Shown here: positions 1 to 33,220 of the stretch, one piece after another
How the letters are laid out: each line of letters starts with the position of its first letter
Numbering within the stretch: position 1 is the first letter of the stretch
From: Candidatus Choladousia intestinipullorum
Lineage (GTDB): Bacteria; Bacillota; Clostridia; Lachnospirales; Lachnospiraceae
Direction: 5' to 3'
Length of the DNA: 33,220 nucleotides
Assembly (NCBI GenBank): GCA_018711885.1
Contig: DVHT01000189.1
Location: forward strand, 1 to 33,220
Position numbers and translations under genes: made by a program
Notes under the pieces: generated by a model
Told to the model about the DNA's origin: nothing
Seen by the model: the letters and a program-made list of their open reading frames with translations, nothing else
Databases searched by the model: none

Positions 1-1637
1 CCTACGTACATCGTTTTTGAAGTGACGATCTTTTCGCGAATCGCATCAATCGGCGGATTTGTGACCTGTGCAAACAGCTGCTTAAAATAGTTGAACAGCG
101 GCTGATGGCGCCCGGAAAGGACGGCAAGCGGTGTATCGATTCCCATCGCACTGATCCCCTCGCTGCCTGTTTCTGCCATAGACAGGATCGACGTCCGGTA
201 ATCCTCATAGCTGTATCCAAATGTTTTCATCAGACGCATCCTCATCTCGTCTGAATACGTCTCGACACGTTTATTCGGTATCTTGATATCCTTCAGGCTC
301 ACCAGATAACGGTCAAGCCATTCGCCGTACGGCTGTCTGGATGCATAACGCATTTTCAGGGTTTCATCGTCTACCACTTCTCCTTTTACCGTATCGACCA
401 GAAGCATTTTCCCCGGATGCAGCCGTTCTTTCTGCACGATCCTGGCCGGATCGATCTCCAGGACGCCGACCTCGGAGGACAGGATGACGCATCCGTCATC
501 CGTAATGTAGTAACGCGACGGACGCAGGCCATTGCGGTCCAGTACAGCACCCATGATATCTCCGTCGGAAAACAGGATGGATGCAGGACCGTCCCAGGGT
601 TCCATCATCGTCGCATAGTACTGGTAAAAATCTTTTTTCTTCTGTGACATGACCCCGTTGTTCGCCCAGGGCTCCGGTATCGTGATCATGACTGCAAGGG
701 GAAGATCCATCCCGTTCATCGTCAGGAATTCCAGCGTATTATCGAGCATCGCCGAATCTGAACCCTGTGCGTTGATCACAGGAAGCACCTTGTGCAGATC
801 CTCTTCCAGATATGCAGAAGACATCGTTTCTTCGCGTGCCAGCATTTTGTCGGCATTTCCGCGGATCGTGTTGATCTCACCGTTGTGCACGATAAATCGG
901 TACGGATGTGCACGCTCCCAGCTTGGGTTTGTGTTCGTGCTGAATCTGGAATGTACGATCGCGATCGCAGACTCGTAATCCGGATCCTGAAGATCCGTAA
1001 AAAAGGTTCTGAGCTGCCCTACCAGAAACATCCCCTTATAGACGATCGTCCTGCTTGAGAGTGATACTACGTATGTCGTATCATTCGACTGTTCAAATGT
1101 CCTGCGGACCACGTACAGTCTGCGGTCAAAAGAAAGTCCGCGCTCTGTTTCTTTCGGCCGTTCCACAAATGCCTGTTCAATACACGGCATCTTGTCGAGC
1201 GCCTTGTGTCCGAGAACCTCAGGCGCTGTCGGCACCTTTCTCCAGCCAAGGAAATTCATGCCTTCCTTTTTTACGATACTCTCAAACATTTTCTTCGCCT
1301 GGTTCCTTTTCAGGACATCCTGCGGGAAGAAAAACATCCCGATACCGTAATCTCTCTCATTACGTAAAAAGATGCCAAGGTCCAAACAGGTTTTGCGGAA
1401 GAATCTGTGCGATATCTGCAGCATGATTCCAACTCCGTCGCCTGTTTTTCCCTCGGCATCTTTGCCGGCTCTGTGTTCTAGATTTTCTACAATACTCAGT
1501 GCATTTTCGACTGTCTGATGAGTTTTGACTCCCCTGATATTGACGACTGCTCCGATCCCGCAGTTGTCATGTTCAAATTCCGGCCTGTACAGGCCCGGGC
1601 TCACACAGACAGATTCTCGATTTCTTTTCGAATCCAT
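1..1637 (-). CDS. gltB: Glutamate synthase large subunit, N-terminal part (class II glutamine amidotransferase domain), runs off left edge
   Basis: Manual translation from ATG at 1637: MDSKRNRESVCVSPGLYRPEFEHDNCGIGAVVNIRGVKTHQTVENAL...LEHRAGKDAEGKTGDGVGIMLQI...; mature Cys (CGIG), HSRFSTNTNPSWERAHPYRFIVHNGEINT and GPASILFSDGD motifs. SD GGGAGGAAG upstream. Missing from ORF track because it has no stop inside the window. Confidence 0.95.
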   Translation of the reverse strand, partial: MDSKRNRESVCVSPGLYRPEFEHDNCGIGAVVNIRGVKTHQTVENALSIVENLEHRAGKDAEGKTGDGVGIMLQISHRFFRKTCLDLGIFLRNERDYGIGMFFFPQDVLKRNQAKKMFESIVKKEGMNFLGWRKVPTAPEVLGHKALDKMPCIEQAFVERPKETERGLSFDRRLYVVRRTFEQSNDTTYVVSLSSRTIVYKGMFLVGQLRTFFTDLQDPDYESAIAIVHSRFSTNTNPSWERAHPYRFIVHNGEINTIRGNADKMLAREETMSSAYLEEDLHKVLPVINAQGSDSAMLDNTLEFLTMNGMDLPLAVMITIPEPWANNGVMSQKKKDFYQYYATMMEPWDGPASILFSDGDIMGAVLDRNGLRPSRYYITDDGCVILSSEVGVLEIDPARIVQKERLHPGKMLLVDTVKGEVVDDETLKMRYASRQPYGEWLDRYLVSLKDIKIPNKRVETYSDEMRMRLMKTFGYSYEDYRTSILSMAETGSEGISAMGIDTPLAVLSGRHQPLFNYFKQLFAQVTNPPIDAIREKIVTSKTMYV

Positions 1638-1685
1638 CTTTCTTCCTCCCGTCGGGTGATTGACATCAGTTTTTATTTACGCATT

Positions 1686-1714
1686 AATATACACCTATTT
1701 TTCTTCTCTGTAAA
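1686..1714 (-). promoter_or_regulatory. Putative sigma70-type promoter for gltB (TTTACA-N17-TATATT)
   Basis: Minus strand TTTACA (1709-1714), 17 nt spacer, TATATT (1686-1691), upstream of gltB start 1637. Confidence 0.6.
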
Positions 1715-1724
1715 TAGCCATTTT

Positions 1725-2390
1725 TTAAAAAAAATATGGAAAAACGACTGCCGCCGCATTAGATCCGATATGGAACAGCACCGGAAATACGAATAATTGC
1801 CCGTGTTCATAGACGGCCGTAAGAGCCAGCGCCATAGGAAAAGCAAAGATGATCTGGATCGGATTTCCATGGTAAAGCGCAAATAAAAGCGACGACAGAA
1901 CAGCCGCTGTCTTTACCGGAAAGTATCGCTTCATCCTGCCGTATACCAGTACGCGGAAGATCAGCTCCTCCGCAAGCGGGACCAGAAAACAGAGTCCCAC
2001 AAGCTGCACAGCCATGCTTCCCGCCAGCAGAACCTCCTGTGTCTCATTGGAAAAAACGTCCTGTATCCCTGCCGCATTCAGGACGGTACTCCATACAACA
2101 TTCAGGACAGCGCCGGCAGCGATACAGAATACACCGAACAAAATCTTTCCCGCAATACCGGTATCCTTTACCTCTCTGCTTTGTCCGGCATGCGTCTCCT
2201 GTGCGGAAATGTCTCCGCCTGCACGGATCCGGTCCTGCCGGTACATCGCCCATACAAACGGAAGAACGATTAAAGCCGCAAGCGCCGTGCAGGAAGCCGC
2301 ATCCAGCCTCTGCCCAAATAATGCCGCCACTGTATTCGACACCAGCATATGCAGCAGGACCGGCGTCACTATCGAAATTAATCCGGACAT
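1725..2390 (-). CDS. CPBP family intramembrane metalloprotease (CAAX-like)
   Basis: Multi-TM; LAEELIFRVLVYGRM (EExxxR), later ALYHGNPIQIIFAF (HxxxN-like) motif. Confidence 0.8.
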   Translation of the reverse strand: MSGLISIVTPVLLHMLVSNTVAALFGQRLDAASCTALAALIVLPFVWAMYRQDRIRAGGDISAQETHAGQSREVKDTGIAGKILFGVFCIAAGAVLNVVWSTVLNAAGIQDVFSNETQEVLLAGSMAVQLVGLCFLVPLAEELIFRVLVYGRMKRYFPVKTAAVLSSLLFALYHGNPIQIIFAFPMALALTAVYEHGQLFVFPVLFHIGSNAAAVVFPYFF

Positions 2391-2410
2391 TTTTCCTCCC
2401 TGTAAAAGCA

Positions 2411-2452
2411 GGCCCGACCGCAGGGAAACCTCATTTCCCAGTCAGTCAGGCC
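2411..2452 (-). terminator. Putative intrinsic terminator/attenuator hairpin between NTF2-like gene and CPBP gene
   Basis: Nested stems GGCCTGAC/GTCGGGCC and GGGAAA/TTTCCC, followed on minus strand by TGCTTTTACA. Confidence 0.5.
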
Positions 2453-2464
2453 GTCTTCTGTCTT

Positions 2465-3607
2465 TTATGCGTTCTCCGGTATTACCGGAATTTCAAATGA
2501 TGCAATGCTCCATGCGCCGTCAGCAAATGACATCACAAATGTCGCCGTATTGTCTCCGGACTGTGATGCAGTCTCTGTCTGCTGTACCGGCGTACCGTCT
2601 TCCTGGAGTTCTTCTGTGTCTGTCGTGACATCCTGGCGCACCACATAATGATAAGAAAATGTCATCTCTGTCGTGATCGCCCCGTCTTCGCCTTCGGTAA
2701 ACTGCAGATTGCCGAACTGTGCCGCAAAATCGGAAATCGCCGCATTGCGGAACACACTTCCGTCCTGATGCAGCCGCGTCCCCTGGCTTTCGACGAAATC
2801 CTCGGCTGTTGTAAGGCTGTCCGCAAACAGCGTCTCCAGACCATCCGTACTCTCTGTCGCCGCTCCGGCATAGAGCTGTTTCAAAGCATTCACTGCCATC
2901 TCCTTACACTCGTCCTGTGCCGATGTCTTCAAAGCCATCTGAGCAGTATAATCCGCGCTGCCCGCTGTCGTATCAAGTGTTGTATTGACCGATTCAAGCG
3001 CCGGATGGCGCACAGCTACGCTGATCTCTCCAGGAAGCAGGCTTGGCACCTCATAGCAGTCATACGATGCCGCCACTCCATCCGTCACGATCCACGCTGC
3101 ATCCGCCGGCTCGTTGTCCAGATAGAGTTCTGAACCTGCCGGGACTGTAATCCGGAAATTCTTCACCATACAGTGACCGGACAGTATCCTCCATCTGTCA
3201 AAAATCCCGAAAGCTGCATCCGCCTGTTTTCTTACCGTAAAATCCTCTTCATACTGTACTTCACCGTCAGCATTCAGAAATCTTGCGTGGTAATCGACGT
3301 ACTCATTTCCGTCGCTGTCGCGGCGGTTCTCTCCTCTTTCCAGCTCGTATTCCGAATAAAGGCTGTATTTTCTGGCCTCAAGCGCCGCTGCATACTCCTG
3401 TGATGTGATCGGAGTATCCTGTGACTGGTCAAGCAGCGTATACGCCCTGTCTGCATCATTCTCGATCAGCCTTCCCAGATACTGCTCCATTGCATAATCC
3501 GGGGTACTCTGCTGATATGCGCGCAGGCAGGCGGCTCCGCCCCCGAACAACAGTACGATAAGCAGCAGTACCAATACTTTCACTAATACTCTCTTCCATG
3601 CTTTCAT
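2465..3607 (-). CDS. Membrane-anchored extracytoplasmic protein with NTF2-like / MecA_N-like region (hypothetical)
   Basis: N-terminal TM (VLVKVLVLLLIVLLFGGGAACL) then STPDYAMEQYLGRLIENDADRAYTLLDQSQDTPITSQEYAAALEARKYSLYSEYEL, the pattern of NTF2-like domains seen in penicillin-binding-protein-associated proteins. Family call tentative. Confidence 0.6.
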   Translation of the reverse strand: MKAWKRVLVKVLVLLLIVLLFGGGAACLRAYQQSTPDYAMEQYLGRLIENDADRAYTLLDQSQDTPITSQEYAAALEARKYSLYSEYELERGENRRDSDGNEYVDYHARFLNADGEVQYEEDFTVRKQADAAFGIFDRWRILSGHCMVKNFRITVPAGSELYLDNEPADAAWIVTDGVAASYDCYEVPSLLPGEISVAVRHPALESVNTTLDTTAGSADYTAQMALKTSAQDECKEMAVNALKQLYAGAATESTDGLETLFADSLTTAEDFVESQGTRLHQDGSVFRNAAISDFAAQFGNLQFTEGEDGAITTEMTFSYHYVVRQDVTTDTEELQEDGTPVQQTETASQSGDNTATFVMSFADGAWSIASFEIPVIPENA

Positions 3608-3620
3608 GTTCCGTACCTCC

Positions 3621-4484
3621 CTAATTTCCTGCCAATGCTGCTTCGTAGTTCAAAATGACATTCAGATTTGCTTCCTCATAATCATTCAGGTAATAGAACA
3701 TGTTTGCATCAAACTCTTCCGGTGAATACTGCGGAACATACCATGATTTCTGACTGAAATAGTCACGCAGATCCTGCGAGTTGAAGATACGCCCGTTCAG
3801 GGCAAAAATCTCGTTCCGGATCAGGCGCAGCTGCCCTGCGTCATAATTATAAAGCTCACTCTCGTCGATGTACCGGCTGCTGATTCCCTGGATGATCACA
3901 TCATCCGGTGTATAGGCGGATTCTTCGCCTGAGCTTCCGCTGCTGCCGTCATCATACGTGTAATCACCGTTTCCCGGATCAGTAATTTCAATTGTCTGTC
4001 CGCCGGAACCGCCGTCCGTATAGCCGTCGGAACCGCTGTAGCTGCCGTCATCTGTATAACCGCCGTCTCCGCTGCTGCCGTTATCCGTATAGCTGCCATC
4101 TCCGCTGTAGCTGCCGTCTCCGGAACCGCCGTCCGTTCCTGTATCTCCTGATGTTCCGTCAGAACTGATCGGATTTCCCTGCTCGTCTGTCTCCACAGTC
4201 TCCCCATTTTCGTCTGTTTCCGTCGGAGCTTCCGTCTCGACTCCCTTAATAATGTTGCCTGAAGCCGTAACAGTAAATGCATCTGTCTCATAGACTCTGC
4301 TCTCACTGGTCTCCGGCGCAAGCTCCGACGCCGTTTCCTGTTCTTCCGGTTCCGTTCCCGGAGAAGTCAGCATCAGACCGTTTGTCATCGCAGTATCGAC
4401 GGCAAAAAATGATACTGCTGCCGTCAACACACAGCCCGCAAGAAATCCGCTGTTGCGTTTAAAAATATTTGTTTTCTTTTTCAT
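3621..4484 (-). CDS. YARHG domain-containing membrane-anchored protein with Gly/Ser/Asp/Tyr low-complexity linker
   Basis: C-terminus YNYDAGQLRLIRNEIFALNGRIFNSQDLRDYFSQKSWYVPQYSPEEFDANMFYYLNDYEEANLNVI matches the YARHG pattern; N-terminal TM; SYSGDGSYTDNGSSGDGGYTDDGSYSG linker. Confidence 0.85.
   Translation of the reverse strand: MKKKTNIFKRNSGFLAGCVLTAAVSFFAVDTAMTNGLMLTSPGTEPEEQETASELAPETSESRVYETDAFTVTASGNIIKGVETEAPTETDENGETVETDEQGNPISSDGTSGDTGTDGGSGDGSYSGDGSYTDNGSSGDGGYTDDGSYSGSDGYTDGGSGGQTIEITDPGNGDYTYDDGSSGSSGEESAYTPDDVIIQGISSRYIDESELYNYDAGQLRLIRNEIFALNGRIFNSQDLRDYFSQKSWYVPQYSPEEFDANMFYYLNDYEEANLNVILNYEAALAGN
4005..4135 (-). repeat. In-frame degenerate repeat encoding (G/S)DGSY(T/S)(D/G) units
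   Basis: Recurring ctgtagctgccgtc / ccgccgtctccgctg blocks on the plus strand; protein GDGSYSGDGSYTDNGSSGDGGYTDDGSYSGSDGYTDGGSGG. Confidence 0.75.
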
Positions 4485-4548
4485 TATTTATCTCTCACCC
4501 CTTTATGGGGCATCATATCACAGATGTCGAAAAAAGTCTACGGAAACT

Positions 4549-7134
4549 CTATTTTTTCCTGCCGCTCCCATTTATCGCAAATGACGCCGCCGTAGCGGCA
4601 AACATCAGGAGCCCGAACGCCAGCAGAAGAGTCCCGCCGTTCTGGCCCGTTCCCGCAATACGGCCGGCCTTTGCCCCGTCCGCTCCGAGGCTCTGTTCCT
4701 TCATTACCCTTGCTGTACTTTTAAGGGCAGCATCCGCACTCCTTCTGTCCTTTCTGTACCTGGGCGCCTCGTCCGTCTTTTTCCCCACAAATACCGGGAT
4801 TTCCTGACTCCAGTAAGAATTACCGGCCATATCCTCCAGCCAGACCCGGAGCGTCTGCCAGTCTTCCGCCTGATCCAGAGTGATTTTTACCGTCTCGTCT
4901 TCTTTTCCTGCCTCTTCCCGTTCCAGTATCACGGTACTGTCCCGATAGACTTTCATCCGCCTGATCCCTGTATTGTCGTAAGGCGTAACGCAGGCCGTAA
5001 CACATTTTGCATCATACCCCTGCTCCGCTTCGATTCCCGTAACTGTACAGTCCGGAGCTGTCCAGTCCAGCACAAACGCCACCTGCTTTTTCTGAATCCC
5101 CGTGTCGCTTACATTATCCGCACTGTCTTTTGAAGTCAGGAGCAGCTCATATACTCCCTCTTTCTGAAAATACCCCGCCGGAACGGTATAGCAGTACCGT
5201 TTCCAGGAATCCTTCGTTCCCGTCATCGCGACAGAATAATCCACGCCGCGCCTGAGCAGCTCCAGTTCTCCGTCCCGCCTGCAGTAAATATCGGACTCAC
5301 CTACGTAATCAATATTTGTCTCATAAAATGTGATCGGCTCGGCTTTTGAAAGGAAATACTGTCCCAGTTTCTCCCGCGTCTCTTCCGACAGTTCATAGAC
5401 CGATCCGTATCGGTTGACCGAGAATTCTATCATTTCTTCTGCTTTGTTCCCCGCCATATCCTCCGCTGTCACTGACAGCCGATAAATATCGTCATAACTT
5501 TTCTGCACAGGAAAATCAAAGTACCGGACGGCCGCGCCGCGGTCTGTCTCTTTTTTTTCACTGACAGCCGGAAACTTTCCATGATTGATTCCGGCAAATT
5601 CAATCTGCAGGCTGCCGGGTTTATAATGCGCGTCATTTCCTTTTATTTTTACTTTTACCTTCCCTGAATTTGCCGTCTGGTCCTGCACCCCTCCGATCGT
5701 GATCTTGGGAGCGGTCCTGTCTACACAGACGATCCCGCTTTTTGAAAAATGGACGTTTCCGACGTTATCCTCCGTCCTGACAAAAATCTGGTACATCCCT
5801 TCCTGTTCAATCTGTACCGTATGCTCTGTCCTGCATGAAATCCATTCCTCTTTCTGCGGATCGCACAGCAGCCTGCCGCCGCTGTCACAATTTAATACGA
5901 GATACGCTGAAGATTTCAGCCCGCTCCTGCCGTCCGGCGCAACGGTGATCTCTGCTTTGGCTGTATCCGGAACGTACGTTATCCCTCCGGAAACTTTGCC
6001 TGAAAGCGTGATATCAGCAGGCGGAGCTTCCCCGTCAATCGCATACTGCTCCTGACAAGTCTCCGGCACTCCGTCTGATCCGTCTGTGCTCTGCACCTGG
6101 AAGCGGATCATGCCGTCTTCCTGCAGATTTTGAAAGCTCTGTTCCCCGGTGCAGACGCTCCCGGCCTTTGTCTCAAGATAGAGGCTGCTTCCCGGCCTGA
6201 CCCACAGATGTCCCGCTTCGTCACGATACCATGCTCCGGCATCTCCGACAACATCATACCGTTTCTCTGTCTGCTTCTTCTCTTTTTTCTCTTTTTTCTC
6301 TTTCTTCTTTTTCTTCCTGCCGCGTTCTTCCGTGGTCTCTCCCGTCTGCGCTTCTGTCGCTTCAGCCTTTGGGTCTGACACTTCTGTCAAACTTTCCGCC
6401 GCCGTCTCCTGTACCGGCTCTTTGAGTCCTTCCGTACTCATCTGCGTCTGCGGTTCCAAATCGGCTGCCGTCTGCTCGAGACCCCCGGACTCCGGCTCTG
6501 TATTGTCCGCTTTCTCAGAAGCCGCGCTTCCGCCCGGTTTCTCCGTCTTTTCCGTTCCTTCCGGCATTTCTTTTTCCGTCTGTGTTTCTGCCGGCGCAGC
6601 ATCCAATGATATTTGTGTCATTTGTTCCTGCAGCAGCTCCGCTCCTTCTGCGGGCGGCATCGTCTCACTCTCCGCTGATGTCTCCGACTCCGCTGCAGCC
6701 GCGCTCTCCGGCACTTTCTCACTCTCTGATTCTGTCTCCTGCTCTGCCGTCGTCTCACTCTCCGCTGACGTCTCCTGCTCCGCTGCAGTCCCGCTCCCCA
6801 ATATTTTCTCACTCTCTGATTCTGTTTCGTCCTCTGTTTCTGTCCTGCTCTCTGCGCAGCTTTCACTCTCCGGCACTTCCGCGTATACCGGCACTGTCTC
6901 GCTTTCTGCAGCCGGAACAGGGATTTCTGTGCCGCGCACTTTTTCCAGAACAACTGTCCCGAGAGCCGCTGCGATATCGGTGGCTCCGCAGGCGACTGCA
7001 GGCCGGGCCGTATAACACTCTGTATACAGTTCTTCTGCAAAGACCAGGATCACGGCGGCGGCCACGCCAAACGCCAACATTTTCTGCAGCCGCTTTTTCT
7101 TTCTATCTCGCTGTCTCTTCTGTTTCTGTATCAA
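4549..7134 (-). CDS. Large surface protein: N-terminal TM, Glu/Ser/Thr-rich stalk, Ig-like (adhesin-type) repeats, C-terminal TM; probable TTG start
   Basis: ORF track start 7191; SD GAAAGGGG (7143-7150) lies 8 nt upstream of an in-frame TTG at 7132-7134 (LIQKQKRQRDRKKKRLQKMLAFGVAAAVILVFAEEL). Repeated SVTAEDMAGNKAEEM, TSKDSADNVSDT, VWLEDMAGNSYWSQ, VRTEDNVGNVHFS segments as in bacterial Ig-like domains; C-term GTLLLAFGLLMFAATAASFAINGSGRKK. Confidence 0.75.
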   Translation of the reverse strand: MIQKQKRQRDRKKKRLQKMLAFGVAAAVILVFAEELYTECYTARPAVACGATDIAAALGTVVLEKVRGTEIPVPAAESETVPVYAEVPESESCAESRTETEDETESESEKILGSGTAAEQETSAESETTAEQETESESEKVPESAAAAESETSAESETMPPAEGAELLQEQMTQISLDAAPAETQTEKEMPEGTEKTEKPGGSAASEKADNTEPESGGLEQTAADLEPQTQMSTEGLKEPVQETAAESLTEVSDPKAEATEAQTGETTEERGRKKKKKEKKEKKEKKQTEKRYDVVGDAGAWYRDEAGHLWVRPGSSLYLETKAGSVCTGEQSFQNLQEDGMIRFQVQSTDGSDGVPETCQEQYAIDGEAPPADITLSGKVSGGITYVPDTAKAEITVAPDGRSGLKSSAYLVLNCDSGGRLLCDPQKEEWISCRTEHTVQIEQEGMYQIFVRTEDNVGNVHFSKSGIVCVDRTAPKITIGGVQDQTANSGKVKVKIKGNDAHYKPGSLQIEFAGINHGKFPAVSEKKETDRGAAVRYFDFPVQKSYDDIYRLSVTAEDMAGNKAEEMIEFSVNRYGSVYELSEETREKLGQYFLSKAEPITFYETNIDYVGESDIYCRRDGELELLRRGVDYSVAMTGTKDSWKRYCYTVPAGYFQKEGVYELLLTSKDSADNVSDTGIQKKQVAFVLDWTAPDCTVTGIEAEQGYDAKCVTACVTPYDNTGIRRMKVYRDSTVILEREEAGKEDETVKITLDQAEDWQTLRVWLEDMAGNSYWSQEIPVFVGKKTDEAPRYRKDRRSADAALKSTARVMKEQSLGADGAKAGRIAGTGQNGGTLLLAFGLLMFAATAASFAINGSGRKK
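6661..6840 (-). repeat. Two tandem 90-bp imperfect in-frame repeats (30 aa unit)
   Basis: Plus strand cgtctcactctccgctgatgtctccgactccgctgcag... at 6661 and cgtctcactctccgctgacgtctcctgctccgctgcag... at 6751; both continue to ttctcactctctgattctgt. Confidence 0.8.
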
Positions 7135-8812
7135 TCGTATTTCCCCTTTCGTCTTCGAACACTCTCTCCACCGCTTCTTTTGCGGCTTCATACTGTTCCA
7201 GTATCACCTCCCTTTCTTTTCTGTTTTCCCATGCTTCCGCAGATTTTACGAAGGTTTCCAATGTACTCAGCACCGGTTTCACCTCCCGGTAGGCCCGTTT
7301 TCCACTGAATTCTGCCGACCGTACAGCCAAAAATGAAATCAGTTCAGATGCGATCTGCCTTTTCACTTCCGGAAGCTCCAGATCCAGGCCGTCCATGCGC
7401 CAAAGCCGGCACAGATCATCCCAATAAGTCAGATATTCTTCTGCTTCCTGCCCCAGTCCCTTCTTTCCCAGTTTTTCATAATACGATGCGATATCTGCAT
7501 GGATTGAAGCAGACAAAAACCACTCCTCCTGTCTTCCTTCTCCCTTTTCTTTCTGAGAAAGGATTGCCTCCCGAAACCAGAAAGACGCAGCGCTTTTTGC
7601 TCCCGGTCCATCATAAAAATACCAGTAAGCGATCCCCATCTGATAAGCGAAACGCCCGTAGACGTGAGAGTTTTCCTTTAATCTTTCCAGAATTGTTCCT
7701 CCCTGTCCGTCAACGGCTTGATAGACCAGATCCTTTAACTGTTTTTCTTCCTCCATGCTGAATACGTAATCCTCCTCAATCCGTCTCAGCAGACAGAACG
7801 CCCATCTTCCATCTTCCGTGAAAAGACCTGCCGCCTGTTCCAGGCACTCAAGCGCCTGCACGAATCCCAGTCCCTCCGACCGGCTCAGAAGCTCCTGATA
7901 CTGCTTCTTCACACGCGCATCTGTCTCCCCGGAAGGTTCCCAAACGGGCAGTTTGATCAAAAAAAGCAGCGATAAGGAAAGCAAAAAGAATGCTCCCACT
8001 GCCTTGCTGCCCTGCTTTTTCCGTTGATACCGGCGGCGCAAACGCCGCATGACCCGGTACAGTTCCGTGCAGTCCTGAAAACGCTGCTCTTTTTCCGCCT
8101 GCAGACACCGTTCCAAAATCCGTCCGATCTTCCGGACCTGACTTTGGGGCATTCCCGTAAGTTCTGATTTTTTCCGGACCCCCGGCTTTGCCGCTGGCGG
8201 CGCACAGCCATACAGGCAGTAGTACATGGAAGCGCCAAATCCATAGACATCGGTGCGCGCATCCACCTCTCTTCCTCCATACTGCTCCGGCGCCGCAAAT
8301 CCCGGTGTCCCGGCACACCCGGCCGTGCTCTTTGTTCCGCGCAAAAACACAGCGGCGCCAAAGTCGATCAGCACCGGTACTCCGTCTTTCCTGATCAGAA
8401 TATTGGTCGGCTTGACATCCAGATGAAGGACGGGCAGCGTCCTCGTGTGCAAATATCCAAGCACATCCAAAAGCCCGAGTGCAATAGAAAAAAACTGTTC
8501 TGCCGTGAGCCCCCGTTTCGCCAGCTTCGAAAGAACCTGACCTGAAACGTATTCCATGACCAGCCAGATCTGTTCTTTTTCTTCAATCACATCTATGATT
8601 TCCGGCAGAGAAGGATGGCACAGCCTCTTCATCATATCCAATTCATGGATCTGATCTCTGTTCTCAGAAACTGGAAGCCGTTTGGCCGCACGTATCTTCT
8701 CTGTAGAAAGGTGCACTACGAGGTAGACCGTCCCCTCTCCGCCGCTGCCAAGACATCTGAGTTTTCTGTAGCGTCCTCCGATCAGTTCCGTATCCGACCG
8801 CTTGGTTTTCAT
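7103..8812 (-). CDS. Eukaryotic-like Ser/Thr protein kinase with single TM and a helical C-terminal domain (no PASTA repeats)
   Basis: LGSGGEGTVYLV G-loop, AAKRL Lys, LHLDVKPTNIL catalytic loop, VLIDFGAA, GFAAPEQYG, DVYGFGASMYYCL; TM FFLLSLSLLFLIKLPVW. ORF track start 8851; internal ATG at 8812 (MKTKRSDTELIGGRYRKL) preferred. Confidence 0.9.
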   Translation of the reverse strand: MKTKRSDTELIGGRYRKLRCLGSGGEGTVYLVVHLSTEKIRAAKRLPVSENRDQIHELDMMKRLCHPSLPEIIDVIEEKEQIWLVMEYVSGQVLSKLAKRGLTAEQFFSIALGLLDVLGYLHTRTLPVLHLDVKPTNILIRKDGVPVLIDFGAAVFLRGTKSTAGCAGTPGFAAPEQYGGREVDARTDVYGFGASMYYCLYGCAPPAAKPGVRKKSELTGMPQSQVRKIGRILERCLQAEKEQRFQDCTELYRVMRRLRRRYQRKKQGSKAVGAFFLLSLSLLFLIKLPVWEPSGETDARVKKQYQELLSRSEGLGFVQALECLEQAAGLFTEDGRWAFCLLRRIEEDYVFSMEEEKQLKDLVYQAVDGQGGTILERLKENSHVYGRFAYQMGIAYWYFYDGPGAKSAASFWFREAILSQKEKGEGRQEEWFLSASIHADIASYYEKLGKKGLGQEAEEYLTYWDDLCRLWRMDGLDLELPEVKRQIASELISFLAVRSAEFSGKRAYREVKPVLSTLETFVKSAEAWENRKEREVILEQYEAAKEAVERVFEDERGNTIDTETEETAR

Positions 8813-8868
8813 TTCATATCCATACGCCTCCTTTTGTTTGAGAATTTTCATATATAATATGTGATTAT

Positions 8869-8897
8869 ATTATCTTTCAATCAGCCCGCTTTGTCAA
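8869..8897 (-). promoter_or_regulatory. Putative promoter of kinase operon (TTGACA-N17-GATAAT)
   Basis: Minus strand TTGACA (8892-8897), 17 nt, GATAAT (8869-8874). Confidence 0.7.
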
Positions 8898-8940
8898 GTG
8901 GTTTTTAGAACACTGTTCCCGAAATCCCGGATGACAAAGA

Positions 8941-8983
8941 GGCTGCTGCAGGATGATAAACTGCTCTTCATCCTGCGGCAGCC
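8941..8983 (-). terminator. Putative intrinsic terminator downstream of amidase gene
   Basis: Long stem ggctgctgcaggatga ... tcatcctgcggcagcc with one mismatch, about 60 nt past the stop at 9046; T-tract weak (TCTTTG). Confidence 0.55.
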
Positions 8984-9045
8984 TGTACAAAGGTGTCATA
9001 TTCTCTTATTATTTGTTGCTCTGATTCAGCGGAATACGGCGGTCA

Positions 9046-10737
9046 TCAGATCAGCTCATAGACCGTTCCCGATATCTGTGCGATCTGCTCAATCGCAGCT
9101 GCATGATCTGCAAGGTTCTGGCTCAAGATACAGAGAACGTACACGGAGCCGTCCGTCTCTACGACTGCTGCGTCGTTCTCAACCTGGTCCCCGTACTCTC
9201 CCGCCAGTTCCCCTGTCTTATTCGCCGACAGCGCCGTTGTTCCTTCCAGACCGGCAGGGATCTTGTTTCTGCGTGTCTGGTTCACCAGATACTCATACAT
9301 TTTCGCCGACGCTTCTGCATTGACGCAGGTTCCGCTGTAAATGCTCTCAAGCAGTCTGAGGCAGTCATTTGCAGACGTGTAATTATCGCCTGCCGGGTTT
9401 TCCTCCAGAAACCTGCGGCCCAGTACAGTCGCAGTGTAGCCGTTCTCCTGGCAGAACTGGTTTACGACCTGCATCCCCGTCTGAGCGTCACCGCCTCCGA
9501 GCCGCTCGATCAGGGTATTTGCCGCCTCATTGTCACTGACCGTTATCATATCCGTGATAAGCTGTTTCAGTTCCCCGTCATAGGATTCTTCAAATGTAAT
9601 ATGGCGCTCCTCAGAAGCCGGATAGCATACGCGGTCATAGATCGCGGCCATGATAAACAGCTTGATCACACTGGCCGATTTCATCTGCCGGTCTCCCTCG
9701 ATGCTGCCCTGCGCCCCCGTCGTGAGATTTTTCACGCTGAAAGCCCATTCTTCCCCGGACTCCATAGACGGATAAAGATAGTCTTCACCGACCTGTTCGA
9801 CCAGAGCATTCATCTTTGCCGCCGCTTCTTCCGTGACCGTTTCCTCTTTCATTCCCTTTTCCGTAAAATACCGGTCAATGCCGTCCGCGATCCCTTCCGC
9901 CATCAGCGGCTGTACAGACGGATCTGACATCCTGGAATCGTCGGACTGGTTCGTCATAAAGCCCATCTCCAGGATCATCACCGGAATCTGGCTCCAGTTA
10001 ATCCCCGTCATATTGTCGTAATACTGCACTCCGAGAGATTCAAACGAAGCTTTGCTGCAGTAGGCATCCAGAATACACTGTCCCAGCAGATAAGAATCCT
10101 CCGCCAGATAGCCGACATACGGATTGTCAGAAGACGGGACCATCGCAAGCGCCCCGCTAACGCTGGGATCATCGGAGCCGTTCGCATGGATGCGGACGTA
10201 AATGTCGCCTCCCTGTTCATAGGCAAGCTGCGCCCGCTCTGCGTTGCTGATCGCCGTATCGTGATCCTCTCTCGTCAGAACGACTTCATATCCTCTCTCT
10301 TCCAGCTCATCCCTCAGCAGCAGGGAAATCTCAAGATTCAGTTCGTACTCTTTCTTATCACTGAATGAGCTTTGCGTGCCGGTCGACGCTTTTGCTTTCA
10401 TCTCTGAAGATCCCGGGCCGCTCGGCTCCTGATCGCTCATGTCGACCCAGCTTCCCTGATGCCCCGGATCGATCGCCACAACAAGCTTCTCCTGCGGCTC
10501 GCTCTCCTTCGTCATCCCGGACTCCCCGGTATCATCTTCCGCTGTTTCTGCTTCCGTCGCAGTCACGGTCCCGGTCGCTTCCGTCTGTTCCGGTCTGCTT
10601 CCTCCGCTTTGTCCTCCCGTCTCGCTGTGACCGGCCCAAAGCCATATGACGATTCCCGCACACAGGAGCAAAATGATCACGACCGCCGCCAAAATCCCGG
10701 TGACAGGGATCTCCTTCTTCTTTTTCCGATTCGCCAT
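9046..10737 (-). CDS. N-acetylmuramoyl-L-alanine amidase (amidase_3) fused to class A beta-lactamase-fold serine hydrolase domain, membrane-anchored
   Basis: TM ILAAVVIILLLCAGIVIWLW; amidase motifs VVAIDPGHQG, YELNLEISLLL, YVRIHANGS, VMILEMGFMTN; beta-lactamase-like SASVIK (SxxK), VSDNEA (SDN), NKTGEL (KTG). ATG 10737 with AGGGGAGGT SD preferred over track start 10797. Confidence 0.85.
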   Translation of the reverse strand: MANRKKKKEIPVTGILAAVVIILLLCAGIVIWLWAGHSETGGQSGGSRPEQTEATGTVTATEAETAEDDTGESGMTKESEPQEKLVVAIDPGHQGSWVDMSDQEPSGPGSSEMKAKASTGTQSSFSDKKEYELNLEISLLLRDELEERGYEVVLTREDHDTAISNAERAQLAYEQGGDIYVRIHANGSDDPSVSGALAMVPSSDNPYVGYLAEDSYLLGQCILDAYCSKASFESLGVQYYDNMTGINWSQIPVMILEMGFMTNQSDDSRMSDPSVQPLMAEGIADGIDRYFTEKGMKEETVTEEAAAKMNALVEQVGEDYLYPSMESGEEWAFSVKNLTTGAQGSIEGDRQMKSASVIKLFIMAAIYDRVCYPASEERHITFEESYDGELKQLITDMITVSDNEAANTLIERLGGGDAQTGMQVVNQFCQENGYTATVLGRRFLEENPAGDNYTSANDCLRLLESIYSGTCVNAEASAKMYEYLVNQTRRNKIPAGLEGTTALSANKTGELAGEYGDQVENDAAVVETDGSVYVLCILSQNLADHAAAIEQIAQISGTVYELI

Positions 10738-10783
10738 GATACCTCCCCTTCTCCGGTTCTTGTTCTTCTTATTATTTCCAGCT

Positions 10784-11377
10784 TCAGGAAGCTTCATACT
10801 CCTTCATTGCATCCGCCACCTGCTGTTCACAGCTTCTCATTGCAAGGATGGTCTGCTCCATCAGTTCTTCCAGCGTCCAGCCAAGCCTCTCTGCTCCTTC
10901 TTTTATCACATCCCTGGAACATCCTGCCGCAAAGCGCTTGTCTTTGAATTTTTTCTTCAGGCTCGATACCTCCATATCGGAAACGCTTCTGGACGGACGC
11001 ATCTTTGCTGCCGCGCCGATCAGTCCCGTCAGCTCGTCCACAGCGAACAGTACCTTTTCCATTTCATGTTTCGGCTCTGCGTCGCTGCAGATACCATAGC
11101 CGTGGCTGCAGATGGAATAGATCATTTCCTCGCTCACTCCGCCTTTTTTCAGCAGTTCCGGCGCTTTTTTACAGTGCTGCTCCGGATAGAGCTCAAAATC
11201 AATATCATGCAGCAGCCCTGTGATAGCCCAGTACTGCGCTTCCGCCTCATATCCCAGCTTTTTTGCATACCAGTCCATCACTGCTTCTACCGTCAGTGCG
11301 TGCTGAATATGAAACGGCTCTTTGTTATATTCTTTTAAAAGTGTAAATGCGTCATCTCTTGAAATCGTACTTATCAT
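10784..11377 (-). CDS. HD domain-containing protein (predicted hydrolase)
   Basis: ITGLLHDIDFELYPEQHCKKAPELL, ICSHGYG; AAGGAG upstream of ATG 11377 (track start 11389 is a GTG). Confidence 0.75.
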   Translation of the reverse strand: MISTISRDDAFTLLKEYNKEPFHIQHALTVEAVMDWYAKKLGYEAEAQYWAITGLLHDIDFELYPEQHCKKAPELLKKGGVSEEMIYSICSHGYGICSDAEPKHEMEKVLFAVDELTGLIGAAAKMRPSRSVSDMEVSSLKKKFKDKRFAAGCSRDVIKEGAERLGWTLEELMEQTILAMRSCEQQVADAMKEYEAS

Positions 11378-11490
11378 CCTGTTCTCCACTCCTTCTCCGC
11401 GTCATTCTGCAAATCAGCCGGCTGAAGCAGTATCCCTGCTCCAAAACTGCGCAGCCGCTTTTTTATTATACACTTTAATGCGATACCGCG

Positions 11491-12198
11491 TCAACACTGC
11501 CTCTTGCAGGCATCGTCGAGTGACAGAAGCTGCATCAGCTCCCTCACATTGGACACGGTCATTTCTTCCCGGGCTCCGTGCTCCATCAGAAATTCCTTTG
11601 TCCGGAATCCCCAGCAGACGGAGATGCAATCCATTCCCGCATTTCGGGCGGTCAGGATATCGACGTCGGAATCTCCCACATAGACGGCGCGGCTGCGCGG
11701 GATGCCAAGCTCCGCAAGCGCCTCAAAAACGGAATCGGGGGCCGGCTTTCTCCGGATCCCCTGCCGTTCCCCGATCGCAACGCGGACAAGCTCCGGGAAG
11801 TAGATATCCCGAAGCTTCTTCACGGCAAAATCCGCCTTATTGGAAACGATCGCCACCGCAATGCCTTCTTTTAACAGCCTGTCCAGCAGAAACAAAATGC
11901 CCGGATACGGCTCCGTCTCGTCCATACAGTGTTCATTGTAATGTGTGCAGAAATCACGGTAGACCTCATCAAAGTCGGGGTTATCCTCGCCTCCGGGCAG
12001 CAGCTGCATGATCAGCCTGCGGATCCCGTTCCCCACAAAGCTGCATATCTCTTCCCTTGTACGTGTCGGAAAGCCATACTTCCCGGCTGTCGCGTTCGCG
12101 CTGTTTGTCAGATCAGACAGGGTGTCAAGAAGCGTACCGTCCAGATCAAAAATAACTGCATCGTATCGTCTGTCTTCTGGTCGCATAGGTATTCTCAC
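11491..12198 (-). CDS. HAD family hydrolase, phosphoglycolate phosphatase-like
   Basis: DAVIFDLDGTLLDTLSDL, AIVSNKAD, RKPAPDSVFEAL, AVYVGDSDVDILTARNAGM. Start could also be ATG at 12186. Confidence 0.85.
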   Translation of the reverse strand: MRIPMRPEDRRYDAVIFDLDGTLLDTLSDLTNSANATAGKYGFPTRTREEICSFVGNGIRRLIMQLLPGGEDNPDFDEVYRDFCTHYNEHCMDETEPYPGILFLLDRLLKEGIAVAIVSNKADFAVKKLRDIYFPELVRVAIGERQGIRRKPAPDSVFEALAELGIPRSRAVYVGDSDVDILTARNAGMDCISVCWGFRTKEFLMEHGAREEMTVSNVRELMQLLSLDDACKRQC

Positions 12199-12243
12199 TT
12201 TCTCTTTACTGAGTCTCCATCATACCATATTCCGGCAGACACC

Positions 12244-12582
12244 TCAAGAAGCCGTTGAAAATTCCACCGTCTTTTCTGATGCCGTATCAAAATTGCCTCC
12301 ATACACTGCACACGGCGCTCTTTTTGCAAAGCTTCTGTATTTCCGGTACATGCGTCCCACGCTGCCGGCTGCATTGCTGGCTGCGATCAGCGCCGCTCCT
12401 GTCAGTACCGTAAACAAAAACCAGAGGAAAAGAAGCACCAGAAACGGAGCCTCCAAAATCTCGATCCCAAACCCCAAAAGTACCGCTGCCTCCTCGAAAA
12501 ACGCTGCAGACACACACAGCCCCCAGCCCTTTGCAGTCAGTTCCGTATCTGTAATTTCTCTTTCCATCCCTGTTCTTCTCAT
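12244..12582 (-). CDS. Small hypothetical membrane protein (112 aa)
   Basis: Hydrophobic segment FLVLLFLWFLFTVLTGAALIAASNAAG; G-rich SD (GGGGG) upstream of ATG 12582; own promoter with LexA-type boxes. Confidence 0.65.
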   Translation of the reverse strand: MRRTGMEREITDTELTAKGWGLCVSAAFFEEAAVLLGFGIEILEAPFLVLLFLWFLFTVLTGAALIAASNAAGSVGRMYRKYRSFAKRAPCAVYGGNFDTASEKTVEFSTAS

Positions 12583-12618
12583 TTCCCCTTACCCCCTGCA
12601 AAATCCATCTCTCATTCC

Positions 12619-12643
12619 GAACTTACGTTCAGAACATTTGTTC
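12619..12643. promoter_or_regulatory. Two tandem LexA/SOS boxes (GAACTTACGTTC and GAACATTTGTTC)
   Basis: Both match the Firmicutes LexA core GAAC-N4-GTTC exactly: 12619-12630 and 12632-12643, 1 nt apart; second extends to CAGAACATTTGTTCTG perfect palindrome. Confidence 0.8.
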
Positions 12644-12651
12644 TGATTCGT

Positions 12652-12680
12652 ATTCTAATACAGATCCGCAGTTTTGGCAA
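12652..12680 (-). promoter_or_regulatory. Putative promoter TTGCCA-N17-TAGAAT of the small membrane protein gene
   Basis: Minus strand TTGCCA (12675-12680), 17 nt, TAGAAT (12652-12657); expected TSS falls in the LexA boxes. Confidence 0.7.
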
Positions 12681-12809
12681 GACCTTTTTTTATCTGACAC
12701 TGGCAGTCTCCTCCCCGGTCTGATACAATAGGCACATACACACACTTAGAAAGGAGATCTTCGCAGCCCCAGGGGAATTGTCTGCTCTTGCGGACTGCTT
12801 TTCAAAGTT

Positions 12810-14360
12810 ATGAATTGTTTCAGCGAAAAAATACATTTATGCATGGAACCGCCGACTGAAGACCATCCGCTGGCCGATCGTGAACGGATCCTTGAGGCGC
12901 TCAGCGAGAAAGGCTTCTCCCCCGTCTCCATGACGCTCCCGGTCCTCCGGAAGCTTTACCCACTCTGCCGGGACAGCGGATGGGATATCACTGCCACCCT
13001 GATCCATACCGAAACAGAAGTCCTCGTCACAGATATTGAGCGCGGAGACACGACAGGCTCGCAATACGGTCTTGCCGCCGACCTCGGTTCTACTACCGTC
13101 GTCATGCAGATGATCGATCTTAATACGGGCGAAACGGTTGCAGAGGCAAAAGCCATGAACGGTCAGATTGCCTTCGGTGATGATATCCTGACACGCATTA
13201 TTTACACAAAGGATCATCCGGAACGCCTCCGGGAAATCACGCAGGCGACGCTCTCCACCTTCCGGAATCTGTTTCAGGAGCTGGAGCGCATCTCCGGCAT
13301 TCCATACGACAGCTGCCCGGCCTTGATCATTGCCGGAAATACGACTATGGTCCATTTTCTGCTCGGGCTGGATGCCTGGACGGTTTTTTCCTCCCCGTAC
13401 GCTCCTGTCGTATCTGATCCCGGCTATTTTTACGGAAGAGAACTCGGTCTTGACTTTTCCGGGATCGTATTCTTCATGCCCGCTCTTTCCAATTATCTCG
13501 GCGGCGATATCACAAGCGGCCTGCTGACGACGGATTTCTATCATCAGGACGGGCTCTCTGTTTTCTTTGATATCGGTACGAACGGCGAACTCGTGCTCGG
13601 AAACAGCAGCTTTTTGCTGGCCGGAGCCGGCGCAGCCGGTCCTGCGCTGGAAGGCGGGATCAGCAAATACGGAATGCGCGCATCGGAAGGTGCGATCGAC
13701 AGGATCACGATATCCGGCGGTTCCCTTACCTTTACCACGATTGGCGGCGGACGTCCCGCCGGAATCTGCGGCTCCGGTATTATTGATCTGATCGCACAGA
13801 TGCGGCTGAATAGCTGGATCGATATCTCCGGACGGCTGGATCCGGACGCGTCGGAGCGCATCGTCTATCTTCCGGAAGAAGAGGAATACGTCGTCGTCTA
13901 CGCGGATCAGAGCGAATCGGCAGACGGAACGATCCGTTACTTTTCCCAGACAAATATCATCCAGTACCTTGATACGAAGGCCGCTGCGCACACCATGATC
14001 GACTGTCTTCTGGAATCATCCGGATTTTCCGCCGACGATATTACTGCTTTTTATACTTCCGGCGCATTCGGTACGTACGCAGATCTGGAATCTGCGATTA
14101 CCGTCGGTATTTTCCCGGATCTTCCGCGCGGACGTTTTCACTGCCTGCACAACAGTTCACTCGCCGGAGCAAAAGAGCTTCTGTTAAACAGGAACCGGCT
14201 GTCCGACATCCGTTATCTGCAGCAGACCGTCTACTGTGTCCAGTTCGCCTCCATGCCGGATTTCCTGATAAAAATGCAGGCTGCAAAGTTTATTCCCCAT
14301 ACGGATATGCGGCAGTACCCGACCGTGGAAGACGCCCTTCACAACATTCATCGCAGATAA
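12810..14360 (+). CDS. ASKHA domain protein (DUF4445), corrinoid activator C-terminal-like, lacking the N-terminal 2Fe-2S ferredoxin domain
   Basis: YGLAADLGSTTVVMQMIDLNTG, MNGQIAFGDDILTRI, ALIIAGNTTMVHFLLGLD, LSVFFDIGTNGELVLGN, AGAGAAGPALEGGISKYGMRASEGAI, ICGSGIIDLIAQM, FYTSGAFGTYADLESAITVGIFPDLP. Start codon uncertain. Confidence 0.85.
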   Translation: MNCFSEKIHLCMEPPTEDHPLADRERILEALSEKGFSPVSMTLPVLRKLYPLCRDSGWDITATLIHTETEVLVTDIERGDTTGSQYGLAADLGSTTVVMQMIDLNTGETVAEAKAMNGQIAFGDDILTRIIYTKDHPERLREITQATLSTFRNLFQELERISGIPYDSCPALIIAGNTTMVHFLLGLDAWTVFSSPYAPVVSDPGYFYGRELGLDFSGIVFFMPALSNYLGGDITSGLLTTDFYHQDGLSVFFDIGTNGELVLGNSSFLLAGAGAAGPALEGGISKYGMRASEGAIDRITISGGSLTFTTIGGGRPAGICGSGIIDLIAQMRLNSWIDISGRLDPDASERIVYLPEEEEYVVVYADQSESADGTIRYFSQTNIIQYLDTKAAAHTMIDCLLESSGFSADDITAFYTSGAFGTYADLESAITVGIFPDLPRGRFHCLHNSSLAGAKELLLNRNRLSDIRYLQQTVYCVQFASMPDFLIKMQAAKFIPHTDMRQYPTVEDALHNIHRR

Positions 14361-14388
14361 TCAGCCGGACATTTTCTGTTCTGCACAG

Positions 14389-14437
14389 AAAAAAGGCAGG
14401 AGACCGGAACCTCAAAACTGGTTCTGCTTCTCCTGCC
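14389..14437 (-). terminator. Intrinsic terminator downstream of the 97-aa acidic protein gene
   Basis: Stem GGCAGGAG ... CTCCTGCC (14395-14437) followed on minus strand by CCTTTTTTCTG. Confidence 0.8.
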
Positions 14438-14458
14438 TTCTGGTATTATACCGATCTG

Positions 14459-14752
14459 TCAGATCTGGATCACAAGATCGGGATCGATCGTAAAGACGTC
14501 CTCATCTTCCTCATATTCGTCATCATCATCGTCGTCCCACTCGTAAAACACGCAGTCATAGGAGCTGATATCAAGCTTCCCATCCTCATAAAGCTGGCGG
14601 ATCAGTTCATCCGACCTGCTCCTGCTGACTGCTATACTGACATCATCGTCACCGAAAAATGTCAGTGTCTGCTCTTCCGGCAGATATTGTGTGTTTGTCA
14701 CATCCGTGACTGCGAGTGCCTTCGTTTCCGGGTGACGGTATAAAATGTACAT
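14459..14752 (-). CDS. Small acidic hypothetical protein (97 aa, EWDDDDDDEYEEDEDVF)
   Basis: Complete ORF with SD GGAGGAATATCTATG; follows MutS-like gene, precedes strong terminator. Confidence 0.7.
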   Translation of the reverse strand: MYILYRHPETKALAVTDVTNTQYLPEEQTLTFFGDDDVSIAVSRSRSDELIRQLYEDGKLDISSYDCVFYEWDDDDDDEYEEDEDVFTIDPDLVIQI

Positions 14753-14780
14753 AGATATTCCTCCTTTTTCTGTTTACAGC

Positions 14781-16490
14781 TCAGACTGCACCTGTCATTT
14801 TTCGTTCCGGCTCCGCCATTTCGCGCGCCATCTGTTCCGCCTTTTCAATGATCGAATCTTCAAAGCCCATCAGATGGAGCAGGCGGATCGCATTGCGCGA
14901 CATTGCACGCCCTTCTTTCAGCAGATAGTCAAATGTAATATTGTCTTCCGTCACCTCCTCCTCAAAATGGCAGTTGCGGTAGACGCCCTCCAGCAGATAC
15001 GTCAGCTCAATATCGTGTGTGGCAGCGAAACACAGCAGACGCTCCTGCGCCATACGCAGAAGGATCTGAGAGGACGCCGCGATACGCTCTACGGTGTTCG
15101 TGCCGCGCAGCACTTCATCCACACAGCAAAACAGCGGCACTTCTTCCACCATCCGGTCCAGAATCCTCTTCAGGGAACGGATTTCTACCATATAATAGCT
15201 CTCTTCTCCCACCAGGTCGTCCCTGAGCGCCATGGAAGAAAAGACGCGGAAATAGCTGGCTTCATATTCTTTTGCAAGTACCGTATGGACCGTCTGCGCC
15301 AGGATTGCCTGCAGGGCGGCCGTTTTCAGGAACGTCGATTTCCCGGAAGCATTGGAACCGGTCACAAGGATGCAGCGGTCCGTATCGATCGAATTCGGGA
15401 CTGGATGCGCGATCAGCGGATGGTACATCTGTTCCGCTCTGTAATGTACCGCACCGCCCCTGTGAAGGACCGGAAGCGTATACTCCGGAAAAGCTCTGCG
15501 GAATGACGCCACTGCGATCGCAGATTCTACCCTCCCCATCTCATCTACGAGAAACTCAAATTCCGGCAGATGTCTGGATACCTCGCCTACGACCGTCTTA
15601 AACTGGATCAGGTCGATATGGAACAGATTGTTCAGGTATACAAAAAGCGTCTGTTCCAGTCCTCCGCCCTGCGTCTCTCCGGCAACGAGGAGCGTCATAT
15701 TGCGCCGCAGCTTTCCAAAAGACGCCGTTGCTTTTTTCATCCGGTCCTTCGAAAGCCGGATCACATCCCGCTTTACGATCTTCTCGGCGGCCTTTAATAC
15801 TTTCTCAATCGCCAGGCAGGAAGTGATATAAGGAGCCACCGGTCTTTTATAATGCTCGTACGTCCCGATGCTGATTCCGATCGCCGCGATCAGCATCAGG
15901 ATTCCCGGCTGGGGATTGAGAAACAGCAGCAGGACGGAACACAGGATCAGGCCGATCATCCCGAAATGCACGAGATTGTTTCCGCTGTCGGCATCTGCCA
16001 GATTGTAAATATAATCAAACACAGAGGTCTGGCCCGTCTTGCCGATCCCCGCGAAGAAATATTCCATCTCTTCCCGCTCTTTTTCATGTTCCTTAAACCA
16101 TGAGACCAGTGTTTCAAATTCCTCCAGTTCTTCTCCGTCCAGTTTCGGCGTGCGAAGCTGATAATACAGATAACTTTCGCCGAGGAACGAACGCGTATGG
16201 TTCATCTGGGCGAAAATCCGGTCCATATCAAGATCGTTCCAGGTAATATCATCAATCTGGAACTGGTCTGTCTCTTTGTTCAAATAATAGTGGCTGATAC
16301 AGTCAAACTCCGTCGGGTCGTAATCCCGTTCCGGTATCTGGCCCCATTCCCTCCGGATCCGGTGCATCAGCAGCCGCCGGTTTTTCTGCCTCTGGTACAG
16401 CAGGATCAGCACAAAAGCAGCGATCACAATCGCAACGATCCCTGCTGCAGTGAGAAGCTGTATCAGATCATAATTTTCATACCCGTCCAT
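14781..16490 (-). CDS. MutS family ATPase with N-terminal and central TM segments (MutS-like membrane protein)
   Basis: Walker A LVTGSNASGKSTFLKTAALQAILAQTV, Walker B VPLFCCVDEVLRGTNTVERIAASSQIL, CFAATHDIELTYLL; TMs AAGIVAIVIAAFVLILLY and FGMIGLILCSVLLLFLNPQPGILMLIAAIGISIG. No mismatch-recognition domain I visible. Confidence 0.85.
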   Translation of the reverse strand: MDGYENYDLIQLLTAAGIVAIVIAAFVLILLYQRQKNRRLLMHRIRREWGQIPERDYDPTEFDCISHYYLNKETDQFQIDDITWNDLDMDRIFAQMNHTRSFLGESYLYYQLRTPKLDGEELEEFETLVSWFKEHEKEREEMEYFFAGIGKTGQTSVFDYIYNLADADSGNNLVHFGMIGLILCSVLLLFLNPQPGILMLIAAIGISIGTYEHYKRPVAPYITSCLAIEKVLKAAEKIVKRDVIRLSKDRMKKATASFGKLRRNMTLLVAGETQGGGLEQTLFVYLNNLFHIDLIQFKTVVGEVSRHLPEFEFLVDEMGRVESAIAVASFRRAFPEYTLPVLHRGGAVHYRAEQMYHPLIAHPVPNSIDTDRCILVTGSNASGKSTFLKTAALQAILAQTVHTVLAKEYEASYFRVFSSMALRDDLVGEESYYMVEIRSLKRILDRMVEEVPLFCCVDEVLRGTNTVERIAASSQILLRMAQERLLCFAATHDIELTYLLEGVYRNCHFEEEVTEDNITFDYLLKEGRAMSRNAIRLLHLMGFEDSIIEKAEQMAREMAEPERKMTGAV

Positions 16491-16599
16491 AGCTGTCTCC
16501 TTCCGCCGTCTGTCTTCGGTTTATTATCCGTCATTATACCAGTCCTGCCCCGTACTTTCCATACTTTTTACAGACTTTTTACAACCTCTGCCCAACTGA

Positions 16600-16656
16600 A
16601 AAAGATGCAGGATATCCCGGCACAGATCCGTCTGCGCCGTCTATTCTGCATCTTTT
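16600..16656 (-). terminator. Intrinsic terminator downstream of ABC exporter operon
   Basis: Stem AAAAGATGCAG ... CTGCATCTTTT; minus-strand T-run CTTTTTCAG. Confidence 0.7.
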
Positions 16657-16691
16657 CTGATTCTGAGTGCTCTGTTTTCTTCTTACTCTTA

Positions 16692-18590
16692 TCAGGAGAG
16701 TTCCAGCTTTCCTGTATACAGCTGATAGTAGGTTCCTCTCTGTTTGATCAGATCCTCATGGTCTCCTCGTTCGATGATCTTTCCGTGCTCCAGAACAATG
16801 ATCGCATTGCTGTTGCGGATCGTGGAAAGTCTGTGTGCAATGACGAATACGGTACGGCCTTTCATCAGGTTATCCATACCTTTTTGTACAATGCTCTCGG
16901 TACGTGTATCGATGCTGGACGTAGCCTCGTCGAGGATCAGCACCGGCGGGTCTGCAACGGCCGCCCTCGCGATCGAGATCAGCTGTCTCTGTCCCTGTGA
17001 AAGTTCTTCTCCGTCACTGCTCAGCAGTGTATTGTATCCGTTCGGAAGCATCCGGATGAAGTGATCTGCATGAGCCAGTTTTGCTGCCGCATATACTTCC
17101 TCATCTGTTGCATCCAGTTTTCCATAGCGGATATTGTCCATGATCGTACCGGTAAACAGGTGCGTATCCTGAAGTACAATCCCGAGCGAACGTCTCAGAT
17201 CGTCTTTCTTGATCTTTCTGATATTGATGCCGTCATACCGGATCTTTCCGTCCTGAATATCGTAGAAGCGGTTGATCAGGTTCGTGATCGTCGTCTTTCC
17301 TGCTCCGGTAGAACCGACGAATGCCAGCTTCTGTCCCGGCTTTGCGTAAAGGCTGATATTTTTCAGAATGACTTTGTCTTCATTATATCCAAAGGTCACA
17401 TCCTCAAAACGGACGTCTCCCTTCAGTTCCGTATAAGTAACAGAACCGTCCGCCGAGTGCGGATGCTTCCACGCCCACATGCCGGTACGCTCTTTGCACT
17501 CGGTGATCGTGCCGTTTTCATCCTTTTTCGCATTGACAAGAGTCACGTAGCCTTCATCCATTTCCGGCTCCTCATCGATGAGCTCAAAAATACGTTCCGC
17601 TCCGGCAAGCGCCATGATGATCGAGTTGAACTGCTGTGCCACCTGCATAAACGGCTGTGTAAAGCTCTTGGTAAACTGCAGATAGGAAGCCATCACGCCA
17701 AGCGTAATGCCGCCGATGCCGGCTACGGAAAGGAATCCGCCGAGTACGGCCGTCAGTACAAACTGCAGGTTTCCGATGTTTCCGATCACAGGCCCCATCA
17801 TGTTTGCAAATCGGTTTGCACGGGAAGCGCTCACAAACAGAGCTTCATTCAATTCATCAAATTCCTGCTCCGATTTACGCTCGTGGTTAAACACCTTGAC
17901 CACGCGCTGTCCGTTCATCCGTTCTTCCACAAATCCCGTCACATCTGCGAGCGATTTCTGCTGGCGGACAAAGTATTTCCCGCTGTTTCCACCGATGACC
18001 CTCGTCACAATGATCATAACCACGATCATAATAACGGCAAGAACCGTAAGGAGCGGGCTCAGAAGCAGCATGGAAATGAAGGTAACAATGATCGTAAAAA
18101 ACGACATCAGCACCTGCGGGATGGACTGGCTGATCATCTGTCTCAGTGTATCTGTATCATTCGTATACAGACTCATGATGGAACCGTTCGTCCTCTGGTC
18201 GAAATAACGGATCGGCAGAGTCTGCATATGCTCGAACATGTCATCACGGATCCTCTTTAATACGCCCTGTCCGATGTATACCATCATCCTTGTATAAGTG
18301 AAGGTAGCCAACACTCCCATCAGGAAGATACAGCCCAGGAGTCCGAGTGCACGGTAAAGCCCGGAAAAATCAGGCGTCTGCTCACCGATCAGCGGAATAA
18401 TGAAATCGTCCAGCAGGAATTTCAGTGACAGTGATACCGAAATCGTTGCCACGGAGCTGAGCAGAATGCACACAAATACCAGAAGAAATCTTAATCTATA
18501 AGTCTCTGTCACATATTTCAGGAGACGTTTTGCAGTACGGACCGTATCCTTCGAAAGCTTCGGCTTCTGATTTTTATTCATCGTCTCCAC
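16692..18590 (-). CDS. ABC exporter half-transporter (catalytically canonical NBD; ABC2)
   Basis: ABC TM domain plus GSTGAGKTT, ELSQGQRQLISIARA, VLILDEATSSIDTRTE, VIAHRLSTI. Confidence 0.9.
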   Translation of the reverse strand: METMNKNQKPKLSKDTVRTAKRLLKYVTETYRLRFLLVFVCILLSSVATISVSLSLKFLLDDFIIPLIGEQTPDFSGLYRALGLLGCIFLMGVLATFTYTRMMVYIGQGVLKRIRDDMFEHMQTLPIRYFDQRTNGSIMSLYTNDTDTLRQMISQSIPQVLMSFFTIIVTFISMLLLSPLLTVLAVIMIVVMIIVTRVIGGNSGKYFVRQQKSLADVTGFVEERMNGQRVVKVFNHERKSEQEFDELNEALFVSASRANRFANMMGPVIGNIGNLQFVLTAVLGGFLSVAGIGGITLGVMASYLQFTKSFTQPFMQVAQQFNSIIMALAGAERIFELIDEEPEMDEGYVTLVNAKKDENGTITECKERTGMWAWKHPHSADGSVTYTELKGDVRFEDVTFGYNEDKVILKNISLYAKPGQKLAFVGSTGAGKTTITNLINRFYDIQDGKIRYDGINIRKIKKDDLRRSLGIVLQDTHLFTGTIMDNIRYGKLDATDEEVYAAAKLAHADHFIRMLPNGYNTLLSSDGEELSQGQRQLISIARAAVADPPVLILDEATSSIDTRTESIVQKGMDNLMKGRTVFVIAHRLSTIRNSNAIIVLEHGKIIERGDHEDLIKQRGTYYQLYTGKLELS

Positions 18591-20307
18591 CTCCTTTTAC
18601 CTGTGACTCATATACTTCTCTGTAAATATCGTTCGTCTTCAGCAGCTCTTCTGAAGTGCCGATGCCGGAAATCCGGCCGCCGTCCAGAACAATGATCTGG
18701 TCTGCATCTTCAATAGAAGATACTCTCTGTGCAATAATGATCTTCGTCGTGTCCGGTATTTCCTCACGGAACGCTTTGCGGATCAGTGCATCCGTCTTTG
18801 TATCTACGGCACTGGTGGAATCATCCAGAATGAGGATCTTCGGCTTTTTCAAAAGCGCGCGCGCAATACAGAGACGCTGCTTCTGTCCTCCGGAAACGTT
18901 GTTTCCGCCCTGCACGATCATCGTATTGTAACCTGCCGGAAATTCATTTACGAACCCGTCCGCCTGAGCCAGCCGGCAGACTCTCTGCACTTCCTCATCA
19001 CTGGCATTTTCATCTCCCCAGCGGATGTTTTCGTAGATCGTCCCGGTAAACAGCACATTCTTCTGAAGCACCATGGAAACCTGATCTCTGAGCGCTTCCA
19101 GATTATAGTCGCGCACATCGATCCCGCCGACTTTGACAGACCCTTTCGTCACATCGTAAAGCCTTGGGATCATCTGGACCAGCGTAGACTTCGCGCTTCC
19201 CGTTCCTCCGATGATACCGATCGTCTGTCCTGATTGAATCTGGAGACTGATATCATCCAGAGACAGGTTTCCGCCTTCTCCGGCATAACTGAATGATACG
19301 TGGTCAAAGACAATATCGCCGTTCGGCACTTCTTTTACTGCCTGCTCTTTATCCTGCATCTCCGGAACTTCTGTAAGCACTTCCGTAATACGGTCGGTCG
19401 ATGCTTCTGCAATCATGATCATAACAAAGACAAACGTAACCATCATCAGCGACATCAGGATCTGCAGCGCATACACGATGACACTGGTCATTTCACCCGT
19501 TTCCATCGTACCGAATACAATGCTGCGGCCGCCGATCGCCACAAGGCAGAGCACTACGACATACATCGTAAACTGCATGACCGGTGAGTTCCACGCCACA
19601 ATCTTTTCCGCCTTTGTAAAAAGGTCATAGACATACTGGGATATCCCGTGAAATTTTCTGATCTCAAAATCTTCTCTTACAAATGCCTTTACAACACGGG
19701 AAGCATTTACATTCTCCTGCACCGAATTGTTCAGCACGTCGTACTCATCAAATACCCTGATAAAGTGCGGGTGAGCCTTCTTCGCGATAAAGATCAGCGT
19801 GCCGCCGAGAAACGGGATCACAATCAGGAATAAAAGCGCGATCCTCGTGTTGATCATCAGCGTCATGAACCAGGACATCAGCATCATGATCGGCGCTCTG
19901 GCAAGCAGCCTGATGCTCATCATATACGCCATCTGCACATTCGTAATATCAGTCGTCATACGGGTGACGAGACCTGACGTAGAAAACCGGTCGATATTCT
20001 TAAATGAAAATTCCTGCACCTTGTAAAAAATATCGTGGCGCAGATTTTTCGCATAACCTGCCGCAGCGACTGCCGCCATATGTCCCGCAATTGCGCCGAA
20101 CCACAGCGCAAGCATTGCCATGATCACGAGAATGACTCCCCTTTGGACGATATAGCCAAGATCTCCTCCGGCTATGCCGATATCAATGATCCGGGCCATC
20201 TCCATAGGGATCAAAACTTCCATCAGTACTTCAAGGATTACAAATAACGGAGCCAATACAGACTGTTTTTTATATTCCCGTACTGAACTTAAAAGTGTCT
20301 TATTCAT
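18574..20307 (-). CDS. ABC exporter half-transporter (degenerate catalytic NBD; ABC1)
   Basis: GGTGSAKSTLVQMIPRLYDVT, NVSGGQKQRLCIARALLKKP, ILILDDSTSAVDTKTD, IIAQRVSSI. Overlaps partner by 17 bp. Confidence 0.9.
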   Translation of the reverse strand: MNKTLLSSVREYKKQSVLAPLFVILEVLMEVLIPMEMARIIDIGIAGGDLGYIVQRGVILVIMAMLALWFGAIAGHMAAVAAAGYAKNLRHDIFYKVQEFSFKNIDRFSTSGLVTRMTTDITNVQMAYMMSIRLLARAPIMMLMSWFMTLMINTRIALLFLIVIPFLGGTLIFIAKKAHPHFIRVFDEYDVLNNSVQENVNASRVVKAFVREDFEIRKFHGISQYVYDLFTKAEKIVAWNSPVMQFTMYVVVLCLVAIGGRSIVFGTMETGEMTSVIVYALQILMSLMMVTFVFVMIMIAEASTDRITEVLTEVPEMQDKEQAVKEVPNGDIVFDHVSFSYAGEGGNLSLDDISLQIQSGQTIGIIGGTGSAKSTLVQMIPRLYDVTKGSVKVGGIDVRDYNLEALRDQVSMVLQKNVLFTGTIYENIRWGDENASDEEVQRVCRLAQADGFVNEFPAGYNTMIVQGGNNVSGGQKQRLCIARALLKKPKILILDDSTSAVDTKTDALIRKAFREEIPDTTKIIIAQRVSSIEDADQIIVLDGGRISGIGTSEELLKTNDIYREVYESQVKGGGDDE

Positions 20308-20794
20308 CTCTTCGGTCTACCTCCTTATTCTCCCTGTTTTTCTCTGTAAGATTGCGAAACATCCGGCACATCACTCTTTTGCAGACTTCTGCCTCCTCTT
20401 CCGTGATCCCTTCCAAAAGGCGTTCCTCGGTCTTTCGGATCTGCGCGATAATTGCGGGTCTTAAAGATTCCGCTTTTTTCGTCGGCACGATCCGTTTCAG
20501 TCTGGCGTCCTGCTGCGCGCTTTCCCTTCGGATAAAGCCGTGCTTTTCCATCAGTTTGAGAATTCCCGTAGCTGTCGACTTCCGGATCTGAAACTCCTCC
20601 TCAATATCCTTCTGATAGACATCTCTGTGCAGAGTCGACATCAGGATATACCTCAACACATGCATCTGCATGGCCGTAAGCTCCTCATCATACTCTGTCA
20701 TTTCCAACGCATCTTTGCGCTTGATCTGATGCGAAAGGATATGAATCATCCTTCCCATATGTATCTTCCTGAATTTCTCATCAACATCCTGCAT
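20300..20794 (-). CDS. MarR family transcriptional regulator
   Basis: winged-helix: LTAMQMHVLRYILMSTLHRDVYQKDIEEEFQIRKSTATGILKLMEKHGFIRRESAQQDARLKRIVPT; overlaps first ABC gene by 8 bp. Confidence 0.9.
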   Translation of the reverse strand: MQDVDEKFRKIHMGRMIHILSHQIKRKDALEMTEYDEELTAMQMHVLRYILMSTLHRDVYQKDIEEEFQIRKSTATGILKLMEKHGFIRRESAQQDARLKRIVPTKKAESLRPAIIAQIRKTEERLLEGITEEEAEVCKRVMCRMFRNLTEKNRENKEVDRRDE

Positions 20795-20809
20795 CTTCTG
20801 TACCCCTTT

Positions 20810-20862
20810 TTAGTTCGCGCCCTAACTTTTCACATTATACAGACCTGTTTTTTTATTGTCAA
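20810..20862 (-). promoter_or_regulatory. Consensus promoter TTGACA-N17-TATAAT plus palindrome TTAGTTCGCGCCCTAA (candidate MarR operator)
   Basis: -35 at 20857-20862, -10 at 20834-20839 (minus strand); imperfect palindrome TTAG-tt-CGCG-cc-CTAA at 20810-20825 near predicted TSS. Confidence 0.7.
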
Positions 20863-20887
20863 CATCTTTTTCGGCCAATGCAAAAAG

Positions 20888-20925
20888 AGCTGCCGCAGAA
20901 TGAAATTGCGCTTTCTGCAACAGCT
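20888..20925 (-). terminator. Intrinsic terminator downstream of GNAT gene
   Basis: Stem AGCTG-cc-GCAGAA ... TTCTGC-aa-CAGCT, then minus-strand CTTTTTGC. Confidence 0.7.
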
Positions 20926-20967
20926 TCTCTTTCCAAATCCCTGTTCTGTTTCCCTCAAAAGGAAACT

Positions 20968-21477
20968 CTACATTCCAAATTCAGGCGCATACGTTACGGC
21001 TCCCCGGATGGCTCCTGCGTCTTTGCGCAGCTTTACCGCCATGAAGTTCACAGACGGTATCCCCTGCGGCACTTCAATCCCAAACTGCTCTGCCGGGACA
21101 TACCCCATGCGCGGATAGTACTGTTCGCTTCCAAGGACAAGGGAATACTCATATCCAAGCTCCCGGGCGATCTCATGGCCCCGGTTCACCAGAGCAGTCC
21201 CGATCCCCCGCCGCCAGTATGCAGGCTTTACGGAAAGCGGCGCCAACACGAGCACCGGGTCTTTTCCGACCGCTGCCTTCGTAAACAGAATATGACCGGC
21301 CAGTTCTCCGCCAGCCTCTGCCACCAGTGACAGCTCCGGAATAAAAGAGCTGCCTTTTCTGAGCGCCTCCACCAGATCCTGTTCATTTCCATCCGCATGG
21401 TCTGCCGCGGCAAAAGCTTCTGTGACCAGTTTGTACACTTCCTTGTAGTCCTGTTCCCGCTCCTGTCTTATCACCAT
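20968..21477 (-). CDS. GNAT family N-acetyltransferase
   Basis: MVIRQEREQDYKEVYKLVTEAF; LAPLSVKPAYWRRGIGTALVNRGHEIARELGYEYSLVLGSEQYYPRMGYVPA. Confidence 0.9.
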   Translation of the reverse strand: MVIRQEREQDYKEVYKLVTEAFAAADHADGNEQDLVEALRKGSSFIPELSLVAEAGGELAGHILFTKAAVGKDPVLVLAPLSVKPAYWRRGIGTALVNRGHEIARELGYEYSLVLGSEQYYPRMGYVPAEQFGIEVPQGIPSVNFMAVKLRKDAGAIRGAVTYAPEFGM

Positions 21478-21505
21478 TTTTAATCACTCCTGTCCATGTA
21501 CGTTT

Positions 21506-21570
21506 ATTATACTTTGTTTCTGGTATCTGTCAATCAAATCATTGACAGATGGCGTCAGCCTCATTACAAT
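21506..21570. promoter_or_regulatory. Divergent promoter region with perfect 10-bp inverted repeat carrying both -35 elements
   Basis: ATCTGTCAAT-caaatc-ATTGACAGAT (21525-21550). Rightward TTGACA(21542)-N17-TACAAT(21565-21570); leftward TTGACA(21528-21533)-N16-TATAAT(21506-21511). Confidence 0.8.
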
Positions 21571-21595
21571 TGCTTATTATATGGAGGGAACAGCT

Positions 21596-22255
21596 ATGGA
21601 CTTTCAAAGTGTATTTCCCGTTTGGACACAATTAAATACAGCACAAAAAAACCGGATCCTCGGCAGTCTCATCACCCGCACATTCAGGAAAGGTGGGCTG
21701 ATCCATAACGGCAATATGGACTGTACCGGCCTGCTTTTGGTAAAGTCAGGCCAGCTGCGCGCCTATATCCTTTCCGATGAAGGACGTGAGATTACTCTTT
21801 ATCGCCTGTTCGATATGGATATGTGCCTGTTCTCCGCATCCTGCATGATCCGGTCCCTTCAATTCGAAATAAGCATTGAAGCGGAAAAAGACACAGAACT
21901 CTGGATTATTCCTTCTGAAATTTACAAGCAGCTCATGGACGAGTCAGCTCCCGTGGCAAATTACACCAATGAGCTGATGGCCTCCCGGTTTTCTGATGTG
22001 ATGTGGCTGATGGAACAGGTCATGTGGAAAAGCCTGGACAAACGTCTTGCTGCATTTTTGCTGGAGGAAAGCGCCATCGAGGGCAGCAGTGAACTGAAAA
22101 CTACCCACGAGATCATCGCAAATCACCTTGGTTCGCACCGGGAGGTCATCACACGAATGCTGCGCTACTTCCAAAATGAAGGGTGGGTCAAACTATCCCG
22201 CGGGACAGTCATCCTTCTGGATAAGGACCGGCTGCGTTCATTAGCAGATGCATAA
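21596..22255 (+). CDS. Crp/Fnr family transcriptional regulator
   Basis: cNMP-like N-terminal domain; C-terminal HTH TTHEIIANHLGSHREVITRMLRYFQNEGWVKLSRGTVILLDKDRL. SD GGAGGGAACAGCT before ATG 21596. Confidence 0.9.
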   Translation: MDFQSVFPVWTQLNTAQKNRILGSLITRTFRKGGLIHNGNMDCTGLLLVKSGQLRAYILSDEGREITLYRLFDMDMCLFSASCMIRSLQFEISIEAEKDTELWIIPSEIYKQLMDESAPVANYTNELMASRFSDVMWLMEQVMWKSLDKRLAAFLLEESAIEGSSELKTTHEIIANHLGSHREVITRMLRYFQNEGWVKLSRGTVILLDKDRLRSLADA

Positions 22256-22307
22256 GATCCTCCGGTTCTTCGATGATACCGCCGATGTTGTTTGCTTTTG
22301 TACCTCT

Positions 22308-22613
22308 CTACAGCATTGCAAGGATATCGCTCTTTGGCCGTGCCCCCATAGCCTGGCTGACAACCTTGCCGTCCTTTATCACCACCAGGGTGGGAATGCT
22401 CATAATGCCAAACTCCCCGGCCAGCTCCTGCTGCTCATCTACATTGATCTTGCCGACTTTGATGTCGGGACGTTCACGGGCGATTTCTTCCACGATGGGA
22501 ACGACCATACGGCAGGGGCCGCACCACGGTGCCCAGAAGTCCAGCAGGACAGGTTTATCAGAGTTCATCACTTCGTTTTGGAAATTATTCTTATTAATAT
22601 TGATAGCAGACAT
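22308..22613 (-). CDS. trxA: Thioredoxin
   Basis: LLDFWAPWCGPCRMVVPIVEEIARERPDIKVGKINVDEQQELAGEFGIMSIPTLVVIKDGK; SD AAGGAGG before ATG MSAININ; ORF-track start 22724 is too long. Confidence 0.95.
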   Translation of the reverse strand: MSAININKNNFQNEVMNSDKPVLLDFWAPWCGPCRMVVPIVEEIARERPDIKVGKINVDEQQELAGEFGIMSIPTLVVIKDGKVVSQAMGARPKSDILAML

Positions 22614-22805
22614 CTTTTTGTCCTCCTTGTTTTTCTTTGATGACTTCATTATATCCGGGAGCAGACTGCACTTCTGTGATGAAATCACCAAATGGAAATT
22701 TTTCTTGACTATCTGCTTGCGCATCCCTTATCATGGCATATGCAGCCTTGCCAAAGGCGCGGATTTTATTTTCATTATCACTTGGGGAGGTATCGTTTAG
22801 ATTCT

Positions 22806-24131
22806 ATGACAAACTCAATTGCGAAAGATTTTCGGTTCTTTTCCTTGCTGCGCTTCGCGCTTCCGACAATGGTCATGATGGTGTTCATGTCCCTGTATAC
22901 GATCGTTGACGGCATTTTTGTATCCCGCCTTGTGGGCACCAATGCGCTCTCATCGGTAAACATCGTCTATCCGGTCATCAATCTCATTATCGCATGCGGC
23001 GTTATGCTGGCGACCGGCGGAAACGCGTTTGTCGCCAAAAAGCTTGGTGAAAAAAGAGAACTGGAAGCTTGTGAAGATTTTACGGTATTACTTATTACCA
23101 GCATTTTGACCGGTATTGCCGTGATGGCGCTGGGGCTGCTCTTTCTGGAACCGGTCGTCCGTCTGCTCGGCTCGACTGATATACTCCTTGACGATTGCAT
23201 GACGTACCTGCGGTTCACGCTCTATTTTGCTCCGGCGTGCATGCTGCAGCTCTTTTTTCAGACCTTTTTCGTAACCGCAGGCAAACCGTCCTACGGACTG
23301 ATCCTGATCTGTGCCGGCGGTGTGTGCAACATCATCCTCGACTACGTATTCATGGGACCGCTCGGGCTCGGTGTGGCAGGCGCAGCCGTAGCGACCGGCA
23401 TCGGACAGCTGATCCCTGCCATAGCAGGCATTCTTTATTTCTTATTCATAAGAAAAAACCTGTTTATTGTAAAGCCGGTCCTGCACCGGGCCACACTGGT
23501 AAAAAGCTGCACAAACGGTTCTTCCGAGATGGTGACCAATATCTCTACCGCAGTCGTGACCTATCTCTTTAATCTGATCATGCTGCGGCTGTGCGGCGAA
23601 TCGGGAGTCGCAGCGATCACGATCGTACTGTACGGACAGTTTTTATTCAACGCTCTTTACATGGGCTTTTCCATGGGTGTCGGCCCCGTCATCAGCTACA
23701 ACGACGGATCCAGGAATGTCCCGCTGCTTCGCCGGATCGTACGGATCTGCCTGACCTTTACGGTCACGGCTTCCGCAGCCATTACCGCAGCGGCTCTGGC
23801 CGCCTCTCCCGTTATCGTGAGCATCTTTACTCCTCCCGGAACGAAAACGTACGAATTGGCCCGGACAGGATTTTTCCTGTTTTCCTTTAACTTTATTTTT
23901 GCAGGCCTGAATATCTTTTCCTCTGCGATGTTTACATCGCTGAACAACGGCCCGGTCTCCGCAGTACTCTCCTTTATGAGAACGTTCATCTTCATCACGC
24001 TCAATATCCTGATCCTTCCGGAGTTCATCGGGGTCACCGGAGTCTGGCTCGCAGTACCGCTCGCCGAATTTATGGCAATGTTTTTATCTGTCTATCTGAT
24101 CAAGACGAGATGGAAACGGTATTTCGTTTAG
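22806..24131 (+). CDS. MATE family efflux transporter
   Basis: LLRFALPTMVMMVFMSLYTIVDGIFVSRLVGTNALSSVNIVYPVINLIIACGVMLATGGNAFVAKKLGE; 12 TM pattern. Start ATG 22806 rather than 22692. Confidence 0.9.
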   Translation: MTNSIAKDFRFFSLLRFALPTMVMMVFMSLYTIVDGIFVSRLVGTNALSSVNIVYPVINLIIACGVMLATGGNAFVAKKLGEKRELEACEDFTVLLITSILTGIAVMALGLLFLEPVVRLLGSTDILLDDCMTYLRFTLYFAPACMLQLFFQTFFVTAGKPSYGLILICAGGVCNIILDYVFMGPLGLGVAGAAVATGIGQLIPAIAGILYFLFIRKNLFIVKPVLHRATLVKSCTNGSSEMVTNISTAVVTYLFNLIMLRLCGESGVAAITIVLYGQFLFNALYMGFSMGVGPVISYNDGSRNVPLLRRIVRICLTFTVTASAAITAAALAASPVIVSIFTPPGTKTYELARTGFFLFSFNFIFAGLNIFSSAMFTSLNNGPVSAVLSFMRTFIFITLNILILPEFIGVTGVWLAVPLAEFMAMFLSVYLIKTRWKRYFV

Positions 24132-24137
24132 ACAAGG

Positions 24138-25052
24138 CTACAAATCGGTCCTGATCTGCCTGTAGACTTCCTCGATTTCTTCCTTCGTCGCCAGATCTTC
24201 TGAAAATGCGCTGGCGCTCCCTGCCGCTATTCCCATATAAAAAGCATGCTCATAGTCCTGCCGCTCCAGCCATCCGGCCATAAATCCCGCAACCATGGAG
24301 TCCCCGGCGCCCACCGCGTTTACGAGGATTCCTTCCGGCGCAGGCGAAGAATATACGCTGCCGTCTGCGGCAATCAGCACAGCGCCCTCTCCGGCAAGAG
24401 ACACCAACACGTTCTGCGCCCCCATCTCCTGAAGACGCCTGCCATGCAAAACAGCTTCCTCTCTCGTCCGGATCACTGCGCCAAATATTTCGCCCAGCTC
24501 ATGATTGTTCGGCTTGATCAGAAACGGGCGGTAAGCAAGCACCTTCAAAAGCAGGTCTTTCGTAGCGTCCACTGCGATCAGCACGCCCCGGCCTTCCAGC
24601 TGCTCCATGATCCTCTGGTAGGCATCATCCGGCATAGAAGCCGGAATGCTGCTGGATAAAAAGAGCACATCCCCTTCTCCAAGCGCATCGAGCTGCTTCA
24701 TGAGCATCTGAACTTTTTCTCTGCTGATTCTTGGCCCCTGTCCATTGATCTCCGTCCCGTCGATCGATTTCAGCTTCAGATTGATCCTGCTGAATCCTTC
24801 ATCCGCCTGAATAAACCCGTTTTTTACTCCCATTTCTTCCAGCCTTCTAACAATTTCCGCCCCGGTAAATCCGGCTGTAAACCCAAGCGCCGTATTCTCG
24901 ATCCCCAGATTTCCAAGCACGGTAGATACGTTGATCCCTTTTCCGCCCGGAAGTATCTTTTCATAAACGGTCCGGTTCGTAACCCCCAGCTGAAAATCTT
25001 CCACCGATACGATATAGTCCAGCGACGGATTAAATGTTACTGTATAGATCAT
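24138..25052 (-). CDS. PfkB family sugar kinase, 1-phosphofructokinase-like
   Basis: MIYTVTFNPSLDYIVSVEDFQLGVTNRT, LPGGKGINVSTVLGNLG, FLIKPNNHELGEIFG, NAVGAGDSMVAGFMAG. FruK-type family signature; substrate not determinable. Confidence 0.85.
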   Translation of the reverse strand: MIYTVTFNPSLDYIVSVEDFQLGVTNRTVYEKILPGGKGINVSTVLGNLGIENTALGFTAGFTGAEIVRRLEEMGVKNGFIQADEGFSRINLKLKSIDGTEINGQGPRISREKVQMLMKQLDALGEGDVLFLSSSIPASMPDDAYQRIMEQLEGRGVLIAVDATKDLLLKVLAYRPFLIKPNNHELGEIFGAVIRTREEAVLHGRRLQEMGAQNVLVSLAGEGAVLIAADGSVYSSPAPEGILVNAVGAGDSMVAGFMAGWLERQDYEHAFYMGIAAGSASAFSEDLATKEEIEEVYRQIRTDL

Positions 25053-25073
25053 GGTTTCCTCCTGTACTCTTAA

Positions 25074-26345
25074 TTAATGTTCAATCATAATTCTCAGGAT
25101 TTCTTTATCTGTCTCTCTCATGCCTTCTTTTCCGATCAGGCCGACACAGCTGATCGTCTCAGACGTCTCCTCCTGAAGGATTCCGGTATACGGAGCATAT
25201 CCTCTGTCATTCATCGCCAGGTGGTGAGCCAGATATGCCGCATCCAGGCTGGCCGCTATTTTTGCCGCGCATGAAATTTTCGCACCGTCACAGATGATCC
25301 CCGGAATATTCGCAAGTGTATTCTCGATCGTCTTTTTAATCCTTCCCAGATCGCCGCCGACCATGTAAGTGATCGCTGCCCCGCTTGCACAGGACGCAGA
25401 CACCGCACCGCAGAAAGCGGAAAGCTTTCCAATATACAGCTTCTGGTATACCGTCAGAAGATTGGAAAAGACAAGCGCCCGGTAAAGGCTCCATTTCGGA
25501 AGCTCCATCGCCTCTGCATAAACGATAAGAGGCACCGAGCACGCGATCCCCTGATTTCCGCTTCCGGAATTAATGATGACCGGCATGTCGCAGCCGCCCA
25601 TACGGGCCTCTGACGCCGCTGCCGTAAGACTGCGCATTTTTGTGAGCATGTCATCGGAATAGGACTCGCGGATCACGCGCCCGATACCGAGGCCGTAACG
25701 CCCGGTCATTCCCTCCCGCGCCACAGCCATATTGCAGCTGATCTGCGCATCGAGCATCTCTCTGACGTCCTCCAGATCCACAGTATCCGCAAATTCCTTG
25801 ATATCTTCCAGATTCAGGGTGCTCCTGTCCGCAGCCGGCGCCTCGTCCTTCTGACTGTCCTTATCGAATACTACCTTACCGTTCTTTTCGATCTTTGTCA
25901 CGTTGATATGGTCGTATTTGATCTCCAGACTTACGGTATCGTCTCCTGCTTTCATATCGAGGATAAAATGAAGGACAATGGGCGAATCGAGAACCTCCAC
26001 ACGGCAGATGTCCTGCTCCAGGAGTTCTCTTGCACGCTCCCTTGCTTCTTCACTCACGTGCTCCAGCACTTCCATATTCCGCGACGCGTCTCCTCCGACT
26101 GCTCCAAGTACGACGCCCGCCTGTATCCCGGTCAGACCGCCCGAGTTCGGAATCACCACACAGCGCACATTCTTGATAATATTTCCGCTGCATCTGGCTA
26201 CGATTAATTCCGGCTCTTTTCCAAGGACCTCCCTGGCCCTTGCCGCTCCGTATGCAAGCGCGATTGGCTCTGTACAGCCCATCGCCGGCACCATTTCCTC
26301 TTTCATGATCGCCAGGTAATTCCTATAAATTTTCTCATTCAGCAT
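25074..26345 (-). CDS. UPF0597 / L-cysteine desulfidase family protein (serine dehydratase alpha-like)
   Basis: AIMKEEMVPAMGCTEPIALAYGAARAREVLGKEPE, VIPNSGGLTGIQAGVVLGAVGG, SGSGNQGIACSVP, GIICDGAKISCAAKIA. ATG 26345 preceded by GAGGAAAAGGG. Confidence 0.85.
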   Translation of the reverse strand: MLNEKIYRNYLAIMKEEMVPAMGCTEPIALAYGAARAREVLGKEPELIVARCSGNIIKNVRCVVIPNSGGLTGIQAGVVLGAVGGDASRNMEVLEHVSEEARERARELLEQDICRVEVLDSPIVLHFILDMKAGDDTVSLEIKYDHINVTKIEKNGKVVFDKDSQKDEAPAADRSTLNLEDIKEFADTVDLEDVREMLDAQISCNMAVAREGMTGRYGLGIGRVIRESYSDDMLTKMRSLTAAASEARMGGCDMPVIINSGSGNQGIACSVPLIVYAEAMELPKWSLYRALVFSNLLTVYQKLYIGKLSAFCGAVSASCASGAAITYMVGGDLGRIKKTIENTLANIPGIICDGAKISCAAKIAASLDAAYLAHHLAMNDRGYAPYTGILQEETSETISCVGLIGKEGMRETDKEILRIMIEH

Positions 26346-26391
26346 ATTCGTTCCCTTTTCCTCCGTATATTGATGCGGATTCTCAGTTCCA

Positions 26392-27579
26392 TTATCTGAT
26401 CTGCCCAAGCAGCGATGTGCCGATACATCCATCCGGCATTTTTACGTCAAAGTTATCCGCAATCGTCGCGCCGACCACGGCAAAACAGTCCTGTTCCGGC
26501 AGAGCGCCGCTCCCGGTCATAGACGGCGACCATGCCAAAAACGGAACTTTCTCCCGTGTATGATCCGTTCCGGTATACGTAGGGTCATTTCCGTGATCAG
26601 CCGTCAGGATCAGCAGATCGTCCCCGGTCAGCCGTTCCATCAGCTTGCCAAGCAGCACATCAAAGCGCTCCAGTTCCCCGGCATATCCCTGCACATCTCT
26701 TCTGTGCCCCCACAGTGCGTCAAAGTCTACAAGATTCGTAAAACACAGTCCCGTAAAATCTCTCGCCGCAATCTCTATCGTCTGCTCCATGCCGTGTACG
26801 GAGCTCTGCGATTTATTCGATTCTGTCAGGCCCTGCCCGTCAAAAATATCAAAAATCTTTCCGACTGAGATCACAGTAAGGCCCTGTTCCTTGAGCGCGT
26901 CAAGGACGGTCTTTCCAAAGGGCTTAAGCGCATAATCGTGGCGGTTTGCCGTGCGCTTAAACTCTCCCTTTTTCCGTCCTGTATACGGCCTTGCAATCAC
27001 TCTTCCCACTTTCCACTCGTCCCGCATGGTCAGGCTTCTGGCAATCTCACAATAACGGTAGAGATTCTCAAGTCCCATCGTCTCTTCGTTCCCGCAGATC
27101 TGCAGTACCGAGTCCGCTGAGGTATAGACGATCAGGCTCCCGTTTTTTATTTCTTCTTCTCCCAGCTCATCGAGGATCTCTGTTCCGCTGGCGCTCTTAT
27201 TTCCGATGACCTTTCTTCCGGTCCGCTCCTCCAGCTCACGGATCAGTTCTCTCGGAAATCCTGTCTCCGTGAACGTCCGAAACGGAGTTGTCACATGCAG
27301 CCCCATCATCTCCCAATGCCCCGTCATCGTGTCTTTTCCCCTGCTCCTCTCATACAGACATGCATGGTATCCGATCGGATGCTTTGCAGGATCGATCCCC
27401 CTCAGTGTACAGAGATCTGCGAGTCCAAGCCGGACCAAATTCGGAATCTGAAAATTTTCGCGTTTCTCTGCAATATGCCCGAGTGTATTGGCCCCGGCAT
27501 CTCCGTACTCGTCGGCATCCGGCATAGCGCCGATGCCGAGCGAGTCTATCACAACCGTAAAAATCCGTTTATAGCGCAT
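26392..27579 (-). CDS. deoB: Phosphopentomutase
   Basis: [77 protein letters not shown]. Confidence 0.96.
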
Positions 27580-27626
27580 ATCGCTTCTTCACTCCTTCCT
27601 TCTGTCTGTCGTATCCCGTTTTCTTC

Positions 27627-28049
27627 TTATTGAAGGTTTTGGGGAGAAAAACTGACTGGAAGCAGCTCGGCCAGCGTATACTCTTCCCAGGTCAGGTCTC
27701 CTTTCCCAAGCAGCACCAGAAAACGTTCCGGGGCGCAAAACTCCATCAGTACCTGACGGCATACGCCGCAGGGAGCCGTATAACGGTCCGGTGCGTCCTC
27801 TCCAGCCCCTCCGGCGACGGCGATCGCAGTAAAATCGCGCGCGCCTTCTGAGACCGCCTTGAATACCGCCGTCCTCTCAGCGCAGTTCGACGGTCCGTAA
27901 GCGGCATTTTCCACATTGCACCCGGTGAAGATACGGCCGTCTTTTGCAAGCAGCGCAGCCCCGACACGGAATCCGGAATACGGCGCGTACGCAAACGTCC
28001 TTGCTTCAAGTGCCATCCTGACCAGTTCCTTCTTTTTACTCTCTGTCAT
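27627..28049 (-). CDS. cdd: Cytidine deaminase
   Basis: [63 protein letters not shown]. Confidence 0.95.
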
Positions 28050-28828
28050 GATCTCTCCCTGTCTTTCCGGATCAGGATCCTGAGCGCTTCTACTGCGCTG
28101 CTGATCGCTGCTTCTGTTTCATGTACGATCGTGTTTTCCAGTCCTGCCTTTTCTCTCTCCTGGTTGCCGACAACAAGGAAGATGGAACCTGCCCGCACTC
28201 TCCTGTAGCCGGCTACAATAAACAGCGCCGCCGACTCCATCTCAGAAGCCTTGCAGCCCATCCGGAGCCATGCCTCCCATTTGTCCAGAAGTTCATACCC
28301 CACCGGCTTGATCTCTGGTTCATGCTGCCCGTAGAAAGAATCCTTGCACTGGACGACGCCGGTATGGAATGTATGTCCGCCTGCTCTGACAGCCTCCACA
28401 AGCGCGTTCGTCACCTCCAGATCTGCGACTGCCGGATACTCGATCGGAGCGTATTCCCGGCTTGTTCCTTCCATCCGGATAGCTGCGGTCGCGATTACAA
28501 GATCTCCGCCTTTTACTTCTATGTCCATGCCGCCGCAGGTTCCGACACGGATAAACGTATCGGCTCCGCAATTTACAAGCTCCTCCATCGCGATGGAAGC
28601 GGAAGGCCCTCCGATCCCGGTCGAAGTCACGCTGACCTTCTCCCCGTCGAGATAACCCGTATATGTTACAAATTCGCGGCTGTCTGCAATCAGCTTCGCT
28701 CCCTCAAAATGCTCTGCGATCTTTTCACACCGTTTCGGATCGCCGGGCAGGATGACATAGCGTCCTGCATCGCCTTTTCTCAGCTGTATATGATACTGCA
28801 ACCCTGCTTCTCCTGAATAGTTCTGCAT
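28046..28828 (-). CDS. udp: Uridine phosphorylase (nucleoside phosphorylase family)
   Basis: [82 protein letters not shown] overlap with cdd; AAAGGAG before ATG 28828. Confidence 0.9.
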
Positions 28829-28888
28829 CCCGTCTGCTCCTTTCTCCCTGTACGTTTCTGAATATTCGCACAATAGTTGATAGCTCCA

Positions 28889-28933
28889 TCATACCATTTT
28901 CAGCCGATGAGCACAACCGAAAATACCATTTTC
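28889..28933 (-). promoter_or_regulatory. Putative promoter of nucleoside operon (TTGTGC-N17-TATGAT) with direct repeat GAAAATGGTAT x2
   Basis: Minus strand GAAAATGGTAT at 28923-28933 and 28891-28901, 32 bp apart; TTGTGC at 28911-28916. Confidence 0.55.
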
Positions 28934-28936
28934 CTA

Positions 28937-28965
28937 TTGAACTTTCTCCCAGTCCGTGATATAGT
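28937..28965 (+). promoter_or_regulatory. Putative promoter TTGAAC-N17-TATAGT of XRE-AlaA gene
   Basis: TTGAAC 28937-28942, spacer 17, TATAGT 28960-28965. Confidence 0.7.
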
Positions 28966-29031
28966 GTTTAAAACAAAATTGAACTTTAAACTTTTGAACT
29001 TTTAAGGAGCTTATGATGGAAAATGAACTTT
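28937..29031 (+). repeat. Four copies of TTGAACTTT-like motif
   Basis: TTGAACTTT at 28937-28945, 28979-28987, 28994-29002; ATGAACTTT at 29023-29031. Confidence 0.8.
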
Positions 29032-30569
29032 TTGCGGACCGGCTGAAATACGCCATGCAGGCACAGAATATGAAACAGGTTGATCTGGTACGGGCGGCCG
29101 CCGGATGCGGCATAAAGCTCGGTAAGAGCCACATCAGCCAGTACGTGAGCGGGAAGACGGTTCCCCGCGCGGATACACTCCGTGTTCTGGCAGAGATCCT
29201 GCACGTAGACGAAAACTGGCTCAGAGGATCAGGCGCCGGACCGGAACCGGACCGGACGTCCTCGGACGCCGCAGGCGGCAGCGCGCCGGAGCAGTCTGTT
29301 TTGATCCATAAAAAAAACACCCCTGACGGGATGACATCTTTGGGAGGAAGTAATATGCGCGAATTTAAAAAATCATCAAAATTAAACAATGTATTGTACG
29401 ATGTCCGCGGACCTGTCGTAGATGAGGCCGAGCGGATGGAAGAATCAGGTACTCAGATCCTGAAATTGAACATCGGCAATCCCGCGCCTTTCGGCTTCCG
29501 CACACCTGACGAAGTAATCTATGACATGCGTCAGCAGCTGACGGAATGTGAGGGCTACTCTCCGGCCAAAGGTCTCTTTTCCGCCCGGAAAGCGATCATG
29601 CAGTACGCGCAGATCAAAAAAATACCGAATGTCACGATTGAAGATATCTACACAGGCAACGGCGTCAGCGAGCTGATCAACCTGTGTATGTCGGCTCTGT
29701 TAAACGATGGCGATGAAATCCTCATCCCGTCCCCGGATTATCCGCTCTGGACTGCCTGCGCCACACTTGCCGGCGGCAAAGCTGTCCACTATATCTGCGA
29801 CGAACAGTCCGAATGGTATCCTGATATGGAAGATATCAAAAAGAAGATCAATGACCGGACGAAAGCCATCGTCATCATCAATCCGAACAACCCGACCGGA
29901 GCCCTGTATCCGAGAGAAGTCCTGCAGCAGATCGTCGATATCGCAAGGGAGCATCAGCTCATCATCTTTTCGGATGAGATCTATGACCGTCTGGTCATGG
30001 ACGGAGAAGAGCATGTCTCCATCGCCTCTCTCGCTCCGGACCTGTTCTGTGTGACCTACAGCGGACTGTCCAAGTCCCATATGATCGCCGGATTCCGGAT
30101 CGGCTGGATGATCTTAAGCGGCAACAAACGGATCGCAAAAGATTATATTGAAGGGCTCAAAATGCTCTCCAACATGCGGCTCTGCTCCAATGTACCGGCC
30201 CAGTCCATCGTGCAGACGGCCCTCGGCGGACATCAGAGCGTCAATGATTATATCGTTCCCGGCGGCAGACTTTATGAGCAGCGGGAATGCATCTACAATG
30301 CGCTGACCGATATTCCGGGCGTAAGCGCCGTGAAGCCTAAAGCTGCATTTTACATCTTCCCGAAGCTGGATGTCAAAAAGTTCAATCTTGCAGACGATGA
30401 ACGGTTTGCGCTCGATCTGCTGCGGGATAAGAAAATCCTGCTGATACACGGCGGCGGGTTCAACTGGCACCAGCCCGACCATTTCCGTATCGTCTATCTG
30501 CCGCGGATCGAGGTTCTGAAAGAATCCGCTGAAAAGATTGCAGACTTTTTAAGCTATTATCACCAGTGA
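29016..30569 (+). CDS. XRE-family HTH domain fused in frame to AlaA-type PLP-dependent aminotransferase
   Basis: N-term FADRLKYAMQAQNMKQVDLVRAAAGCGIKLGKSHISQYVSGKTVPRADTLRVLAEILHVDENWLRG (XRE HTH); C-term LKLNIGNPAPFGFRTPDEVIYDMRQQL...IINPNNPTGALY...SGLSKSHMIAGFRIGWM. ATG 29016 has better SD spacing than 29013. Confidence 0.85.
   Translation: MENELFADRLKYAMQAQNMKQVDLVRAAAGCGIKLGKSHISQYVSGKTVPRADTLRVLAEILHVDENWLRGSGAGPEPDRTSSDAAGGSAPEQSVLIHKKNTPDGMTSLGGSNMREFKKSSKLNNVLYDVRGPVVDEAERMEESGTQILKLNIGNPAPFGFRTPDEVIYDMRQQLTECEGYSPAKGLFSARKAIMQYAQIKKIPNVTIEDIYTGNGVSELINLCMSALLNDGDEILIPSPDYPLWTACATLAGGKAVHYICDEQSEWYPDMEDIKKKINDRTKAIVIINPNNPTGALYPREVLQQIVDIAREHQLIIFSDEIYDRLVMDGEEHVSIASLAPDLFCVTYSGLSKSHMIAGFRIGWMILSGNKRIAKDYIEGLKMLSNMRLCSNVPAQSIVQTALGGHQSVNDYIVPGGRLYEQRECIYNALTDIPGVSAVKPKAAFYIFPKLDVKKFNLADDERFALDLLRDKKILLIHGGGFNWHQPDHFRIVYLPRIEVLKESAEKIADFLSYYHQ
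29355..30569 (+). CDS. alaA: Alternative/internal CDS: stand-alone AlaA-type aminotransferase (404 aa)
   Basis: Internal ATG 29355 (MREFKKSSKLNNVLYDVRGPVVDEAERME) preceded by strong SD GGGAGGA (29342-29348) with 6-nt spacing. Confidence 0.6.
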   Translation: MREFKKSSKLNNVLYDVRGPVVDEAERMEESGTQILKLNIGNPAPFGFRTPDEVIYDMRQQLTECEGYSPAKGLFSARKAIMQYAQIKKIPNVTIEDIYTGNGVSELINLCMSALLNDGDEILIPSPDYPLWTACATLAGGKAVHYICDEQSEWYPDMEDIKKKINDRTKAIVIINPNNPTGALYPREVLQQIVDIAREHQLIIFSDEIYDRLVMDGEEHVSIASLAPDLFCVTYSGLSKSHMIAGFRIGWMILSGNKRIAKDYIEGLKMLSNMRLCSNVPAQSIVQTALGGHQSVNDYIVPGGRLYEQRECIYNALTDIPGVSAVKPKAAFYIFPKLDVKKFNLADDERFALDLLRDKKILLIHGGGFNWHQPDHFRIVYLPRIEVLKESAEKIADFLSYYHQ

Positions 30570-30592
30570 GAATAACCGCAGCCTGCCGGCCG

Positions 30593-31441
30593 TCAGGTCA
30601 GGAACCTGGCCCAGCCGGCCAGCAGGCGGAGCACGACGATCCTTGCCCTTCTCTTAAAGCTGATCTGCTGAGGCTCCATTCCCTCCGGAAGGTCATACGT
30701 CTCCTCATCTGCGACCGGCAGAGCCTCTTTTTCATATTCCGCCATTTCCTGCCTGAGCTGCCCGTTTAACTCCCTGCTGTCGATCACCAGCATGATTTCC
30801 GTGTCGATATAAGCGCTGCGCATATCCCAGTCATAATTTTTGTACCCGTCATGATCCCCCAGAAAATAATCATACGTATTTCTTCCGCCAAGAATATACG
30901 CCGTATCGTCCGCGATCAGATACTTGTCATGCATGCGCCCCATCAGCCGCCACGGAAGCAGCGGGTTCACAGGACTGTAGATACGGATCTCGGCAGTTTC
31001 CATACCGGAAAGCGCCATAAAGTATTCATTCCCGGTCATATTCGTAAACGCTGCAAACCCGTCAACCAGAAGCTGTACCTGCACGCCTCTTTTCGCTGCA
31101 TCCAAAAGCGCTGCCAGCATATCCATCCCGCTCTCATCCGTGCGGAATTCAAAGGTAGACATAATGATGCGTTCTTCTGCCTGTGAGATCAGACGGATCC
31201 GTTCCTCCAGCGCCTCTCCGTTATCAGCAAGGACACGGGCCCGTTCAGGTCCTTCGCCCGCCCCGTAAAACGAGTATTGTTCTGTTTTCTTTTTCGTCTT
31301 CTCGCTCACGGACGGCTGCCGCACAAAAGGAAGCGCCGCTCCGAGCAGCAAATACAGCGCCGCTGCCAGCAGCGCAGGAAGAAAGATCCTTTTCCGCTTC
31401 TTTCTTCCTGCTTTCTGTGTATTCTCCTGAATCTCCCTCAT
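30593..31441 (-). CDS. Phospholipase D / cardiolipin synthase-like protein with a single HKD motif (possibly C-terminally truncated)
   Basis: TM FLPALLAAALYLLLGAALPF; MHDKYLIADDTAYILGGRNTYDYF HKD motif; only 282 aa. Confidence 0.75.
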   Translation of the reverse strand: MREIQENTQKAGRKKRKRIFLPALLAAALYLLLGAALPFVRQPSVSEKTKKKTEQYSFYGAGEGPERARVLADNGEALEERIRLISQAEERIIMSTFEFRTDESGMDMLAALLDAAKRGVQVQLLVDGFAAFTNMTGNEYFMALSGMETAEIRIYSPVNPLLPWRLMGRMHDKYLIADDTAYILGGRNTYDYFLGDHDGYKNYDWDMRSAYIDTEIMLVIDSRELNGQLRQEMAEYEKEALPVADEETYDLPEGMEPQQISFKRRARIVVLRLLAGWARFLT

Positions 31442-31445
31442 GCGC

Positions 31446-32009
31446 TCATGCCCCTCTGTCCGTTAGCTTTCCTGTCTCTGAGACCCGTATTCCAGCCAGA
31501 TACTTTCTTCTCTCCCGGTAATCCGGAAGCTCCGCTTCCACTACTTTCCAGAACGCGGCCGAGTGGTTCATTTCCCGCCGGTGCGCAAGCTCATGCACCA
31601 CGACGTAATCCAGCACCTCCTCCGGCATCAGCATCAGTTTCCAGTTAAAATTCAGGTTGCCCCTGCTGCTGCTGCTTCCCCATCTCGTTTTCTGATCCCG
31701 GATCGTAATACGCCCGTAGTTCACTCCCATCCGATGCGCAAAGTAAGCCGCCCGCTGCGGAATCCGTTCCCTGGCTTTTCTGATCCATCCGGCCCGCTCC
31801 TCCTGCGTACAGAAGATCGCATTTTTCTCTGCCTGCGCGATCCTGCCGCGCTGCTTTTCGATCCAGTCCCGGTGGCGTTCTACAAAAGCGCCGATCTGTC
31901 TTTTTGATACACGGTACGGCGCCCGCACGATCACCCGGCCATCCTCCTTCACTTGAAGCGCCAGTGTTTTCCGCCCGGAGCGCATTACTGTATATGCTTC
32001 TGTTTCCAT
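31446..32009 (-). CDS. YgjP-like (DUF45/SprT-type) metal-dependent hydrolase
   Basis: LDYVVVHELAHRREMNHSAAFWKVVEAELPDYRERRKYL; RWGSSSSRGNLNFNWKLMLMP. Confidence 0.9.
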   Translation of the reverse strand: METEAYTVMRSGRKTLALQVKEDGRVIVRAPYRVSKRQIGAFVERHRDWIEKQRGRIAQAEKNAIFCTQEERAGWIRKARERIPQRAAYFAHRMGVNYGRITIRDQKTRWGSSSSRGNLNFNWKLMLMPEEVLDYVVVHELAHRREMNHSAAFWKVVEAELPDYRERRKYLAGIRVSETGKLTDRGA

Positions 32010-32042
32010 AATGTCTCCTCCATGCTGATGTTCAAAAAATCA

Positions 32043-32072
32043 ATAGTTTCAGACTCATACGCCTGAAACTAT
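32043..32072 (-). terminator. Intrinsic terminator downstream of ATC-hydrolase-like gene
   Basis: Perfect 10-bp stem ATAGTTTCAG / CTGAAACTAT followed on minus strand by TGATTTTTTG. Confidence 0.8.
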
Positions 32073-32103
32073 CAAAACGAATTCCTTTTTCTCCCTGCCC
32101 TCA

Positions 32104-32793
32104 TCAGCAGCAGTTGAAATTTTCATTCTTATATGACCGGAGCTTTTCTGCCATTTCTGCTCCGTATTTCTCTTCAAAATCGTTCATCACTGCGGCACAG
32201 ACCCGTTCTCCTTCTCCGGCAAATACCGCTCCTGCAATTTCCCCAATGGCATAGTACACATGCGCGCAGTGGTAATCATAACCTTTCACATACTCTCGAT
32301 GCTTTTCCGTTCTCGTCTCCGCCGTCATACCGGCACGGTCCACCCGGAAAATACAGCATTCCGCCTCATGCATCGTCTGAACCGTATGGAATTCAATTGC
32401 TTCATGAAATCCCCTCAGCATCGCTTCATCCAGACAGCCGCAGTAGAGAGCTCCCGCCTCCATTGCATCCGCCTCCCGGAATCCTAGGAACCAGGGACAG
32501 GCAGTCACATGGTATTCATAATCCGGCGAGACGGCTGTGACCTCAGATACGCTGGCAGTTCCTGACAGGACAGCCTCTTCGGACGGAACCCATTCACCGT
32601 ATCTGCAGAATGCACCATAGTCCAGCGGCTCTCCTGCCCGGATTGCCCGCTGCGCCATACGGCTCCCCCGCTGCATGGCATAATGCTTCACACCGTGCAG
32701 GAACGCGTTCCTGCCCCGTTCCCCAAATCGTTCTTTGAGATGCTTATAATAAGACGCCACAAGAAACGTCTGTGTTTTCTCTGAAAAATTCAT
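32104..32793 (-). CDS. L-2-amino-thiazoline-4-carboxylic acid hydrolase-like family protein
   Basis: YEYHVTACPWFLGFREADAMEAGALYCGCLDEAMLRGFHEAIEFHTVQTMHEAECCIFRV, the CPW...Y-C-xxD...GF pattern of the ATC hydrolase family. Confidence 0.6.
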   Translation of the reverse strand: MNFSEKTQTFLVASYYKHLKERFGERGRNAFLHGVKHYAMQRGSRMAQRAIRAGEPLDYGAFCRYGEWVPSEEAVLSGTASVSEVTAVSPDYEYHVTACPWFLGFREADAMEAGALYCGCLDEAMLRGFHEAIEFHTVQTMHEAECCIFRVDRAGMTAETRTEKHREYVKGYDYHCAHVYYAIGEIAGAVFAGEGERVCAAVMNDFEEKYGAEMAEKLRSYKNENFNCC

Positions 32794-32808
32794 TGTCTTC
32801 CTCCGTTT

Positions 32809-33220
32809 TCACAGCAGAGACTTCAAAAAATCTATCGCTTCTTCTGCCTCGTCCTCCGTACAGCCGCAGGCAAGCGCGATTTCTCTTTTCCCTGCTCCCG
32901 GTTCCTTCCGCAGGAACTCCCTCACCTTTTTCAGCACGCTGCGCAGTTCCTCACGGCCTAATTCACGGCCTTCCTCTCGGCTTTCTTCCCGCTGCACTCT
33001 GATATCCGTTTCATAATCATATTCCGCCATCAACATATTAACCACCTCGCTGCTTTTCCTCGACAAATATTCCTGCAGGATTCCCGCATCCAGACAGGAA
33101 AGAACTGCTTCCTTTAACCCGTTTCCTTTTTCCCTCTGCCGCCTGATTTCATCCACAAACAGGCTGTATTCTTTCAGGATGCCGCATGCATCCAGAATGC
33201 TGTGTCCCGCGGAAGGATTG
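32809..33220 (-). CDS. Rpn-family recombination-promoting nuclease / PD-(D/E)XK transposase-like, C-terminal part (cut by right edge)
   Basis: Reading frame open to window edge: NPSAGHSILDACGILKEYSLFVDEIRRQREKGNGLKEAV...CLDAGILQEYLSRKSSEVVNMLMAEYDYETDIRVQREESREEGRELGREE, typical Rpn C-terminus. Confidence 0.75.
   Translation of the reverse strand, partial: NPSAGHSILDACGILKEYSLFVDEIRRQREKGNGLKEAVLSCLDAGILQEYLSRKSSEVVNMLMAEYDYETDIRVQREESREEGRELGREELRSVLKKVREFLRKEPGAGKREIALACGCTEDEAEEAIDFLKSLL

Follow-up and report, generated by a model that had tools for sequence, protein, structure and literature searches.

Tandem LexA boxes in the 33,220-nt window (the whole stretch of DNA analyzed, contig C104 of a 2.2-Mb, 204-contig genome that is ~89% complete) precede a small gene that is, by all the sequence tests available, a member of the LexA regulon. 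The gene is very probably an SOS gene under LexA control, with LexA occupancy and induction expected from its operators. It encodes a 112-aa protein of a new family, a predicted membrane hairpin that by sequence is outside the YneA and SosA families. With fair confidence, the product is considered a membrane checkpoint effector, repressed by LexA, that takes the place of YneA and probably stops septation. The features of the locus are, in the direction of transcription:

12681..12705, unstranded: site of an extra box in relatives, with its end ~10 nt upstream of the -35; the window genome retains none
12675..12680, minus strand: -35 element TTGCCA, TTGCA[A/T] in relatives
12652..12657, minus strand: -10 element TAGAAT, 17-nt spacer to the -35
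12632..12643, unstranded: LexA box 1, GAACATTTGTTC (GAACAAATGTTC on the minus strand), 8 nt past the -10; counterpart in most homologs
12619..12630, unstranded: LexA box 2, GAACTTACGTTC (GAACGTAAGTTC on the minus strand), 1 nt past box 1
12585..12590, minus strand: SD-like AAGGGG, 5' of the ATG
12244..12582, minus strand: 112-aa predicted hairpin membrane protein, new family (P0001)
12460..12522, minus strand: predicted membrane helix 1, ~residues 21-41, with conserved Cys23 and Glu-Glu 30-31
12382..12444, minus strand: predicted membrane helix 2, ~residues 47-67, with an FLW motif
12247..12255, minus strand: C-terminal Thr-Ala-Ser, a degron-like end of the -A-[A/S/C] type

The original prediction described two exact GAACN4GTTC motifs 1 nt apart, at 12619-12630 and 12632-12643, just downstream of a minus-strand TTGCCA-N17-TAGAAT promoter, and both elements were found as described (-35 at 12680-12675, -10 at 12657-12652). 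It also placed the transcription start within the boxes. When the start is set 6-8 nt past the -10, it is predicted at ~12644-12646, at the margin of the first box and not in its interior, and the boxes span ~+1 to +27. The window contains no other GAACN4GTTC site. A counterpart of box 2 is also found at eight other loci of the family. The common layout among relatives is GAACN4GTTC-GAAAAA-N2-4-cTTGCA-N17-TATAAT/TAGAAT-N5-8-GAACN4GTTC, often with a third box 1 nt further; the window copy has kept both downstream boxes and lost the upstream one. Boxes on both sides of the core promoter point to tight repression, which would suit a gene whose product is costly or does harm when made needlessly.

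Taken alone, the window is weak evidence, as two or more sites occurred in 14 of 100 shuffles. Single sites are at chance level in the window genome, which has 21 GAACN4GTTC sites versus 24 for a reversed control pattern. Most of the 21 are intragenic; the exceptions are those at recA (box GAACTAACGTTC), a Y-family DNA polymerase gene (polY), an rSAM_link_UDG repair gene, and the window pair. The adjacent pair is not a chance occurrence: the expected count per genome is ~0.006 for pairs within 30 nt, and pairs at 0-30 nt spacing occur in 14 of the 47 genomes of the genus versus none of the 47 for the reversed control. Paired boxes mostly precede either this small-gene family or the rSAM_link_UDG gene.

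Conservation of the boxes upstream of orthologs, the check proposed for the original prediction, was confirmed. At least one exact box precedes 20 of the 26 same-genus orthologs, versus a chance expectation of 0.4%; at least two precede 17, and 24 have a box within one mismatch in the ~400 nt upstream. No recognizable box was found in the G022/G032 subgroup (L031 and L034). The genes adjoining the small gene vary by genome (MATE, RACo, ABC-transporter, GH1-like, AmtB-like, HAD and HD genes), and the boxes are kept across these differing neighborhoods at a fixed position relative to the promoter; hence they belong to the small gene. The divergent RACo gene (12810-14360) starts ~170 nt off the boxes, and this proximity, together with the chance level of single sites genome-wide, could be taken to mean that the boxes are accidental or serve RACo, the small ORF being ordinary or outside SOS control. 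Such a reading is highly improbable given the conservation across unrelated neighborhoods, the excess over expectation and the presence of the same box at recA. Service to the divergent gene was rejected specifically because the upstream gene differs between genomes.

The window genome encodes LexA (contig C182) and RecA (contig C9), and LexA is present in 46 of the 47 genus genomes. recA has exactly the same box, at a fixed position, in 26 of 29 genus loci, that of the window genome included. Since these genomes have LexA and share the box at recA, GAACN4GTTC is taken as the LexA operator of the genus. The motif is quoted as the Bacillus subtilis LexA operator (PMC4234289). In another study, sites of this kind that had been predicted from gut metagenomes proved to be bound by the B. 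subtilis repressor (PMC3998124). For autoregulation of lexA, crude motif searches found a GAACATATGTGC variant in eight genomes and none in the lexA promoter of the window genome. That lexA lies on a separate contig with other neighbors, and the small gene is not divergent to it.

Two other sets of boxes were seen in the genus. The rSAM_link_UDG gene (TIGR03916; five loci, the model match having been run on L166) has paired LexA boxes that bracket the -10 in several genomes; its copy in the window genome has one box. At another locus (L145, on contig C192 of G015), three LexA boxes precede an XRE-type regulator gene, possibly the switch of a mobile element.

The product was originally described as an uncharacterized small membrane protein, and this description holds: no family in Pfam, NCBIfam or PHROGs fits it, and neither a sequence nor a fold match was found in the PDB. 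The AlphaFold2 model has helices at residues 9-37 and 46-87 with a mean pLDDT of 64 (moderate confidence), and hydropathy is consistent with it. A second model, of the relative L077, is poor (mean pLDDT 51.5) and again has two long helices. The predicted two-helix hairpin contains an LT..G...C core motif; Leu15, Gly19, Cys23, Ile40, Phe52, Trp54 and Leu56 are among the positions invariant or nearly so in 22 members. The core is, from its codons, under purifying selection, with dN/dS well below 1 (e.g., dS 0.59, dN 0.04). Many members, the window protein included, have a positively charged tail after helix 2, and this, with the nearly uncharged loop, suggests that both termini of the hairpin lie inside.

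A short, hydrophobic protein that is tightly repressed by multiple boxes might instead be a LexA-controlled toxin of the TisB or holin type, which would depolarize or permeabilize the membrane and cause dormancy or death with no specific block of division. Weak matches to Phage_holin_3_6 (Pfam) in three of the 22 members, the best with E 6e-4, point the same way, but they look compositional. The N- and C-terminal tails are long, polar and often strongly charged, and conservation at Cys, Glu and Leu-Thr positions points to specific contacts. Furthermore, there is no PHROG family, no phage or plasmid relative was found, and the surroundings are of housekeeping type with no prophage. A toxin is thus unlikely.

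Of the 47 genus genomes, 29 have a match to the family profile, and a search of 347 other genomes gave no convincing one; an alignment search with the close subgroup returned eight loci, in MAGs of uncultured Lachnospiraceae. Weak profile matches outside the genus (E 1e-4 to 5e-3) were rejected as chance, and the best of them, L076, shows neither a box nor the LT..G...C part. On a recA tree of the genus, the genomes that carry the family are scattered and fall on either side of the midpoint root; this distribution fits an old acquisition followed by losses.

YneA has a nearly reciprocal distribution. Full-length YneA (NF010723 model) is found in 58 of 72 other genomes of the same bacterial family, covering most of its other genera and often adjacent and divergent to lexA with LexA boxes, and in only one of the 47 genus genomes, G037. 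This genome has two lexA genes (loci L192 and L271; contigs C226 and C25), and its yneA is on C226 with the second lexA. The lexA native to G037 shares 97% identity with that of the sister genome G026, and the lexA beside yneA is closest to that of another genus. A swap of YneA between sister genomes was considered and rejected, as there are two lexA genes and the C226 copy looks foreign; by sequence, C226 is probably contamination from another genus. No yneA was seen beside lexA at the other genus lexA loci examined. Thus one genus seems, from these searches, to have lost the lexA-linked YneA and to have the new family instead. The main gap is that ~17 of the 47 genomes show neither; some of these are incomplete, and several are >95% complete. 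In genus members lacking the family, 14 regions behind recA-recX were searched by profile, and no hidden homolog was found.

The C-termini carry a second line of evidence. Ends of the form -A-[A/S/C] occur in 15 of 26 members versus 3 of 277 background ORFs, a statistic that is inflated by relatedness. The tails vary in length and sequence, and the same end recurs in subgroups whose tails are otherwise unlike. The tmRNA (ssrA) tag of the window genome itself is AEDNLAYAA, which the family ends resemble; they have the small nonpolar, ssrA-type final residues of C-degron substrates of ClpXP or Tsp. SOS division inhibitors are typically unstable. The ends are likely, judged from their residues, to be a signal for a C-terminal protease, and the protein is probably short-lived. 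Five or so members are without such an end, which counts against the checkpoint reading. Turnover of the staphylococcal inhibitor SosA depends on its C-terminus (PMC6851548).

Two genes downstream of the small gene are of interest:

11491..12198, minus strand: phosphoglycolate-phosphatase-like HAD phosphatase, 45 nt downstream of the small gene and possibly co-transcribed with it
10784..11389, minus strand: HD-domain protein; in G010 and G036 a homolog follows the small gene directly

The HAD gene is also directly downstream of the small gene at four other loci. Phosphoglycolate arises from oxidized DNA ends, and an SOS link of the HAD gene is conceivable. The gene order in G010 and G036 is recA-recX-small gene-HD. 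Recurring neighbors such as recX, the HAD gene and the HD gene, and the patchiness within the genus, would suit an SOS membrane protein with another function (in envelope stress, in transport, or as a modulator of RecA/LexA or of the adjacent phosphatase) that inhibits neither growth nor division. This, too, is unlikely: no partner is fixed, the neighbors varying among AmtB-like, MATE, ABC-transporter and RACo genes, and the reciprocal absence of YneA and the degron-like ends are left unexplained.

Three other arrangements were noted in the window. A 583-aa ORF (9046-10797, minus strand) fuses an N-acetylmuramoyl-L-alanine amidase (Amidase_3) to a class A-like Beta-lactamase2 domain. A 518-aa ORF (29013-30569, plus strand) runs from an XRE-type HTH_3 into a class I/II aminotransferase and is either a fused regulator-enzyme or has a mis-called start. 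A Ser/Thr protein kinase is encoded beside an 880-aa bacterial Ig-like-domain protein and a YARHG-domain protein (3621-8851, minus strand).

The checkpoint reading is drawn from three considerations: i) YneA is absent; ii) the protein and its regulation are of the expected type; and iii) unrelated small membrane proteins provide precedents. The near-absence of YneA and the degron-like C-termini lend independent support to the suggestion, made in the original prediction, of a division inhibitor. By analogy, that role is reasonably likely for the small membrane protein, its target being presumed.

The family resembles YneA of B. subtilis (NF010723/PRK14125) in being a small LexA-repressed membrane protein that is expected to be unstable. 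YneA has one TM helix and an extracellular LysM domain and is encoded beside lexA, whereas the new family has two predicted helices and no LysM, and is located elsewhere, often near recA-recX. There is no detectable sequence similarity between the two, and the YneA model had no match in 27 family loci. YneA targets FtsW through its TM helix, and in B. subtilis this helix alone does not inhibit division, the LysM being needed (PMC13396833). Without the LysM that YneA needs, any division inhibition by the new family must work differently.

The Gram-positive SOS division inhibitors YneA and SosA are themselves unrelated small membrane proteins turned over through the C-terminus, and SosA, SOS-induced in Staphylococcus aureus, is an example of an unrelated protein that replaces YneA in another lineage (PMC6851548). 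SosA has 77 aa, a single N-terminal TM helix and an extracellular C-terminus; in contrast, the new family has two predicted helices with polar tails on both sides, a hairpin whose C-terminus is probably cytosolic. By analogy, the small protein probably works like YneA and SosA.

More distant precedents come from Gram-negative bacteria. SidA of Caulobacter is a small membrane protein that is induced by DNA damage and inhibits late division steps. DidA, also of Caulobacter, is another small DNA-damage-induced membrane protein that inhibits late division steps (PMC4211646). Both are single-helix proteins from Alphaproteobacteria with no known sequence relation to the new family, and DidA is SOS-independent. 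The family shares with TisB its LexA control and short membrane product, but no antisense RNA partner was seen here, and an Rfam search of the window gave no match. TisB is a 29-aa depolarizing membrane peptide of E. coli that is LexA-controlled and has an antisense RNA.

The proposed sequence of events would be as follows. With LexA dimers bound to the tandem boxes, which lie at the transcription start, RNA polymerase would be blocked; in most relatives, LexA would also sit on the box just upstream of the -35. Upon DNA damage, RecA-stimulated cleavage of LexA would release the promoter. The hairpin would then block septal cell-wall synthesis by contacting the divisome within the membrane, doing the job of YneA. 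Its small nonpolar C-terminus would direct it to degradation, by ClpXP or a C-terminal protease, and division would resume once LexA returns. The complete picture is tentative, possible rather than probable: an unrelated two-helix SOS checkpoint family may have displaced the ancestral lexA-linked YneA in one gut Lachnospiraceae genus, blocking septation within the membrane with no peptidoglycan-binding domain and being removed through a cytosolic ssrA-like C-terminus.

SOS control of division uses very different small membrane proteins across bacteria, and the inhibitor of Lachnospiraceae is little studied; a search of open-access journal articles found none that treats Lachnospiraceae and an SOS box together. 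The locus provides a defined protein family with its operators, and likely a case in which a checkpoint gene was swapped for an unrelated one. If the protein blocks division without a LysM, it would reveal what effect two membrane helices can have by themselves on the septal machinery; the TM helix of YneA, by contrast, is insufficient on its own (PMC13396833).
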